A DNA stretch of 64,000 bases from Pseudohongiella sp. O18 (GTDB taxonomy: Bacteria > Pseudomonadota > Gammaproteobacteria > Pseudomonadales > Pseudohongiellaceae): positions 558,001 to 622,000 of the forward strand of contig NZ_JAJSAR010000002.1 in assembly GCF_021729085.1 (NCBI RefSeq). The letters run 5' to 3'. Made by a program: the position numbers and the translations under genes. Shown here piece by piece: positions 1 through 64,000 of this stretch (position 1 is its first letter; the number at the start of each line of letters is the position of its first letter). The notes under the pieces were generated by a model. That model worked only from the letters and a program-made list of their open reading frames with translations. It had not been told where the DNA came from and did not search any database.

Positions 1-1
1 G

Positions 2-1096
2 ATGTTCCCGTTGCTGAGCATCCTGGCACTGGGATTTGCTGTTGAGCTCAGTGCGTCGCTGATTGGTCAATCCTGGCTGGTAAAAGTGGCACTGGTCATT
101 GCCATGCTGCTGGTCTACAACGCCATCATTCGTGATCATGTTCGCAATGAATTCATTGCCTTTGTGTTCCGCTGGGCCGGACTGCCGCTGGTGTTCCTGT
201 ATTCAGTGGAGTGGCTGGGGCCATTGATTTCGATTCTTGAATCCATGCAGGTAACGCTGGGCAACATTCAGATCTCTGCCTACGGCGTCGTCCGCGTGCT
301 GCTATTCGGTTCCATTCTGTTCTGGTTGGGACGTCTGTCCAACAATACCGGACAGGAAATCATCCGCCGTCAGGAGAAGCTTGATTTCCGGGCCAAGGAA
401 GTCGCTGCCAAACTGCTGCAGGTGACCATCTTCTTTGTCATCTTCCTGCTGCTGCTGCAGATCATGGGCATCAACCTGACTGCGCTGGCGGTGTTCGGTG
501 GTGCGGTAGGTGTGGGTCTCGGTTTCGGCCTGCAGGCCATTGCTTCCAACTTTATCTCCGGCATCATCATTTTGCTGGATCGCTCGATTTCACTGGGTGA
601 CTACATTGAACTCGAAGACGGACGTACCGGTGTGGTTCGTGAGCTGACACTCAGGTCAACCACACTGGAAACCTATGATGGCAAAGACATCATGGTGCCC
701 AACGAAAAGTTCGTTACCGAAAGCTTCACCAACTGGACGCACAAGAATCAGAAACAGCGATACCGGGTCGATTTCTCGGTTGCCTATGACTCCGATATTC
801 ACAAGCTGGTGGAGGTCATCAAGGCGGCAGTGGCCAGTCATCCTCAGGTTCTCAGTGGTGACGACATTCCACTTGAAGAGCGACCCGATTGTGAGATTGA
901 TGGCTTTGGAGACTCAGGCGTCAACATGTTTGTTGAGTTCTGGATGGAAGGAATCGACGACGGCAGAAACCGTGTCGGTGGCGATCTGATGCTGTTGATC
1001 TATGACACCATGCGCGAACATGGCTTTGTCATACCGTTCCCGCAGCGCGAAGTGCGCGTGTTAAATAAGCAGTCACTCAACGACGATCGTCAGTGA
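2..1096 (+). CDS. MscS-family mechanosensitive ion channel (5' end at window edge)
   Basis: Small-conductance mechanosensitive channel of the inner membrane, expected to open under hypo-osmotic stress. Hydrophobic segments lie at about residues 1-45, 50-75, 92-110 and 138-158. The pore helix region (about 160-193) carries the Gly/Ala-rich pattern VGVGLGFGLQAIASNF, typical of MscS TM3. The beta domain follows (about 197-250) with GRTGVVREL and VPNEKF, then the mixed C-terminal domain. An ATG lies at base 2, but the window starts there, so the true start may be upstream and further N-terminal helices may be missing. The 3' end overlaps the convergent lipoprotein gene by 20 bases. Family assignment is firm; the start is not. 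Confidence 0.92.
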   Translation: MFPLLSILALGFAVELSASLIGQSWLVKVALVIAMLLVYNAIIRDHVRNEFIAFVFRWAGLPLVFLYSVEWLGPLISILESMQVTLGNIQISAYGVVRVLLFGSILFWLGRLSNNTGQEIIRRQEKLDFRAKEVAAKLLQVTIFFVIFLLLLQIMGINLTALAVFGGAVGVGLGFGLQAIASNFISGIIILLDRSISLGDYIELEDGRTGVVRELTLRSTTLETYDGKDIMVPNEKFVTESFTNWTHKNQKQRYRVDFSVAYDSDIHKLVEVIKAAVASHPQVLSGDDIPLEERPDCEIDGFGDSGVNMFVEFWMEGIDDGRNRVGGDLMLLIYDTMREHGFVIPFPQREVRVLNKQSLNDDRQ

Positions 1097-1577
1097 CCCG
1101 ATCCAGAAAGTCCTGAATCTCGCGACGCAGGCGGATATCGTTGCCGGCTTCGCGAAGCGCTCTTTGCGCCAGTGCAGTTGCTTCGGCAGTCCGGTTTTGT
1201 AGTAACCGGACATTTGCCAGACTCAGCCAAATGCTGGCGTCGCGCGGATCAATTCTTAAACCGCGCTCTGCAATCGCTGCGGCACGCTCAAGTTCTCCCG
1301 TGTCTACTGCGCTGTTAATGCCGGCCATCAGTGTGGATGTGGGAGTGGCACGAGTGTCTGACGGGGCAGGGGGTGTGGGACCAACAAAACCACCCTGGGA
1401 ATCTGCCTGGCCGTCTCCTGAACGGACCGGGCCGGGTGACTCAGATATCGAATCTGCTGCCGATGCCCCCGTCAATGATGGCTGACTGCGCTCCACAGGT
1501 GCAGGCGATTGCCTTTGGGGTGATGCACAGGCTGCGAGTAACAGGGTGCCGATCAACAGGCCAGAACGTAAGTTCAT
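1077..1577 (-). CDS. TPR lipoprotein next to PBP1B, LpoP-like
   Basis: 166-residue lipoprotein: signal peptide with lipobox LLAAC (Cys17), a low-complexity Pro/Ser linker (about 20-85), then tetratricopeptide helices (about 88-155, including LSLANVRLLQNRTAEA). Its ATG overlaps the stop of the PBP1B gene as ATGA, so the two are translationally coupled. In Pseudomonas the PBP1b activator LpoP is a TPR outer-membrane lipoprotein encoded beside mrcB. The same architecture and coupling here suggest the same job: activating peptidoglycan synthesis by PBP1B from the outer membrane. Function is inferred from architecture and neighbour, since I cannot align it. A generic TPR lipoprotein is the alternative. 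Confidence 0.78.
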   Translation of the reverse strand: MNLRSGLLIGTLLLAACASPQRQSPAPVERSQPSLTGASAADSISESPGPVRSGDGQADSQGGFVGPTPPAPSDTRATPTSTLMAGINSAVDTGELERAAAIAERGLRIDPRDASIWLSLANVRLLQNRTAEATALAQRALREAGNDIRLRREIQDFLDRVTDDRR

Positions 1578-3874
1578 GGGTTGAACACCCTGAAGCGATC
1601 AAGCACTCTGTTAAACAAAGATCCGTTATCCTCGCAATCAACCGCACGGTCCGGTGGGCGGCTTTCAGCAAAGGGCAGCAGCACACTGTCCTGACACTGG
1701 CGATAGGCAGGGTCGCGTACCGCATTTTGAGAGACCTGGCGCCACTCAATGTCCGGAGGTGGCGCTGTTGTTCTGGGCTCTATGCGCAGGGAGCTCATGA
1801 TATCGCTCCACACTTTTAGCGCGCCTGTGGCGCCGGTGAGTCCTGTAGTGCCGTTGTTATCATGACCAAGCCAGACTACCGCCACCAGATCATCACCATA
1901 ACCGGCAAACCAGCTGTCACGCAGGTCATTGGTCGTACCTGTTTTTCCGGCCAGCGGCAGGTTTGCCTGCATGGTGTTCTGAGCAGTCCGTGCAGTGCCG
2001 CGACTGAACACACCCTGCAGGGCATGCTCCAGCAGGAACATACTGCGCTGGCTGGCGACCTGTTTAATCGCCAGACCGTAGCGCTGCAGGCGTTGGCCGT
2101 CGCCGGTCATGACGGCCTCGACCGCGCGCAGGGGCGTGCGGAAACCGCCGCTGGCCAGTGTCTGGTACATCTGTGCGACTTCAATCGGAGTCATATCCAC
2201 AGCGCCCAGCAGTAGCGAGGGGTAGGCTGCCACGTCGCCGTTGTAGCCAAGCCTGCGCAGCATGTCTATGGTTGCCGGCAGACCCAGTTTCAGCCCCAGG
2301 TCGACAGTTGCCTGGTTTAGAGAGCGCTCCAGTGCGTCAAACAGATAGACGTCGCCGTAGTAGCGATTTTCATAATTGCTGGGCGACCAGTAAGTGCCAT
2401 TGTCCAGTTCGATCTCGCGCTTGGCATCAGACAGCACAGTTGCCAGCGAATAGTCACCGGCACCGGATTCAAGTGCCGCCAGATAAGTTGCCGGTTTTAC
2501 CAGCGAGCCGATCTGACGGCGAGCGTTAAGCGCGCGGTTGAAGCCGGTATATCCCGCCCGGCGTCCGCCCGCCAGTGCCCGAACATCACCGTTGGTAGCA
2601 TCCGTAATCACCACAGCGGCTTCCAGCGGGCCATTGTCGCCGTCAGCTGGTTGCACTGCGGCTACGGCTTTGTCCAGACGCGCTTCCAGCGTGGTCTGCA
2701 TGGCAAGATCCAACGTGGTAAAGATGCGCAGGCCTTCGGTGCGCAGTGCTGCTGAATCGTAGTCACGGGCCAGGTTCTGCTGTACCAGCTCCATAAAGGC
2801 GGGGTAGCCATTGCCCCGGTATGCTGGTCGTGGCGTAACCGCCAGCTCTGCCTGAGACGCCTGCGTCCGCTGCTCCTCGGTGATATATCCGGCCTCCATC
2901 ATTCTTGCCAGCACGGTGTTGCGACGGCTGACTGCACGCTCCGGGTTGCGGCGCGGATTGTACAGAGAAGGGCCTCGCGGCATGCCTGCCAGCAGGGCAA
3001 GTTCGTCGAGACTGAGCTGGGTCAGGGGGCGGCTGAAATAATGCTGGGCGCCAAGAGCGAAGCCGTGAATGGCCCGGTTGCCATCCTGGCCCAGGTAAAC
3101 TTCATTCAAATAAGCTTCCAGAATCTGATTTTTGCTGAATCGCAAATCCAGAGCTACGGCCATCAACGCTTCTTCTATCTTGCGCCTGAATGTCTGGTCG
3201 CGATGCAGGTAGAGGTTCTTCACCAGCTGCTGGGTCAGTGTGCTGCCACCCTGGACGATGCCACCGGCACGAATATTGGCCAGCATGGCCCTGGCAATGC
3301 CCTTGGGGTCGACACCATGATGTTCGTAAAATCGGCTGTCCTCGACGGCTATCACGGCTTCAATCAGAACGAGAGGCACGTCTCCAAGCGCCAGTGGCAG
3401 GCGGTCCTCGCCAGTATCAGGATTAAACTGTGTCACTTCAACTGGCTCAAGTCGGGCCAGGGGCACAGCGCCGCCGCCAATGCGCTCCAGTGAAGTGATG
3501 CGGTCGCCGGCGAAAAACACAGCCAGTGTCTGCGTGGGCTCTGGGCCATCCCAGAAGTCAAAGCCGCGCGTCTGAATCTGCAGGCTCTGTCCAAGGCGGC
3601 GAAATTCGCCGGGTCTGTTCAGTTGTGAAACTTCGCGGTACCCCAGCTGCTGCAGCGTAGTCTGTACTTCATCAAGCGCGTGACTGGCGCCGGGATAAAG
3701 CTCCATTGGGCGCGCGTAAATTCGCGCTGGCAGCGCCCACTGCAGGCTGCTGAAGCTTTCGCGAATCTGTCGATCAATCCACATGCACCAAAGTACAAAC
3801 ACAATGGTCGCTATCAAAAGCGTCCATAAGGTCAGGCGGCGCAGGGAGGGGAGTTTGGTGTTGAGACGGCTCAT
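1574..3874 (-). CDS. mrcB: Penicillin-binding protein 1B, bifunctional transglycosylase/transpeptidase
   Basis: 766-residue class A PBP that polymerises lipid II and cross-links peptidoglycan on the periplasmic face. It has a short cytoplasmic tail, one membrane helix (about 14-32) and a UB2H-like region (about 60-125). The GT51 domain has EDSRFYEHHG (about 178-187) and GGSTLTQQL (about 209-217). The transpeptidase domain has SLVK (near 455), a SLN motif and KTGTT (near 645). The UB2H region and length fit PBP1B rather than PBP1A. It is coupled to the downstream TPR lipoprotein by a 4-base overlap. No catalytic motif is missing. Confidence 0.95.
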   Translation of the reverse strand: MSRLNTKLPSLRRLTLWTLLIATIVFVLWCMWIDRQIRESFSSLQWALPARIYARPMELYPGASHALDEVQTTLQQLGYREVSQLNRPGEFRRLGQSLQIQTRGFDFWDGPEPTQTLAVFFAGDRITSLERIGGGAVPLARLEPVEVTQFNPDTGEDRLPLALGDVPLVLIEAVIAVEDSRFYEHHGVDPKGIARAMLANIRAGGIVQGGSTLTQQLVKNLYLHRDQTFRRKIEEALMAVALDLRFSKNQILEAYLNEVYLGQDGNRAIHGFALGAQHYFSRPLTQLSLDELALLAGMPRGPSLYNPRRNPERAVSRRNTVLARMMEAGYITEEQRTQASQAELAVTPRPAYRGNGYPAFMELVQQNLARDYDSAALRTEGLRIFTTLDLAMQTTLEARLDKAVAAVQPADGDNGPLEAAVVITDATNGDVRALAGGRRAGYTGFNRALNARRQIGSLVKPATYLAALESGAGDYSLATVLSDAKREIELDNGTYWSPSNYENRYYGDVYLFDALERSLNQATVDLGLKLGLPATIDMLRRLGYNGDVAAYPSLLLGAVDMTPIEVAQMYQTLASGGFRTPLRAVEAVMTGDGQRLQRYGLAIKQVASQRSMFLLEHALQGVFSRGTARTAQNTMQANLPLAGKTGTTNDLRDSWFAGYGDDLVAVVWLGHDNNGTTGLTGATGALKVWSDIMSSLRIEPRTTAPPPDIEWRQVSQNAVRDPAYRQCQDSVLLPFAESRPPDRAVDCEDNGSLFNRVLDRFRVFNP

Positions 3875-3966
3875 AGACGCTCATTATATCAGTGCTATGG
3901 GGCAAACCGATGCAGCTCGGACTCGTTCCATGGGATTTTTTTGAAGGTGGCGGTCAGCCAGCGCTA

Positions 3967-4401
3967 TTAACTGCAGTTTGGAGCAACAAATTGTCGATAC
4001 AGTCCAGCCCATGCCGGGCCGTTGTTACTGCTCAAGTGTATGGGATTGCTGGGCAGTGAGTGATTCAGCTCAAATTGATGAACATTTTCCATTGCCTGCA
4101 GCAGGTATTGCTGTACCAACTCCTCACATCCCTTCTGCACCTGGAATCCATCCTGATAAAAGTCGCCCAGCAATGGCCAGAAGTGATCGTCGCCAATCAC
4201 ATGTTTGAGCACCAGCGCCTGTCGACTGCTGCCATCTGGCAGTTCAAAACGGATGGTTAGCCAGGTCTGTGGCGTTGCCATCGGCAGATTCAGGCGAATA
4301 CATGAGACGATTTCCAGCGGGCTGCATATCCGCCTCCAGCGCGAGTGGTGCCATTGATAAACGCCTGACTCGGCGCGTTTAAATTGAAATTCCTGCTGCA
4401 T
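3967..4401 (-). CDS. Hypothetical protein, 144 aa
   Basis: Not recognised. A soluble-looking 144-residue protein with no signal peptide or membrane helix, rich in Trp, Gln and His. The middle (about 40-75) reads like a short beta-sheet domain (TWLTIRFELPDGSSRQALVL) and the end is helical (about 90-120). It lies between the M28 peptidase gene and mrcB on the same strand, 58 bases after one and 92 before the other, so co-transcription is possible. The coding call rests on uninterrupted length, the absence of a better frame, and its fit in the leftward block. The function is unknown. Confidence 0.6.
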   Translation of the reverse strand: MQQEFQFKRAESGVYQWHHSRWRRICSPLEIVSCIRLNLPMATPQTWLTIRFELPDGSSRQALVLKHVIGDDHFWPLLGDFYQDGFQVQKGCEELVQQYLLQAMENVHQFELNHSLPSNPIHLSSNNGPAWAGLYRQFVAPNCS

Positions 4402-4459
4402 ACCATTGACCTCAGGTTGGAATTGTCAGTTACCAGAGGTCAACGGAACAGCTGGGGCT

Positions 4460-6037
4460 TTATTCCCCGCTGCCTGTCGGGTTTATCCGGGCACGATCGG
4501 CGGTATCGACCTGCTTGATAAACCAGGCCATGAAGCGAGCCATTCGCTCCATGCCGGGCACTGAAATGACCTCCTCAACCTCACCGCTGGTGTGATAGAG
4601 CGGTGGTGCCTGCATGGTGGTGACAATCGGCACGTTAGCGCGCCGGTAGCCGCCGCCTTCGCCGCTGGCCATATCCGAGTTGCCAGACACAAAGTTGACA
4701 CCATAACGCTGTACGCCAGCATCAAACAGTGATTGAAGAAAAGCCGATTCGTTGGTGATGCCGGCGACTATTGGCGCTTCACCTGAGTCAGCAATAAACT
4801 CACGATAGCCATCGGGCAGGACGCTGCGGGCCGGCGAGAAGTTGCGCTGTGCAACATGTTCCAGATTAAAGATCAGTAGCGCTTCGTCAAACAGGTCCGG
4901 GTTCATGGCGACCGCATTACTGGGGCCATTCAGTCCGGGGGTATGGTGACCAGCGCTGGCCACCAGCACCAGTGTGCGCTGCAGTGTGACATCGTCGCGG
5001 GAGAAGTGTTGCGCCAGAGCCATCAGCACCGCCAGTCCATCTCCATTGTCACCGGCCCCGTCATACCAGGCATCCATGTGGGCATTGATTACAATTGTCT
5101 CGGTTGACTGGCCCGGTATGACAGCAATCACGTTTTCAGCCTCGAGTCCGCTGTATTCCTGTGCCTGCAGGCTTAACCGGGCCTGTAGCGTGCCGCTGTG
5201 TCCCTGCGAGGCTGCCGCGTCGAGTGCGGCGCTGAGGAAAACACCATCTCGGCCTCCCACGTTGAAACAGGGGCCGCCGCAGTTGGCCAGATCGCGCGCC
5301 ATTTCATTGCCAGGCTGATCGATAATGTTAAGAACGGCAACTGCGCCGCGGGCAAACAGGTCCTGAGCCCGCGGCACGGCATGACTGCGCTCGAATACCA
5401 GGTGGGCCTGCGGGGTGATGTGCTGCACTGCGATTTTGCCGCGCACATCGATATGTTCCAATACGGCAGGGCGCGCATTGCCCGTGTATACCAGCGGTGC
5501 CTGCAGTGAACCGCCCGCTATATATGATGGAGACAGTGCGACTGCAGTCGACATCACCACATCATCACCGACAGTATGCTCATTGGCCAGCAGGCGAACC
5601 TCCCAGCGTTGCGGCAGCCACAGGCTGCTGTCGGGATTCTGCGAGACCTGCTGTACCTCGACATCTTCGATCCCGTATTGCTGGAACTGGTCTGAAACCC
5701 AGTTGGCAGTTGCCGTTAGTGATGGGAAACCGGCAACGCGTCCCCACATCTGATTGCCGCCCAGTTCCTGATCAATAAGGCTCTGTTTTGAAAATTGCAC
5801 AATGGCCTTCAGGTCCGAAGCCAATTGGTCTCCTGACAGTTCGCTGAATTGGAGTTCTTCGGTGGGGACAACGGCCGGGGCCGGGCCGCGAATACCAATT
5901 ATGGCGGGGGTGGTATGAGGGGCGAAAGTCGGTGGTAGTGGCAGACCGTACCATGCCTCCTGCGCCAGTGCTGTGCCGACAAGGCCGACGCAAATCAGAG
6001 TGAGCAGTGGTGAACAAGCGTGAATGTACCGGTTCAT
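4460..6037 (-). CDS. Secreted M28-family peptidase-like protein with PA domain and altered active site
   Basis: 525 residues. A signal peptide ends near residue 25 (GTALAQ). A protease-associated (PA) insert (about 175-270) contains a Cys253/Cys257 pair. The M28 fold follows, with His320 and Asp322 in NAHMDAW, the bridging Asp330 in GAGDNGDG, Glu393 and His482. The position where M28 enzymes normally carry Glu-Glu (general base plus metal ligand) reads SAGHHTPG, with His364-His365. Two-metal peptidase activity is therefore doubtful, although His could still bind metal. The start is supported by AGGAT about 8 bases upstream. It is divergent from the gntR/prp operon. Fold assignment is strong; substrate and activity are unknown. 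Confidence 0.85.
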   Translation of the reverse strand: MNRYIHACSPLLTLICVGLVGTALAQEAWYGLPLPPTFAPHTTPAIIGIRGPAPAVVPTEELQFSELSGDQLASDLKAIVQFSKQSLIDQELGGNQMWGRVAGFPSLTATANWVSDQFQQYGIEDVEVQQVSQNPDSSLWLPQRWEVRLLANEHTVGDDVVMSTAVALSPSYIAGGSLQAPLVYTGNARPAVLEHIDVRGKIAVQHITPQAHLVFERSHAVPRAQDLFARGAVAVLNIIDQPGNEMARDLANCGGPCFNVGGRDGVFLSAALDAAASQGHSGTLQARLSLQAQEYSGLEAENVIAVIPGQSTETIVINAHMDAWYDGAGDNGDGLAVLMALAQHFSRDDVTLQRTLVLVASAGHHTPGLNGPSNAVAMNPDLFDEALLIFNLEHVAQRNFSPARSVLPDGYREFIADSGEAPIVAGITNESAFLQSLFDAGVQRYGVNFVSGNSDMASGEGGGYRRANVPIVTTMQAPPLYHTSGEVEEVISVPGMERMARFMAWFIKQVDTADRARINPTGSGE

Positions 6038-6130
6038 TGGAGTTCATCCTGTTATTGTGATTATTGTTTCCGTGTAAGGCGTATTGTAGCGCTTATCTTG
6101 CTTGGCGTGATACAACTGCGCAATTGGCAG

Positions 6131-6142
6131 ATTGTTGACAAT
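6131..6142. promoter_or_regulatory. Candidate FadR-type GntR operator
   Basis: Perfect inverted repeat ATTGT-TG-ACAAT in the divergent region between the M28 gene and gntR. It fits the known signature of FadR/FCD-type GntR operators (TNGTNNNACNA-like). A looser second copy, ATTATCTACAAT, lies at about 6203-6214, touching the gntR start. The simplest reading is autoregulation of gntR and control of the prp genes behind it. No binding data. Confidence 0.5.
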
Positions 6143-6216
6143 GATGGCTAACAGGCGCAGTATTCGCCATGAAAACGCCAATAATCGTCAGAATAGATTA
6201 GGATTATCTACAATCT

Positions 6217-6891
6217 ATGGTTTCCAGTTCCCATCAATCCAGCTCCCAGACCCTGTCGGACGGTGCCTTTGAACGCATCCAGACTGCGATTGTCAAAGGG
6301 GATATAGCGCCGGGAACGCGCCTGAGTGAGCAGTACCTGAGTGATACCTTCGGGATCGGTCGTGGCCCGCTGCGGGAAGCCATTCGGCGGCTGGAAGGTC
6401 GGCGATTGGTGGTCAGGATTCCGCACGCGGGCATTCGCGTCGCATCGCTGAGTGTGGCTGAGCTGATTGAACTGTACTACGTCCGGGAGGCGCTGGAAGG
6501 CATGGCCTGTCGACTTGCAGCTCAGCATATGACCGAGGAGGAAATTGCGGGGCTGCGTCAGGTGCTGGCCAGACACGAGCAGCACGCGGGCCTGCATACC
6601 AACGAATCCTACTATCAGCAGGAAGGGGAACTGGATCTTCACTATCTGATCATACAGGGTAGCCGCAATCACATGTTGCATGAGTTACTTTGCAGTGATC
6701 TCTATCATCTGGTACGCATGTACCGGTATCGTTTTTCGACAACTCCGGATCGCCCACAGCAGGCGTTTTCCGAGCACCATCGTATTATCGAGGCGATTGC
6801 CGACCGCGATGGTGAACTGGCGGAACTGCTGATGCGTCGGCACATCAGCGCCTCACGTCGCAATATCGAACAGCATCTGGAAAAGCCATAA
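6217..6891 (+). CDS. GntR-family regulator (FCD type) of the methylcitrate operon
   Basis: 224-residue transcription factor. It has an N-terminal winged helix (about 14-75, with [21 protein letters not shown]) and a helical FCD ligand-binding domain (about 85-215) with the metal/ligand His and Arg residues typical of the family. It lies 40 bases upstream of prpB on the same strand. In several gammaproteobacteria (PrpQ in Shewanella) a GntR protein controls the prp genes, so it probably senses a methylcitrate-cycle intermediate. No strong ribosome-binding site is visible; TTAGGAT lies about 12 bases before the ATG. Confidence 0.88.
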
Positions 6892-6931
6892 GACAAAATC
6901 AGTTAAAGAACTCAAAAGGAGAGTCCTGGAC

Positions 6932-7819
6932 ATGCAGACAACACCCGGTCAACGCTTTCGTGCAGCAGTCGCAGAGGAGCATCCGCTGCAGGTTGTTGGT
7001 GCGATCAACGCCAATCATGCGCTGCTGGCAAAAAGGGCCGGCTTCAAGGCCATTTATCTTTCCGGTGGTGGCGTCGCTGCCGGGTCACTGGGGCTGCCTG
7101 ATCTGGGTATATCCGGACTGGATGATGTTTTGACAGACGTGCGACGTATCACTGATGTGTGCGATCTGCCGCTGCTGGTCGATGTCGATACCGGTTTTGG
7201 CGCCAGTGCATTCAACGTGGCTCGAACTGTGAAGTCGATGATTAAATTCGGCGCGGCTGCCATGCACATCGAAGATCAGGTGGGTGCCAAGCGCTGTGGT
7301 CACCGGCCTAACAAGGAAATCGTTACACAGGCAGAGATGGTGGATCGTATCAAGGCGGCTGTGGATGCACGCACCGATGACAGTTTTGTGATCATGGCGA
7401 GAACCGATGCGTTGGCGGTAGAGGGGCTTGAAGCGGCTCTGGATCGCGCCGAGGCCTGCATCGAAGCGGGTGCAGACATGGTGTTTCCGGAGGCGATTAC
7501 CGAGCTGGAAATGTACGCCAGGTTCACAGACCGATTGAACGTGCCGGTACTGGCCAATATTACCGAGTTCGGTGCCACGCCGCTGTTCACGACAGAGGAA
7601 CTGGCGGGCGTGGATGTTTCGCTGGTCCTGTATCCATTGTCAGCTTTCCGGGCCATGAACAAGGCAGCCGAGAATGTTTATACCGCCATCCGGCGCGACG
7701 GCACGCAGCAGAACGTCGTCGATACCATGCAGACACGTGCCGAGCTCTACGATCGTATTGATTACCATGTTTACGAAGAGCACCTGGACGCGCTGTTTGC
7801 CAAGCAGAAAAAATCCTGA
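6932..7819 (+). CDS. prpB: 2-Methylisocitrate lyase
   Basis: 295-residue TIM-barrel enzyme of the isocitrate lyase/PEP mutase superfamily. It cleaves 2-methylisocitrate to pyruvate and succinate, the last step of the methylcitrate cycle. Visible motifs: DVDTGFG (84-90, metal site), the catalytic loop KRCGH (120-124, Cys122), then HRPNKE. Length matches the family. AAGGAGAG precedes the ATG by about 9 bases. First enzyme gene of the prpB-prpC-acnD-prpF run. Confidence 0.96.
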
Positions 7820-7872
7820 CTTTTTCATCCAAATGCCAGCTATGGTTTTAATAGCAGGGAGGAAACTTAATT

Positions 7873-9003
7873 ATGTCTGACAAAAAAATTCTGAGCGGTG
7901 CCGGCCTGCGTGGACAGGTTGCAGGAAAAACAGCGCTGTCTACCGTGGGAGTGTCCGGTTCCGGTCTGACTTATCGGGGCTATGACGTCAAGGATCTGGC
8001 TGAGAACTGCCTGTTCGAAGAAGTGGCCTATCTGATTCTGAAAGGGGAGCTGCCAAGCCGCGCTGAGCTCACTGAATATCAGTCTACTTTGAAATCGCTG
8101 CGTGGATTGCCAAACGCTCTTAAAGAAGTTCTGGAGCGAATCCCCAAAGAAGCCCATCCCATGGATGTAATGCGAACGGGCTGTTCCATGCTGGGCAACC
8201 TGGAAACTGAAGAAAAGTTTGCTGATCAGGGGCATGCCGCAGACAGACTGCTGGCAGTTTTACCCTCCATCATCTGCTACTGGTATCGCTACAGTCACGA
8301 TGGTGTGCGCGTCGATGAGGTGACCACTGATGAGTCGATTGGTGCGCATTTCCTGCACTTGTTGCTGGGGGAAAAACCCAAACCGCTGCACGAACAGGTG
8401 ATGAATGTATCCCTGATTTTGTATGCCGAACATGAATTCAACGCGTCCACATTTACCGCGCGTGTCTGTGCATCAACCCTCTCTGATATGCACAGCTGTA
8501 TCACCGGTGCCATCGGCTCGCTGCGTGGTCCCCTGCACGGCGGCGCCAACGAAGCGGCCATGGATATGATCGAGAAATTCCGGGATCCGGATCATGCCGA
8601 ACAGGAAATGCTGGGTATGCTGGAGCGCAAGGAAAAGATCATGGGTTTTGGTCATGCGATTTATAAAGAATCTGACCCGCGCAATGACATTATCAAGGCC
8701 TGGTCGAAAAAGCTGTCCGACGACGTCGGTGACACGGTGCTGTATCCGGTATCGGTGCGTTGCGAGGAAGTCATGTGGCGTGAGAAGAAACTGTTCTGCA
8801 ACGCCGATTTCTTCCATGCCTCGGCTTATCACTTCATGGGTATTCCGACCAAACTGTTTACACCCATTTTTGTCATGAGTCGAGTGACTGGCTGGGCAGC
8901 GCATGTCATGGAACAGCGCGCCGACAATCGGATCATCCGACCCAGCGCTGAATACACCGGCCCTGCACCGCGCCAGGTAACACCCATAGATAATCGGGGA
9001 TGA
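7873..9003 (+). CDS. prpC: 2-Methylcitrate synthase
   Basis: 376-residue citrate-synthase-fold enzyme condensing propionyl-CoA with oxaloacetate to 2-methylcitrate. Catalytic residues are in place: His222 (GPLHGGAN), His261 (GFGHAIY) and Asp312 (NADFFHAS). The short citrate-synthase form and the operon position between prpB and acnD identify it as PrpC rather than GltA. AGGGAGGAAA lies upstream of the ATG. The stop codon is separated by a single base from the acnD start. Confidence 0.96.
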   Translation: MSDKKILSGAGLRGQVAGKTALSTVGVSGSGLTYRGYDVKDLAENCLFEEVAYLILKGELPSRAELTEYQSTLKSLRGLPNALKEVLERIPKEAHPMDVMRTGCSMLGNLETEEKFADQGHAADRLLAVLPSIICYWYRYSHDGVRVDEVTTDESIGAHFLHLLLGEKPKPLHEQVMNVSLILYAEHEFNASTFTARVCASTLSDMHSCITGAIGSLRGPLHGGANEAAMDMIEKFRDPDHAEQEMLGMLERKEKIMGFGHAIYKESDPRNDIIKAWSKKLSDDVGDTVLYPVSVRCEEVMWREKKLFCNADFFHASAYHFMGIPTKLFTPIFVMSRVTGWAAHVMEQRADNRIIRPSAEYTGPAPRQVTPIDNRG

Positions 9004-9004
9004 C

Positions 9005-11611
9005 ATGAACAAACTGTATCGCAAGCCTCTGCCGGGGACATCGCTGGACTTTTATGATGCCCGCCAGGCAGTAGAAGATATTCAGAGCGGTGCCTGGGCA
9101 TCACTGCCTTACACCTCACGAGTGCTGGCCGAAAACCTGGTGCGCCGCTGTGATCCGGATATGCTGACTGAGTCTCTGAATCAGCTTATCGAGCGCCGCC
9201 GCGACCTGGACTTCCCGTGGTTCCCTGCGCGTGTGGTGTGTCACGATATTCTCGGGCAGACGGCGCTGGTTGATCTGGCGGGGCTGCGCGATGCGATCGC
9301 TGAGCAGGGAGGTGATCCGGCCAAAGTCAATCCGGTCGTGCCTGTGCAGCTCATCGTCGACCACTCACTGGCTGTTGAGTGCGGAGGTAATGTTCCTGAT
9401 GCGTTTGAGCGCAATCGTTCGGTCGAAGAGCGCCGCAATGAGGATCGCTTCCACTTTATCGACTGGACACGTTATGCCTTCAAGAATGTTGATGTGATAC
9501 CGCCAGGTAACGGCATCATGCACCAGATCAATCTGGAAAAAATGTCACCGGTCATCTATGTCGACAAGGGAGTGGCATTTCCTGATACCTGTGTGGGCAC
9601 GGATAGCCACACGCCACATGTCGATGCCCTGGGTGTTATCGCCGTCGGCGTGGGTGGCCTGGAGGCAGAAAATGTCATGCTGGGCCGTGCATCGTGGATG
9701 CGTCTGCCCGACATCATTGGTGTGGAACTGAAAGGTAAATTACAGCCTGGTGTCACTGCCACGGATATGGTGCTGGCATTGACTGAATTCCTGCGCAAGC
9801 AACGTGTGGTGGGTGCCTACCTGGAGTTTCATGGCGAAGGTGCCGCTGCCCTGACGCTGGGTGATCGCGCAACCATCTCCAATATGGCGCCCGAGTATGG
9901 TGCCACCGCCGCGATGTTTTTTATAGATCAGCAGACCATCGACTATCTGACCCTGACTGGTCGTGATGATGAGCAGGTGCAGCTGGTTGAGACCTATGCC
10001 CGTCATACCGGTTTGTGGGCTGACGATCTGGTTACGGCCAGATACGAGCGAACACTTGAGTTTGATCTTTCCAGTGTCACGCGCAATCTGGCGGGGCCCA
10101 GCAATCCTCACGCACGCGTTGCAACGGCTGATCTGGCGAGCAAAGGTATCGCCGTTGGTCTTGAACAGGCACGTGCCGAAGAGGCTCAGGGACTGCTGCC
10201 TGACGGTGCTGTCATCATTGCGGCGATTACCAGTTGCACCAATACCAGCAACCCGCGCAATGTGATCGCCGCGGGGCTGTTGGCGCGTAATGCCAACCGG
10301 CTGGGTCTGGTCAGCAAGCCCTGGGTGAAAACTTCCCTGGCGCCAGGGTCCAAGGCCGTAAAGCTTTATCTTGAGGAGTCGGGGCTCAAGCAGGAGCTGG
10401 AAAAGCTGGGTTTTGGAATTGTCGGGTTTGCCTGCACGACCTGTAATGGCATGTCCGGCGCTCTGGACCCTGAAATACAGCAGGAGATCGTCGACCGCGA
10501 TGTGTATGCGACAGCGGTGCTGTCTGGCAATCGCAATTTTGACGGACGCATTCATCCTTACGCCAAACAGGCCTTCCTGGCCTCACCACCCCTGGTTGTT
10601 GCCTATGCCATTGCGGGTACGATTCGTTTTGACATAGAAAAGGATGTTCTGGCAGAGGTGGATGGCAAGCCTGTTCGCCTGATGGATCTGTGGCCGACGG
10701 ACGAAGAGATCAACGAGGTGGTCAAGGCCAGCGTCAAACCGCAGCAGTTTCGTGATGTGTACATCCCGATGTTTGATATTTCGCGTGACGAAGCCAACAA
10801 GGTCAGCCCTTTGTATGACTGGCGCGAGATGTCCACCTATATCCGGCGTCCTCCCTATTGGGAAGGCGCGCTGGCGGGCGAGCCCAGCCTGAAGGAAATG
10901 CGCCCTTTGGCAATTCTGGGTGACAACATCACCACAGACCACCTGTCGCCCTCTAATGCCATCCTGGCAGATAGCGCTGCTGGTGAGTACCTGTCAAAAA
11001 TGGGCGTTCCGGAAGAAGACTTCAACTCCTATGCAACGCATCGGGGTGATCATCTGACGGCACAGCGCGCCACCTTCGCGAATCCCAAGCTGATTAATGA
11101 AATGGCCATTGTGGATGGCGAGATTAAGCAGGGATCACTGGCGCGTATTGAGCCGGAAGGAAAGGTTACCCGGATGTGGGAAGCTATAGAAACCTACATG
11201 GAACGCAAGCAGCCACTGATCATAATCGCGGGTGCGGACTATGGACAGGGCTCTTCTCGTGACTGGGCCGCCAAAGGGGTGCGCCTGGCCGGAGTCGAGG
11301 CAATTGTGGCTGAAGGTTTTGAAAGGATCCATCGGACCAATCTGATTGGCATGGGTGTATTGCCGCTGGAGTTTGAGCCAGGCACTACACGCAAGACTCT
11401 GAAGCTGGATGGTACCGAAACCTATGATGTTCGCGGCGAGCCCAGGGCTGGGGCGACGCTGACACTGGTCATTCACCGCCGCGATGGGACTGAGCTAACC
11501 GTGCCGGTACGCTGTCGACTGGATAGTGATGAGGAAACTTCTGTGTATCAGGCTGGCGGTGTGTTGCAGCGCTTCGCACAGGACTTCCTGCAGGCAGAGG
11601 GCGCAGCATGA
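9005..11611 (+). CDS. acnD: Fe/S-dependent 2-methylcitrate dehydratase, aconitase family
   Basis: 868-residue aconitase-family protein. The [4Fe-4S] cysteines are visible at 411 (TSCTNTSNP), 477 and 480 (CTTCNGMSG); GTDSHTPH, NRNFDGRIHP and the C-terminal swivel-domain motif QGSSRDWAAKG are also present. It dehydrates 2-methylcitrate to 2-methylaconitate. The partner PrpF follows with a 4-base overlap, and this acnD/prpF arrangement replaces PrpD. The length and neighbours separate it from housekeeping AcnA. Confidence 0.95.
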   Translation: MNKLYRKPLPGTSLDFYDARQAVEDIQSGAWASLPYTSRVLAENLVRRCDPDMLTESLNQLIERRRDLDFPWFPARVVCHDILGQTALVDLAGLRDAIAEQGGDPAKVNPVVPVQLIVDHSLAVECGGNVPDAFERNRSVEERRNEDRFHFIDWTRYAFKNVDVIPPGNGIMHQINLEKMSPVIYVDKGVAFPDTCVGTDSHTPHVDALGVIAVGVGGLEAENVMLGRASWMRLPDIIGVELKGKLQPGVTATDMVLALTEFLRKQRVVGAYLEFHGEGAAALTLGDRATISNMAPEYGATAAMFFIDQQTIDYLTLTGRDDEQVQLVETYARHTGLWADDLVTARYERTLEFDLSSVTRNLAGPSNPHARVATADLASKGIAVGLEQARAEEAQGLLPDGAVIIAAITSCTNTSNPRNVIAAGLLARNANRLGLVSKPWVKTSLAPGSKAVKLYLEESGLKQELEKLGFGIVGFACTTCNGMSGALDPEIQQEIVDRDVYATAVLSGNRNFDGRIHPYAKQAFLASPPLVVAYAIAGTIRFDIEKDVLAEVDGKPVRLMDLWPTDEEINEVVKASVKPQQFRDVYIPMFDISRDEANKVSPLYDWREMSTYIRRPPYWEGALAGEPSLKEMRPLAILGDNITTDHLSPSNAILADSAAGEYLSKMGVPEEDFNSYATHRGDHLTAQRATFANPKLINEMAIVDGEIKQGSLARIEPEGKVTRMWEAIETYMERKQPLIIIAGADYGQGSSRDWAAKGVRLAGVEAIVAEGFERIHRTNLIGMGVLPLEFEPGTTRKTLKLDGTETYDVRGEPRAGATLTLVIHRRDGTELTVPVRCRLDSDEETSVYQAGGVLQRFAQDFLQAEGAA

Positions 11612-12795
11612 GCTTTCCACATCAAATACGCATACCAGCCACTTACATACGCGGCGGCACCAGCAAGGGTGTCTTTTTTGCACTGCAGGACCTGCCTGCT
11701 GAAGCGCAGCAGCCAGGTGTCTACCGGGACAAGCTGCTGCTGCGCGTGATAGGTAGTCCTGACCCCTATCAGAAGCAGATTGATGGCATGGGTGGCGCCA
11801 CGTCCAGTACCAGCAAGACAGTCATTCTGTCGCGCAGCTCCAGGCCAGGCTTTGACGTCGATTATCTGTTTGGACAGGTTTCGATCGACAGCGCCTTTGT
11901 CGACTGGAGCGGCAACTGCGGCAATCTCTCCGCGGCCGTGGGTGGTTTTGCCATATCAAAAGGGCTGATTGACAGCGACAGGATACCGCAGGACGGTATC
12001 TGTCGTGTGAATATCTGGCAGGCAAATATAGGGAAGGCGATTGTTGCACATGTCCCCATGCGTGGCGGTGTGGTTCAGGAAACCGGGGACTTTGAGCTGG
12101 ATGGTGTCACCTTTCCTGCCGCAGAGGTACAGCTTGAGTTTATGGATCCGGCTGACGACTCTGATGAGGGTGGTGCGCTGTTTCCCACGGGCAATCTGGT
12201 CGACGAACTGGACGTGCCAGGCATTGGTCGTTTTGCTGTAAGCATGATTAACGCCGGAATCCCGACTGTTTTTCTGAATGCCAGCGACCTGGGTTACAGT
12301 GGCACGGAATTACAGGAGGCCATCAACAATAATACTGATGCGTTAATGCGTTTCGAACGGATACGCGCTGCGGCTGCGGTTAAAATGGGATTGATCAAAT
12401 CTGTTGAAGAAGCGGCGGCGAGGCAACATACGCCCAAAATCGCCTTTGTGGCACCGCCGGCTGATTACACCACTTCCAGTGGAAGGCGCGTGCTTGCCAG
12501 TGAAATCGACCTACTGGTCCGTGCTCTGTCCATGGGCAAGTTGCACCATGCCATGATGGGAACGGCGGCGGTGGCAATCGGTACTGCGGCGGCGATACCT
12601 GGTACTCTGGTCAACTCTGCGGCAGGTGGCGGTGATCGAGAGTCTGTCGTGTTCGGTCACCCGTCCGGAACATTGCGCGTGGGGGCCCGCGCCGAGCAGC
12701 GAGACGGGCAGTGGACCGTTGCCAAAGCCATCATGAGTCGCAGCGCACGGACCTTGATGGACGGCTGGGTCTACGTACCTCCGGTGGATTTGTAA
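11608..12795 (+). CDS. prpF: 2-Methylaconitate cis-trans isomerase
   Basis: 395-residue protein of the diaminopimelate-epimerase-like fold. It has the PrpF landmarks YIRGGTSKGVFF near the N-terminus, GGATSSTSKT (about 53-62) and DWSGNCGN (about 97-104). It isomerises the AcnD product so that an aconitase can hydrate it to 2-methylisocitrate. Its ATG overlaps the acnD stop (ATGA). No propionyl-CoA synthetase gene follows, so the operon ends here. Confidence 0.94.
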   Translation: MSFPHQIRIPATYIRGGTSKGVFFALQDLPAEAQQPGVYRDKLLLRVIGSPDPYQKQIDGMGGATSSTSKTVILSRSSRPGFDVDYLFGQVSIDSAFVDWSGNCGNLSAAVGGFAISKGLIDSDRIPQDGICRVNIWQANIGKAIVAHVPMRGGVVQETGDFELDGVTFPAAEVQLEFMDPADDSDEGGALFPTGNLVDELDVPGIGRFAVSMINAGIPTVFLNASDLGYSGTELQEAINNNTDALMRFERIRAAAAVKMGLIKSVEEAAARQHTPKIAFVAPPADYTTSSGRRVLASEIDLLVRALSMGKLHHAMMGTAAVAIGTAAAIPGTLVNSAAGGGDRESVVFGHPSGTLRVGARAEQRDGQWTVAKAIMSRSARTLMDGWVYVPPVDL

Positions 12796-12799
12796 AGAG

Positions 12800-12828
12800 T
12801 TGACACAGATTGCCAAAAAGTCGATATC
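12800..12828 (+). promoter_or_regulatory. Candidate sigma-70 promoter for the DUF5916 gene
   Basis: TTGACA at 12800-12805 is a perfect -35 hexamer. Seventeen bases later comes GATATC, a weak -10. It lies immediately after prpF and about 70 bases before the next start codon, so the DUF5916 gene probably does not depend only on the prp transcript. Confidence 0.4.
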
Positions 12829-12894
12829 TTAATTACGTTACAAAGTATCAATGAGGCATTAAAATCGCCGTTCAATTAAATTTGAGGAACTGCG

Positions 12895-15135
12895 ATGCGA
12901 TCTGCTGTCACCGCCTGCTGGGCCATGTTGTCACCCTGGATGTTCCTGGCGCACACTGCTTCTGCACAGGATGCTTCAGAGGCAGTTGTTGTCACTGATG
13001 CACCGAAACAGGTGCGTGCTGTCCGCATTAGCGTACCACCGGTCATTGATGGCAATCTCAATGACCCCGTATGGGAGCAGGCTGAAGTCATCACCGATTT
13101 TCACCAGACTCGTCCCGGCAATGGCACGCCGACCTCCGAACGCACCGAAGTTTATGTTCTGTATGATGATGACGCGCTCTACATTGGTGCGCGCATGTTT
13201 GACAGCGAGCCTGACCGTATTGCAGCACCAGTCATTCGACACGGGCAGGGCATGCCCTCTGATGACCGGCTGGTTGTGATTCTCGACCCCTTTAATGCCG
13301 GCCGCGCGGGTTACCGTTTCGAAACCAATCTGAACGCAGCACGCCATGACTCCCTGTATACCAGTCCAACCTCATTCTCGCTGGACTGGAATACTATCTG
13401 GGATGTGGCAGCCAATGTCGACGGCAACGCCTGGGTTGCCGAGATCGAAATCCCCTTCAAGTCCATTCCGTTTGACCCTGCCATCGAAAACTGGGGTTTC
13501 AACTTTGGACGTGCGATTCGCCGACGTGGTGAGGAAATGGCATGGGTGTCGCGCAACCGGACCTATAATCCCACCGTGATGGGTCAGATTACCGAGCTTG
13601 AAGGGTTGAGCGCCGGGGCCGGCCTGGATATTGTGCCATCGCTTGCAGTCAATCGCCGACGTGTATACGGACCGCAAGGTGAGTCGGAAGTGAATTGGGA
13701 ACCATCGCTTGATGCGTTTTATCGCCTCACTCCATCGCTGAATGCAGCGTTGACGGTCAATACCGATTTCTCCGCCACTGAAGTCGACAATCGCCAGGTA
13801 AATCTGTCGCGCTTCAGTCTGTTTTTCCCTGAGAAGCGGGACTTCTTTCTGAACGACTCGGACCTGTTTCAGTTCGGCAACATCAGTGGCATGGCCGGCG
13901 GCAACAATGCTACTTCGGGTGGCAGCCGCGAGAACGCCCGCCCGTTCTTTTCACGTCGGATTGGGTTGAGCCAGACGGGTGCGCCGGTGGACATAAACTA
14001 CGGTGGCCGGATCAGTGGCCGGGTAGGGCGCTGGAATATCGGCACGCTGGCCATTCGTCAGGATGAGTTTGGCGCTGTGGATGCATCGGATCTGTTTGTC
14101 GCCAGGGTCTCGGCCAATGTGCTGGAGGACTCGGCAATCGGTTTTATCTATACTGACGGTGACCCGGCATCCAACATTGACAACTCTGTTGCGGGCGTCG
14201 ATTTCCGTTACATCAATAATCAGCTGGCACAGGGGCGGACTTTCGAGGCTGACGCCTGGTATCAGCAATCTGATACACCTGGTCTGCATGGCGATGATGT
14301 GGCCTGGGGTTTTGGTCTGCGTATGCCCAACAGCACTGGCTGGCGGTCACGCATGGGCTTCAAGGAAGTTCAGCGCAACTTTAATCCGGCCATGGGTTAT
14401 GTGAATCGATCAAACATCCGCGATTTGACAGCGGATGTCGGTTATACGCATTTCTTCACAGGTGGTGGCTTGCTGCAAAGCGCGTTTGCCGGTATTGACG
14501 CTCAGCGAATCGAAGTCATCGACGGTGGCTTGCAGACCCAGGTGTTGACCTATCGGCTGCTGGAGCTGGAGACAAACAGCCGCGATTCGATGGAAGTGTC
14601 CGTGATAGATAACCGGGAAGTCGTGCAGCGCCCCTTTACGATCTATTCCAGCCCCGATCGCCAGGTCAGCATTGCGCCAGGCGATTATTCCTTCACGGAG
14701 CAGGAGATCGAAGTTTCCACCGGTGGTCAACGTCAACTGGCTGGCAGCGTGGCTTATCTGACGGGTGATTTCTATAATGGTGAGCGCGACAATATCCGTG
14801 CTTCGTTGAGCTGGAATCAGTCCAGTAATTTTGTGCTGAGTACCAGTTTTGACTGGAACAATATTTCCTTGCCGCAGGGTGACTTCATTACGCGTCTGAC
14901 CAGTGTGTCGACGCAGGTGGCGTTCTCATCCACGCTGTACTGGATCAATCTGGTGCAGTACGACAATCTGTCCGAGGAGATAGGCATCAACACCCGGCTG
15001 CAGTGGATACCGCGCGCTGGCCAGGAAGGTTTTATCGTACTCAATTACAACGTGCAGGATTACGACAAGAACAATCGCTTTGAAGCACTGTCCTCAGATC
15101 TGAGTGTGAAGTTCCGTTATACCATTCGATTCTGA
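12895..15135 (+). CDS. DUF5916 outer-membrane protein with CBM9-like N-terminal domain
   Basis: 746 residues: signal peptide (to about residue 24), a CBM9-type beta-sandwich (about 45-230, beginning VRISVPPVIDGNLNDPVWEQA), then the DUF5916 region (about 235-746). That region contains the hallmark FFPEKRDFFLNDSD and alternating amphipathic strands ending in Phe (VKFRYTIRF), as in outer-membrane beta-barrels. Such proteins are common in marine bacteria; their substrate is not known. TTGAGGAAC precedes the ATG. A second family member lies at 17571-19994, on the other side of an Lrp/PLP-enzyme pair. The family is clear; the function is open. Confidence 0.85.
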   Translation: MRSAVTACWAMLSPWMFLAHTASAQDASEAVVVTDAPKQVRAVRISVPPVIDGNLNDPVWEQAEVITDFHQTRPGNGTPTSERTEVYVLYDDDALYIGARMFDSEPDRIAAPVIRHGQGMPSDDRLVVILDPFNAGRAGYRFETNLNAARHDSLYTSPTSFSLDWNTIWDVAANVDGNAWVAEIEIPFKSIPFDPAIENWGFNFGRAIRRRGEEMAWVSRNRTYNPTVMGQITELEGLSAGAGLDIVPSLAVNRRRVYGPQGESEVNWEPSLDAFYRLTPSLNAALTVNTDFSATEVDNRQVNLSRFSLFFPEKRDFFLNDSDLFQFGNISGMAGGNNATSGGSRENARPFFSRRIGLSQTGAPVDINYGGRISGRVGRWNIGTLAIRQDEFGAVDASDLFVARVSANVLEDSAIGFIYTDGDPASNIDNSVAGVDFRYINNQLAQGRTFEADAWYQQSDTPGLHGDDVAWGFGLRMPNSTGWRSRMGFKEVQRNFNPAMGYVNRSNIRDLTADVGYTHFFTGGGLLQSAFAGIDAQRIEVIDGGLQTQVLTYRLLELETNSRDSMEVSVIDNREVVQRPFTIYSSPDRQVSIAPGDYSFTEQEIEVSTGGQRQLAGSVAYLTGDFYNGERDNIRASLSWNQSSNFVLSTSFDWNNISLPQGDFITRLTSVSTQVAFSSTLYWINLVQYDNLSEEIGINTRLQWIPRAGQEGFIVLNYNVQDYDKNNRFEALSSDLSVKFRYTIRF

Positions 15136-15156
15136 TTCCTGCCGCGTGGGGCCTGG

Positions 15157-15627
15157 TCAGGAAGTCAAAGCCTGTCCGGGCCCAATCGGCAACACTGTGG
15201 TGGACTTGATCTCCTCCATGACAAAGCTGGCTGTAACATCAAACAGATCGGCCTCAATCAGGGACTGATAAAGCAGGTCGTAGCCGGCCATGTCAGTGAC
15301 GACAGCCTTGATCAAATAATCGATCTGGCCACCCAGTCTGTACACTTCCTGTATTCCTGCGATCGACTGCACTACCTCGCGAAACTTGTCCGCCCAGACC
15401 TGATTGTGCTGATTTGTCCGGATGCTGATAAACACGGTCAGGCCCAGTCCGAGCTTGGCAGGGGAGAGCAGGGTGACGCGCTGACGTATGACGCCTGACT
15501 CCTCAAGTTTCTGAATGCGACGCCAGCAGGCCGACTTTGACATGCCCAGCGCATCCGCGAGTTCGGCGACGGACAGACTGGCATCCGGTTGCATCAGTCG
15601 CAACAGTTTTCTGTCGAGCTTGTCCAT
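15157..15627 (-). CDS. Lrp/AsnC-family regulator
   Basis: 156-residue transcription factor: N-terminal helix-turn-helix (about 1-60, MDKLDRKLLRLMQ then VAELADALGMSKSACWRRI) and RAM/AsnC ligand domain (about 68-145, with RLGGQIDYLIKAVV). Divergent from the PLP-dependent enzyme gene across 171 bases, a typical arrangement for a local amino-acid-responsive regulator and its target. Effector unknown. Confidence 0.92.
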   Translation of the reverse strand: MDKLDRKLLRLMQPDASLSVAELADALGMSKSACWRRIQKLEESGVIRQRVTLLSPAKLGLGLTVFISIRTNQHNQVWADKFREVVQSIAGIQEVYRLGGQIDYLIKAVVTDMAGYDLLYQSLIEADLFDVTASFVMEEIKSTTVLPIGPGQALTS

Positions 15628-15798
15628 GAAGTAATCTCATTATTTTGCGCATGAAGGATTATCGTGCCGAAAATATACGATATTGGGAAACATTGTTGCA
15701 ATACATTAATCATATGTGAATCAAATAGGAACAATGTTTACTTGATCCAGGGTTACTATACGCGCATCAAAAGCTGATACCGGATTTAGAGGTTCACG

Positions 15799-17502
15799 AT
15801 GCATTTGCCCGATAGTCTGATTGAAAAAATACGCAGCAATATCATTGGCTGCGATGGCGCCATGACCACGGTGTTTGGGCTCAAACCCATGGTCTACGCG
15901 GATTACACTGCATCGGGTCGCAGCCTTAAATTCATTGAGGAACTGATTCAGCAGCAGGTGCTGCCCTGTTATGCCAATACCCATACTGAAACAACGCTGA
16001 CCGGTGCCAATACTACCGCATGGCGCGAGTCAGCACGCCAGGCGATACGGCAGGCGGTCAATGGTAGCGAAGACGACAAGGTCATTTTCTGCGGCTACGG
16101 TGCAACAGCCGCGATCAACAAGCTTGTTGAAGTGCTGAATCTGCGTCTGCCCACCGACCCGGTCAAACGGCACCAGGTGCTGGAGTTGACCGCCCCCGAA
16201 GAGCGCCCGATAGTGCTGATTGGGCCCTACGAACATCATTCCAATGAGTTGCCGTGGCGTGAAAGTCTCGCCAAAGTGGTTGTTGTGCCCCTGGACTCTC
16301 GTGGCCAGATGGATCTGCAGGCGCTGGAGTCGTTATTGCAGCGTTATCAATCCGCCAGTCGTGTGATTGGCAGCTTCTCGGCAGCATCAAATGTCACAGG
16401 TCTGCGTACCGATGTCGTAGCTGTGACCAGACTGTTGAAGCGCTATGGGGCGCTGGCATGCTGGGATTATGCGGCAGCAGGCCCGTACTCTGCCATTAAC
16501 ATGAGCGAACTTGATGCAGTTTTTCTGTCGCCGCACAAGTTCGTGGGTGGTCCCGGCAGTAGTGGTGTACTTGTGGCCAAAGCTGCACTGTTTGTCAATC
16601 CGGTCCCCGCGACAGCAGGCGGGGGTACCGTGGTGTATGTCAGTCCGGACAGCCATGCCTATGTGACGAATATTGAGCGCCGTGAAGAGGCCGGCACACC
16701 CGGCATCGTAGAGTCGATTCGTGCTGGCCTGGTCATGTCGCTGCAGCAGCAGGTTGGGGCTGAGCGAATTGCCGAACTGGAACAACAGATGGCCGCTCGC
16801 GTCATGGCACGACTGAAAAAAATCGACAATATTGAAATACTCGGTGGCTGTGAGAACGAGCGGCTACCAATATTTTCTTTGCGCTTTCGTAGTAATCAGG
16901 AAGGGCCCGGAAAAGGGCGGGATCTGCATTACGGATTTGTTGTTGCATTGTTGAATGATCTTTTTGGTGTTCAGGCGCGCGGCGGTTGTTCCTGCGCGGG
17001 GCCCTATGCGCACTATCTGTTGCACATGGACAGAAACTACAGTCGCCAGGTAGAGAGTGCAGTGTTGCTGGGTGCCAGTGTGCTCAGGCCAGGCTGGGTG
17101 CGTCTGAGCTTTAATTATTTTATTTCTGACGAAGAATTCGACTACCTGATGACAGCGATAGAGCTGGTTGCTCGCCACGCTGAACAGATGCTGGTGTATT
17201 ACCATTATGATGCCGTGCATGGTGTATGGCGACATTGTGATTCCGAGGCAGTGCCACGTGACCGGTTTGCAGGTATCAACTGGTTTGAAGATAATGTGGA
17301 ATGTTCATTAAATTCGCAGCGCCCGGGTTTACAAGTCGCGCTGAGCAACGCTAAAAAACAGATAGAAGCGGCGGTAGCTGCGGCACAATCGCGCGATCCG
17401 AAAGCGCTGCAGCAAGATCGGGAAGCGGTAAAACTCCCGCCAGAACAAGAAGCAATTCGCTGGTTTCTCTGGCCCTCCGAGGTGTTTTGCAACGAATTGT
17501 AG
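15799..17502 (+). CDS. Class V aminotransferase-fold PLP enzyme, cysteine-desulfurase-like
   Basis: 567-residue fold-type I PLP enzyme. The Schiff-base lysine is Lys247 in LSPHKFVGGPGSSG; Asp223 (CWDYAAAG) should pair with the pyridine nitrogen; His146-His147 (EHHSNE) and the Ser/Ala run GSFSAASNVTG follow the class V pattern. A conserved C-terminal RGGCSCAGPY could be a catalytic or metal-binding Cys pair. It is much longer than IscS/SufS (about 400 aa), with a C-terminal extension of about 100 residues. The adjacent Lrp-type regulator suggests an amino-acid substrate. The reaction (desulfurase, lyase or aminotransferase) cannot be told from sequence. AGAGG lies upstream of the ATG. Confidence 0.82.
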   Translation: MHLPDSLIEKIRSNIIGCDGAMTTVFGLKPMVYADYTASGRSLKFIEELIQQQVLPCYANTHTETTLTGANTTAWRESARQAIRQAVNGSEDDKVIFCGYGATAAINKLVEVLNLRLPTDPVKRHQVLELTAPEERPIVLIGPYEHHSNELPWRESLAKVVVVPLDSRGQMDLQALESLLQRYQSASRVIGSFSAASNVTGLRTDVVAVTRLLKRYGALACWDYAAAGPYSAINMSELDAVFLSPHKFVGGPGSSGVLVAKAALFVNPVPATAGGGTVVYVSPDSHAYVTNIERREEAGTPGIVESIRAGLVMSLQQQVGAERIAELEQQMAARVMARLKKIDNIEILGGCENERLPIFSLRFRSNQEGPGKGRDLHYGFVVALLNDLFGVQARGGCSCAGPYAHYLLHMDRNYSRQVESAVLLGASVLRPGWVRLSFNYFISDEEFDYLMTAIELVARHAEQMLVYYHYDAVHGVWRHCDSEAVPRDRFAGINWFEDNVECSLNSQRPGLQVALSNAKKQIEAAVAAAQSRDPKALQQDREAVKLPPEQEAIRWFLWPSEVFCNEL

Positions 17503-17570
17503 CCAGCTATCGGTGATTCTGAAACTTACGGTTATAGTCCGGGCACAACTAGAATTCAGAGATCACCCAC

Positions 17571-19994
17571 ATGGTAGCAGTTCTTTTTTCGCGCCTCGCG
17601 AACCGTGCGCGCTCTTCCCGTTTGCAATTTACTGTCGCAGCTGTCGTCGCGTCACAGTTGACTGCATCACAGCTTGCAGCCCAGGAAGTCATTCCCCGTC
17701 TGACTCGTATTGATGGCCAGGCCAATATCGAACTGGACGGACGCCTGGACGAGGCAGTATGGCAGCAGATACCCGCCTTTGACGGAATGCGGGTTGTGAC
17801 TCCCGATACCCTTGCCGAGAGTTCGCTGCGCACCGAAACCCGTATTTTTTATACCGAACGCGGGATTTATGTAGGTGTGATGAATCACCAGGATACCGAC
17901 ACGCTGGTTGCCCGAATGACGCCGCGTGACACAAGGCTTGAGCGTGATGGTGTGGTGATCAGTATTGATGCCTCAGGCGATGGCCTCTACGGCTACATGA
18001 TGCGAGTCAATCTTGGCGATTCAAAAACCGATGGCACTATTCTGGCTGAGCGCCAGTTCAACATGCAGTGGGATGGTCCCTGGGAAGCATATACCAGTGT
18101 TGTTGAGGGTGGCTGGGTGGCCGAGTATTTCATCCCCTGGTCGATGATCGCATTGCCCCAGGCTTCAGGTGACAATCGTCAGATTGGCATCTACATGGAG
18201 CGTCAGGTAGGACACCTTAACGAAACCTGGTCCAATCCAGCACTTCCATCTACAGTGAACCAGTTTTTGTCTGCCTTTCAGAAGTTCGAACTCGAAGATA
18301 TCGAGCCAAGAACCCAGATAACCTACTATCCATACGTCTCTGGCACCTACGATGGTGTTGATGATGAGACTGAAATGCGCGCCGGGGCGGAAGTATTCTG
18401 GCGTCCCAGTACCAATACGCAGCTCTCTTTGAGCCTGAACCCGGATTTTGGAAATGTCGAGTCGGATGACGTCGTTGTTAACCTGACCGCCTATGAAACC
18501 TTTTTTCCTGAAAAACGGGCTTTCTTCCTGGAAGGGCAGGATGTGTTTAATACTTCGCCAAGAAACCAGAGTGCGCGTGGCCCTGGTGGCCCTACATCCA
18601 TGCTCAACACACGTCGTATCGGCAGTTCGGCCTCCTTTGATGTGCCGGCTGGCGTCCGTGTTGCGGACACAGACCTGAGTGCACCGACCGATCTGCTGGG
18701 TGCAGTAAAGTTTACAGGGCAAAGTGGTAACTGGCGCTATGGCACGCTGGCAGCCATGGAAGATGATATGGAAATCCGTGGCACACTCAATGACGGGACA
18801 CGTGTCACACTCGAGTCTGAAGGCCGTGATTTTACGGTAGGCCGCCTGTTGTACGAAACCACGGGCCCAGCAGGGCGTCGATCGATCGGCTGGATGGGGA
18901 CCGACGTCTCGCATTCTGATATTGATGCTACGGTCAATGGCGTGGACGTCCACTATTTTTCCGGCAACAACCGTTGGCTGTTCGACGGACAGGTGCTGCG
19001 CAGTGATGTGGATGGTGTAGAGGGTAACGGTGTTATTGGCGATCTCATCTATATGCCTCAGCGCGGTGTCATGCACCGTTTTGCTGCGGGATATCATGAT
19101 GACACGCTGGATCTGAATACTCTTGGTTTCCTGACGCGTAATGATCTCAGTCACTTTGATTACAACTATACAAACAACAGTTCAAATGTCGAAGGACTGC
19201 GCTCGCGTGAGTATTCAATGTTTGTCTTCAATCACTGGAATGGCAACAACGACTGGGTACGCCAGGGCGTATTTAATTCTCTCAATCTGACATTTTTGAA
19301 CAACCACTCGCTGAACAGCAGTCTGCGCTATTACGCGCGTCGTGTTGAGGATCGGCTGGGTCGCGGCTCTGGCGACTACAAGATCCCGGGACGCTGGCAA
19401 TTTGTCAGCACCTGGGAATCTGACCCCTCGCAACAGATACGCTACAAGCTTGGTATCGATGCCAACACCGAAGATCTTGGTGAACGAAACACGACAACCA
19501 CAGCCGGTATCAGCTATCGACCTGTCGACAATTTCTCGCTGGATGTGGAAGCATCATATACCGATCGTGAGGGCCTGCTCGTCTATCAGGGTGGCGGTCG
19601 CTACACCAGCTTCGAGGCGACTCAATGGTCTCCCAAAGTGACACTGGACTACTTCATCAGCGCCCGGCAACAGTTCCGGGTTGGGCTGCAATGGACTGGT
19701 CTGAAGGCGTTTGAGAACAAGTTTCTGCAGGTGAATCCAGATCGTCTGGAAGAGTTGCGCGAAGTACCCAAGCCTGATGCCCAGAGTGACAGCTTTGTCA
19801 TCAGCCGATTGACCTTCCAGGCACGTTATCGCTGGGAAATTGCGCCTCTGTCTGATCTCTTCGTCGTTTATACGCGCGGTGGTAACGTACCGGGTGGACT
19901 TTTTGACGAATACACTGGACTGTTAAGCGAGTCCTGGCAGGATCCGGTGGTCGACACGTTGGTCGTCAAGCTGCGGTATCGACTCGGTTCGTGA
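17571..19994 (+). CDS. DUF5916 outer-membrane protein with CBM9-like N-terminal domain (second copy)
   Basis: 807 residues with the same layout as the 12895 gene: signal region (to about residue 43), CBM9-like domain opening with LTRIDGQANIELDGRLDEAVW, then the DUF5916 barrel region with FFPEKRAFFLEGQDVF. The barrel ends in LVVKLRYRLGS. The two copies share the family hallmarks but differ clearly elsewhere, so they are not a recent duplication. A quinohaemoprotein gene follows 52 bases downstream on the same strand, which suggests co-expression. Substrate unknown. Confidence 0.85.
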   Translation: MVAVLFSRLANRARSSRLQFTVAAVVASQLTASQLAAQEVIPRLTRIDGQANIELDGRLDEAVWQQIPAFDGMRVVTPDTLAESSLRTETRIFYTERGIYVGVMNHQDTDTLVARMTPRDTRLERDGVVISIDASGDGLYGYMMRVNLGDSKTDGTILAERQFNMQWDGPWEAYTSVVEGGWVAEYFIPWSMIALPQASGDNRQIGIYMERQVGHLNETWSNPALPSTVNQFLSAFQKFELEDIEPRTQITYYPYVSGTYDGVDDETEMRAGAEVFWRPSTNTQLSLSLNPDFGNVESDDVVVNLTAYETFFPEKRAFFLEGQDVFNTSPRNQSARGPGGPTSMLNTRRIGSSASFDVPAGVRVADTDLSAPTDLLGAVKFTGQSGNWRYGTLAAMEDDMEIRGTLNDGTRVTLESEGRDFTVGRLLYETTGPAGRRSIGWMGTDVSHSDIDATVNGVDVHYFSGNNRWLFDGQVLRSDVDGVEGNGVIGDLIYMPQRGVMHRFAAGYHDDTLDLNTLGFLTRNDLSHFDYNYTNNSSNVEGLRSREYSMFVFNHWNGNNDWVRQGVFNSLNLTFLNNHSLNSSLRYYARRVEDRLGRGSGDYKIPGRWQFVSTWESDPSQQIRYKLGIDANTEDLGERNTTTTAGISYRPVDNFSLDVEASYTDREGLLVYQGGGRYTSFEATQWSPKVTLDYFISARQQFRVGLQWTGLKAFENKFLQVNPDRLEELREVPKPDAQSDSFVISRLTFQARYRWEIAPLSDLFVVYTRGGNVPGGLFDEYTGLLSESWQDPVVDTLVVKLRYRLGS

Positions 19995-20046
19995 TCTGCG
20001 CTAATGTCAGTGATGTCATTACCAAAACAATAATGAGATCACTGAT

Positions 20047-21968
20047 ATGCGACGTTTATCACTGCCAGTGGCTGCTGCGCTGCTGGTTTTCCTGGCCAGT
20101 GCAAGTCTCGAGTTGCCCGGCGTGGCGCCTGTCCTTGCTCAGGAGCCGGTCATTCAGCCTGCGGCGGAAAGCAGTATGGATTTCACCCCGGTGAGGACAT
20201 CTATCAGACCTACTGCGCTGCCTGCCATGAGGGTGGTGATCCACGTGCCGCCAGTTTTGAAGCACTGCAGTCAATGACTGCGCAGGCGCTTCACTACACA
20301 CTGACTTCAGGCCCCATGGCCATTCAAGGCCAGCAACTGACAGGCGAACAGCGAGATACTCTGGTTGACTACCTGGCGATTGCCGAAGTGTCTGATGAGT
20401 GGATCAGCAGTAATCTGTGTGCCGCCGATGACAGTACCATCAGCCTGAGCCCTGTGCATCTGAGTCATGCCGGAGGTGATCTGGCTTTTTCACGCCAGCT
20501 GTCCGCTGCACAAAGCGGCTTGAGTCATGAGGATCTGGGCAATCTGGAGCTGGCCTGGGCGCTGGGCATCCCTGGTGTCGGTGGTCTGCGCTCCTCCCCG
20601 GCCATTGCTGGTGACACACTGTTCTATCCCGCCGGGGCCTCCGGCAAAGTGTTGGCACTACACGTTGAATCCGGTTGTGTTCAATGGAGTTACGATGCCG
20701 GTGCCGCGCTACGTGGTTCTGCCGTGCTCAGTGGTGCACTGGACGATGGCTCACAACTTCTTTATGTCTCCGACGAACGGGCGCGGCTGCACGCGGTGAA
20801 TCCGCTGACTGGTGAACGCCGCTGGCTGATTGATGGCACGATCGACGAAGGTGTGCATACCCGGCTCACCGGTGTGCCCATGTACCATGATCAGCGTCTA
20901 TATGTACCGGTCTCTGCCTCTGGCGTTCAGCGAGGTGGCGAGCCTACTCACGAGTGCTGTGATGGGCGCGGCGGGGTGCTGGCTCTTGATGCAGCCAGTG
21001 GCGAGCGTATCTGGACCTATGTCACCATGCCGCCGGCCGAGTATACAGGGGAGCGCAATTCTGTTGGCGTTCGTCTGCGTGGGCCGTCCGGCGCACCAAT
21101 CTGGTCGAGTCCCGGACTGGATCCCGAGCGTCGACAGCTCTATGTCACGACCGGCGAAAATACCTCACTGCCGGCGACTGAAACCAGTAATGCCATCATC
21201 GCGCTGGATATGGACACTGGCGAGCAGCGTTGGCTGTTTCAGGCCGTCGCCAATGACGTCTGGAACATGGCATGCACCGGCCGTGAGTACGGACCCAATT
21301 GTCCCTCAGAGCAGGACAGCATTATCAAGGACTGGGATTTTGGAGGAGCGGCGATTCGTGTCACGCTGGCAGATGGCAGTGAACGACTGGTTGCCGGCCA
21401 GAAATCAGGTCATTTGTGGGCCCTGAACCCGGACAATGGCGAGCTTGTCTGGCAGCAGCGCGTCGGTGAAGGCGGCGCTCTGGGCGGCAATCACTGGGGT
21501 GTGGCTGTTGCCGGAGACAAAGTGCTGTTGCCGATCAGCGATCCGAATGGTGGCGGTCGCAGCGATGATGTCATCAAGGCTGGGGTGCACGCCTTTGAAC
21601 TCGCTGACGGTGAGCCGACCTGGTCCTATCTGTCGCGACCGGACTGTGCCAATGGCCGGGATGAACGCGTGCCGGGTTGTGACGCGCGTTACGGTTTTTC
21701 AGCCATGCCACTGGTCATCGATGGCGCGCTGGTGGCCGGCAATATCGATGGTCGACTGTTCATCTTTGATACCGAGACTGGCCAGATACTGTTTGAGTAT
21801 GACACGGCGGTAGGCTTTGATACCGTCAATGGCGTTGCGGCGCGAGGCGGTTCGATTGACGCTCAGTCGATTGCGGCAGGCGCAGGCATGTTATTCGTCG
21901 GGTCTGGCTATGACCGTTTCCGTCAACAGGCAGGTAATATACTGCTGGCGTTTCGGCCGGCCCGATAG
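20047..21968 (+). pseudogene. PQQ quinohaemoprotein (PVA-dehydrogenase-like), apparent -1 frameshift
   Basis: Two frames together make one gene. From 20047 a signal peptide (MRRLSLPVAAALLVFLAS) runs to about 20180; the following frame, from about 20181, reads FHPGEDIYQTYCAACHEGG. Its haem-binding CAACH (20214-20228) continues without a stop into the large beta-propeller frame ending at 21968. The shift sits at the TTT/CCCC runs 20181-20189, consistent with one lost base. The C-terminal part has eight-bladed quinoprotein repeats (for example LYVTTGENTS) and a vicinal Cys pair (THECCDGRG), as in PQQ alcohol dehydrogenases. If real, the intact downstream frame (ATG 20274) has neither signal peptide nor haem. 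It may equally be a sequencing error. The paralogue at 61765 is intact. Confidence 0.8.
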
Positions 21969-21985
21969 CAGCAAGGCGCCAGAGC

Positions 21986-22948
21986 TTACCAGCCCCGCTG
22001 AATATTGGCTGCGGTTTTATCAATGACGGTCTGCCGGGCCTCTGGTGAGATCCAGGCGTTGTGGGGTGTCACAATCAGATTGAGAGGCTCCTCCAGCGCC
22101 TGCAGCAACGGGTGGCCATCGCGCGGCGGCTCCTGAGGCAGCACATCCACAGCCAGTCCGCCCAGCCGGCCTTCACGCAAGGCTGTCAGCGCTGCCAGTT
22201 CGTCAATCAGGCCACCGCGGGCGCAGTTGATCAAGAGGCAGCCTGGCTTTATGTTTTGAAGCCGCCGGGCATTGATCAGGTGACGAGTTGCATCTGTCAG
22301 GGGACAATGCAGTGAAATAATGTCTGCGTCGCCAATTAAGGCGTCCAGAGGAGGGCGGCTATCTGACGATTCATTGCCGGGACGGGCGGCGAAACTGACA
22401 GTCATATCCATGGCACTGGCCAGCATTGAGACACGTGAACCCAGTTCGCCCTGTCCGACAAGCACCAGATGTCTGCCTGTCAACTGCATGGTTGTGTGAT
22501 TCAGCAGACAGAAGTGTTCACTGGACTGCCAGCGGCCACGTCGCAACTCGTCCTGATAGAGCGGCAGGCGGTTGGCCAGTGCGAGCATCAACATGAAGGT
22601 GTGCTGGGCAACACTGGCAGTTCCATAGGCCGTTATGTTGCGCACTTCGATATCCAGGCGCTGAGCAGCCTCCAGGTCAATATTGTTGGTGCCTGTGGCC
22701 ATCACGCAGATCAAGCGCAGATTGGGTAGTGCCGCAAGCGCCTGTGCGTCCAGCACAACTTTATTCGTTATCGCGACGTTTGCATGCTGCAGTCTCGCAA
22801 CTACTTCATCTGAGTTCGGATCCGACGACGTATTATCATGTATTTCCAGTGTATCGGTGATGTTTTGCAGTGGCGAGAAATCGATATCCGAACCCAGTGT
22901 TGCGGCATCCAGGATAACGGCCCGGATATTCGTCTGTCTGCTAGTCAT
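21986..22948 (-). CDS. D-isomer-specific 2-hydroxyacid dehydrogenase
   Basis: 320 residues from the ATG at 22948; the open frame extends to 23095, but the added residues do not match the family. The NAD-binding motif is LVGQGELGS (GxGxxG). Catalytic residues are the Arg in NCARGG, the Glu in VLPQEPP and the His in TPHNAW, the family's Arg-Glu-His set. This subgroup includes glycerate/hydroxypyruvate reductases, so a reductase for hydroxypyruvate or a similar 2-oxoacid is the best guess. Convergent with the quinohaemoprotein gene (17-base gap) and divergent from purT. Confidence 0.88.
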   Translation of the reverse strand: MTSRQTNIRAVILDAATLGSDIDFSPLQNITDTLEIHDNTSSDPNSDEVVARLQHANVAITNKVVLDAQALAALPNLRLICVMATGTNNIDLEAAQRLDIEVRNITAYGTASVAQHTFMLMLALANRLPLYQDELRRGRWQSSEHFCLLNHTTMQLTGRHLVLVGQGELGSRVSMLASAMDMTVSFAARPGNESSDSRPPLDALIGDADIISLHCPLTDATRHLINARRLQNIKPGCLLINCARGGLIDELAALTALREGRLGGLAVDVLPQEPPRDGHPLLQALEEPLNLIVTPHNAWISPEARQTVIDKTAANIQRGW

Positions 22949-23177
22949 GCTGTTTTTCCGTGTTTGAGCGCGATGCGCAGCTGTCCATGCAGCCTGCGGG
23001 ATTTTCAGGTTGCCTGCAAAGCTTAAACCAATAACCAAAGTCCTTCCATCCGAGCAGGCGTTCTGGAAGAATGCGAGGGATAAAGACAGCGCCACTATCG
23101 AGTGAGCTGACGACGGGCAGGCATCACTGGGTGACGCTGATGAATCAATATAGTACTAACGAAAGAGCAGAACGATT

Positions 23178-24413
23178 TTGAACAAAGCTGAAGACAAAGA
23201 ACACAACACACATCATGGCACGAGCGCAGGTGAGGCAGGTATAGGCACGCCCTTGTCGGCATCTGCCACACGGATAATGCTGCTGGGCAGTGGTGAACTT
23301 GGCAAGGAAGTAGTCATTGAGCTGCAACGGCTTGGCTGCGAAGTAATTGCAGTAGACCGCTATGATAAAGCACCAGCCATGCAGGTGGCGCATCGCAGTC
23401 ATGTAATCGACATGCTGGATGCGCGCGCAGTGAGAGCTATCGTCGAGCAGGAAAAGCCCCATCTGATTGTTCCCGAGATTGAAGCCATTGCGACGCAGGA
23501 GCTGGTGTTACTCGAGGCAGAAGGCTGGCAGGTTATTCCAACCGCTCGCGCCGCACAGTTGACCATGAACCGTGAAGGTATCCGCCGTCTGGCGGCAGAA
23601 GAACTGGGTCTGCCGACATCACCATATCGTTTCGCCGACACCAGAACCCAGTATCTCGACGCCATCAAGGATGTTGGCATTCCCTGCGTTGTGAAACCCA
23701 TCATGTCATCCTCGGGCAAGGGACAAAGTATTGTCCGTACTCCCGAGGACATGAATGCAGCCTGGGAGTATGCACAATCCGGTGGTCGTAGCGGCAAAGG
23801 CCGGGTGATTGTTGAGGGTTTTGTTGATTTTGACTATGAAATTACGCTGCTGACGGTGCGTCACCGTGACGGCACCAGTTTCTGTGAGCCGATCGGACAC
23901 CGCCAGGAGCGTGGTGACTATCGCGAGTCCTGGCAACCACAGCTAATGAGCGACCAGGCCCTGGCGCGGGCCCGCGAGGTGGCAGAGGCGGTAACAGGTG
24001 CCCTGGGCGGGTATGGTCTTTTTGGCGTTGAACTGTTTGTTAAAGGTGATCAGGTCTACTTCAGTGAGGTTTCACCGCGCCCGCACGATACCGGGCTGGT
24101 CACACTGATTTCACAGAACCTGTCCGAATTTGCCCTGCACGCGCGCGCCATTCTGGGCCTGCCGGTTCCGCTGATCAGGCAGCGCGGCCCCTCGGCGTCT
24201 GCAGTGCTGCTGGTTGCGGGGGACTCGGACTGCATGAGCTTCAGTAATCTGGCGCAGGCATTGAGTGAGCCAGACACCGATCTGCGCCTGTTTGGCAAGC
24301 CGGAAGTGCGTGGTGAGCGAAGGATGGGCGTGGCCCTTGCCAACGGTGAGTCGGTAGATGAAGCTATTGCCAAAGCATTGAGAGTTATCAATACGATCGA
24401 GGTTAAGGTCTGA
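23178..24413 (+). CDS. purT: Formate-dependent phosphoribosylglycinamide formyltransferase (GAR transformylase 2)
   Basis: 411-residue ATP-grasp enzyme that makes formyl-GAR from GAR, formate and ATP in purine synthesis. It has an N-terminal Rossmann-like domain with [13 protein letters not shown], the ATP-grasp core ([15 protein letters not shown]) and the signature [14 protein letters not shown]. The N-terminal 30 residues are polar and slightly longer than usual, so the start may be internal, but no good alternative ATG is present. Gene order gives no purine-operon context. Confidence 0.94.
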
Positions 24414-24432
24414 CACCTGGAGGCGGGTCGCC

Positions 24433-25851
24433 ATGGCAAAAACACTGTATCTGCTCGGCACACTGTGGCTGACGCTCTGGATCAGTGTGGCCGTCAGTGC
24501 AGATGAGCGCGATATTGACCGCAGCGCATTTGCTGTCCCCGGTCAGCCCGCCTGGACCGCTCTGACCGCGTTTGAGATGCAGGTCATTGACCGGTTCACG
24601 GGAGCTTCTGCGCAACAGGCCAGCGCTGACGAGCTGCTGGCCCTGTTTTTGGTGGCATCCGGGAATGTCCGCTCAGAAGCCGACTATCACCACTATCGGG
24701 AACAACTGCTGAGTTTCCTGGCCAGCCACGATGAACTGATCGAGGCTGACAGTCCGCGTGAAACAGGCGCGCTATTGTTGCGGCTGATGCATCGACATTT
24801 TTTTGGCGCCGGCTATGATGCCAATCAGAGTGCCATGGCCGAGATCCTGGATACCGGGGTTTATAACTGTATCAGTTCGGCGCTGCTCTATATCGTGCTG
24901 GCGGAATACCTGGGTCTGAACCCCAGTGGCGTCATCATGCCCAGCCATGCTTTCGCACAGCTGATGCTGGACGACGGACAGATAATAGAAGTTGAGACAA
25001 CATCCGAAGACGGATTCGATGTAATTCGCGATCCCGAATTTTTTGCGCGGCAGGCCGAGCAATGGTTTTCTGAGCGCCGACTGGTGGTGGCAGACTATAG
25101 CGACTATGAAAATCGTCGCCAGATCAGCGCTGCTGAACTAGGCTTTGAGAATATGTGGGTGCAACATATCAGTGTTGACCGCATGAACTATGCCGACCGA
25201 CTGCGCATGGCCGAGCTTAAGGGGCTGATGCAGGCGGATGACCTTGTGGCACAGCATAACCGTCTGGTCTATTACTACCAGGAGGCTGACTACCTGAAGC
25301 GACATGACGAGGCTGCCTGGACGGCGCTGATGTCGAGAATCGACCCCTATTTGTCTGACTGGCAAACGGTGTCCCTGTTCGAGCAGCATCGCTTCACCGA
25401 TAGAGATACGCTGCTGCCCATGCTGCTTTTGCAGTCGCATCATGCCGAGTGGATGCTGAGCAATAACAAGGTTGAGGAAGGGCTTGGGCTGGCTGAGGCC
25501 CTGCTTGCCGAAACGCCAGATCAACTGCGTGACGCCCATGTGATCCGCGCCGGTGCGCTGCAGGCGATAGAGCAATATTACATGTCGCTGGCAGCCAGAC
25601 ACTGGGAGAATCAACAATGGGGTCAGGTGATATCTGTTTATCACGAGTATCTTGGCAAAGATCTGGAGAGCCCCAGCCGCAGTGTATTTCAGGTCAATCT
25701 GGAAGCCGCCTACCTAAATAGCTCCAGCGACTACTGGCAGAGCGAAGAAAGGGATGTTGCCATTTCTCTTCTTGAGGCCTGCATTATTCGTCTGCCGGTT
25801 GCCGAGCAATGCCATCAGCGCCTTCAGGAAATGCGTCAGGTACTGCTGTAA
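24433..25851 (+). CDS. Secreted transglutaminase-like (SirB1-type) protein with helical repeats
   Basis: 472 residues. A signal peptide ends near residue 23 (SVAVSADE). The central domain carries a Cys-His-acid triad typical of transglutaminase-like folds: Cys146 (GVYNCISSALLY), His172 (MPSHAFAQL) and Glu187 (IIEVETT). The second half (about 230-472) is helical and TPR-like. The SirB1/transglutaminase-like plus TPR architecture is known in proteobacteria without a settled biochemical role. GGAGG lies about 10 bases before the ATG. Its last 68 bases overlap, tail to tail, the gene on the other strand. Confidence 0.75.
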   Translation: MAKTLYLLGTLWLTLWISVAVSADERDIDRSAFAVPGQPAWTALTAFEMQVIDRFTGASAQQASADELLALFLVASGNVRSEADYHHYREQLLSFLASHDELIEADSPRETGALLLRLMHRHFFGAGYDANQSAMAEILDTGVYNCISSALLYIVLAEYLGLNPSGVIMPSHAFAQLMLDDGQIIEVETTSEDGFDVIRDPEFFARQAEQWFSERRLVVADYSDYENRRQISAAELGFENMWVQHISVDRMNYADRLRMAELKGLMQADDLVAQHNRLVYYYQEADYLKRHDEAAWTALMSRIDPYLSDWQTVSLFEQHRFTDRDTLLPMLLLQSHHAEWMLSNNKVEEGLGLAEALLAETPDQLRDAHVIRAGALQAIEQYYMSLAARHWENQQWGQVISVYHEYLGKDLESPSRSVFQVNLEAAYLNSSSDYWQSEERDVAISLLEACIIRLPVAEQCHQRLQEMRQVLL

Positions 25852-27469
25852 TCGTCCATTCGCGATCCCATTCGCTCATATCGAACAGGCCTGTGGTCGG
25901 GAAGGCAGGTGGTCTGATTGATTCGAAACGGCTGTCATATTCAACCAGCGTTGTGTAGCGAGGCTCGGTCGCCGAGATTGAGCCGGCCACCAGGGTGCCC
26001 ATGATATGCAGGCGCCCCTGCGCGCGTGTGTTATAACGCCTTACACTGAAGCGCTGACGCGCAAACAGGGCGCCGTGAATGACCAGATCACCCGGTCCGG
26101 TGACTGAGGGATTGGCTATCTCGATGCTGCCGTTGCTGGTCAGGCTGAGCAGGTGATTTGCGCCGGCGCTCTGGTCGGCATAAACCAGATCATCAGTAAT
26201 CGTGATACGGTGCGGAGAGTAGATGGCGACCTGCCCATGTATGGTGCCGGATACATCAAACCGGCTGTCGTCGGTGCCGGCAATAATCAGCACATCATCA
26301 GTCAATGCCTGGTGGCCACCGAGCTGGGTGTCGGGCTGATACCAGTTAAAACCATCTGCACCCAGGAAGGTGAGCTGTGTGTACTGATCATAGCTGATCA
26401 CCTGGAGTCCGCTGCCTTGTCCCGGGAAAACTGCTGGCACAATGGCATCAGGCATATCAATGCGGCCAATGCCGGTTTCCACTTCGTCCGTGAATATGTC
26501 CGATTCGCGAAGGCGGCGACCGATTGACTGATGCGTGGCCAGTGTGACAGGGCCTGCGAAGAGTGGTCTGGCGCGCCAGTCAGTTTCAAGGTTGACCGGG
26601 CTGTTCGAGTGGAAACGACCAAAAATCTGGTCGTTGGCCATTATCACATCATTGTCCCAGCGATTAATAAACTTGGCATACCATGAGAATGGGCGTTCAG
26701 TTATTGTAAGCTCCGTACTGGCGAGACCGTCGCCAAGTTCGGTCTGAATTGTCACCCGGTAGCTGCTTAACGCCGTGGGGCCAGATTCTGCTATCTGTGA
26801 AACGCTTATTTCATAACCTTCAGGCGGCTGAGTAGTCAGCTGCTCCAGCACCTCTGTCAGAGATGCCTCGGTGGTAGATTGAAGTCGTCCGATCACCTCA
26901 GCCAGTTCCTGCTGTGTGGTCATGGAAACAGGCTGAGTGACGGGATGCGCCATGATTTCTGGCGGGGGATCTGTTGCCGGCTCCATGGTTGGCTGTTCTG
27001 CGCTTTCCGCTGGCATCGGCGTCGCTGATACCTGCATCGCAGCAGGCTGATCACTGGCAGCAGTGCTTGTTGGCGTGTTTTGCTCTTGAGGAGCTGTCAC
27101 TGTGGCGGCTGCGGCCTCAGTGACAGGCTCGGCCAGGGTTTCAGGCCTTGAAGTTTCAACTACAGGTGAGAGCTCAATGGGCGGGGATTCCGCGGATGCT
27201 GGAGCAGGTGGTGTGCTCGCAGAGGCAGCGTCGCTTGAATTCTGGTTGCCAGCAACAGCGGCGATTTCTGAATAACTGGCTCCCAGATCGATGGCGACAC
27301 TGAGGCCTGATTGCGCAGCCTGCTCGTTCCGCAGGTCAATACCCGGCCATGCCGCTGCCAGCAGCAAATGAATAATGGCCGAAGCGGGAACAGCTACCAG
27401 AATTAAAAAGCGGCTGGGAGCCGTCCCTGTGTGTGTGCGGCTGGCATACACTGAGGTCCGTCCTGACAA
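25784..27469 (-). CDS. TonB-like N-terminus fused to a beta-helix-like domain, unknown function
   Basis: 561 residues, not recognised as a whole. Residues about 20-42 form one membrane helix followed by a long Ala/Pro/Thr/Glu-rich stretch (about 70-190), the layout of TonB-type periplasm-spanning proteins. After a helical part (about 195-215), the C-terminal 300 residues are beta-rich with repeated short strands (HGQVAIYSPHRITITDD, DLVIHGALFARQRFSVRR), like right-handed beta-helix or pilus-associated PilX-type proteins. It ends RPPAFPTTGLF then a short tail. It starts 69 bases after the AcrR-like gene on the same strand. A TonB energy-transducing role is unproven because the C-terminal domain is not TonB_C. 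Confidence 0.7.
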   Translation of the reverse strand: MSGRTSVYASRTHTGTAPSRFLILVAVPASAIIHLLLAAAWPGIDLRNEQAAQSGLSVAIDLGASYSEIAAVAGNQNSSDAASASTPPAPASAESPPIELSPVVETSRPETLAEPVTEAAAATVTAPQEQNTPTSTAASDQPAAMQVSATPMPAESAEQPTMEPATDPPPEIMAHPVTQPVSMTTQQELAEVIGRLQSTTEASLTEVLEQLTTQPPEGYEISVSQIAESGPTALSSYRVTIQTELGDGLASTELTITERPFSWYAKFINRWDNDVIMANDQIFGRFHSNSPVNLETDWRARPLFAGPVTLATHQSIGRRLRESDIFTDEVETGIGRIDMPDAIVPAVFPGQGSGLQVISYDQYTQLTFLGADGFNWYQPDTQLGGHQALTDDVLIIAGTDDSRFDVSGTIHGQVAIYSPHRITITDDLVYADQSAGANHLLSLTSNGSIEIANPSVTGPGDLVIHGALFARQRFSVRRYNTRAQGRLHIMGTLVAGSISATEPRYTTLVEYDSRFESIRPPAFPTTGLFDMSEWDREWTITAVPDAFPEGADGIARQPADE

Positions 27470-27538
27470 TCTGGTGGATCAGAACAATCGTTTTGATTAT
27501 AGGGTAATCCGGCAGCTTCGGTAAGCTCTGATGCAAAC

Positions 27539-28150
27539 TCAGCCAATGTTCCGGAAAAACAGGCGTGTGTACTTGCTGGCCTCGGTTTTCATGGCCATGG
27601 CGTCAGGGTCTGTCAGGTATTCGTAGACCATCCCTGTCAGATAAGCCATAAGCGCAACACTTAAAACCTGAGGCTCAACGTCTGCTGCCAGATGGCCATG
27701 CTGTTTGGCACGCTGGAAGTAACGCGAGAACAGTTCGATGCCTTCGCGCCGATTCTTGTTCTGGTATTGGAGGATGCTCAGCATTTCGTCGGAATAGTCA
27801 CACTTGAGAAAGAAAATCGTCAGTATTTTGAAACGTCCGACATCGTTCTCGAGGTCTCTGAGTAGATCGGTACTCAGTCGTTCCAGTTGCAAGAGCGGGT
27901 GAGGGTGGTCGTTTTCCAGGTCCTCAAGGATGGTGTCGGAAACAGACTGATGCAGCTGTTCGTGCAGAGCAGCAAAAACATCCAGCTTGTTTTTGAAGTG
28001 CCAGTAAATTGCGCCACGGGTGACCTGCGCTCTTATCGCGATATCGTTCAGCGTAGCCTTGGCGACACCGTTCTCGAAGAAAGTATCTACAGCGGCTTCC
28101 AGAATCCGCAGTCTGGTACGCTCAGCCTCTTCTTTGGTCCTGCGTGGCAT
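27539..28150 (-). CDS. TetR/AcrR-family repressor (AcrR/TtgR-like)
   Basis: 203 residues from the ATG at 28150; the frame opens at 28213, but the family begins at MPRRTKEEAERTR. The HTH is LNDIAIRAQVTRGAIYWHF (about 32-50), nearly the AcrR signature. The C-terminal domain (about 75-200) fits the TetR_C_AcrR type, which binds hydrophobic drugs. AGGTAA precedes the start. Unlike acrR it is not beside an efflux operon; the next gene on its strand is the TonB-like protein. A matching operator lies in its own promoter at 28218-28241. Confidence 0.9.
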   Translation of the reverse strand: MPRRTKEEAERTRLRILEAAVDTFFENGVAKATLNDIAIRAQVTRGAIYWHFKNKLDVFAALHEQLHQSVSDTILEDLENDHPHPLLQLERLSTDLLRDLENDVGRFKILTIFFLKCDYSDEMLSILQYQNKNRREGIELFSRYFQRAKQHGHLAADVEPQVLSVALMAYLTGMVYEYLTDPDAMAMKTEASKYTRLFFRNIG

Positions 28151-28217
28151 GCTGTTTACCTGTACTTGATACTGAACCGAAGGTTGCTCGTGACAACCTG
28201 AATAAACGGACACGGAT

Positions 28218-28241
28218 TATACATGCAGCGAAGAATGTATA
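28218..28241 (-). promoter_or_regulatory. AcrR-like operator overlapping a -10 box
   Basis: Inverted repeat TATACAT-N10-ATGTATA, 24 bp in all, the same overall size as the E. coli AcrR operator. On the minus strand a perfect TATAAT (28221-28216) overlaps one half-site, so a repressor bound here would block transcription of the TetR gene starting near 28209. This is a strong autoregulation pattern seen directly in sequence; the match to AcrR is from knowledge of the family. Confidence 0.6.
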
Positions 28242-28272
28242 GAAGAGTGGGGGCGGTGTCCCGGCAAATGGC

Positions 28273-28310
28273 AAAAAACGGGGTATCGGCCGTAGTGGGC
28301 CGATACCCCG
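28273..28310 (-). terminator. Strong rho-independent terminator (minus strand)
   Basis: A 13-bp perfect stem (CGGGGTATCGGCC at 28279-28291 pairing with 28298-28310), 6-base loop, then TTTTTT on the minus strand (28278-28273). The U tract exists only in the minus direction. No protein gene lies upstream on that strand before ibpA's divergent promoter, which is why a small RNA is proposed. Confidence 0.8.
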
Positions 28311-28396
28311 ACTGCATCACCGGATCCAGCAGGAAGCGAGGGGCTTTCTCCGGTGTCCGCCTTCCCTGACGACTGGCGTGTACGTTCCCTGTACAC
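28273..28396 (-). ncRNA. Candidate GGA-rich small RNA (CsrA/RsmA-sponge-like)
   Basis: On the minus strand TATAAA (28408-28403) predicts a start near 28396. The transcript would open with the hairpin GUGUAC-AGGGAAC-GUACAC (28396-28378), whose loop shows GGGA in the context GUACAGGGA, matching the CsrA consensus RUACARGGA. Four more GGA triplets follow (28365-28363, 28358-28356, 28351-28349, 28327-28325), one also as CAGGGA. A CACCGGA/UCCGGUG stem (28324-28318 with 28355-28349) comes next. It ends in a 13-bp GC-rich stem (28310-28298 with 28291-28279) followed by six U. No plausible protein is encoded, and the tetR promoter lies beyond the terminator. The -35 is weak. Confidence 0.45.
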
Positions 28397-28425
28397 ATTC
28401 TGTTTATAGACCAGCTTTGCTGACT

Positions 28426-28454
28426 CTGCACAAAATTTACGGAATTTTGCACAG
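28426..28454. promoter_or_regulatory. Imperfect 12-bp inverted repeat between divergent promoters
   Basis: CTGCACAAAATT, a 5-base spacer, then AATTTTGCACAG; arms match at 10 of 12 positions. It is centred about 44 bases upstream of the predicted small-RNA start and just upstream of the ibpA promoter, a usual place for an activator. The binding protein is not known. Confidence 0.45.
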
Positions 28455-28459
28455 ACTCC

Positions 28460-28488
28460 CTTGAAATTAAAAAACCTTGACCACAGAT
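28460..28488 (+). promoter_or_regulatory. Sigma-32-like heat-shock promoter for ibpA
   Basis: CTTGAAA (28460-28466) equals the sigma-32 -35 consensus. After 14 bases, CCACAGAT (28481-28488) resembles the -10 consensus CCCCATNT. The predicted start near 28495 gives a leader of about 95 bases before the ibpA ATG, the usual size of a ROSE-type leader. Confidence 0.6.
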
Positions 28489-28498
28489 AAGTTATTAA

Positions 28499-28590
28499 GG
28501 TCAGGGCTCGTAGAGGCTGACCGGATGTCAGATCTGAGGATGGGCATCAAACAAACCAAACTTTATATATTGCTTGATGAGGATATAGCT
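28499..28590 (+). promoter_or_regulatory. ROSE-like RNA thermometer in the ibpA leader
   Basis: The 3' hairpin (28566-28587) pairs AUAUU-(G)-CU with AGGAUAU around a 5-base loop UGAUG. The Shine-Dalgarno AGGA (28580-28583) pairs with UUGCU (28570-28574), leaving G28572 bulged. This is the defining ROSE arrangement. An upstream hairpin GGUCAG/CUGACC (28499-28504 with 28517-28522) and a TCAGATCTGA palindrome (28528-28537) complete the leader. ROSE elements are known in front of ibpA-type small heat-shock genes. Confidence 0.7.
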
Positions 28591-29043
28591 ATGAGAACGA
28601 TTGATTTTGCACCCCTTTACCGCTCAGCCATTGGTTTTGAGCATATCAGCCAGTTACTCGATTCTGTTGCACAGCGCGAACAGAGTCAGCCCAGTTATCC
28701 GCCCTACAATATTGAGCGGCTGGATAAAGATGAATACCGGATCACCATGGCAGTGGCCGGATTCACCAACGAAGAATTGAATATTGAGTCTGAACATCAG
28801 ACTCTCAAGGTCAAAGGCAATAAGGCGGAAGAGTCCACCGAACGTCAGTACCTGCACCAGGGCATTGCAGCCCGAAACTTTGAACGGGTCTTCCAGCTTG
28901 CCGACCACGTCCGTGTGATTAGTGCCAAGCTGGAAAATGGCCTTCTGCACATTGAGCTGCGCCGTGAGATTCCAGAGGCGATGAAACCGCGCCAGATCCC
29001 GATCTCTGCCAGCAATGAGAAGTTGATCGAGGCTGGTAAGTAA
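28591..29043 (+). CDS. ibpA: Small heat-shock protein, Hsp20/IbpA type
   Basis: 150 residues from the ATG at 28591 (MRTIDFAPLYRSAIGFEH), the IbpA N-terminus; the longer open frame from 28477 is leader sequence. The alpha-crystallin domain spans about 35-125, with YRITMAVAGFTNEELNIE and the ENGLLHIEL element; the C-terminal tail has PRQIPI, an IxI-type motif. An ATP-independent holdase binding unfolding proteins. GAGGA sits 7 bases before the start and is buried in the thermometer hairpin. Confidence 0.94.
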   Translation: MRTIDFAPLYRSAIGFEHISQLLDSVAQREQSQPSYPPYNIERLDKDEYRITMAVAGFTNEELNIESEHQTLKVKGNKAEESTERQYLHQGIAARNFERVFQLADHVRVISAKLENGLLHIELRREIPEAMKPRQIPISASNEKLIEAGK

Positions 29044-29084
29044 CTCCGCACGGAAGGTTAAATGCTTTAATATTCGCCATTATC

Positions 29085-29112
29085 AGGCAGCCCTTTGGGC
29101 TGCCTTTTTTTT
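29085..29112 (+). terminator. Rho-independent terminator after ibpA
   Basis: Nine-bp stem AGGCAGCCC (29085-29093) / GGGCTGCCT (29097-29105), loop TTT, followed by a run of eight T ending at 29112. It separates ibpA from the oxidoreductase gene. Confidence 0.9.
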
Positions 29113-29158
29113 GTCAGGCAAGTATACTCGGGGATGATCTGACAATAAGGAAGCGTTT

Positions 29159-30163
29159 ATGCAAGCTGTAGGATATACCGGTACCAACGCCCTCGCGCTG
29201 ATTGAATGTGAGAAACCTGAGCCAGGGCCGCATGATGTGCTTGTGCGTGTCAAAGCTATTGCTGTCAACCCGGTAGATACCAAAATTCGGGGGCGGGTGA
29301 CCCCGCCGGATGACCAGCCAAAGATACTCGGCTGGGATGCGGTCGGTGAGGTCGTGGGTGTGGGCAGTGCGGCGAGCATGTTCAAGCCTGGCGATAGAAT
29401 CTGGTATGCCGGTGATGTCAGTCGCGCAGGTTGCAACGCCGAATTTCAGTGCGTCGACGAACGTATCTGCGCTTTGGCACCGAAGTCCTTGAGTGATGCC
29501 GAGGCAGCAGCCATGCCTCTAACCACGATTACTGCCTGGGAAATGCTGTTTGATCGTCTGCAGATCCAGGAAGGGGAAGCCTCGGCTGACCGGACCTTGC
29601 TGGTCGTGGGTGCTGGCGGCGGCGTCGGCTCCATGCTGATACAACTGGCTCGCCAATTGACCTCTGCCACCGTTATCGGTACGGCCTCGCGTGCCCACAG
29701 TCGCGAGTGGGTCAGTCAACTGGGCGCCCATCACGTGCTTGATCACAGCAAGCCACTGGCTGCGCAGCTGGAGGCAACCGGGCTCAAGGATGTGACTGAT
29801 GTGGCCTCGATCAATCGCACCGACCAGCATTATGCTGATCTTGTCACCATGCTGCGTCCGCAAGGACGTTTGACGCTGATTGATGATCCTGCAGAGCCGC
29901 TTGATATCAAACTGATGAAGCAGAAAAGCCTGTCACTGCACTGGGAGTTCATGTTTACCAGACCGCTGTTTACGACATCAGATATCAAGGCTCAGCATGT
30001 TCTGCTGACTCGAGTCGCTGAGCTGGTCGATCAAGGTAAATTAAAAACCACGGTTGGAGAGAATTTTGGTGTCATGAGCCCCGAAAATCTGGAGCGGGCC
30101 CATCAGGCCATGAAAACTGAACACACCGTGGGTAAGGTCGTTCTGCAGGGGCTAGGGAGCTAA
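29159..30163 (+). CDS. Zinc-independent quinone-oxidoreductase-like MDR enzyme
   Basis: 334-residue medium-chain dehydrogenase/reductase. It has the GroES-like N-terminal domain (about 25-125) without the Cys/His zinc ligands of true alcohol dehydrogenases, and the NADPH-binding VVGAGGGVGSMLIQLA (about 144-159). The subgroup (ZADH/QOR) reduces quinones or activated alkenes with NADPH. It sits alone after the ibpA terminator; AATAAGGAAG precedes the ATG. Substrate unknown. Confidence 0.9.
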   Translation: MQAVGYTGTNALALIECEKPEPGPHDVLVRVKAIAVNPVDTKIRGRVTPPDDQPKILGWDAVGEVVGVGSAASMFKPGDRIWYAGDVSRAGCNAEFQCVDERICALAPKSLSDAEAAAMPLTTITAWEMLFDRLQIQEGEASADRTLLVVGAGGGVGSMLIQLARQLTSATVIGTASRAHSREWVSQLGAHHVLDHSKPLAAQLEATGLKDVTDVASINRTDQHYADLVTMLRPQGRLTLIDDPAEPLDIKLMKQKSLSLHWEFMFTRPLFTTSDIKAQHVLLTRVAELVDQGKLKTTVGENFGVMSPENLERAHQAMKTEHTVGKVVLQGLGS

Positions 30164-30234
30164 ACAAGAGTCTCTGATTATTCCGTCCATCACCACCAAT
30201 ATTGACTGTTGATTCGTTTGCGTAGGGAGAGTTC

Positions 30235-31191
30235 ATGTCACGCCTGCCCGCTGTATTGAGAGATCTGCCGCTACCGGTAGTTGGTTCACCACTTTTTATC
30301 ATCAGCAATCCAACCATGCTGATCGAACAATGCAAGGCCGGGATCATCGGTTCCATGCCTGCCCTGAATGCCCGACCTGCCGAACAGCTTGAAGACTGGT
30401 TGGCAGAAATCACCGAAACCCTGGACGATTACAACCAGAAAAACCCCGACAATCCTGCGGCACCTTTTGCGATCAATCAGATAGTGCATCGTAGCAACGA
30501 CCGGCTGGACCATGACATGGCGCTGTGCGAGAAGTACAGAGTGCCTATCATTATTACCAGCCTGGGTGCTCGTGAAGACGTCAATCAGGCAGTGCACGGC
30601 TGGGGCGGCATCACCCTGCATGATGTCATCAACAATGTGTTTGCCCGCAAGGCCATTGATAAGGGCGCCGACGGCCTGATCTGTGTTGCGGCGGGTGCAG
30701 GCGGGCACGCCAGCGTAAAAAGCCCGTTCGCGATGATTCAGGAGGTGCGTGAGTGGTTTGATGGTCCTGTTTTGTTGTCAGGTTCGATTGCCACCGGCGG
30801 TGCCATTCTGGCGGCCCAGGCCATGGGTGCTGACCTGGCTTATATCGGCTCGCCTTTTATTGCCACTCACGAAGCTCGCGCTGTTGATGACTACAAAAAG
30901 ATGATTGTCGAAAGCAACTCCGATGACATCGTCTACAGCAATTTCTACACCGGTGTTCATGGCAACTACCTGAAAGGCAGTATTATCAACGCCGGTATGG
31001 ATCCGGACAATCTGCCTGAATCGGATCCGAGTAAAATGAATTTCGGTGGTGGCGGTGAAAAACGAGCCTGGCGTGATATCTGGGGCTGTGGTCAAGGTAT
31101 CGGGGTCGTGCGGGAAGTTGTATCAACCGCCGAGCTGGTAGCTCGCCTGAAGCGGGAATACCATGAGGCCCGCTCCAGACTTTGCCAATAA
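30235..31191 (+). CDS. NAD(P)H-dependent flavin oxidoreductase, nitronate-monooxygenase family
   Basis: 318-residue FMN-binding TIM barrel. It contains the family's AAGAGGHAS (catalytic-region His) and LSGSIATGGAILAAQAMGAD followed by AYIGSPFIATHEA, the FMN phosphate site. AGGGAGAG lies close before the ATG. The family includes nitronate monooxygenases and enoyl reductases. The neighbouring convergent MaoC gene might hint at acyl-CoA chemistry, but the reaction cannot be fixed here. Confidence 0.88.
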   Translation: MSRLPAVLRDLPLPVVGSPLFIISNPTMLIEQCKAGIIGSMPALNARPAEQLEDWLAEITETLDDYNQKNPDNPAAPFAINQIVHRSNDRLDHDMALCEKYRVPIIITSLGAREDVNQAVHGWGGITLHDVINNVFARKAIDKGADGLICVAAGAGGHASVKSPFAMIQEVREWFDGPVLLSGSIATGGAILAAQAMGADLAYIGSPFIATHEARAVDDYKKMIVESNSDDIVYSNFYTGVHGNYLKGSIINAGMDPDNLPESDPSKMNFGGGGEKRAWRDIWGCGQGIGVVREVVSTAELVARLKREYHEARSRLCQ

Positions 31192-31195
31192 TGCA

Positions 31196-31780
31196 CTATA
31201 GAACGGCGACGACAATCCAGTCCGCAATCAAGGCGGGTTTGTCTTCGCCTTCAATCTCAATAGTGACGGCGTGACGCAACAGGTATTCGTTGGCACTGCG
31301 CTCCTGAACGCTCAGGAGTTTGAAGCGGCCGCGTAACCGCGAACCAATCCGCACCGGATTGAGAAAGCGGACGCGATCGAGGCCGTAAATGATATTTTGC
31401 TGGGTTCCCTGTATTTTCAGGCTGCCATAGGTTGCAAAGGTTGGCATCAGGGACATGACAAGCATGCCATGCGCGATGGTGCCTGCATAACAGGTCTCAC
31501 GTGCCGCGCGCTGTCGATCTACGTGGATAAATTGAAAGTCGCCCGAAAACTCGGCAAATTGATTGACCAGACTTTGTGATATCAGAAACCAGTTGGTCAG
31601 TCCAACATCCTGGCCGATATAGGCCTGTGCCTGCTCCGGTGTCACACGTAAGGGGGGAGCCTCACCAACCAGGGTTAGCGACGTGGTTTTAACATAATTT
31701 CGCAGCTGCGAATCTGTAGTCATCTGCGCGGAGTCATGCAGATAATTACGCAGGTCCTGTAGCGAATCTGTAAGAGACAT
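31196..31780 (-). CDS. MaoC-like hot-dog dehydratase
   Basis: 194 residues. The C-terminal two thirds is a hot-dog domain with the hydratase-2 motif FSGDFQFIHVD (Asp-x4-His) followed by GTIAHGMLVMSLMP, as in R-specific enoyl-CoA hydratases. About 50 N-terminal residues precede the domain. Probably hydrates or dehydrates a 3-hydroxyacyl-CoA in the cytoplasm. Its stop lies 4 bases from that of the convergent flavin oxidoreductase. Confidence 0.85.
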   Translation of the reverse strand: MSLTDSLQDLRNYLHDSAQMTTDSQLRNYVKTTSLTLVGEAPPLRVTPEQAQAYIGQDVGLTNWFLISQSLVNQFAEFSGDFQFIHVDRQRAARETCYAGTIAHGMLVMSLMPTFATYGSLKIQGTQQNIIYGLDRVRFLNPVRIGSRLRGRFKLLSVQERSANEYLLRHAVTIEIEGEDKPALIADWIVVAVL

Positions 31781-31918
31781 GATTGTATATTCTCTATTTT
31801 TTATTGTGCGTTAAACAAACAGGTCAAGCTTGAGAAAAAATACGTTGGGACACTAAAAAGGGAATGCAGACAATGCCGCATTCCCCGATAGTATACGAGT
31901 TGTAGCTGATTGTAACTA

Positions 31919-32443
31919 TCAGCGGGTTTTCGCTGTAATGACCTCAACTTCAACAAACATCAGTGGCCCAACCAGACGAGCCACTTCTACAGTAGAGCGT
32001 GCCGGCAGGCGCGGCTGCTCTTCCGTACCCCAGTACATGCGATAGGCCTCCATGAAGCCATCGAAGTCCATTTCGCCGCCGTTGGCTGGGTCACCCACGA
32101 GGAACACGGTCATCTTCACGACATCGCCCATGCTCAGACCCAGGTTTTCCAGATTGGCTTTGGTACGCTCGAAGACGCTGATTGCCTGCGTTCTTGTGTC
32201 GCCGTAGTACTCCGGTGTGCCGCGCTCGGCATCGGGGTTGGCGGCTGCGGGTGTGACACCACTATGGAAAATGATGGACGCGCCAGGACCCACTTCAACG
32301 GCATTGGCGATGGGAAAGGTGCCGGGGTTCGGGTGGATGATGACATTTTCATCTTGAGCGTTTGTCTGGGTGCTCATCAAGGGCAGGCTGATAGCCAGCG
32401 AGAGTCCCAGAAGTGAACGCTTGAATCGATTGCTCACTGACAT
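31919..32443 (-). CDS. Secreted RidA-family imine/enamine deaminase
   Basis: 174 residues from the ATG at 32443, which has AAGGAGAA just upstream; the frame opens earlier at 32515 without family support. A signal peptide (SLLGLSLAISLPLMSTQTNA) ends near residue 30, so the protein should be periplasmic, unlike cytosolic RidA. The Rid core follows, with the catalytic Arg in PARSTVEVARL and the Glu-containing FVEVEVIT, so deaminase activity is plausible. It is encoded 40 bases after the dihaem cytochrome gene on the same strand, which suggests it acts on imines made by a nearby periplasmic oxidase. Confidence 0.88.
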   Translation of the reverse strand: MSVSNRFKRSLLGLSLAISLPLMSTQTNAQDENVIIHPNPGTFPIANAVEVGPGASIIFHSGVTPAAANPDAERGTPEYYGDTRTQAISVFERTKANLENLGLSMGDVVKMTVFLVGDPANGGEMDFDGFMEAYRMYWGTEEQPRLPARSTVEVARLVGPLMFVEVEVITAKTR

Positions 32444-32483
32444 TGAAGTTCTCCTTGAATAATAACTGGGATAATGAGCTGTA

Positions 32484-33119
32484 TCAGCGCCCCAGCGTGT
32501 TGATGTAACTGGCAATGTCTTTCATGGCCTGCTCGTCAGGAATGGCGCGGGCCATCAGGGCCATTTGTGAGCCATAGGTGTCTCGCGAATCGTAGCCGCG
32601 GTGACCATTCTTGAACGCATTTAACTGATTAACAATATACCAGTCGTTCTGGCCCGCCAGGGCAGGTGCATTCATGGCTTCGTTACCCTGGGCATCGGCA
32701 CCGTGGCAGGCCGCACAGGGTTGATAAAGTGTCTGTCCACGCTCGGCGTTACCATCGGTGATTGTAATTTCAGCGGGTTTGTATTCCCAGGTCGCAACCC
32801 AGTCCAGTATGTCCTCTATGCTTTCATCGGTCAGGATTTCAGCCATGGGCTGCATTTCCTGGCCGGGGATATCTTCAGGGTGTGTGCCACGCAGGCCATC
32901 CCTGAACAGTTCCAGCTGTCGCTTCAGATACCAGCGCTCCATACCGGCCAGACGCGGTGCGTCAATGCCCTGGTTGCCCTGGCCATCGGTGCCGTGGCAG
33001 GTCAAACAGAACCGGTCACTGACTTCTACGCCATCGATTGTCGCTGCCTGTGCAGTTGTGCACAGTGCGGCACCCAGCGCCAGACTAACCCAGAATCCTG
33101 CTTTTTTGGCTTTCATCAT
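32484..33119 (-). CDS. Dihaem c-type cytochrome (cytochrome c4-like)
   Basis: 211 residues: signal peptide (to about residue 25) and two class I cytochrome c domains. The haem motifs are CLTCH (38-42) and CAACH (135-139). Repeated LAGxxxWYxxxQL segments and a methionine in each half (EMQPMAEIL; SQMALMAR) can act as sixth ligands. A periplasmic electron carrier to a terminal oxidase. Same strand as and just upstream of the secreted RidA, and downstream of the TonB receptor, separated from it by a terminator. Confidence 0.92.
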   Translation of the reverse strand: MMKAKKAGFWVSLALGAALCTTAQAATIDGVEVSDRFCLTCHGTDGQGNQGIDAPRLAGMERWYLKRQLELFRDGLRGTHPEDIPGQEMQPMAEILTDESIEDILDWVATWEYKPAEITITDGNAERGQTLYQPCAACHGADAQGNEAMNAPALAGQNDWYIVNQLNAFKNGHRGYDSRDTYGSQMALMARAIPDEQAMKDIASYINTLGR

Positions 33120-33135
33120 GCAAATCCACTCTCGT

Positions 33136-33167
33136 TAAAAAAGGGGACGGAGCACGGCTCCGTCCCC
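33136..33167 (-). terminator. Rho-independent terminator after the TonB receptor
   Basis: Eleven-bp stem GGGGACGGAGC (33143-33153) / GCTCCGTCCCC (33157-33167) with a 3-base loop. On the minus strand it is followed by six T (33142-33137). It ends the receptor transcript and may reduce read-through into the cytochrome gene. Confidence 0.85.
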
Positions 33168-33187
33168 CCATTTGGTCCGCTTAACGC

Positions 33188-35725
33188 TTACAGATTGATC
33201 TGTACGCGACCGTAAAGGAATCGTCCGTTCGGGCTGAATGCACCATCAGTCAGGTAGATATTACTGCTGGTAGCACTGAAGTCCACGGGACGTACCCGCT
33301 CTGGCATGGTGTTGAACAGGTTGTCAGCACCAATGATGAAGGTGTAGCGGTTGTCGTAGGTGTAGGCCACTTCGCTGGAGAAGATGGTCTTGTCGCCTAC
33401 CCAGTAGTCACGAGCCGGGTTCGCATTGCTTGGCACACGGAAGTACTCATCGTAGTAGTTCGCCTGCAGCGTGAAACGCCAGTCGTTATAGTTGTGGTTG
33501 GCGCGGAAGTTCAGACGATTCTTGGGAATGCCGTCTTCCAGGTCAGCCACGTTGGCGCGGGTCAGCAAACCAGGTGTGAATTCCTTCAGCTCCTGTGTCT
33601 GATAAGCCCAAGAGGCGTTGAAGCTGGTGGTGCCAGCGTTCTGCCAGTCCATGTCCCAGGACGCAACCACTTCCACACCTTCGTTGGTGGTGGACATGTC
33701 GTTGGTGTAGTAGTTGAACGACACGATGCTGCGCGCACCGGAGATACCGGAATCTTCCAGTTCCTGAGCGATCTGCGGCGTAATGTCGAAGGTCGCGGAG
33801 TTCAGGATACGGTCGTCGATATCGATGCGGTAATAGTCCACAGACAGGTCAACTGGTCCGAGTTCCGCGGTCCAGCCAATACTGAAGTTGGTTGCTTCTT
33901 CTGGTGTCAGCTCGGTACCACCAAAACGCTGGGAGATCGGGTTGGTTGGCGGAATCTGACCCTGTGTAACCGGGATGGAATCAACAACACCGGTAGAGAT
34001 GTTGGAGATGTTGGCCTGGCCGGGCGACGGGGCACGGAAACCGGTGCTCACAGTACTACGGATGTTCATGGTATCTGTCAGACGGTAACGGGCGCTCAAC
34101 TTACCATTGGTGGTGTCACCAAAGGTGTTGTAGAAATCCTCGTAACGGATCGCAGCACCCAGTAACAGGCGCTCAGTCACGTCAATTTCCATATCCACGT
34201 AGAAGGCCCAGTTCTTACGATCCCATGAACCCTGCTGGTCCGGACCAAAACCCTGGAAGCCGTCAGAACCTACACCGAAGCCCTGGTTGGCATATGGTCC
34301 AATGCGGTATGAGTCCTGATCTTCGTTACTTACCTTGAAGATCTCACGGCGCCATTCTGCACCGTAACCGATGTTCAGGTCGGAGTACATGCCAACGTCA
34401 AAACCTTTTACCAGGTCGACGTTAACGGTGTTCTCAATCGTGGTGTAGATACCCGGCTCAAATGAAGTCGGTGAATCCGGACCCATGGACGGGTTGACGG
34501 TGTTGTAGATGAAGTACTTCATCTCGTTAAAGCCGTTGTTGATGCTGACATCGTAACGGGTGCCATCATCCAGCTCGCCGCGGATACCGGCAGCTGCCAT
34601 GGTATCAACGTTTGTGCCACCGAAGTCAGGCGTGTAACCGCCCGGGAACCACTCGGCGAATGAGAAGCAGTTGGGGTTGGCCGCGCTTGCATCACGTGCT
34701 GCCAGCGAGCTGGTCACGCCGGTTTGCGGATTAACGCCGCGTGGAATATTCGGGCAGCCAACGCCGTCGTTGGGGGTCAGATCCGCAAAAAGTTGACGTG
34801 AACCGCTTGTGAATACGCCACCCCGGTTTTCCGGGTTACGGTAGAAGAAACCCAGCTCAACTTCTTTCTCGCCATAACCAGCAAAAGCATACAGTTCCTG
34901 GTTGGCGCTCAACTGGATGCCGGAGTTCATGAAGAAGTTAACCAGCTCGGAGTCGGGCAGACCCTGGCGCTGCACGTTAACGCGTGGAGCGTTGTTGCCG
35001 GCGTCAATCAGCGCCTGCGCGTCACCACGCTGCACGGAACGGTCGCTGCGGCGCTGGTCAGTCAGGTCGAAACTCAGGCTGACGAAGCCGTCCGGGCCGA
35101 GTGGCAGGCCCACGTTACCGGCGTAGTAGTTCAGCATGCCGTCGTCAGTTTCAGTCAGACGACCGTGCTTGGCTTCAAAAGTGGCGCCGTCACGGTTTTC
35201 TTTCAGCAGGAAGTTGATTACGCCGGCGATGGCATCAGAACCGTACTGGGCTGATGCGCCGTCACGCAGCACTTCTACCTGGCGCAGGGCGATCGGTGGA
35301 ATCTGGGCGACGTCCGGGAAGTGGGTTCCCTGACGGCCGAACTGGATTGCTGCAGAGCGATGACGACGTTTGCCGTTAACCAGAACAAGCGTATCGTCTG
35401 CCGGCAGACCACGCAGTGTCGCCGGGCGTACCAGCGAGTTGGAGTCGTTGATGTCCTGAACGTCTACGTTAAATGTTGGAATCAGGTTGCGCAGCAGATC
35501 ATTCATGTCTGCGGTACCCTGGTCCTGGAAGTCCTGAGCGGAAAACACGTCGATGGGCGCTGCTGATTCAAGGGCAGTACGCGGTGCACCGCGGGAACCG
35601 GTGACCACCACTTCTTCGAGCTCCGGAGCCGCTTCCTGGCCGTATGCCAGCTGAGCGCCAGCAGTCAACGAGCCCAGCAGCACCAGTGACGATGACAGTG
35701 TGCAGAGTTTTAGTGACTTGTTCAT
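33188..35725 (-). CDS. TonB-dependent outer-membrane receptor
   Basis: 845 residues: signal peptide (to about 29, AYGQEA), TonB-box-like ELEEVVVTGSRG, plug domain (about 50-170, with LRGLPADDTLVLVNGKRRH and DGASAQYGSDAIAGVINF), then a 22-strand barrel ending GRFLYGRVQINL. It imports a ligand across the outer membrane using TonB energy. No Fur box is visible upstream, so iron siderophore uptake is not indicated. It lies between the CadC-like regulator and the cytochrome/RidA pair on the same strand, so its substrate may be the amine or amino acid oxidised by that cluster (inference). Confidence 0.93.
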   Translation of the reverse strand: MNKSLKLCTLSSSLVLLGSLTAGAQLAYGQEAAPELEEVVVTGSRGAPRTALESAAPIDVFSAQDFQDQGTADMNDLLRNLIPTFNVDVQDINDSNSLVRPATLRGLPADDTLVLVNGKRRHRSAAIQFGRQGTHFPDVAQIPPIALRQVEVLRDGASAQYGSDAIAGVINFLLKENRDGATFEAKHGRLTETDDGMLNYYAGNVGLPLGPDGFVSLSFDLTDQRRSDRSVQRGDAQALIDAGNNAPRVNVQRQGLPDSELVNFFMNSGIQLSANQELYAFAGYGEKEVELGFFYRNPENRGGVFTSGSRQLFADLTPNDGVGCPNIPRGVNPQTGVTSSLAARDASAANPNCFSFAEWFPGGYTPDFGGTNVDTMAAAGIRGELDDGTRYDVSINNGFNEMKYFIYNTVNPSMGPDSPTSFEPGIYTTIENTVNVDLVKGFDVGMYSDLNIGYGAEWRREIFKVSNEDQDSYRIGPYANQGFGVGSDGFQGFGPDQQGSWDRKNWAFYVDMEIDVTERLLLGAAIRYEDFYNTFGDTTNGKLSARYRLTDTMNIRSTVSTGFRAPSPGQANISNISTGVVDSIPVTQGQIPPTNPISQRFGGTELTPEEATNFSIGWTAELGPVDLSVDYYRIDIDDRILNSATFDITPQIAQELEDSGISGARSIVSFNYYTNDMSTTNEGVEVVASWDMDWQNAGTTSFNASWAYQTQELKEFTPGLLTRANVADLEDGIPKNRLNFRANHNYNDWRFTLQANYYDEYFRVPSNANPARDYWVGDKTIFSSEVAYTYDNRYTFIIGADNLFNTMPERVRPVDFSATSSNIYLTDGAFSPNGRFLYGRVQINL

Positions 35726-35927
35726 TGATATTTCCTTTTATGTAGTAAGTGCGTCTTGTTCGTGAACCGAGTAAGAGCATGCCGGCTGGAGTTGTTATAT
35801 GGTTTTTGACCCAACGGCAGTCTGATTATTAGATCAGCGCATGTGCAAAGTCCTCCCTAAAACCTTCTCAATACCTACTAAAACACTCTCCAGCTCACGT
35901 ATGGCGCGGCTTTTGAGAGATTCTGAC

Positions 35928-38207
35928 TTAGTGGACTCGAGCAGCGTTCAGGGTGGACGCCTGGGTCAGACGCTGGGTCTTGTGATGCTCGTATTCCGCC
36001 CACTGTTGCTCATTCCACAGATTATTTTTCTGCATGAACTGCTGATTCTCATAGGCGTCACGAGATCGGCGGCTAAGAGAAATGCCTGTGATCGATTCCA
36101 TCGCCATTACACCTTCCATCAGCCGGTGTTGCCAGCTGATACCCGCTCCCAGGGATTCAAGCAGATCCTGATAGTCAGATGATGCAAGTACGTGGTCGGG
36201 AAAAAGCTTTTCCGCCGCGTGGGTGACATTGAAGAGACGACGCAGATGAACCGGTTGCAGGTTTTGCCAGTAGGCGACACCGGTGTCGATATCGCCTGCC
36301 ATAAAGGCCAGCACGCCGTTGTTGAAGTAGAAGTCGGGCTCGTCACGCATGGCGCCTAGATAACTGTTGTCATCTGCCCGGATATTGCCTGCCAGAAAGT
36401 TGATCACTGACTCACTGTAGTGTGTCAGGATACCGTCCTGATCGACCTCGCGCTGCTGGGTCAGATAGATCTGTGCCTGTCTGAAGTCCCCCAGCAGTGC
36501 CAGGTTTACAGCCACCGATCCCAGATAGGACACATGGTATGGTCGCTGCTGCAATTCGTTTTTACGCGCGATGACAGCCTCTGAGGGTGTCATCACGTTG
36601 TGCCTGTAGCTCCAGACTTCGTCGGGAGATATCTCAAAGGGGCCAACCTCGGACGCCTGGTCCAGAAACTGGGAGGCCTCGTCGTACATACGAGCCCCAA
36701 TCAGCAGGAGCGCATAGTGCGCCATCGCAAAGCGGGGTGGGTTGCCGGACAGTATCTGTTCGCGTAGCTGCATTTCCTGCTGTACATAGCTGGAGCCTCG
36801 CATCCGTAGTTTGATCGCATGGATGGAGTCCAGTATTTCACTGTCCGGATCTATGCGGGAGATTTCCCGGTGAACGTCCAGCACAACCTGTAGCAGCTCG
36901 TGAATACGTTCTCCTGCGCTGTATACCGCAAGGTTATTGGCGGCTGTGGCCAGGCCGTGGTAGGCATTCAGAAAATCGGGGTCCAGTTCGATAGCATTAC
37001 GGTGGTAGTCCATGGCGCGCTGCCAGTCGGCAGGATTGAACTGGTTATTGTAGAACTCGCCGCGCAGAAATCGTTCATAGGCAAGAGGGTTGGTTGTACC
37101 CCAATCGCGCATCTGCTCACGTTCGCTGTCATTGAGGTATATGCGCAGGGCATCGACCACATTTTCGACAATCTGATCCTGGACAGCGAATATATCGTTC
37201 ATGGGCAGATCGAACTGATCTGAGTATTCGCGCAGCCCATCGCTGGCGCGGACCAGTTGCACGATAACGCGCAGATGACCCTCGGACATCATGACACTGC
37301 CCTGCAGGATGTGATCTGCATTGTATAGCTCCGAGGCATCGTCATAGCGGCCTCCCCGAGACATGGAGGCATTGATCATTTCGGCGCCACGAGGGCGTGA
37401 CAGGATCTGCAGATGTCCAAGTTTTGCCAGTCCATGAATCAGAGATTCACGGATACCTTCGGCCAGGATCTGATTCTCGTCACTGAAATCGCGGCTGGTG
37501 AAAGGCAGTACCGCAAGTCGCACAACGCCGTCAGCTGCTGGCGTCGATTCCGGGCTCTTGATGAGAACAGGGGCTGCTACCACCATGGCAATCAACATCG
37601 CGGCCGCAAAAAATCGTTGCCAGAGCGGGCGATGGTCCAGCCAGCCAAACAGGGCGCCAGACCAGCCACCCGCGGTGGGAGATTCTGTGTGTGTGCTTTG
37701 TGCGGCGTGAATTGATCGCGGGTCAGCGGATGTCCCGCCAACAGACGCGCCCGGGAACCGATTTGCAGTTTGTGGGTCAGAATTATCAGTGCTTGATTCA
37801 TCCTCGGCAACGTGACTGGCCACAGCCGTCACAGGCGCGATCAAAGTATAGCCGCGTTTTGGTATCGTCTTGATATATATGGGCTTATGCGCGTCGTCCT
37901 GTAATGCGCCGCGTAACTCTGCAATGGCTTTGTGGACAGCGTGGTCGGTGGCGATAGGAGAGCGCCAGATACTCTCAAGCATCTGAGTGGGGCTGACTAC
38001 CTGGCCGGCGTTCTCGATGAGCAGGCGCAGAACATCCATGCTGCGTGGCGTAACTTTGTTCTCGATGAGTTCGCCAGCTGGGTTATGCTGGCCTTGAGCG
38101 GTGCCGGAGGTGTTTTTCGAGACAGTGCAGGCGCCCGGCGACACTTCCCAGTCACCGACCTTTACGAGTTGATAGTCCTGCATTTTTATCGTTGTTTTAT
38201 CGGCCAT
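35928..38207 (-). CDS. CadC-like membrane-bound transcription regulator with TPR sensor
   Basis: 759 residues from the ATG at 38207; an upstream ATG at 38264 has no ribosome-binding site or family support. An OmpR-type winged helix (about 10-120, with VTPRSMDVLRLLIENAGQVVS and IKTIPKRGYTL) is followed by one membrane helix (near 195-215). Then comes a FlgO/TolB-like domain (VRLAVLPFTSRDF..., about 225-330) and periplasmic TPR repeats (about 370-700). Such one-component regulators sense periplasmic signals and bind DNA from the membrane. Divergent from the flavin amine oxidase and upstream of the TonB receptor, so it likely controls both. Confidence 0.88.
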   Translation of the reverse strand: MADKTTIKMQDYQLVKVGDWEVSPGACTVSKNTSGTAQGQHNPAGELIENKVTPRSMDVLRLLIENAGQVVSPTQMLESIWRSPIATDHAVHKAIAELRGALQDDAHKPIYIKTIPKRGYTLIAPVTAVASHVAEDESSTDNSDPQTANRFPGASVGGTSADPRSIHAAQSTHTESPTAGGWSGALFGWLDHRPLWQRFFAAAMLIAMVVAAPVLIKSPESTPAADGVVRLAVLPFTSRDFSDENQILAEGIRESLIHGLAKLGHLQILSRPRGAEMINASMSRGGRYDDASELYNADHILQGSVMMSEGHLRVIVQLVRASDGLREYSDQFDLPMNDIFAVQDQIVENVVDALRIYLNDSEREQMRDWGTTNPLAYERFLRGEFYNNQFNPADWQRAMDYHRNAIELDPDFLNAYHGLATAANNLAVYSAGERIHELLQVVLDVHREISRIDPDSEILDSIHAIKLRMRGSSYVQQEMQLREQILSGNPPRFAMAHYALLLIGARMYDEASQFLDQASEVGPFEISPDEVWSYRHNVMTPSEAVIARKNELQQRPYHVSYLGSVAVNLALLGDFRQAQIYLTQQREVDQDGILTHYSESVINFLAGNIRADDNSYLGAMRDEPDFYFNNGVLAFMAGDIDTGVAYWQNLQPVHLRRLFNVTHAAEKLFPDHVLASSDYQDLLESLGAGISWQHRLMEGVMAMESITGISLSRRSRDAYENQQFMQKNNLWNEQQWAEYEHHKTQRLTQASTLNAARVH

Positions 38208-38677
38208 AGGCAATCTTTCTTGTATCCATCTATGCAAACAAAAACGGCACCGAACGTCAAGCATTTACGTGCACATGTTGCGTTATATCAAGGCTTACCC
38301 TGACAGCGTAGTGACTATGGTCATGGCTGTGCCGAGAGGCAGGCGCTGAATATCTCCAGCGCCTGACGATGCAAGATTGAGGCCACGCATTGATGATGCC
38401 ACATTGCACACGGGAGTTCTGATCGTCCCGCGTGTGGCGCGGACTCAAGCCGCCAGCATTTGGTGCCGATAGCAAGGTAGCGCACTAAAACAGGGCGTTT
38501 CGCTTGGGCCTGGAATGTTGCCAGGGTGAACCGGGTAGGTTTTTGGTATGTTTCGGGCAGGACTTTTTGCTGTGGCATGCGCATAATGGTGTCACCGATG
38601 ATCAGCCAATGGTGCATAGACGCCAGCCCGGCCACTCGGCCAAGAAGTAGAAGTATGGACTGCAGAGGATATCGCAA
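38208..38677. other. Divergent intergenic region with two hairpins
   Basis: A 470-base gap between the CadC-like regulator and the flavin oxidase. It holds two stable dyads: CAGGCGCTG (38340-38348)/CAGCGCCTG (38357-38365) and CACACGGGA (38406-38414)/TCCCGCGTGTG (38425-38435, with a 2-base bulge). Neither has a T run. An open frame of 118 codons on the minus strand here shows no protein-like composition. The hairpins may be regulatory or part of a leader; I see no clear promoter hexamers. Confidence 0.4.
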
Positions 38678-40249
38678 GTGTCAAAACCCGTAACGCGTCG
38701 TGAATTTCTGAATCTAATTGCCGCCACTGGCGGTGTCGCTGCCGTACTCGGCGTAGGCGGAGCGCTGGGTCTGATTCCCGCCAGCACCTCGGCCAGTGTG
38801 CCGAACCTGATGCCACTGAACGGACAGAGCAAGCGGGTTGTTGTACTGGGTGGAGGTATCTCCGGCCTGACGACGGCCTACGAACTTGGCAAAGCAGGTT
38901 ATGACTGCACCGTGCTGGAGGCATCCCACCGCTGCGGTGGACGAGTCATGACAGTTCGCCACGGAGACCTGATCGACGAGATCGGCAACCCCCAGATCTG
39001 TAATTTTGATGATGAGCCGCATCTTTACTTCAACTGCGGTGCTGCCCGAATTCCCAGTTCACACAAAAATGTACTGAACTACTGCAAGGAACTCGGAGTT
39101 GAGCTGGAAATGTTCATCAACGAGAACAAAAACGCGCTGGTGCATGATCCCGACCTGAATGGCGGCAAGCCCATGCGCAATATCGATATCAGCACCAACC
39201 TGAAAGGCTTCATGGCCGAGATGATGTTCAAGGGCTTTAATGCCGCAGAACTCGACCAGCCCTTTACGGATGAGGAAGCCAGCAAGGTCGTAACGCTGAT
39301 TCGTCAGTTTGGCGACCTGGACCAGGACGGACGCTACACCGGCAGTCTGCGCAGTGGCTATGCCTCTGGTGGGTTTATATCCGACCCGGTGCAGGAAGAA
39401 ATGATTCAGATCCGTGACCTGCTGAAAGCCGATACCGGCCTGCTGCGTTCCGTGCTGCTCGAAAACGAAGGCGAGACAGCCCCGATGCTGATGCAGCCGG
39501 TTCATGGCATGGACAATATCATCAAAGGCTTCCTGCGCAAGCTTGAGGGCAAAGTGCAGTACCACGCCATGGTCATGGCTGTGCATGATCATGGCGACAG
39601 CATTGATGTGACCTATGACCAGAATGGCGAACGCCACACTATCACTGCTGATTACGTCTTTAACTGTATCCCTGCACACCTGATGGTTGGTATTGAAAAT
39701 AACTTCCCTGAAGAATATCGCGAAGCGATGAAACAGATCCGTCGCGGTGTTGCTTATAAAGGTGCCTTCCAGATGAAGCAGCGCTTCTGGGAAGATGAAG
39801 AGATTTATGGCGGGATCACCTGGACCAATCAACCGATTCGGCAAATCTGGTATCCCTTCCACGGGCTGCTCAAGCAGAAGGGCGTGATGCTCGCTGCCTA
39901 TGACTACGGCGGTGGTGATCGCTGGCAGCGTCTGACACAGGAAGAGAGAATTGAAGAGATGCTGTCTCAGGGTGAAAAGATTCACCCGCAGTATCGCGAG
40001 ATGGCCGAGCACGGTATCACCATCGCCTGGCACCGCATGAATCATATGCTGGGCTGTTCTGCGCGTTGGGGCAGCATGACACCCGAACGGGAAGTGCAGT
40101 ATTCACTGCTGCAGCAACCTGCCGGGCGTCACTACATGATCGGAGATCAAATCAGTCGTAAGTCGGCCTGGATGGAAAGTGCGATTCAATCTGCACACTG
40201 GGCAATGGCACACCTGGATCAACGCGTGCGGTCGGAAGCCGCCGCTTGA
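38678..40249 (+). CDS. Tat-exported flavin amine oxidase, L-amino-acid-oxidase-like
   Basis: 523 residues, GTG start with AGAGGAT about 8 bases upstream. The Tat signal TRREFL (6-11) precedes a hydrophobic stretch to about 40, so it is folded with FAD before export. The FAD site is VVVLGGGISGL (54-64), Glu81 and GGRV (87-90). The segment GAARIPSSHKNVLNYCKELG resembles the substrate-side motif of L-amino-acid oxidases, and the C-terminus has the FAD-binding end IGDQISRKSAWMESAI. It should oxidise an amine or amino acid to an imine in the periplasm. The secreted RidA and cytochrome nearby fit downstream steps. Electron acceptor (O2 or cytochrome) unknown. Confidence 0.87.
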   Translation: MSKPVTRREFLNLIAATGGVAAVLGVGGALGLIPASTSASVPNLMPLNGQSKRVVVLGGGISGLTTAYELGKAGYDCTVLEASHRCGGRVMTVRHGDLIDEIGNPQICNFDDEPHLYFNCGAARIPSSHKNVLNYCKELGVELEMFINENKNALVHDPDLNGGKPMRNIDISTNLKGFMAEMMFKGFNAAELDQPFTDEEASKVVTLIRQFGDLDQDGRYTGSLRSGYASGGFISDPVQEEMIQIRDLLKADTGLLRSVLLENEGETAPMLMQPVHGMDNIIKGFLRKLEGKVQYHAMVMAVHDHGDSIDVTYDQNGERHTITADYVFNCIPAHLMVGIENNFPEEYREAMKQIRRGVAYKGAFQMKQRFWEDEEIYGGITWTNQPIRQIWYPFHGLLKQKGVMLAAYDYGGGDRWQRLTQEERIEEMLSQGEKIHPQYREMAEHGITIAWHRMNHMLGCSARWGSMTPEREVQYSLLQQPAGRHYMIGDQISRKSAWMESAIQSAHWAMAHLDQRVRSEAAA

Positions 40250-40318
40250 TGGCTGGCAGGTCGGGAACCCTGCCAGATCTGTAGTACTTGAAGTTCCTCT
40301 TGATGGGTAGTCTCTTGT

Positions 40319-40356
40319 GGCTGCTCTGGCGTTTGCCGGAGCAGCCTTTCTTTTTT
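40319..40356 (+). terminator. Rho-independent terminator after the flavin oxidase
   Basis: Stem GGCTGCTC-T-GGC (40319-40330) with GCC-G-GAGCAGCC (40335-40346), 4-base loop GTTT, followed by TTTCTTTTTT (40347-40356). It insulates the next gene from the oxidase transcript. Confidence 0.88.
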
Positions 40357-40386
40357 ACGCGCTTGTACAATTGTCGCAATCGTCAT

Positions 40387-40434
40387 TTGATTTAAATCAA
40401 AGCGCTGCCGTGGCGCTTGATTACTATTCCACCT
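40387..40434 (+). promoter_or_regulatory. Class II FNR/ANR-dependent promoter
   Basis: TTGAT-TTAA-ATCAA (40387-40400) is a perfect FNR/ANR box. A -10-like TACTAT lies at 40422-40427, predicting a start near 40434, so the box centre falls at about -41, the canonical class II activator position. It drives the small secreted protein gene at 40556 under low oxygen. Seen directly; regulation itself is inferred. Confidence 0.72.
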
Positions 40435-40555
40435 GCACCCTTTCAACTAAAGCAAAAAGACTGAATAAACAGTCGGGTGCGTCCGCAAATTATTATTTTG
40501 CGAGACCTGACAAGCCATGCAATTTTTATGATCCAACTGAGAGCAGGGGAAAGAC

Positions 40556-40960
40556 ATGATGAAAAATGCAAGCAAGCGCGGCGTGTGGCGAAGTGCAATG
40601 GCCGGAGTGGCTCTGTCCTTGATGGCACCTGTTGCGCTGGCCCAGATCGAAGGTGTTTATGTGTCTGATGCAGGTGATGAGTGTACCTTGACGATAACCG
40701 AGATCAATATCCCGGAGCCCCAGTTTGGCGACGGTTATTATCGTGTCGAGTCACGTGGTAAAGCCGCATGCATGTGGGATGGTGTCGGCATGGGGCAGTC
40801 CACCAATCTTGTCGGTGGTTACGTGACCCTTCCTCCCGTGTTCAATCGTGTCTATATCACGGCCAAATGGTTGTTCGGCCCTACAAGTCCAAAGGTGGAG
40901 ATGGTGCAGACCAATGAGGCCGGTGAAGTATTGATGAGCTCCACGTATACGCGTCAGTGA
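40556..40960 (+). CDS. Small secreted protein of unknown function, FNR-type promoter
   Basis: 134 residues with a clear signal peptide (GVALSLMAPVALAQ, cleavage near 29). The mature part is about 105 residues, beta-rich and compact, with Cys at about 42 and 66 that could form a disulfide (DECTLTI; KAACMWDG), reminiscent of small lipocalin- or immunoglobulin-like periplasmic domains but not recognised. AGGGGAAAG lies before two adjacent ATG codons (40556 and 40559). The oxygen-responsive promoter upstream is the only functional clue. Confidence 0.75.
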   Translation: MMKNASKRGVWRSAMAGVALSLMAPVALAQIEGVYVSDAGDECTLTITEINIPEPQFGDGYYRVESRGKAACMWDGVGMGQSTNLVGGYVTLPPVFNRVYITAKWLFGPTSPKVEMVQTNEAGEVLMSSTYTRQ

Positions 40961-41000
40961 TAGTTGTTATTCATCTGACTGTTTAGAGGGTTGTTCTTTG

Positions 41001-41033
41001 GCGGCTCTGCATCAGGACTGATGCGAGAGCCGC
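41001..41033 (+). terminator. Large hairpin after the small secreted protein
   Basis: GCGGCTCT-GCATCA (41001-41014), loop GGAC, TGATGC-G-AGAGCCGC (41019-41033), a 14-bp stem with one bulged G. It is not followed by a T run, so termination is likely but not certain. Confidence 0.55.
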
Positions 41034-41118
41034 TATTTACTGCATAAAAAATCAAGCTGTTACTGCGAAAGTGAGGTCTGACGCGTTTAAGCGAATCAGG
41101 CGGTTTTGCATGACAAAT

Positions 41119-41130
41119 TGAATCGATTCA
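41119..41130. promoter_or_regulatory. Perfect 12-bp palindrome upstream of acyl-CoA synthetase
   Basis: TGAATCGATTCA, 72 bases before the start codon, in a region otherwise without obvious structure. It could be an operator for a fatty-acid-responsive repressor. A lone 12-mer palindrome is weak evidence. Confidence 0.3.
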
Positions 41131-41202
41131 CAATCTGTTGAACTGCGTATCTGCCTGGTTTAGTCTTGCTATCTCTATATCGTGCCACCAGGAGCAGAAT
41201 AA

Positions 41203-42843
41203 ATGACAATGCAACAGACTCCCTTATTAATGCACCGGCTGATGGACAGGGGCGCCATGCTGCAACCCGAGGTGGAGGTGCAGACGGCCACCGAAACTGG
41301 CGTTCGCAGCCAGACCATGCTGGAAACCCGTAATCGCGCGCACCAGCTCGCGCATGCCCTGAATGATGCCGGTGTCCAGATTGGGGATCGCGTTGCCACA
41401 TTTATGTGGAATGGCGCCAGACATCTCGAGTGCTACCACGCCATCGCGTGCATGGGGGCAGTGGTTCACACCCTGAATATCCGCCTTTCGCCAGTGGACC
41501 TTGAGTACATCATCACTCATGCCCAGGATAAAATTATTGTGGTTGATGCGGACATCCTGCCTTTGCTTGAAAAGCTTGAAGGCAAGATGCCGAGCGTTGA
41601 AAAAATTGTTGTCGCCGCTGAGCCAGGCTTTGAAAACTGGTCTACCTCGCTGCCCAATGCGGTCGACTATGAGGAGTTCATCAAAGACAAGCCGACCCGC
41701 TATGAATGGCCGGAAATTGATGAAAACTCACCCATGGGGCTTTGTTACACCAGCGGCACGACCGGTAAACCAAAGGGCGTGATGTACACCCACCGGGCTA
41801 ACTATCTCCACACTATCTCCATCGCCATGACAGACGTCATGGGGCTCTCAGCCACGGATACACTGCTGGGCATTGTGCCGCTTTTCCACGCCAACGCCTG
41901 GGGTCTGCCCTGGGTTGCCACAATGCTGGGCATGAAACAGGTCTATCCGCATCGTTTCATGGTTCCCGATCATCTGGCGCGACTGATTCGGGACTGCGAT
42001 GTCACCATTTCTGCCGGTGTGCCGACCATCTGGCAGGGCATTAAAGGTCTGATGGAAGCCAATCCTGGCAAATATGAGTTCAAGACGCTGACTCGTCTGA
42101 CCTGTGGCGGCTCTGCGCCACCCCCGTCATTGATTGAATGGTTCTGGAATGAGCTGGGCGTTGAAATGGTGCAGGGCTGGGGCATGACAGAGACCAGCCC
42201 TTTGGCGACCATCAGCCGCCGGACTGGCAAGCGAAAGCATCTGGAAATGTCCGATGCCGAGCGCGCTGCCAATCAGGCTAAAGCCGGCCTGCCGATTCCC
42301 GGGCTAGAGATAGAGATTTTTGATGACAATTGGAATGCTCTGCCACATGACGGTAAAGCATTTGGTGAATTGCTGATACGTGGTCCGTGGATTTGCTCTG
42401 AGTATTTCAACAATCCTCAGCCGGACAAGTTCCACGATGGCTGGCTGGTTACCGGCGATGTTGCCAAGATTGACCCGGAAGGCTACATCATCATTACCGA
42501 CCGTTCCAAAGACCTGATCAAGTCGGGTGGTGAGTGGATCTCCTCAGTGGATCTTGAAAACCATATTGCCGGCATGGCCGGGGTAGCCCAGGCCTGTGTC
42601 GTCGCGCATCCGCATCCGAAATGGGATGAGCGGCCGGTGGCGCTGGTAATCAAGAAGCCCGGTGTCGATGTGACTGCGGATCAGGTGCTTGCCCACTGTG
42701 AACAGAAGTTTGCCAAATGGCAGCTGCCTGACGATGTCCTGTTTGTTGACAGTATCCCGTTGACGGCCACTGGCAAGATGGACAAGAAGGTTGTGCGTGC
42801 ACAACTTGAGTCTGACGGTTATAAGCTGCCGGATCAGCGATAA
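41203..42843 (+). CDS. Medium/long-chain acyl-CoA synthetase (AMP-forming)
   Basis: 546-residue ANL-superfamily enzyme activating a fatty acid with ATP and CoA. P-loop YTSGTTGKPKGVMYTHR (about 183-199), the GWGMTETSPLA motif, the hinge LVTGDVAKIDPEGYI followed by DRSKDLIKSGGEWIS, and the catalytic Lys in PLTATGKMDKK near the C-terminus are all present. It is close to the AlkK-type medium-chain synthetases. CAGGAGCAG lies before the ATG. Convergent with the RND gene. Confidence 0.92.
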   Translation: MTMQQTPLLMHRLMDRGAMLQPEVEVQTATETGVRSQTMLETRNRAHQLAHALNDAGVQIGDRVATFMWNGARHLECYHAIACMGAVVHTLNIRLSPVDLEYIITHAQDKIIVVDADILPLLEKLEGKMPSVEKIVVAAEPGFENWSTSLPNAVDYEEFIKDKPTRYEWPEIDENSPMGLCYTSGTTGKPKGVMYTHRANYLHTISIAMTDVMGLSATDTLLGIVPLFHANAWGLPWVATMLGMKQVYPHRFMVPDHLARLIRDCDVTISAGVPTIWQGIKGLMEANPGKYEFKTLTRLTCGGSAPPPSLIEWFWNELGVEMVQGWGMTETSPLATISRRTGKRKHLEMSDAERAANQAKAGLPIPGLEIEIFDDNWNALPHDGKAFGELLIRGPWICSEYFNNPQPDKFHDGWLVTGDVAKIDPEGYIIITDRSKDLIKSGGEWISSVDLENHIAGMAGVAQACVVAHPHPKWDERPVALVIKKPGVDVTADQVLAHCEQKFAKWQLPDDVLFVDSIPLTATGKMDKKVVRAQLESDGYKLPDQR

Positions 42844-42859
42844 TCCAATCGGGTCTCAG

Positions 42860-42896
42860 CGGGCAGCACAGTATCTTGTCGATATTGAGCTGCCCG
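42860..42896. terminator. Hairpin between convergent genes
   Basis: CGGGCAGC (42860-42867) pairs with GCTGCCCG (42889-42896), with an inner TATC/GATA stem (42872-42875 with 42881-42884). It sits between the synthetase stop and the RND stop. No T run on either side, so it may be a bidirectional, weak terminator. Confidence 0.45.
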
Positions 42897-42948
42897 TTGC
42901 CCATCAGGTTTCCGCTATTTGCCCCTGGTTTCCTCCGACCTGCTTCAG

Positions 42949-45900
42949 TCATGAGGGCACAGCTGGCGGCCTCAATACCATTCTACAGACTGCCGGGATA
43001 ACCAGCAGCGTCAGCACGGTAGATGCCAGCAATCCGGAAATGATCGCCCAGGCCATTGGCGGCCACAATGTTGAAGAGGACAGTGCCAGTGGCAGCAGTC
43101 CAGTCACGGTGGTGGCGGTTGTCAGCAGTATTGGGCGTGTGCGACGTGTCACGGCTTCATTCACGGAGCGGTTTATGTCCATACCCTGTTTCAAGCGTTG
43201 ATCGATGGCGTCTATCAGCACGATGGCATTATTCACAACAATGCCGACCAGAGCGATGATGCCAAGCAAGGGTTGAAAACCAAACGGTGAATTGCTCAGG
43301 ACCAGGCCGGGGAAGATGCCAGCCGCGGCTAGAGGCACCGTCAGCAAAACGATGGCAACACGCCGATAGGAATTGAACTGCGTTACCAGGAAAAACAACA
43401 GTAGAAGGATACCAACCGGAGCCGTGTTGAGAATTGCCTGGTTGGCTTCACCAGAGCTTTCTGCATCACCTCCGTATTCAAGTCGGGTGCCGACTGGCAA
43501 CGGTGATTCCTCCAGCTGCTGGTTTAGTGAGTCCAGGATCTGGCTGAAACTGAAGTCCGCCTGCAGGCCTGATGTCACACTGTAGTACCTGGCGCCGTTG
43601 CGATGCTGGATCGCTGCAGCCTGCCACTCGGCCCTGGGTTCTGCAATCATGCCAATTGGTACCGGATCCTGACTGGAGCCGTAGACATAACTGGACATGA
43701 TCTGCGGCACACTGGAGCGGACACCTTCACTGGAACGCAGAACAATAGCGATGGGGTCCAGCTCCTGACGATACTGGCTCGCAGCAATACCAAAGCTGCG
43801 ACCTATCAGTGCGCTAGCTACATCATTGCGGTCAGCGCCAACACGCTGGGCACTGGCATCATCAGTCGTGAAATTGATGACTGGGGTTCCCAGGTCTATA
43901 TCATGGCGAACATCAGCGGCCCCCGGCGCCTGTTTTATCATCCGGAATACCTGTTCGGCGGCGGCCAGACGCGCGGAGTCTTCATCGTGATAAACGCGAA
44001 CTTCAACAGGTGCCGCCCTCGGTGGTCCCTGTGCCAGTGTACCTGCAACCAGGTCCATCTGCGGTAGCCTGGGTGCCAGGTCGCCGCGCAGCCATTCAAT
44101 CAGCGGTTCGGTTGCGGACAGCGAGGTCATGTTGACAACCAGCCGGGCACGATTCGGGGCGCGTGTGGCATTGGGCAGGTTGTAATAAAAACCTGGCCCG
44201 GTGAAACCTACAAAACGATGCACACTGGTGACATTATCCTGCTCCCGGATCAGACGTTCGACGGCCGCCGACTCCTGGTCAGTGTGGGCCTGGTCCGTAC
44301 CCTCCGGCAGAAACAACTCGACTACCACCTGAGGTCTGTCGGCATTCGGGAAGAACTGCACATTGATCAATGAAATAGTCATGAAGCTGCCGGTGACAAG
44401 CAACAAACCTGCAATAATAATGCGACGTGGCGCTCGCTCACTGAGCTGGCCCAGTCGTTTGCCCAGTGTTTCGAACCAGCGGCTGCGCTGCGTGGGCGCT
44501 GGTTTTAGAAACCAGCCAGCCAGTAGTGGTGTCACACTGATTGCCAGCAGGTAGCTGACGCTGAGTGTCAGCATGATCATGACCGGTATGCCACGGGTGA
44601 AGTCGGCAGTACCGCCGCTGGATAACAATAGCGGCGTGAACGCGGCCAGGGTTGTACCTGTGGACGCGCCCAGCGGACCGGCAAGTTCCGATACCGCCTG
44701 TTGCATCGCCTGCTCTCGTGTTTCTCCGTCGTTCAGGCGTGCCTGAATGTTTTCTACGATGACAATTGTATTGTCGATAAGAATGCCCAGAGAAATGACC
44801 ATGCCAATCACAGCAATCTGGTGCAGAACGCCATTGCCCAGATTGTATATGCCCAGGCTGATCAGAGTGACCATTGGCAGCATGGTTGCTACCAGCAGTC
44901 CCATGCGCCATCCCATGCCCAGAAATACCACACCGGTAATAATGAGCATGCTCACTATCAGGTTTTGCTGCAGATCAGTCAGACGCTCGGCAACCTGATC
45001 TGGCTGGAAAAACATTTCGCGGATTTCCAGAGGGGCCAACTGCCCGCGCAACCCAGCCACTCGCTCCCGGACCGCACGACCGAAATTGATTGCGTCGATA
45101 CTATTGGTGCGGGGATAGATATTGACGGTAACCACACGTTCGCCATCCTGGTAGGTGGCAGGTTGTGCGGGCTCGACGGGTCCGCGCCAGATATCAGCAA
45201 TGCTGCCCAGCGGCAGTGTTCCACCATCAGCCAGCATGACCTGAGTGTGGCGCAGCGCATCTACTGACTCAAACTCGGTATTGCTGCGAAGTGCGACACG
45301 CTGCTGACCTGCGACAAGAAAACCACCTGGTACAAGTTCATTGCGCTGGCTCAGGAGTCCAGCGATGGAGGCGGGTGTCAGACCGAGCCGTAGCAACTCC
45401 GCATCGTGAACCGCGATTGTGATCTGTTCATCAACATCACCTTCAATTTCTATCCGTGACAGCCCGGGCAGGCCGGCAAGACCTCGTTTCAGTCGCTCGG
45501 CAGCGAGACTCAATTCAACTATTGAAGGCGAGCCGGCAATGGCCAGCACGACTGCCGGCAGACCGGTCAGCCTGTCGTCTAATTCAGGACTGCCTGTGCC
45601 AGCGGGAAACTCTCTCTGTGCCCGATCCATGGCCTGTCTGACCCGATCCCAGGCCGGATCTGTGTCATAGATAGTCTCTTGCAGGCTGATTGAGAGCAGG
45701 GCAACGCCCGTGCGTGCTGTGGCTGTGAATTCCTGAATCTCCTCAACCTGCGCCAGCTCGTCTTCCAGTGGTTCCAGCAACAGACGCTCGATGGCATCAG
45801 CGGTAGCGCCCGGATAGTCGACGGTAATCAGACCATTGCGGGACGGGAATTGCGGGTCTTCCTGACGTGCCATGCTGCCATAGGATGCCAGACCGCTGAG

Positions 45901-45960
45901 GCAGAGCATGACCATGATCAACATGACCAGACGTGGCCGGGCCAGCACAATATTGCTCAT
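42949..45960 (-). CDS. RND efflux permease (HAE1/AcrB superfamily)
   Basis: 1003-residue inner-membrane proton antiporter with the usual 12 helices and two large periplasmic loops. The N-terminus (ARPRLVMLIMVMLCL, then ARQEDPQFPSRNG) and the TM4 motif GILIDNTIVIVEN fit the family. The paired TM4 aspartates of AcrB read Asp-Asn here, as in several RND subgroups where a single Asp carries protons. The adaptor gene upstream overlaps it by 4 bases. No outer-membrane channel gene is adjacent, so it must recruit one encoded elsewhere. Substrates unknown. Confidence 0.93.
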   Translation of the reverse strand: MSNIVLARPRLVMLIMVMLCLSGLASYGSMARQEDPQFPSRNGLITVDYPGATADAIERLLLEPLEDELAQVEEIQEFTATARTGVALLSISLQETIYDTDPAWDRVRQAMDRAQREFPAGTGSPELDDRLTGLPAVVLAIAGSPSIVELSLAAERLKRGLAGLPGLSRIEIEGDVDEQITIAVHDAELLRLGLTPASIAGLLSQRNELVPGGFLVAGQQRVALRSNTEFESVDALRHTQVMLADGGTLPLGSIADIWRGPVEPAQPATYQDGERVVTVNIYPRTNSIDAINFGRAVRERVAGLRGQLAPLEIREMFFQPDQVAERLTDLQQNLIVSMLIITGVVFLGMGWRMGLLVATMLPMVTLISLGIYNLGNGVLHQIAVIGMVISLGILIDNTIVIVENIQARLNDGETREQAMQQAVSELAGPLGASTGTTLAAFTPLLLSSGGTADFTRGIPVMIMLTLSVSYLLAISVTPLLAGWFLKPAPTQRSRWFETLGKRLGQLSERAPRRIIIAGLLLVTGSFMTISLINVQFFPNADRPQVVVELFLPEGTDQAHTDQESAAVERLIREQDNVTSVHRFVGFTGPGFYYNLPNATRAPNRARLVVNMTSLSATEPLIEWLRGDLAPRLPQMDLVAGTLAQGPPRAAPVEVRVYHDEDSARLAAAEQVFRMIKQAPGAADVRHDIDLGTPVINFTTDDASAQRVGADRNDVASALIGRSFGIAASQYRQELDPIAIVLRSSEGVRSSVPQIMSSYVYGSSQDPVPIGMIAEPRAEWQAAAIQHRNGARYYSVTSGLQADFSFSQILDSLNQQLEESPLPVGTRLEYGGDAESSGEANQAILNTAPVGILLLLFFLVTQFNSYRRVAIVLLTVPLAAAGIFPGLVLSNSPFGFQPLLGIIALVGIVVNNAIVLIDAIDQRLKQGMDINRSVNEAVTRRTRPILLTTATTVTGLLPLALSSSTLWPPMAWAIISGLLASTVLTLLVIPAVCRMVLRPPAVPS

Positions 45961-47078
45961 GGCAGCACCTCGACCAGGTCCCCGTCAGTCAGGCGTGTCA
46001 ATCCTGCATAAACCACAGTGTCGCCGGCTGTCAGTGCTACTGTGTCAGGTGTCGGTGCCAGAATGGCCAGCTCGCCCTTAATCTGGCTGACAGCAACGGG
46101 CACGCGATGAGCGCGACCGTCTGTCAGACGGAAGACAGACAGGCCTTCCGCCGAGCGCATGATGGCAGTAGTCGGCAACGCCAATGCATTGTCTTGCGGC
46201 TGAATGATGCTGACTTCCACCGCCTCGCCCGTCTGCAAATGGGGATCATCCAGTGATACGACAAGAGGGTATAGCGAACTGCGAGTATTGTTTTGTCCAA
46301 GTTCCATCACCTGGCCAGTCAGGCGGCGCCCGTCCAGACTGCGGCGGACATCCACCGTCTGCCCGATACGCAAATCACCAATCAGGTGCGGAGGGAGATT
46401 GACCTCCACTTCGAGCCCATCATTAGAGGACACGCGCATCACGGCCTGGCCGGGCTGCAGGTACTCACCCGGTTCAATCAGAACGTTCTCGATGGTGCCG
46501 GCAAATGGTGACCGAAGTTCAGTCTCCATCAGCAGATCCTCAGCCTGTGAGAGATCAGCCCTGGCATTGTCGATGGCTGCCTGCAGGCTATCGAGACGGG
46601 CCTGTTGCTGTTCCAGCTCCTGAATTGCTACAACACCCCGACTGTGTAGCGCGTCGATGCGTTGCAGTTCGCGTTTCGCCTGAGAGTGATCGCTGCTCAG
46701 TTGTGCAAAGCGGGCCTGCGCAGCGTCCCGCGCCGGTACCAGTTGAGGGTTGTGAAGTTTTGCCAGCGGCTGCTGCGCGGCAACCAGGTCGCCAATCTCC
46801 ACATGGCGCTCTGCCAGCGTACCGCTAAGCTGAAAGCTGAGTGTGGCCCTTTGTCTGACTCGTGTGGTGCCCGCGAAATAGTATTCAGGCAAAGAATCAA
46901 CCGTTTGCACGGCAGTTGTACGCACACTGACACGATCCGACGCTGCCGCCTGAGTTTCGATTTCGCTGCTGTCGCCGCATGCCGCCAGCAGCATCAGGGC
47001 CGGCAACACAAAGGCTTTGATCCTGACAATTACCGGCAAACATCGCTGTTGCTGGGGGGACAAGTTAGAATGACACAT
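45957..47078 (-). CDS. RND periplasmic adaptor lipoprotein (membrane fusion protein)
   Basis: 373 residues; lipobox LLAAC at about 31-35, later than usual because the N-terminus has about 20 extra polar residues. The start is supported by AGAGGTGA before the ATG. Then come the barrel-sandwich/lipoyl part (TLAERHVEIGDLVAAQQPL), an alpha-helical hairpin (about 110-185) and beta-barrel domains. It links the permease to an outer-membrane channel. Transcribed divergently from the TetR gene, with two operator-like repeats between them. Confidence 0.92.
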   Translation of the reverse strand: MCHSNLSPQQQRCLPVIVRIKAFVLPALMLLAACGDSSEIETQAAASDRVSVRTTAVQTVDSLPEYYFAGTTRVRQRATLSFQLSGTLAERHVEIGDLVAAQQPLAKLHNPQLVPARDAAQARFAQLSSDHSQAKRELQRIDALHSRGVVAIQELEQQQARLDSLQAAIDNARADLSQAEDLLMETELRSPFAGTIENVLIEPGEYLQPGQAVMRVSSNDGLEVEVNLPPHLIGDLRIGQTVDVRRSLDGRRLTGQVMELGQNNTRSSLYPLVVSLDDPHLQTGEAVEVSIIQPQDNALALPTTAIMRSAEGLSVFRLTDGRAHRVPVAVSQIKGELAILAPTPDTVALTAGDTVVYAGLTRLTDGDLVEVLP

Positions 47079-47177
47079 TCAAGTCACCTCTTGGTCGGGC
47101 TGCAGAGTATTTGTGCCCCGACGATTGCTTGATAATGGTTTGCTTACAGACAGGTCGGATACTGGCCTGCGATTTCA

Positions 47178-47211
47178 TTGACAGTTTGTCAGACATTGAC
47201 ATAATGTCAAT
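47178..47211. promoter_or_regulatory. Tandem TetR-type operators
   Basis: Two inverted repeats of the same half-site TGACA: TGACA-GTT-TGTCA (47179-47191) and ATTGACAT-A-ATGTCAAT (47195-47211, a perfect 17-bp palindrome). They lie in the 162-base region between the adaptor and TetR genes, 30-60 bases before the TetR start, where one repressor could shut off both directions. Confidence 0.65.
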
Positions 47212-47240
47212 ATGTCGAAGAAAGGATTATTGAGGATAAA

Positions 47241-47975
47241 ATGACCAAGTCAGTTTCTGAGCCCGCGGAGCCCCAGAGCGCTGCAGCCAAGCGACGTGAG
47301 CGAGACCGGCTGCGCCGACATAACGATATTCTGGACGCCGCCGAAGAGGTTTTTTTCAAAAAGGGTGTTGAGCAGACAACCATGGATGATATAGCCAGGG
47401 CCGCGGCCTTGAGCAGAGCCTTGTTGTATGTCTATTTTGCCGACAAACTGGCTATCTGGCGTGGTATCGTGCTGCGCGCCGGGACGGCTCTGCGACTTCG
47501 TTTCGAGCGTGCACTTGCCAGCAGCGATTCAGGAGTTGGCCAGATCATGGCAATCGGGGAGGCCTATTACATGTTTTCCTGCGAATCCCCTGAATACTTC
47601 GATGTGCTGACCAGCGTTTCGACATTGCCAGAGCCTGATCAACCAGACCCGCAGGCCGCAGAAATGGATGTTTGCCGTGAGCATATCAATCAATGCATGG
47701 TGCAGGCCCTGGTCAATGGCCTGGAAGACGGAACCCTCAGCAGGCAACGCATTGATGATCCCCTGCAGACCGCTTTTTACCTTCAGGGCGCACTGCACGG
47801 TGTCATCATGCAGACACGCTCTGGTAAATCCAGGCTGAGTACCTCAGAAGATTCCGATAAGCTGATTCGCTACACCATACACCGCCTGACAGTCTCCATC
47901 GCCAGCTTATTGCCGGATAGTGATGGTTCGGCTGTTGCATCCACCAAGTCGAAGACCCGTTCTGATAAGAGGTAG
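47241..47975 (+). CDS. TetR-family regulator of the RND operon
   Basis: 244 residues with an Arg-rich N-terminal tail, an HTH (about 42-62, MDDIARAAALSRALLYVYF) and a helical ligand domain. It lies divergent from the RND operon, with palindromes in between, the classical local-repressor layout. Unusually, an acyl-CoA dehydrogenase gene starts 11 bases after its stop, so the ligand might be an acyl-CoA or fatty acid instead of a drug (inference). Confidence 0.9.
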   Translation: MTKSVSEPAEPQSAAAKRRERDRLRRHNDILDAAEEVFFKKGVEQTTMDDIARAAALSRALLYVYFADKLAIWRGIVLRAGTALRLRFERALASSDSGVGQIMAIGEAYYMFSCESPEYFDVLTSVSTLPEPDQPDPQAAEMDVCREHINQCMVQALVNGLEDGTLSRQRIDDPLQTAFYLQGALHGVIMQTRSGKSRLSTSEDSDKLIRYTIHRLTVSIASLLPDSDGSAVASTKSKTRSDKR

Positions 47976-47986
47976 TACTGATCATT

Positions 47987-49792
47987 ATGTCCTCTCTGAT
48001 ACTCAACCGACGTGACATTGAATTTATGCTGTATGAGTGGCTTGATGCTGAAAAGCTCACCGAGCTGCCCCGATATCGGGATCATAATCGAGAGACATTT
48101 GACGCCGTACTGGATTTGAGTGAGCAGATGGCAAGCGAGCGTTTCGCCAATCACAACAAACTCAATGACAGTAACGAACCCTGGTTTGACGGCGAACGCG
48201 TGCACATGATTCCAGAAGTAAAAGTGGCACTTGATGCGTTTGGAGAAGCGGGTCTGGTCGCAGCCGGGCAGGACTATGAACTGGGTGGAATGCAACTGCC
48301 GACGGTGGTCGAAAAAGCCTGTTTTGCCTGGTTTCTCGCTGCCAATGTGGGCACGGCAGCCTATCCCTTCCTGACCATAGGTAATGCCAATCTGCTATTG
48401 GCGCATGGCAGCAGGGAGCAGATAGAAACCTGGGTGAAACCCATGATGGAAGGTCGTTTTTTCGGCACGATGTGTCTGTCTGAACCGCAGGCAGGGTCAT
48501 CGCTTGCAGATGTGCGCTGTCTGGCAGAGCCTCAGGAAGACGGCAGTTATCGATTGACGGGCAATAAGATGTGGATTTCTGGCGGAGAGCATTCCCTTTC
48601 CGAAAATATCGTGCATCTGGTGCTGGCCAGAACGCCAGGGGCGCCGGCAGGCGTCAAGGGTATCTCGCTGTTTATTGTGCCGCGTCAGCTGGTCAATGCT
48701 GATGGTTCTCTGGGCGAGCGCAATGATGTGGTGCTTGCCGGACTGAATCATAAAATGGGTTATCGTGGCACGACTAACACATTGCTGAATTTTGGCGAAG
48801 GGAAATTCCAGCCGCAGGGCAAAGCCGGGGCAGTGGCCTACCTGGTTGGCCAGGAACATAAAGGCCTGGTGTACATGTTTCACATGATGAATGAAGCCCG
48901 CATTGGGGTCGGCCTGGGGGCTGCAGCGCTGGGCTACACGGGTTACCTGCACGCACTGGACTACGCGCGTGAGCGCCGTCAGGGTCGCTCTGTTACCAAC
49001 AAGGATCCCTCTAAAGAACCTGTTCGACTGATCGATCATGCAGACGTGCGGCGCATGCTGCTGGCACAGAAAGCCTACGTGGAAGGTGGGCTTGCGCTCA
49101 ACCTGTATTGCGCCCGACTGGTGGATCTGGAGCGCGAAGCGCTGGACGAAGAGCGCGATCAGCACACACTGCTGTTGGATATTCTGACCCCGATTGCCAA
49201 AAGCTGGCCATCACAGTGGTGCCTGGAAGCCAATAACCTCGCAATTCAAGTTCACGGTGGTTACGGTTACACACGCGACTACAACGTTGAGCAGTTTTAT
49301 CGTGACAATCGGCTCAATCCCATCCATGAGGGAACGCATGGAATTCAGGCACTGGATCTGCTGGGCCGCAAAGTAGTGATGCACAATGGTGCGGCGCTCG
49401 AATTGTTGACCCAGCTGATATTACAGAGCAGTCAAAGGGCCGCCGCCCAGCCGGAACTCGCTGAATATGCTGCTGAGCTGGATGCTGCCCTATATCGACT
49501 GCTGGATGTTACCGGACAACTCCATGCGGCGGATTTTCTGGAATTGACGCTGGCCAACGCTTCTTTGTATCTGGAGACCATGGGGCACATTGTTTTAGCG
49601 TGGATCTGGCTGGAGCAGATGCTGGTAGCACAAGGTCACAAACTGGCTGGGCAACCCGATGACTTCTATCTTGGCAAGCTGCAGGCTGGCCAGTACTTCT
49701 TTCGGTGGGAGCTGACTCGGACCGGCCCCTGGCTCGACACACTGTCAGCCCTGGACAGCACCTGCCTGGATATGCGGGACAACTGGTTCTGA
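47987..49792 (+). CDS. Acyl-CoA dehydrogenase, long DmdC-like form
   Basis: 601-residue flavoprotein of the acyl-CoA dehydrogenase superfamily. The N-terminal helical domain (about 30-150), the beta domain with MCLSEPQAGSSLADVRC and GNKMWISGGEH, and the C-terminal helical domain are present. The catalytic Glu is in NPIHEGTHGIQALDLLG. The extra C-terminal region (about 460-601) is typical of the 600-residue subgroup that includes DmdC (methylmercaptopropionyl-CoA dehydrogenase) and FadE-like enzymes. Substrate cannot be fixed. AAGAGGT overlaps the TetR stop, so the two genes are probably one transcript. Confidence 0.9.
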   Translation: MSSLILNRRDIEFMLYEWLDAEKLTELPRYRDHNRETFDAVLDLSEQMASERFANHNKLNDSNEPWFDGERVHMIPEVKVALDAFGEAGLVAAGQDYELGGMQLPTVVEKACFAWFLAANVGTAAYPFLTIGNANLLLAHGSREQIETWVKPMMEGRFFGTMCLSEPQAGSSLADVRCLAEPQEDGSYRLTGNKMWISGGEHSLSENIVHLVLARTPGAPAGVKGISLFIVPRQLVNADGSLGERNDVVLAGLNHKMGYRGTTNTLLNFGEGKFQPQGKAGAVAYLVGQEHKGLVYMFHMMNEARIGVGLGAAALGYTGYLHALDYARERRQGRSVTNKDPSKEPVRLIDHADVRRMLLAQKAYVEGGLALNLYCARLVDLEREALDEERDQHTLLLDILTPIAKSWPSQWCLEANNLAIQVHGGYGYTRDYNVEQFYRDNRLNPIHEGTHGIQALDLLGRKVVMHNGAALELLTQLILQSSQRAAAQPELAEYAAELDAALYRLLDVTGQLHAADFLELTLANASLYLETMGHIVLAWIWLEQMLVAQGHKLAGQPDDFYLGKLQAGQYFFRWELTRTGPWLDTLSALDSTCLDMRDNWF

Positions 49793-50128
49793 GGACGTTT
49801 CCAATTTGTGACACAAGGTGTCACTAATCTTCCCGACGACCCCTGTGCAGCCCATAAGGCGCACAGGGGTCAGTTGTTTGGGGTGCCCGAAATTCAGGCG
49901 TCTGCTGAGATAGCGCGAGCGTTCTGTCGGTCAGAAAGAATCATGGTCATTTGTATCAGAGTTGTAACAGCAATTGTGATTTTTTTTACCAGTGCGCTCA
50001 AGTTCTAATTACTTAAGTATAGTCCAGCGGTGCGAAAGCGGACGTTTGTCGCTACTCGTCTGCTTTGCGGCCATCAAGAGCCAACACTGTAGTACTAATT
50101 AAAATTATAAACGGAGTGATACAAAGTA
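49793..50128. other. Intergenic region with two hairpins
   Basis: A 336-base gap before the second TonB receptor. GTGACAC-AAG-GTGTCAC (49808-49824) lies directly after the dehydrogenase. ACCCCTGTGC (49839-49848)/GCACAGGGGT (49861-49870) follows, a 10-bp stem without a T run. They probably end the TetR/dehydrogenase transcript. Further on is AT-rich sequence with a TATAGT (50018-50023) that may be the receptor's -10. No Fur box and no gene are visible. Confidence 0.5.
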
Positions 50129-52996
50129 ATGACTAGTCATCGAAAAACTCAATCGTTGCGATATCTCATACACGCCTGCCTGGCGGGGACATTGACGCTG
50201 CCAGCCATGGCGGTCGCCCAGCAGGAAGAGCCCGCTGAAATCGAAGAAGTAATCGTTACCGGTTCCTTTATCCGCAATAGTGCCTTTGCCCAGAACAACC
50301 CGGTAGACACTGTCAGCCAGGCAGACATTCTTGAGTCTGGTGCACCAAACATGGGCAACTACATCCGTGACCTGACCTATACCCAGAACACCAACACGGT
50401 CGCCAACGTTAACGCCGGCAACAGTGGTACACAGTCAAGTGTTGGCACTACGTTTAACCTGCGTGGTCTGGGTGAGAACAGCACGCTGACATTGATGGAT
50501 GGCACCCGATCTGTTGATGCTGGTATCAACACATTGCTGCCAGAAATCGCCATTGATCGTCTGGAAGTCGTTCTGGACGGTGGTTCCGCGCTTTACGGTT
50601 CCGACGCGGTAGCCGGTGTAGTCAACCTGATCCCTGTTAAAGACTTTGACGGTCTGCGCACGCGCGTCTATCACCAGCGAGACGATCCCGGCGCGTTTGA
50701 AGACAACAAGATCGGCATCCTGTTTGGCCGCAACTTCCGTAATGGCCTCAACTGGGTAGTCGCTGCAGACTACGCGCGCACCACGCCCCTGATGACCTTT
50801 GAGCGTCCACGCACACTGCGCGCCGACTACGGCTGGGCGACCTCTGGTAATCCAGGTGTCTGGCGCGAACTGCAGGGTGCCACCGCCAACCCAGGCCAGG
50901 TACATGGCGGCAGGCAGGTTGGTTCCAACCTGGTCGATCCAAGCTGTGGCACGTTTAATGATGTAACGGATCTTGGCCAGGGCGACAATAACCCCAGTGG
51001 CATTCGGCTGGGCAGCAATTGCTACTTCCCATATTCGCAGCAATGGCCGTTGGCTGAGGGCAAGACTGAGGCGAACGTATTCCAGAACCTGACCTATCAG
51101 CTCAATCAACGCGTGCAGCTGGAAGCGCAGATGTCACTGGCCAGCCGTGAAAGCGAAAACCACAACACGCTGACTTACCAGCTAAACGCCAACAACCGCG
51201 AGGCACTGGTTGTACCCGCTGCGCACCCGGCTAACCCGTTTAATCGCGACGTCGGTCCATTCCTGTGGCGTCCATTTGCTGCTGCCGGCACGTTGCCGTC
51301 TTATGCCGATGAAGCGACGGGTGCTCGCAAGCAGACCTACGAGGACAAGATTCAGCGCTACAAGGTGGGAGCACGATTTGATGTCTCCGATACCTGGACT
51401 GCGAATACTTCTTACTCATTCCAGCACACCCATCGAGACTACACGGCGCGTATGATCAATATGCCCAATCTGGCAAACGCTTTGATCGGACAGGGTGGTC
51501 CCGGCGGCAATGAGTGGTTTAACCCCTTCGGCTCTGCGGACCCACGTTCGCCGTTCTACAATGCCAGCGTGACAGCAAACAGCCAGGAACTGATCGACTG
51601 GATTGCGCCTACCGTGCCGTTCCGTACCTCGGAGCAGGAGCTGACAGTGTTCGAAGTGAACGCAACCGGTGACCTTTATGAGCTGCCGGCCGGTATGGCG
51701 CAAATGGCGGTTGGTTATCAGATGCGGGATATCCAGGAATGGAACTACGCCAACCCGCTGTCTGCAGCTGGCATTGATTACAACACCAGCATCATTGATA
51801 CGCCACCTACCTCGCGCAACTACGGTAGTCGTGTTCAGGCAGCCTACCTGGAATTTGAAGTACCGATTCTGGAAACGCTGGATGCCCAGATTGCCGTGCG
51901 CCACGAAAACTTCACTACATTTGGTCTGGAAACAACTACGCCTAAGGTGGCGCTGCGTTGGGAAGCGCTGCCCACTCTGGCTTTCCGTGCCTCTGTTGGC
52001 GAAAGCTTCCTGGCACCAACACCGGCCAACGCACGTCCGTTTGATCCAAACGAGAACTGCGGTGAGATCTTCTTCGGTGCTGACCCGATCACGGGTGGTG
52101 TACTCAATGGTGGTGCAACCTGTTCGTCAGGTAACCCTAACCTGAAACCGGAAACATCCGACATCTGGAACGTTGGTTTTACCTGGGAACCGCTGGATGA
52201 TCTGAGTGTGAGCCTGGATTACCAGTCTATCGAGTACACTGACCGTATCCGTACCCTGGGTACGCTGGATATCGTGGCCATCGAGTTTGAAGAAATGCTG
52301 GCAGCGATTGGTTCGACCCCAGGCACCTACGATCCTACACCGGGCTCGGCGACTCGTCAGGCAGCGAATGCCTGGATCGCGGCTGGTGGTACACCCAAGG
52401 CAAGTGTGACCCGTGAAGCGGGCTCTCAGCGCGTGTCTCGTGTTGTGAGCCAGGCGCAGAACGTCAGTACGGTATGGGTGGATCTGTTCGATGCCCGCGC
52501 TAACTACTCGTTCGACACCAGCCTGGGTAATTTCTCTGCCACTTTGAGTGCCACATACAACACCAAGTATGAATACGCTGATGGCGGTGATGTCGTGGAC
52601 GCGCTTGGCTTCCAGAATGCTCGCACAGGTATCGTAGCGCCCGTGCCGGAACTGAAGTCGCAGTTGCGTGTAGGTTGGATGCGTGAGAACCATAACGCCT
52701 CTGTAACCTACAACTATCAGGACGAAGTGATCTTCGATGACGCCGTCAACAATCTGTTGACCGGTACACCGCCACCCGCTGATGGTAAGGTCGATGCGTG
52801 GGATACGGTGAACGCGCAGTACACCTATCTGTTCGACGATTATTTCGATAGCGACATCAGCCTGAGTCTCGGTGTCAGCAACCTGTTCGACAAGCAGCCG
52901 CAACTGCTGCCGATCCTGGGTGGCTTCGAAAGCCGTCTGCACGCACCGTGGGGACGTCAGTTCTGGATGTCAGTAGACTGGCAGCCACGCTTCTGA
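50129..52996 (+). CDS. TonB-dependent outer-membrane receptor (large)
   Basis: 955 residues: signal peptide (to about 29, AVAQQEE), TonB-box-like EIEEVIVTGSF, plug domain (about 45-165, with NLRGLGENSTLTLMDGTRS and DGGSALYGSDAVAGVVNL) and a barrel with long extracellular loops ending in QFWMSVDWQPRF. This larger type is frequent in marine gammaproteobacteria for peptide, glycan or organic-acid uptake. No degradative gene cluster adjoins it, so the substrate is open. It ends at a strong bidirectional terminator. Confidence 0.93.
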   Translation: MTSHRKTQSLRYLIHACLAGTLTLPAMAVAQQEEPAEIEEVIVTGSFIRNSAFAQNNPVDTVSQADILESGAPNMGNYIRDLTYTQNTNTVANVNAGNSGTQSSVGTTFNLRGLGENSTLTLMDGTRSVDAGINTLLPEIAIDRLEVVLDGGSALYGSDAVAGVVNLIPVKDFDGLRTRVYHQRDDPGAFEDNKIGILFGRNFRNGLNWVVAADYARTTPLMTFERPRTLRADYGWATSGNPGVWRELQGATANPGQVHGGRQVGSNLVDPSCGTFNDVTDLGQGDNNPSGIRLGSNCYFPYSQQWPLAEGKTEANVFQNLTYQLNQRVQLEAQMSLASRESENHNTLTYQLNANNREALVVPAAHPANPFNRDVGPFLWRPFAAAGTLPSYADEATGARKQTYEDKIQRYKVGARFDVSDTWTANTSYSFQHTHRDYTARMINMPNLANALIGQGGPGGNEWFNPFGSADPRSPFYNASVTANSQELIDWIAPTVPFRTSEQELTVFEVNATGDLYELPAGMAQMAVGYQMRDIQEWNYANPLSAAGIDYNTSIIDTPPTSRNYGSRVQAAYLEFEVPILETLDAQIAVRHENFTTFGLETTTPKVALRWEALPTLAFRASVGESFLAPTPANARPFDPNENCGEIFFGADPITGGVLNGGATCSSGNPNLKPETSDIWNVGFTWEPLDDLSVSLDYQSIEYTDRIRTLGTLDIVAIEFEEMLAAIGSTPGTYDPTPGSATRQAANAWIAAGGTPKASVTREAGSQRVSRVVSQAQNVSTVWVDLFDARANYSFDTSLGNFSATLSATYNTKYEYADGGDVVDALGFQNARTGIVAPVPELKSQLRVGWMRENHNASVTYNYQDEVIFDDAVNNLLTGTPPPADGKVDAWDTVNAQYTYLFDDYFDSDISLSLGVSNLFDKQPQLLPILGGFESRLHAPWGRQFWMSVDWQPRF

Positions 52997-53024
52997 TTTT
53001 CGCCGACAAGGCGTGATTGAAACG

Positions 53025-53058
53025 AAAAAGGCCCGGATCTTGCGATCCGGGCCTTTTT
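53025..53058. terminator. Bidirectional rho-independent terminator
   Basis: AAAAAGGCCCGGATC (53025-53039), loop TTGC or so, GATCCGGGCCTTTTT (53044-53058). The A and T tracts on either side make it work in both directions. It serves the TonB receptor on the plus strand and the cold-shock gene on the minus strand. Confidence 0.92.
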
Positions 53059-53104
53059 GTCAGGGGCTGGCCCCTGAAGGAACTGCTAAAGCTGTGCGTA
53101 TGCC

Positions 53105-53311
53105 TTACAGGCCGATGACGTTCTCAGCCTGCAGGCCTTTGGCGCCTTGCGAAACTGTGAACTCAACACGCTGGCCTTCTGCCAGAGTCTTAAAGCCGTC
53201 TGATTTGATGGCGCTGTAGTGAACGAAGACATCAGGACCATTGTCCTGCTGAATGAAGCCAAAACCTTTGGTTTCGTTGAAAAATTTCACCTGGCCGGTA
53301 ACTGTAGACAT
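53105..53311 (-). CDS. CspA-family cold-shock protein
   Basis: 68-residue single OB-fold protein with both RNA-binding motifs: KGFGFIQ (RNP1; residues about 15-21) and VFVHYSAI (RNP2). It binds single-stranded RNA or DNA and melts RNA structure. AAGGAAATT precedes the ATG, and a perfect hairpin (53328-53344) sits just before that site. Length is normal. It may be cold-induced or constitutive; the sequence does not tell. Confidence 0.96.
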
Positions 53312-53765
53312 ACTGAATTTCCTTGTTGCTGCAAATGTTGCAGCGGTATTAAATAGGTATTAATAACACTTTGTCCGACCCTGGCGGTCACGCCCGGCGT
53401 CAAAGTGGATAAACGCACCTAAAGCATCAAGCTTAAAAGCACGAAGCTCAAATACGATTACAAATATGAGATACAGAACGAGGGACTGATTGCGGCACTT
53501 CGTATTGCAGACATAAATATAGCCGGTATTCTGGCTTATCGCGCAGTCTACAGCAGGTTCCTGGAATGTCAACGAGTATTTTGACTGTTTCTCACTGACC
53601 AAGACTTCCTCAGGCTCAGTGTGGCGGTAGTCCGTGCGTTCCCTTGTCGGAACAGCCGGCCTGCAGCAGAGTATTACAATATCCGGGGTGCTGAGTTATC
53701 ATCTGAACCTGTTCATAAAAAACGAATAACGACGTACAAGAATCACAATAGAAAAGGGGTGGGGT
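53312..53765. other. Intergenic region upstream of the cold-shock gene
   Basis: A 454-base gap between divergent genes. GCTGCAA-ATG-TTGCAGC (53328-53344), a perfect 7-bp hairpin, lies just upstream of the cspA ribosome-binding site, and the csp leader could extend further, as is usual for cold-shock mRNAs. An 80-codon minus-strand open frame (53360-53602) does not look like a protein. Nothing else is recognisable up to the hydrolase leader. Confidence 0.5.
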
Positions 53766-55061
53766 ATGCAATTGAAGACATTCTCGGGCCGACAGGTTCT
53801 GAGGGCTGCAGCATTTCTGGGCGCGGCTCTGGCGCTGGTTTCCACAGCAGCAGCCGACAATCTCTCCTATGGTTCGCCTGAATCGGTCGGTATGTCTTCA
53901 GAGCGCCTGGAGCGTATTGCACCGGTTTTGAATCAATATGTGGACGATGGCGAGCTGGTAGGCGTCGTCAGCATGATTGCCCGTCGCGGTGAAATCGTTC
54001 ATTTTGATGCCTATGGTGATATCAATCAGCAGACTGGTCAGGATGTTGAGCAGGACAGCATATTCCGTATCTACTCAATGACCAAACCGATCACCACGCT
54101 GGCAGTGATGATGTTGTACGAGGAAGGCAAGCTGCTGCTTACCGACCCGGTGGAGAAATATCTGCCAGCTTTCCGCAATGTTCGCGTGGCGGGACCAGGT
54201 GGTGCTCTGGTTGCACCACAGCGTCCGATGACCGTACAGATGCTGATGACGCACACCTCAGGTCTGACTTACGGCGTGTTCGGCGACACCATGGTTGACC
54301 GCCAGTATCGTGAAGCCAACGTCATGGCGGCGCCGGATCTGGATACCTTCATTGAGCGACTGGGACAGATACCATTGCAGTATCAGCCCGGTACTCGTTT
54401 TCATTACAGTGTTTCAACTGACGTTCTCGGTGCGCTTGTCGAAGCGGTATCAGGCATGACACTGGGCGAGTTCTTTGAGACCCGCATCTTCGAGCCGCTG
54501 CAGATGCAGGATACCTTTTTCCAGGTACCACAGGAAAAGCTGAACCGCTTCGGTACCAACCATAGTTACAATCCGCAATCTGGTCAGCTGGAAATCGCTG
54601 ACAGTCCCGCCAATAGCAATTTTGTAAACCGCATGACCTTTGAATCCGGTGGTGGCGGTCTGCTGTCCACTGCAGAGGATTACATGCGTTTCGCCCAAAT
54701 GGTCCTTAATGGCGGTGAGCTCGATGGTGCGCGCATCATTGGCAACAAGACTCTGGAGTACATGACACAGAACCATCTGCCAGGCATTTTTGGAGATCAG
54801 GGTGCACATGACCCGCAGACCTTGCCAGGATTTGTGAACGGTACTGGTTTCGGTCTCGGTTTTGCAGTGGTGGAAGATCAGACAGCCGCAGGTGGAGTTG
54901 GCTCCGACGGTGAGTATTACTGGGGCGGTGCCGCAGGTACCATTTTCTGGATCGATCCTGTCGAAGACCTGATCGGCATTGTCATGATCCAGCATATGAA
55001 TGTCCGTGTTCCTCTGCGTGCCACGTTCAAGGCACTGACCTACGCAGCGATCACCGACTGA
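53766..55061 (+). CDS. Secreted serine hydrolase, class C beta-lactamase fold
   Basis: 431 residues: signal peptide (to about 31, STAAADN) and a beta-lactamase/penicillin-binding-protein fold. The nucleophile motif is SMTK (Ser104-Lys107) and the second motif is Tyr in HYSVSTD (about 217-223). The third strand motif reads WGGAAGT instead of KTG, the pattern of EstB-type esterases and of D-amino-peptidase/transesterase relatives (LovD-like). Activity is probably ester or amide hydrolysis or acyl transfer in the periplasm, not beta-lactam resistance. The FabH-like gene follows 36 bases later. Confidence 0.86.
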   Translation: MQLKTFSGRQVLRAAAFLGAALALVSTAAADNLSYGSPESVGMSSERLERIAPVLNQYVDDGELVGVVSMIARRGEIVHFDAYGDINQQTGQDVEQDSIFRIYSMTKPITTLAVMMLYEEGKLLLTDPVEKYLPAFRNVRVAGPGGALVAPQRPMTVQMLMTHTSGLTYGVFGDTMVDRQYREANVMAAPDLDTFIERLGQIPLQYQPGTRFHYSVSTDVLGALVEAVSGMTLGEFFETRIFEPLQMQDTFFQVPQEKLNRFGTNHSYNPQSGQLEIADSPANSNFVNRMTFESGGGGLLSTAEDYMRFAQMVLNGGELDGARIIGNKTLEYMTQNHLPGIFGDQGAHDPQTLPGFVNGTGFGLGFAVVEDQTAAGGVGSDGEYYWGGAAGTIFWIDPVEDLIGIVMIQHMNVRVPLRATFKALTYAAITD

Positions 55062-55097
55062 TTCAATTTTGCCAAACAGATACAAAGGAATAGCTTG

Positions 55098-56240
55098 ATG
55101 CGTTTGCTTAACTCAAGTGAGCAGGTAGTGATCAGTGGTGTTGGTCTATGGACACCTGAACACGTCGTAACCAATCAAGAGCTGGTCGAGGCACTAAATG
55201 CCTATGCCGACAAGTTCAACCAGCAGCATGCCGCTGGTATCGAAGCAGGTGAAGTCAAACCGGTAATGAAATCGGATGCAGACTTCATAGAGAAGGCCAG
55301 TGGTATCAAGCAACGCTACGTCTACGTCAAGGACGGGATTCTGGATATCGATCGTATGCGTCCCAGGATAGAAGAACGCGCTGACGGCGAGCTCAGTCAC
55401 CAGGCGGAGATTGCCCTGCATGCCGCGCGCAGGGCAATGACAGCAGCCAACAAAACCGGTGCAGATATTGACGCAGTGGTTGTCAGCTGCGCCTACACAC
55501 AGCGTGCCTACCCGGCGATTGCTATCGAAGTTCAGCACGAACTGGGTATAAACGGCTTTGGTTTTGACATGCTGGTTGCCTGCTCAGCGGCTACCTTCGC
55601 CCTGCACCGTGCCTACGAAATGGTCCGTGCCGGTACCGCGCGTGCAGTGCTGGTTATCAATCCTGAACTGGTGTCACCGCAGGTTAACTATCGCGATCGT
55701 GACAGTCACTTCATCTTCGGTGATGTGGCCACGGCGGTCATTGTGGAGCGCAAGGACCTGGCTAGCAGTGAACATCAGTTTGAGGTGCTGGGCACGCAGG
55801 CGAAAACGCTGTATTCCAATAACATACGTTCCAATTTTGGTTATATGTCACGCGCCTACGACGGGGATCCCTTCACGGCTGACAAACTCTTCCATCAGGA
55901 AGGCCGCTCAGTGTTCAAGGAAGTCTGTCCGATGGCTGCTGAGCACCTGGCCGAGCATCTGCGCCTTTACGGTTACCAGCCGGATGATGTCCGCCGTTGG
56001 TGGCTGCATCAGGCAAACATCAATATGAATCAGTTGATTTCAAAGAAACTGCTTGGACGCATGCCTGATGGCGACGAAGCTCCCATCGTACTGGACCGCT
56101 ATGCAAACACAGCGTCGGCGGGGTCGATCATAGCGTTCAACCTGCATCATCAGGACATGTTGCCTGGAGAGCTGGGTGTATTGTGTTCCTTTGGTGCCGG
56201 CTACTCGATTGGAAGCCTGCTTCTGAAAAAGTGTGCATAA
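55098..56240 (+). CDS. FabH-like beta-ketoacyl-ACP synthase III
   Basis: 380 residues from ATG 55098 with AAGGAA 7 bases upstream (a TTG three bases earlier is in frame). The KAS III triad is visible: Cys in LVACSAATF (about 156), His in WWLHQANINMN (about 299) and Asn in YANTASAGS (about 332). It is about 60 residues longer than E. coli FabH, mainly through an insert at about 35-95. This fits a specialised ketosynthase, such as those starting unusual acyl chains, better than the housekeeping FabH, but housekeeping use is not excluded. No acyl carrier protein adjoins it. Confidence 0.87.
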   Translation: MRLLNSSEQVVISGVGLWTPEHVVTNQELVEALNAYADKFNQQHAAGIEAGEVKPVMKSDADFIEKASGIKQRYVYVKDGILDIDRMRPRIEERADGELSHQAEIALHAARRAMTAANKTGADIDAVVVSCAYTQRAYPAIAIEVQHELGINGFGFDMLVACSAATFALHRAYEMVRAGTARAVLVINPELVSPQVNYRDRDSHFIFGDVATAVIVERKDLASSEHQFEVLGTQAKTLYSNNIRSNFGYMSRAYDGDPFTADKLFHQEGRSVFKEVCPMAAEHLAEHLRLYGYQPDDVRRWWLHQANINMNQLISKKLLGRMPDGDEAPIVLDRYANTASAGSIIAFNLHHQDMLPGELGVLCSFGAGYSIGSLLLKKCA

Positions 56241-56291
56241 AGTCTGTCTGATGACATGTTGCACAGGTGTTTTTTTCTACAGGTAGTTGTT

Positions 56292-57416
56292 ATGTACCAG
56301 AGACAGTTTGCAAGAAGATTTTTTAGACTGGTGGTGGCAGTGGGCCTCGCCAGTGTTTCTGCCATGTCAGGCCATGCGTCGACTCCCCAGGAGCGGGGTC
56401 AATGGATGGCCGCCATGGGTGAGTCGGGCCTGCGGGCTTTTTACTCATCCGGCAGTGATTTTGGCGAAATCGTCAACCGTGCCGTCAGCTATCAGACCGC
56501 TCAACGTTTGTATCAGGGAGCGCAGGGTCGTCCTGGGGCACCTGACGCTGATGACATGCGCTCGCGAAGCAATACCTGGGTTACCCAGAATGATTCCCTG
56601 ATTCCGATTTTTGATAATGTGGCCAGGCCTGTGTTCGGGCGCGTACTGGTTCGAGTGGCTGGCCGCGACGAGCCGGGCAGGGTACAGAGCCGCAGTGATC
56701 GTCTGGACCTGGGTATTGTGTATGCGCCGACCGCTCAGTCCTTTGTCAGTATTGGCATGGGCGCCGAAGAGACGACAGCGGATATTCTATACGCCGATGG
56801 CCGTTCCCGGGGGCAGTCTTTCGGACCACGTTTCGATGCAGGCATGTCTTTTGGGCCCGTGTGGTCAGCCGGTATTCGATACGACCATCTGAAGTATCAG
56901 GGTGACAGCGAGGTCAATGTAAATACACCTGCTGGCCGCCTTAATATCGCTCGGGACAATGAATACACACGGCAGTATCTGCAAGCAGACCTGATCGGAC
57001 GTTTTTACCCCAATCAACTGGCATTTCTACCTGAGCGTTCAGTGCTGCGATGGACCACGAGTCTGCAGGTGCTGGACAATCGCTACGAGCAGTTTACCGA
57101 CAGCCTCGGGCGACAGACCTCCGAGCCCTTCGGTCGCCACGAGCGTCTGTCATTGCTGCGCAGCGGCTTTAATGTCAGCCGCTCTTTCCGTGAGGGAAGT
57201 GACTGGAGCATGTTTGGCGAGCTGGCCTACGACTATCAGTTTGATACCAATATGGCCTTTCCGATTGATGACCGCTCTGTTGTGACAGGGACGGTAGGAA
57301 TTGTCAGACAGCTGGCACGTGGCAAGCGTGTGCAGGTGTTCTACGACTACTACCATCACACACGCGATCGCCGCTCAAGAAGCAATGTTTCGCTGATCGG
57401 GGTCATCGACTTCTGA
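56292..57416 (+). CDS. Outer-membrane beta-barrel protein, unknown function
   Basis: 374 residues from ATG 56292, with AGGTAG upstream and a proper signal peptide (FFRLVVAVGLASVSAMSGHAS); an earlier in-frame ATG at 56256 lacks this. The mature part has amphipathic alternating strands and the porin-like C-terminal end RSNVSLIGVIDF, ending in Phe. Strands read like an autotransporter- or OmpA-type barrel. It follows the ketosynthase by 51 bases and abuts the convergent transporter gene. The stop codons sit back to back (TGATCA at 57414-57419). Function unknown. Confidence 0.75.
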   Translation: MYQRQFARRFFRLVVAVGLASVSAMSGHASTPQERGQWMAAMGESGLRAFYSSGSDFGEIVNRAVSYQTAQRLYQGAQGRPGAPDADDMRSRSNTWVTQNDSLIPIFDNVARPVFGRVLVRVAGRDEPGRVQSRSDRLDLGIVYAPTAQSFVSIGMGAEETTADILYADGRSRGQSFGPRFDAGMSFGPVWSAGIRYDHLKYQGDSEVNVNTPAGRLNIARDNEYTRQYLQADLIGRFYPNQLAFLPERSVLRWTTSLQVLDNRYEQFTDSLGRQTSEPFGRHERLSLLRSGFNVSRSFREGSDWSMFGELAYDYQFDTNMAFPIDDRSVVTGTVGIVRQLARGKRVQVFYDYYHHTRDRRSRSNVSLIGVIDF

Positions 57417-58793
57417 TCAGCGACTTTCAGTCTGCTCCTGATAGGTATCTTTGTATTTGCGACCAAGCCACAGCGCAAGGAAAAACCATAACAGTGACAC
57501 TGGCAGCATGGTCAGGGCGAGACCTGTCAGTCCCATGCCAAACCATGCCATCGCGGTGTATGACCAGGCGCCGACCTGATCGCCGACCCGATAGACAAAG
57601 GTGTCATTGAAGTTTTTGGCCTTGTATTTGTCAGTGCGTGACACGACCGTGTACAGCGACTCACGGGCCGGTCGCTGAATGGCAAAATTGCCGGCGCGTC
57701 TGATCACGTCGAAAGCAATGACCACGAGTAACACCGGTGCAACGGCGAGCATGCCGAAGCCGACGAAACTGACCAGTGGCAGTAGAGCCAGACTCACCCC
57801 AATGCCCAACCAGCGCAGAATGCGACCGGTCAGAAACATCTGCACGACCAGTGTAATTGAGTTGACAATCACATCGCGGTTAGCGAACAGCTGTGTACGG
57901 GCTACCCGGTCATCACCAAAAGCTTCATTGACGATGGCGATCTGCGCAAAATACAGATAGGTCGACACGATGGTAAACATCAGCATCAATAGCGCAATAC
58001 CGAGCAGGTAAGGTGAGCGCATCACATGCGTCAGTCCCTCCCAGACACCGCCACCAATGATTTCTTTCTGTTTGTCGCTGACCTGTTGTGTGAGGGTGGC
58101 GGCATCGGGTCTCTCGATATCCCGCATGTCTTTGTCCTGACCTGTTGCTTCATCATCGATGGCAGCCATGGCAAGGGATTGTTCGTTGTCGCTGAGATAA
58201 CGTGAGACGCGCGCAGCGATCTCGAGCAGGGCGGCGGATACCAGCAGCAGAGTTACCGGCCCCAGTGCTGAAGAGAGGATGGAGGTAATTGTTGACCCCA
58301 TCAGGGCACCTGCGGTGCCGCCGACAGCTATGACTCCGAACAGCCGTTTACTTTGCGAGGGGCGGAATAGGTCGTTGACCAGCGACCAGAACACCGACAC
58401 TACAAACAGATTGAATACGCTGGCCCAGATAAAAAACACGCGGCCGGCCCAGACTTCACTGATGCCATCAAGCGCCTGAAAGGCCAAATAGAATATGATC
58501 AGCTGGGCGATAAAAAAGCGATAAACCAGAGCAATGAACTGCCGTCGGGTAAAACGCGCCACCATGGCGGTATACACGGGGTGCAACAGCATCATGCCAA
58601 TCAGCGTGCCGGTAAACAGCCAGGCGAGGTTCTCGACACCGCCAGCAGCGCCCATGTCATCGCGAATGGGGCGGATAATGTAATAGGCGCAGAGCAGCAG
58701 GAAATAATACAGGGCTGAAAGAAACAGCGAAGGGCCTTCGCCCTGACGGATGTTGATGGATCGATTGACCAGCGCGTGCCACGTAGACTTCAT
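57417..58793 (-). CDS. ADP/ATP-carrier-like (Tlc/NTT type) or MFS membrane transporter
   Basis: 458 residues with about 12 membrane helices. The N-terminal YYFLLLCAYYIIRPIRDDMG block is typical of proteins annotated as NTP/NDP exchange transporter-like in free-living proteobacteria. A charged cytoplasmic loop lies near 200-235. Unlike rickettsial or chlamydial ATP/ADP translocases, a parasitic energy role is implausible here; the substrate is unknown. Same strand as corA and ilvD upstream, with a 50-base gap. Confidence 0.75.
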   Translation of the reverse strand: MKSTWHALVNRSINIRQGEGPSLFLSALYYFLLLCAYYIIRPIRDDMGAAGGVENLAWLFTGTLIGMMLLHPVYTAMVARFTRRQFIALVYRFFIAQLIIFYLAFQALDGISEVWAGRVFFIWASVFNLFVVSVFWSLVNDLFRPSQSKRLFGVIAVGGTAGALMGSTITSILSSALGPVTLLLVSAALLEIAARVSRYLSDNEQSLAMAAIDDEATGQDKDMRDIERPDAATLTQQVSDKQKEIIGGGVWEGLTHVMRSPYLLGIALLMLMFTIVSTYLYFAQIAIVNEAFGDDRVARTQLFANRDVIVNSITLVVQMFLTGRILRWLGIGVSLALLPLVSFVGFGMLAVAPVLLVVIAFDVIRRAGNFAIQRPARESLYTVVSRTDKYKAKNFNDTFVYRVGDQVGAWSYTAMAWFGMGLTGLALTMLPVSLLWFFLALWLGRKYKDTYQEQTESR

Positions 58794-58843
58794 GATGACC
58801 CCATCACATATGTTTTTGTTATTTATAGCGTCAGGTTCTTACG

Positions 58844-59794
58844 TTACAGCCAGCCTTTCAGTTTGAAAAACACATACGGCGCGACACCGGACAGCACCAT
58901 CAATCCAAGTGCCCAGGGGTAGCCCATGCTCCATTCCAGCTCCGGAATAAAGTCGAAGTTCATGCCATAGATGCTGGCAATCACAGTCGGTGGTAAAAAC
59001 ACCACAGCGGCGATAGAGAAGGTCTTGATGATCTGGTTCTGCTGGATGCTGATAAAACCCTGAGCAGCGTCCATCAGAAAGTTGATTTTGTCGAATACAA
59101 AACTGTTATGTGGCAGCAGTGAATCAATGTCACGCAGCAGTTCGCGTGCGGTTTCAGCATGGACCGCTGACAGTTTGCCCCGACGCAGCAGGAAGCTCAG
59201 CGCCCGTTGGGTATCCATCAGGCAGAGGCGGACCTTGCCGTTGGTATCTTCCTGACGGGCAAGTTCGTCCAGTGCATCCTCGATATCAGTGTCGTTGTCT
59301 TCCAGTACCAGATTGCTGGTTTCCTCAAGCTGGGTATAAACCTCTTCCAGCGTATCCGCCAGGTCATCGATCTTGATTTCGAACAGGCTGAGCAGAATGG
59401 CTACCGGATCTTCAGCCAGTCCGCGAAGACGGCGACCACGCATACGCATCAGACGGAACGCAGGAATCTCGCGCTCCCTGAGAGTAATAAGCTGTGTGTC
59501 TGTCAGGGTAAACGCAACGCTGGTATTGCGATGGCGCTCATCGCTCTTGTGCAGAAAAAGCGAGTGAACGTGCAGGCCGGCTTCGTCCTGATAGGAGCGT
59601 GCGGAGGCCTCGATCTCCTCAACGTCTTCAGTGTCTGGCAGCGGCTGGCTATGCAGGCTTTCGATCAGGTTGCGTTCATCATCATCCGGGTTGACCAGGT
59701 CCAGCCACATCGCCGCGGCCAATGAGTCACTGGTAATCTCGCCCTGGCTGGGTATCAGATGTCGCTGTTTATCGAGCTGGTATCGAATCAGCAT
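58844..59794 (-). CDS. CorA-type magnesium/divalent cation transporter
   Basis: 316 residues. A large cytoplasmic funnel domain (about 1-250) is followed by two C-terminal membrane helices. The first ends in the selectivity motif YGMNF (IASIYGMNFDFIPELEW), and the C-terminus is KLKGWL. Length matches the CorA/ZntB group, and GMN favours Mg2+ (also Co2+ or Ni2+). It starts 12 bases after the ilvD stop, so they may share a transcript. Confidence 0.93.
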   Translation of the reverse strand: MLIRYQLDKQRHLIPSQGEITSDSLAAAMWLDLVNPDDDERNLIESLHSQPLPDTEDVEEIEASARSYQDEAGLHVHSLFLHKSDERHRNTSVAFTLTDTQLITLREREIPAFRLMRMRGRRLRGLAEDPVAILLSLFEIKIDDLADTLEEVYTQLEETSNLVLEDNDTDIEDALDELARQEDTNGKVRLCLMDTQRALSFLLRRGKLSAVHAETARELLRDIDSLLPHNSFVFDKINFLMDAAQGFISIQQNQIIKTFSIAAVVFLPPTVIASIYGMNFDFIPELEWSMGYPWALGLMVLSGVAPYVFFKLKGWL

Positions 59795-59806
59795 ACTGGA
59801 GCCCCT

Positions 59807-61486
59807 TTATATATCGCGATCAGTGACAGCGCCCTCGGACGCCGAGGCAACGGTGCGCGCGTATTTTGCCAGCACGCCACGCTTGTAGCGAGGGGCTGGG
59901 GGCTGCCAACTCTTCAATCTGTTTTCTATTTCGCTGTCGTCAATATGTAGTGTGATCTGGCACGTCTCTGCGTCAATGGTAATTTGGTCGCCATCTTCTA
60001 CGATGGCGATGGGGCCACCGGCAAAGGCTTCCGGCGTCACATGACCGACCACGAACCCATGGCTGCCACCAGAGAATCTGCCGTCTGTGATCAGTGCCAC
60101 ATCCTTGCCAAGGCCACGCCCCATGATGGCGGATGTGGGGCTCAACATTTCACGCATACCGGGTCCGCCGCGCGGGCCTTCGTAACGAATAACAATCACG
60201 TCACCTGAGACAACGCTGCCATCAAGGATACCCTTGAGAGAGTCTTCTTCCGACTGAAACACGCGTGCTCGTCCAGTAAAGGTCAGGCCTTCCTTGCCAG
60301 TGATCTTGGCGACGGCACCTTCGGGGGCCAGGTTGCCCTTCATGACCACCAGGTGGCTGTCTTTCTTGATGGGTTTGTCGAAAGGATAGATTATTTTCTG
60401 ATCTTCCGGGTAGGGCGCCACATCAGCCAGATTTTCCGCCAGCGTTTTACCCGTTACAGTCAGGCAGTTGCCATCCAGCATGCCGGCATCCAGCATGCGC
60501 TTCATCAATGGCTGGATGCCGCCAATCTCGATCAGCTCGGACATAAGGTACTGACCGCTGGGGCGAAGGTCGGCAAGCACTGGTGTGGTTTTTCCGATTC
60601 TGCTGAAATCATCCAGCGTGATGGTCACGCCGATCGTGTGTGCCATAGCAATCAGGTGCAGCACAGCGTTGGTGGATCCGCCCAGCGCAATGACGACCTT
60701 GATGGCATTTTCAAAGGCTGCCCGTGTCATGATGTCGGAGGGTTTGATGTCCCGTTCGATCAGATTCATGATGGCCGCACCCGCCCTCAGGCAGTCGTCC
60801 TGTTTTTCTTTGGAGATGGCATTCTGGGCTGAGCTGTTAGGCAGACTCATGCCGAGAGCTTCGATTGCAGAGGCCATGGTGTTGGCTGTATACATGCCAC
60901 CACAGGAGCCGGGGCCAGGGATGGCGGTTTCCTCGATCTGGCGCAGTTCTATATCGGAGACATTGCCAGCTGCATGACCGCCCACCGCTTCAAAAACCGA
61001 GACGATGTCAGTGTGGTTTTTGCCTGGCAGGATGGTGCCGCCATAAATGAACAGAGAAGGGCGGTTCAACCTTGCCAGCCCCATCAGGCAGCCAGGCATG
61101 TTTTTGTCACAGCCGCCAATAGCGATGATGCCATCGTGCCCCATGCAGCCGGATACCGCTTCTATCGAGTCGGCAATGATTTCCCGGGACACCAGAGAGT
61201 ACTTCATGCCTTCGGTACCCATGGATATGCCATCGGATATGGTGATCGTGTTGTAGATGACACCCTTGCCGCTGGCACTGTCGACGCCTCGATTGACGTG
61301 CTCGGCAAGGTCGTTGATATGCATGTTGCACGGCGTCACCATGCTCCAGGTGGAGGCAATTCCGACCTGGGGTTTGCGGAAGTCTTCGCGCGTGAAACCG
61401 ACGGCGTGCAACATGGCGCGGCTTGCCGCGTGCTCGACACCATCGACAACCTGGCTGGAGTATTTGCGTGTCTTATCGTTACTCAT
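59807..61486 (-). CDS. ilvD: Dihydroxy-acid dehydratase
   Basis: 559-residue Fe-S dehydratase of valine, leucine and isoleucine synthesis, converting 2,3-dihydroxy-acids to 2-oxo-acids. Cluster cysteines are in TPCNMH (about 53), GGCDKNMPG (about 121) and GSCGGMY (about 194), and the C-terminal [15 protein letters not shown] is present. The short form (about 560 aa) and three Cys are consistent with a [2Fe-2S] type, as in plant or some bacterial enzymes, but this is not settled by sequence alone. No other ilv genes adjoin. Confidence 0.94.
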
Positions 61487-61764
61487 CGGCTGTCACTCCT
61501 TCAGGGCTTGCATGTGCTTGTTATGGCAGGGACTTTCTTGCCGCGAACTATACACCATCGGGCTGTCCGAGGGCCAGAAGCGTATGACTTTGCCGTATCC
61601 AACACTCGGCAGATCGATCATGTGTTCGCTTTGATGGGCGATTGCGGTAACATCGAAGGAAAAATCAGATGCCTTGCCGGTCGTTCTCAGAAGGGCATTA
61701 CTGATTACAGTAAACCAAGAATGTGTACGCCTAATATGACGTTTTATGTTGATAGGGGAGTGGT

Positions 61765-63627
61765 ATGTTAAAACACAGTCGGCGCTTGCTCGCATCGCTA
61801 TTCGTTGGCTCATTGCTGGTTAATGCCGCATTGGTGGCTGGTGTTCAGGCTGCGGAAAATCTGGATGGTGACAGTCTCTATACCCAGTATTGTGCCATGT
61901 GTCATACCGCCCCACAGGATGACCGGACTCCACCTCGCGACTCTCTGACAACTTATACCGCGAACAGCATTTTTCGTGCTTTGACAGAAGGTATCATGCA
62001 ACCGCAGGGCGCCGCGCTGACGGCTGAACAGCGTATTGCCCTGTCCGAGTATCTGGCCGGCGAACCGATGCGCGAGGAGAGCACTGAAATGTCCGTCGCA
62101 TCGTCCCGCTGCGAGTTGCCCATGCCAGAATTTGACCTGTCACTTGCCAGTAACTGGAATGGCTGGGGGAACGGATTGAGCAATCCCCGCCACCAGGCTG
62201 CGACGGGCACCGCCATTAACGCCAGCAATATTGATCAACTGGAGCTGGTCTGGGCATACGGGCTGGAAAACGCATCCGTCGCACGCGCCCAGCCAACCAT
62301 CATTAATGATGTGATGATCCTGGGCAGCACCAGTGGTGAAGTGCGCGCCATGGACCTGGAAACTGGTTGTGACTACTGGACCTTTGAAGCACCACGCGAA
62401 GTGCGGGCCGCGGTCACCATCGCTTTCTCCAGTACACATGACACCTGGCTGGCAGTGATCGCCGACGTGTCGAACCAGCTGCATGTACTGGATGCGCGGA
62501 CTGGAGAGCTGAAGTGGAGCGCCGAAGTTGACCCGCATCCTTACGCGGTCAGCACAGGTTCACCCGTTGTTTATGACAACAAAATCTTTGTGCCAGTGTC
62601 TTCGGCTGAAGTCAGTGCTGCCGGTCGACCTGACCATCACTGCTGTACGTTCCGCGGTAATGTTGCGGCGTTTGATCTCGATACCGGTATCAAACTATGG
62701 CATACCTATGTCATGGAAGAGGCAACACTGGCAGGTGAGAATAGTCTCGGCAACCCATTCTATGCTCCGTCGGGCGCGCCTATCTGGCAGGCCCCGAGTA
62801 TCGACCCCGAGCGCCGCATCGTCTATGCCGGCACCGGGCAGAACTACAGTCGCCCGGCCAGCAACAGCAGCGACTCGGTGATTGCATTTAATATGGACAG
62901 TGGTGATATCGAATGGATCCATCAGACCACAGCCGATGATGCTTTTACCATGGCCTGTGCGCTGGGGCGTGAGCACCCCAACTGCCCGGACGCTGGTCCG
63001 GATGTCGACATCGGTGCACCTATCGTGACAACAACCCTGTCCAACGGGCAGGATATCGTGGTCGCCGGTACCAAGGGTGCAGTCCTGGTCGGACTGGATC
63101 CCGATAACAATGGCGAATTGCTGTGGTCAACACGAGTGGGACGTGGTGGCGCGCTGGGTGGCATCCACTGGGGTATGAGTTTTGATGGTGATGTGCTGTA
63201 TGTGCCGGTTTCTGATCGCGGTGGTCTGAACAGCAACGGCATCACCCCGATGCCCGGCCTGCACGCTGTAGATATGAAAACCGGTGAAGTGCTCTGGTAT
63301 GCACCGGCACCTGAGCGCTGTCAGGAAGGACAGCAGGGCTGCATGGAGGCCTACTCTGGCCCGGCTACCAGCAGTGACGATGTTGTGATTGCCAGCTCAC
63401 TGAATGGTTATCTGTTTGCACACGATGCGCAGACCGGCGAGCTGGTCTGGGAATTCAACACGGTTCAGGACTATCAGACCATCAATAATGTGGAGACACG
63501 AGGTGGTTCCATCGATGCCACCGGTCCGGTGCTCTCTGGCGAATATATGGTAGTGAGTTCTGGTTACGCAACATTCAGCCAGATGCCAGGCAATGCGATT
63601 CTGGTCTTCAAGCTGCGATCTGAATAA
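61765..63627 (+). CDS. PQQ quinohaemoprotein, PVA-dehydrogenase-like
   Basis: 620 residues: signal peptide (ending about 30, VAGVQAAEN), an N-terminal cytochrome c domain with CAMCH (46-50) and a distal Met in EGIMQPQG, then an eight-bladed PQQ propeller. Blade repeats such as VYAGTGQNYS and the vicinal Cys pair in HHCCTFRG are seen; the latter forms the ring seen in PQQ alcohol dehydrogenases. Haem-first order matches polyvinyl-alcohol dehydrogenase, so it oxidises an alcohol and passes electrons to a haem within one chain. Intact homologue of the frameshifted gene at 20047. AGGGGAG precedes the ATG; a second quinoprotein follows. Confidence 0.87.
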   Translation: MLKHSRRLLASLFVGSLLVNAALVAGVQAAENLDGDSLYTQYCAMCHTAPQDDRTPPRDSLTTYTANSIFRALTEGIMQPQGAALTAEQRIALSEYLAGEPMREESTEMSVASSRCELPMPEFDLSLASNWNGWGNGLSNPRHQAATGTAINASNIDQLELVWAYGLENASVARAQPTIINDVMILGSTSGEVRAMDLETGCDYWTFEAPREVRAAVTIAFSSTHDTWLAVIADVSNQLHVLDARTGELKWSAEVDPHPYAVSTGSPVVYDNKIFVPVSSAEVSAAGRPDHHCCTFRGNVAAFDLDTGIKLWHTYVMEEATLAGENSLGNPFYAPSGAPIWQAPSIDPERRIVYAGTGQNYSRPASNSSDSVIAFNMDSGDIEWIHQTTADDAFTMACALGREHPNCPDAGPDVDIGAPIVTTTLSNGQDIVVAGTKGAVLVGLDPDNNGELLWSTRVGRGGALGGIHWGMSFDGDVLYVPVSDRGGLNSNGITPMPGLHAVDMKTGEVLWYAPAPERCQEGQQGCMEAYSGPATSSDDVVIASSLNGYLFAHDAQTGELVWEFNTVQDYQTINNVETRGGSIDATGPVLSGEYMVVSSGYATFSQMPGNAILVFKLRSE

Positions 63628-63673
63628 TAACTCGAAAAATAACAAAACAGTCTGCTGTGAGCAGGGGGAATAG

Positions 63674-64000
63674 ATGATCAAACAAACACACTTGGGTCTG
63701 GTGGCCGCTGCCGCCTTACTGTTGGCAGCCTGCGGTCCTGCAGAGCAGACTGCTCCCACGCAAACGCAAAGCGCGCCGGTAGAGACGCCATCCTATCCGG
63801 CCTATCAGGCGTCGGTGACTACCGAGCGACTGGTTAATGCGGATAACGAACCCGGCCAGTGGATGTCCACTGGACGCTCGTACTGGGAACAGCGCTACTC
63901 ACCGCTGGATCAGATCAACGAAGACACTATCTCTGACCTGGGTCTGGTGTGGTCAGCAGACCTCGATACCAGCCGTGGTCAGGAAGCAACACCCATCATG
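63674..64000 (+). CDS. PQQ-dependent alcohol dehydrogenase, lipoprotein (3' end beyond window)
   Basis: First 109 residues only. The lipobox LLAAC (Cys at about 19) indicates a lipid-anchored protein. The segment WMSTGRSYWEQRYSPLDQIN and GLVWSADLDTSRGQEATP are the N-terminal hallmarks of PQQ methanol/ethanol dehydrogenases. AGGGGGAATAG lies before the ATG. It starts 46 bases after the preceding quinohaemoprotein, so the pair is likely one transcript for alcohol oxidation. C-terminal cytochrome domain, if any, is outside the window. Confidence 0.9.
   Translation, partial: MIKQTHLGLVAAAALLLAACGPAEQTAPTQTQSAPVETPSYPAYQASVTTERLVNADNEPGQWMSTGRSYWEQRYSPLDQINEDTISDLGLVWSADLDTSRGQEATPIM

Follow-up and report, generated by a model that had tools for sequence, protein, structure and literature searches.

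A predicted periplasmic L-amino-acid oxidase locus with a cytochrome c and an export-like Rid3-type deaminase

Clustering of a Tat-exported L-amino-acid oxidase (LAAO) gene with genes for a cytochrome c and a RidA protein has been in print since 2016 for the lao-cccA-ridA cluster of Gluconacetobacter diazotrophicus (PMC5053998), whose authors proposed that the LAAO, probably periplasmic, is aided by the cytochrome and by RidA. The gene order was reported to be conserved in Caulobacter and Xanthomonas, and the accessible portion of the article states no export signal for RidA. An extracytoplasmic LAAO is likewise paired with RidA in Chlamydomonas (i.e. LAO1 and LAO2/RIDA; PMC10805672), but the oxidase is eukaryotic and yields H2O2, and the accessible text mentions no cytochrome partner. 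In the cytochrome-c-using flavoprotein amine dehydrogenases (i.e. NicA2, Pnao and the enzymes of clades 1–3), the flavoenzyme carries a Tat signal and the associated cytochrome c is a Sec protein (PMC12224317). The clade-1 Tat amine oxidoreductases adjoin dihaem c4 cytochromes, with which they exhibit modest activity in vitro (290–2700 M-1 s-1); RidA gave no matches in the accessible text of this paper. Finally, the Rid3 proteins PFL_1385 and PSPTO_3006 quench imines made by LAAO in vitro (PMC5619798), and Rid3 genes are said to cluster at times with those of FAD amine oxidases (PMC5619798, PMC4433059). In the main texts of these two papers, the word 'periplasm' is absent from both, 'signal' from the former and 'signal peptide' from the latter. 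Niehaus and co-workers wrote that, for Rid1 to Rid3, the substrates acted on in vivo were wholly unknown (PMC4433059).

The window examined here (i.e. the whole 64,000-nucleotide stretch of DNA that was analysed) contains a comparable locus, whose five genes were found where the first-pass annotation had placed them, except that the RidA start was moved to the ATG at 32443 (Table 1). The host is a marine-type bacterium. Genes for a Tat LAAO, a cytochrome c and RidA lie together as in G. diazotrophicus, and the cytochrome is a c4-like dihaem protein, resembling those of clade 1. The locus differs from lao-cccA-ridA in its divergent order and in its additional TonB receptor and CadC-like regulator, and the G. 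diazotrophicus oxidase serves indole-acetate synthesis from tryptophan (PMC5053998). The first reading had called a RidA placed in the periplasm little-described. As regards a periplasmic LAAO working with RidA this was too strong, given the G. diazotrophicus and Chlamydomonas reports, but the literature searched yielded no statement that a bacterial Rid3 is exported, and to that extent the claim stands.

Table 1. Features of the predicted amino-acid oxidation locus, with positions in the window
Feature	Position	Strand	Characteristics
RidA, Rid3-type imine deaminase (predicted)	31919..32443	-	174 aa; PF01042 over cut-off; predicted Sec-type signal peptide; Arg149
Dihaem cytochrome c, c4-like	32484..33119	-	PF00034 and PF13442; two CxxCH; signal-like N-terminus; probable electron acceptor
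TonB-dependent receptor	33188..35725	-	Plug and barrel domains; accessory of local branch
CadC/ToxR-like membrane regulator	35928..38264	-	PF00486; winged-helix domain; single TM helix predicted near residue 218
Intergenic region between divergent genes (presumed control region)	38265..38677	.	413 bp; from gene coordinates and sequence
Tat-signal FAD L-amino-acid oxidase/dehydrogenase (predicted)	38678..40249	+	523 aa; GTG start; PF01593
Secreted-looking protein	40556..40960	+	134 aa; just 3' of oxidase gene; system membership uncertain

Gene order, protein families, export-like signals, catalytic residues, co-occurrence and a single Rid clade, all obtained by computation, suggest that the locus probably serves as a module for oxidative deamination in the periplasm. 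In it, the Tat-exported FAD enzyme would convert an L-amino acid to the 2-imino acid in the periplasm and release it there. The c4-like cytochrome would accept the electrons of the reduced flavin and pass them to the respiratory chain, and the Sec-exported Rid3 deaminase would hydrolyse the imino acid, giving keto acid and ammonia, ahead of side reaction or diffusion. The divergently transcribed CadC-like membrane regulator would probably sense a compound on the periplasmic side.

Several comparisons bear on the identity of the flavoenzyme. The oxidase scored 137.7 bits against PF01593 (Amino_oxidase; cut-off 19.8), and its nearest solved relative by sequence match was the LAAO of Rhodococcus opacus (2jae; E 9.6e-75 over residues 51–521). 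An LAAO profile comparison gave E 5e-113, and the best fold matches of the AlphaFold model were again LAAO structures (2jb1/2jae; TMq 0.75), in agreement with the likeness flagged by the first-pass annotation, whose RIPSSHKNV motif was also confirmed. As LAAOs topped both the sequence and the fold rankings, identity as a polyamine or monoamine oxidase was rejected. Arg124 aligns with the arginine of the R. opacus GATRIP motif, which we take to be the carboxylate-binding residue, and was invariant across alignments of 13 and 28 homologues. The earlier proposal of amine or polyamine substrates was not supported, in view of this arginine and the LAAO-like character of the enzyme, which is assigned, from its sequence and predicted structure, as an LAAO of the R. 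opacus type (FAO superfamily). Its N-terminus, judged by eye, consists of TRREFL and an uncharged hydrophobic stretch, an export-like signal consistent with the Tat export first proposed. Two Tat-motif scans left 3 and 15 of 112 rows without a motif; these were kept out of the counts.

For RidA, the ATG at 32443 is preceded by AAGGAG, and this good Shine-Dalgarno sequence makes a longer 198-aa ORF with a TTG start less likely. Domain and solved-structure searches were run with the slice 31919–32446 (i.e. one extra codon). The closest solved proteins were PSPTO3006/PFL1385 (9bka, E 3.4e-31; 9bkc, E 7.4e-28), the next best match having an E of 1.2e-08. By these matches the protein groups with the Rid3 subfamily. 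Isoleucine in place of active-site Tyr17 is a mark of Rid3; by eye, an FPI sequence in the window RidA aligns with the Rid3 protein PSPTO3006. Arg149 is the equivalent of the catalytic Arg105 of RidA, and its retention fits the imine-hydrolase role first proposed. A different function, as a structural subunit of the oxidase and not a deaminase in vivo, has a precedent in the periplasmic Chlamydomonas LAAO (M-alpha), whose RidA partner (M-beta) is termed non-catalytic (cited in PMC5053998). This is improbable here, as the catalytic arginine was retained in 93 of 94 Rids (the remaining one being an alignment gap) and Rid3 proteins act on LAAO imines (PMC5619798). The N-terminus of the window RidA exhibits a basic n-region, a hydrophobic core and a possible cleavage site (TNAQ-D), so that inspection agrees with the predicted signal peptide of the first reading. 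An orthologue with 97% identity (L035) passed an export-signal classifier.

This home-made classifier, scoring signal peptides, lipoboxes or anchors, was applied to Rids from a phylum-wide draw of genomes and from other, named genomes. Of 93 LAAO-locus Rids, 66 of them from the named genomes, 87 had an export-like N-terminus, vs 7 of 70 Rids encoded elsewhere in 28 phylum-draw genomes. These controls comprised 40 hand-picked down a ranking, among the matches listed, and 30 returned loci. Within the phylum draw alone the figure was 24 of 26 LAAO-locus Rids. The far Rid of L164 was counted as a miss among the 93 and omitted from the 26 and from the tree. Counts were kept as computed, although L110, labelled 'none', appears anchored by eye and four 'lipo' calls (L036, L037, L039 and L040) look like ordinary signal peptides. 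The tree included 49 LAAO-locus Rids, namely that of the window, the 26 others from the phylum draw and 22 from 21 selected named loci. Of these, 48 formed one clade (support 100/97) with no control inside. In one genus, presumably Pseudomonas, the oxidase and Rid signals were lost jointly, with 49 of 50 loci agreeing (50 loci examined from 51 Pseudomonas-type matches, in 50 of 199 genomes). This joint loss of both export signals is one evolutionary event. It is slightly more likely than not that the Rid3 lineage of imine deaminases was ancestrally extracytoplasmic and evolved in proteobacteria as a partner on which respiratory LAAOs nearly always draw. It would have used three export routes (i.e. 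Sec signal, lipoprotein and N-terminal anchor) and returned to the cytoplasm once, with its oxidase, in a lineage of Pseudomonas, and its in vivo substrates would be periplasmic 2-imino acids.

The association of the two genes was assessed across 397 proteobacterial genomes, the LAAO and Rid3 searches being taken as covering the same genomes from their equal totals and genome handles. Both were present in 26 genomes, LAAO only in 3, a partial Rid3 only in 1 and neither in 367 (Fisher p 2.5e-36); close relatives were counted, and such p-values therefore overstate independence. Some of the loci used to build the Rid3 profile belonged to this draw of genomes, so that the co-occurrence is also not fully independent. 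The profile search cut-off was 1e-22, with only one partial match (1.6e-31) between 3.7e-41 and this value. Among 29 Rid3 matches, 27 lay within 7 kb of an LAAO and 23 within 1.5 kb. Conversely, a Rid was present at 25 of 31 phylum-draw LAAO loci and 65 of 80 named loci, a proximity beyond chance that bears out the proposal that oxidase and Rid belong together. Four Pseudohongiella-type genomes (G003, G007, G011 and G013) have a locus without a Rid, each with a signal-bearing Rid elsewhere.

The window cytochrome is encoded on the opposite strand to the oxidase, two genes apart; its two CxxCH motifs (residues 38 and 135) and signal-like N-terminus accord with the original description, and its best solved match was a cytochrome c4 (E 9.9e-15). 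A c-type cytochrome lay beside most such oxidases examined: at 76 of 80 named loci, while 22 of the 31 loci of the phylum draw had an ORF with a haem motif, a count that omits two short doubtful ORFs (L139 and L146). Six of the 31 loci lacked a Rid and nine lacked a nearby haem protein, so neither partner is indispensable. Eight of these nine did have a Rid, as would be expected if the enzyme were an O2-using periplasmic oxidase making H2O2, the cytochrome merely adjacent and the Rid still clearing the imine. The closest solved relatives are also named oxidases, and most tested Tat enzymes without an adjoining CytC are fast with O2 (PMC12224317). Set against the presence of a cytochrome at all but four of the 80 named loci, and against the published use of a Tat signal with an associated CytC gene as a dehydrogenase mark (PMC12224317), this alternative is rather unlikely.

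The five-gene neighbourhood fared less well as a general unit: its full order was found in 14 of 80 named relatives, and no regulator match occurred among the listed genes of the 31 phylum-draw LAAO loci. LAAO, cytochrome and Rid genes were all on the same strand in 51 of 80 named relatives. The LAAO–Rid3 pair forms the core, commonly joined by the cytochrome as a third gene. Accessory roles fall to the TonB receptor in this locus and to an SDF-family symporter in sister lineages. The Plug and barrel detected in the receptor agreed with its annotation. In the branch to which the window belongs, the receptor gene stands between those of the regulator and the cytochrome, which could suggest a TonB-fed system that takes up and breaks down one specific ligand (an amine, a peptide or a siderophore-like compound), this ligand being the substrate of the oxidase. 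Raw receptor matches, uncorrected for a background rate of receptor genes, also lay within a few genes of several distant LAAOs. Only 5 of the 51 one-strand loci had a receptor match, however, with a profile from the receptor's kin that may miss others, and the oxidase is LAAO-like, making such a system quite unlikely. No substrate could be read off the receptor, which gave only weak, mainly plug-only matches to colicin I, enterobactin (siderophore) and B12 receptors. The same applied to the symporter whose gene separates those of the cytochrome and the Rid in relatives (SDF family in 5 scanned), for which GltP was nearest but far under cut-off (4 scanned) and an aspartate transporter also matched.

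A periplasmic oxidative-deamination module would give Rid3 a testable substrate and place, with an exported Rid beside a periplasmic LAAO. It would extend metabolite-damage control to the envelope through a dedicated exported Rid, and suggests amino-acid respiration outside the cytoplasm in some bacteria. The LAAO–Rid pair in many proteobacteria points to an extracytoplasmic role for a family usually studied in the cytoplasm. An exported Rid3 (PFL_1385 type) is predicted to be a poor substitute for a defective cytoplasmic ridA as long as it retains its signal, and the signal-less PSPTO_3006 type to be a better one than the PFL_1385 type.

The regulator exhibited the winged helix (residues 70–141) and hydrophobic segment (from about residue 218) expected of the divergent CadC-like protein first described, with a CadC likeness over residues 70–484 that is well under cut-off (101.7 vs 400 bits); its long C-terminal part is presumed to be periplasmic. 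The 134-aa protein encoded downstream of the oxidase had no Pfam or NCBIfam match. By position and length only, it was equated with a gene family of 12 loci, 11 of which have the family member at position +1.

In the window (C2:558001-622000), the oxidase gene is transcribed rightward and diverges from four leftward genes encoding, in order, a CadC-like membrane regulator, a TonB-dependent receptor, a dihaem cytochrome c and RidA. Spacers of 202, 68 and 40 bp separate these genes from regulator to RidA, lengths which would fit a single transcript. The oxidase matched Pfam family Amino_oxidase (137.7 bits) and its best solved relative was the L-amino-acid oxidase (LAAO) of R. opacus (E 9.6e-75); reconstructed tetrapod and snake LAAOs ranked next. 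A profile built from 13 oxidase homologues ranked an R. opacus structure (i.e. 2jae) first. The LAAO likeness noted in the first-pass annotation was borne out by an AlphaFold model (mean pLDDT 72.3; residues 174-251 weak) whose top matches were the R. opacus structures 2jb1 (TMq 0.75) and 2jae (0.74). In both homologue alignments Arg124 was invariant; it aligned with the GATRIP Arg of R. opacus, which we take to have a carboxylate-binding role. At its N-terminus the oxidase has TRREFL together with a hydrophobic stretch free of charged residues.

Coordinates of genes in the window and at other loci
Feature	Location	Strand	Remark
RidA	31919-32443	-	window
Dihaem cytochrome c	32484-33119	-	window
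TonB-dependent receptor	33188-35725	-	window
CadC-like regulator	35928-38264	-	window
Oxidase (LAAO)	38678-40249	+	window
Secreted-looking protein	40556-40960		window
Secreted-looking protein	L039:11763-12215		relative's locus
First further Rid	L115:9428-9886	+	window's genome, C2 ~479.4-480.5 kb
Second further Rid	L115:9991-10467	-	window's genome, C2 ~479.4-480.5 kb
Two LAAO genes	L157:6796-8493, 9915-11552		convergent
SDF symporter	L065:12276-13694		example in LAAO operon
SDF symporter copy	C1:715983		window's genome
Amidase-family gene	L071:14580-16493		after Rid

RidA of the window retains the catalytic Arg and was closest among solved proteins to PSPTO3006 (E 3.4e-31) and PFL1385 (7.4e-28), with the next match at 1.2e-08. 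The same two proteins were nearest in a fold comparison using a RidA model of mean pLDDT 72.1 in which most of residues 1-44 were poor. Both belong to the Rid3 subfamily and are reported to quench LAAO-made imines and iminoarginine (PMC5619798).

Homologous LAAOs were present in 25 of 56 related genomes, the window's own included. Neighbourhoods were counted for the best 80 of 349 relatives from named genomes; these loci contained a cytochrome (76), a Rid (65), an SDF symporter (38) and a divergent regulator (26), and 51 had LAAO, cytochrome and Rid on one strand, all locus and genome counts being inflated by near relatives. Judged from lengths and positions, the four loci without a cytochrome and nine of the 15 without a Rid were truncated by contig ends; six uncut loci had no Rid at the site (i.e. 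L041, L042, L048, L070, L077 and L106). The five genes had initially been read as one possible system; their order in the window recurred in 14 of the best 80 relatives, and it is the LAAO-Rid pair, conserved far more widely, rather than the full set that was upheld. Pseudohongiella-type loci (L041, L042, L048; genomes G003, G007, G011, G013) kept LAAO, regulator, receptor and cytochrome without a Rid, and each of these four genomes has a signal-bearing Rid elsewhere. One LAAO orthologue (L014, genome G001) contains one TAA within its search match.

Across 397 proteobacterial genomes, an LAAO was found at E 1e-40 or better in 29 genomes from 24 genera. A Rid was present at 25 of the 31 LAAO loci fetched from this draw and a haem-motif ORF lay within 1.4 kb at 22, two doubtful short ORFs being excluded; the regulator had no match among the listed neighbour genes of these 31 loci. 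A Rid3 profile, built partly from the same loci whose co-occurrence was scored, matched 27 of the 397 genomes, with 26 containing both LAAO and Rid3 (Fisher p 2.5e-36). A Rid occurred without a nearby haem protein at eight of the 31 loci (L139, L144, L145, L146, L154, L161, L163 and L164) and a haem protein without a Rid at five (L142, L148, L153, L158 and L162), so Rid presence seems to track imine chemistry more than the electron acceptor. One locus (L157) has two convergent LAAO genes and two signal-bearing Rids.

Export of the Rids was assessed by sorting N-termini with one home-made rule, applied identically to LAAO-locus and control Rids. Of the 93 LAAO-locus Rids, 87 had a predicted signal (64 signal-peptide-like, 17 lipobox-like and six anchor plus linker) as compared to 7 of 70 control Rids elsewhere in 28 phylum-draw genomes (Fisher p 8.5e-30). 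In the phylum draw alone, 24 of 26 LAAO-locus Rids had a signal (p 2.7e-14), and the two exceptions (i.e. L163 and L164) came from one genus. A Rid tree comparing 49 proteins from LAAO loci with 70 controls, resting on few columns and a rough bootstrap, grouped 48 of the 49 as one clade (100/97) with zero controls within; the second Rid of L114 was the sole outsider. As the signal-less pair is nested inside this clade, predicted export looks ancestral to it. The window's genome encodes two further exported-looking, convergent Rids; one has a lipobox, the other a signal peptide, and the second of these Rids matches the profile of LAAO-locus Rids; no LAAO was matched in this 19-kb locus.

Fifty LAAO loci were read from the genus with signal-less Rids (Pseudomonas, as we infer). 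At 27, the oxidase stretch after the twin arginine held at most one charged residue, and a signal was present on the Rid; at 22, this stretch had at least two charges and the Rid lacked a signal. The remaining locus (L317) combined one charge with a signal-less Rid. The LAAO tree gathered all 23 signal-less loci into a single clade (99/100), with L283 on a very long branch, indicating one joint change and not many. Joint alteration of the two signals is as a shared compartment predicts, and the altered Tat signals may be dead.

The first-pass annotation proposed that a receptor-imported substrate is oxidised to an imine in the periplasm. In the mechanism proposed here, an amino acid probably arrives in the periplasm and would there be oxidised by LAAO; the c4-like cytochrome probably passes electrons on to the respiratory chain, Rid3 would probably hydrolyse the imino acid, and the keto acid and ammonia are probably taken up. 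In Gluconacetobacter, a lao-cccA-ridA cluster has been on record since 2016, its authors proposing that a probably periplasmic LAAO is helped by the cytochrome and RidA (PMC5053998), and periplasmic LAO1 of Chlamydomonas has been drawn with RIDA (PMC10805672). A 2015 paper pointed out that genes for FAD amine oxidases cluster with RidA and in some cases with Rid3 (PMC4433059). Many of the tested Tat amine oxidoreductases accompanied by a Sec cytochrome proved to be dehydrogenases, and those of clade 1 have c4 cytochromes (PMC12224317). The oxidase of the window likewise has a Tat-type signal; its candidate cytochrome partner is encoded two genes away, on the opposite strand. No claim that Rid3 is exported in bacteria was found in the open-licence literature searched. 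Predicted Rid3 export would bear on which Rid1-3 genes rescue a ridA mutant: four of six tested did so, in a pattern independent of subfamily, and the title of the figure concerned names RidA and Rid1 (PMC5619798, Fig 4).

Comparison of the TonB receptor with known receptors pointed to no substrate. The likeness of the regulator to CadC suggests a sensory function that faces the periplasm. The gene separating cytochrome from Rid in relatives encodes an SDF-family symporter (37 genes at position +2, five scanned for family); these symporters were nearest to GltP and an aspartate transporter, with scores far under curated cut-offs, and a copy with 57% identity is encoded elsewhere in the window's genome. 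In the L088 copy, the presumed sodium-site motifs look altered relative to the aspartate transporter in an alignment read by eye. A secreted-looking protein of 134-151 aa, with no Pfam match, directly follows the oxidase at 11 loci of the local branch. In one branch of relatives (28 loci), an amidase-family gene comes after the Rid.
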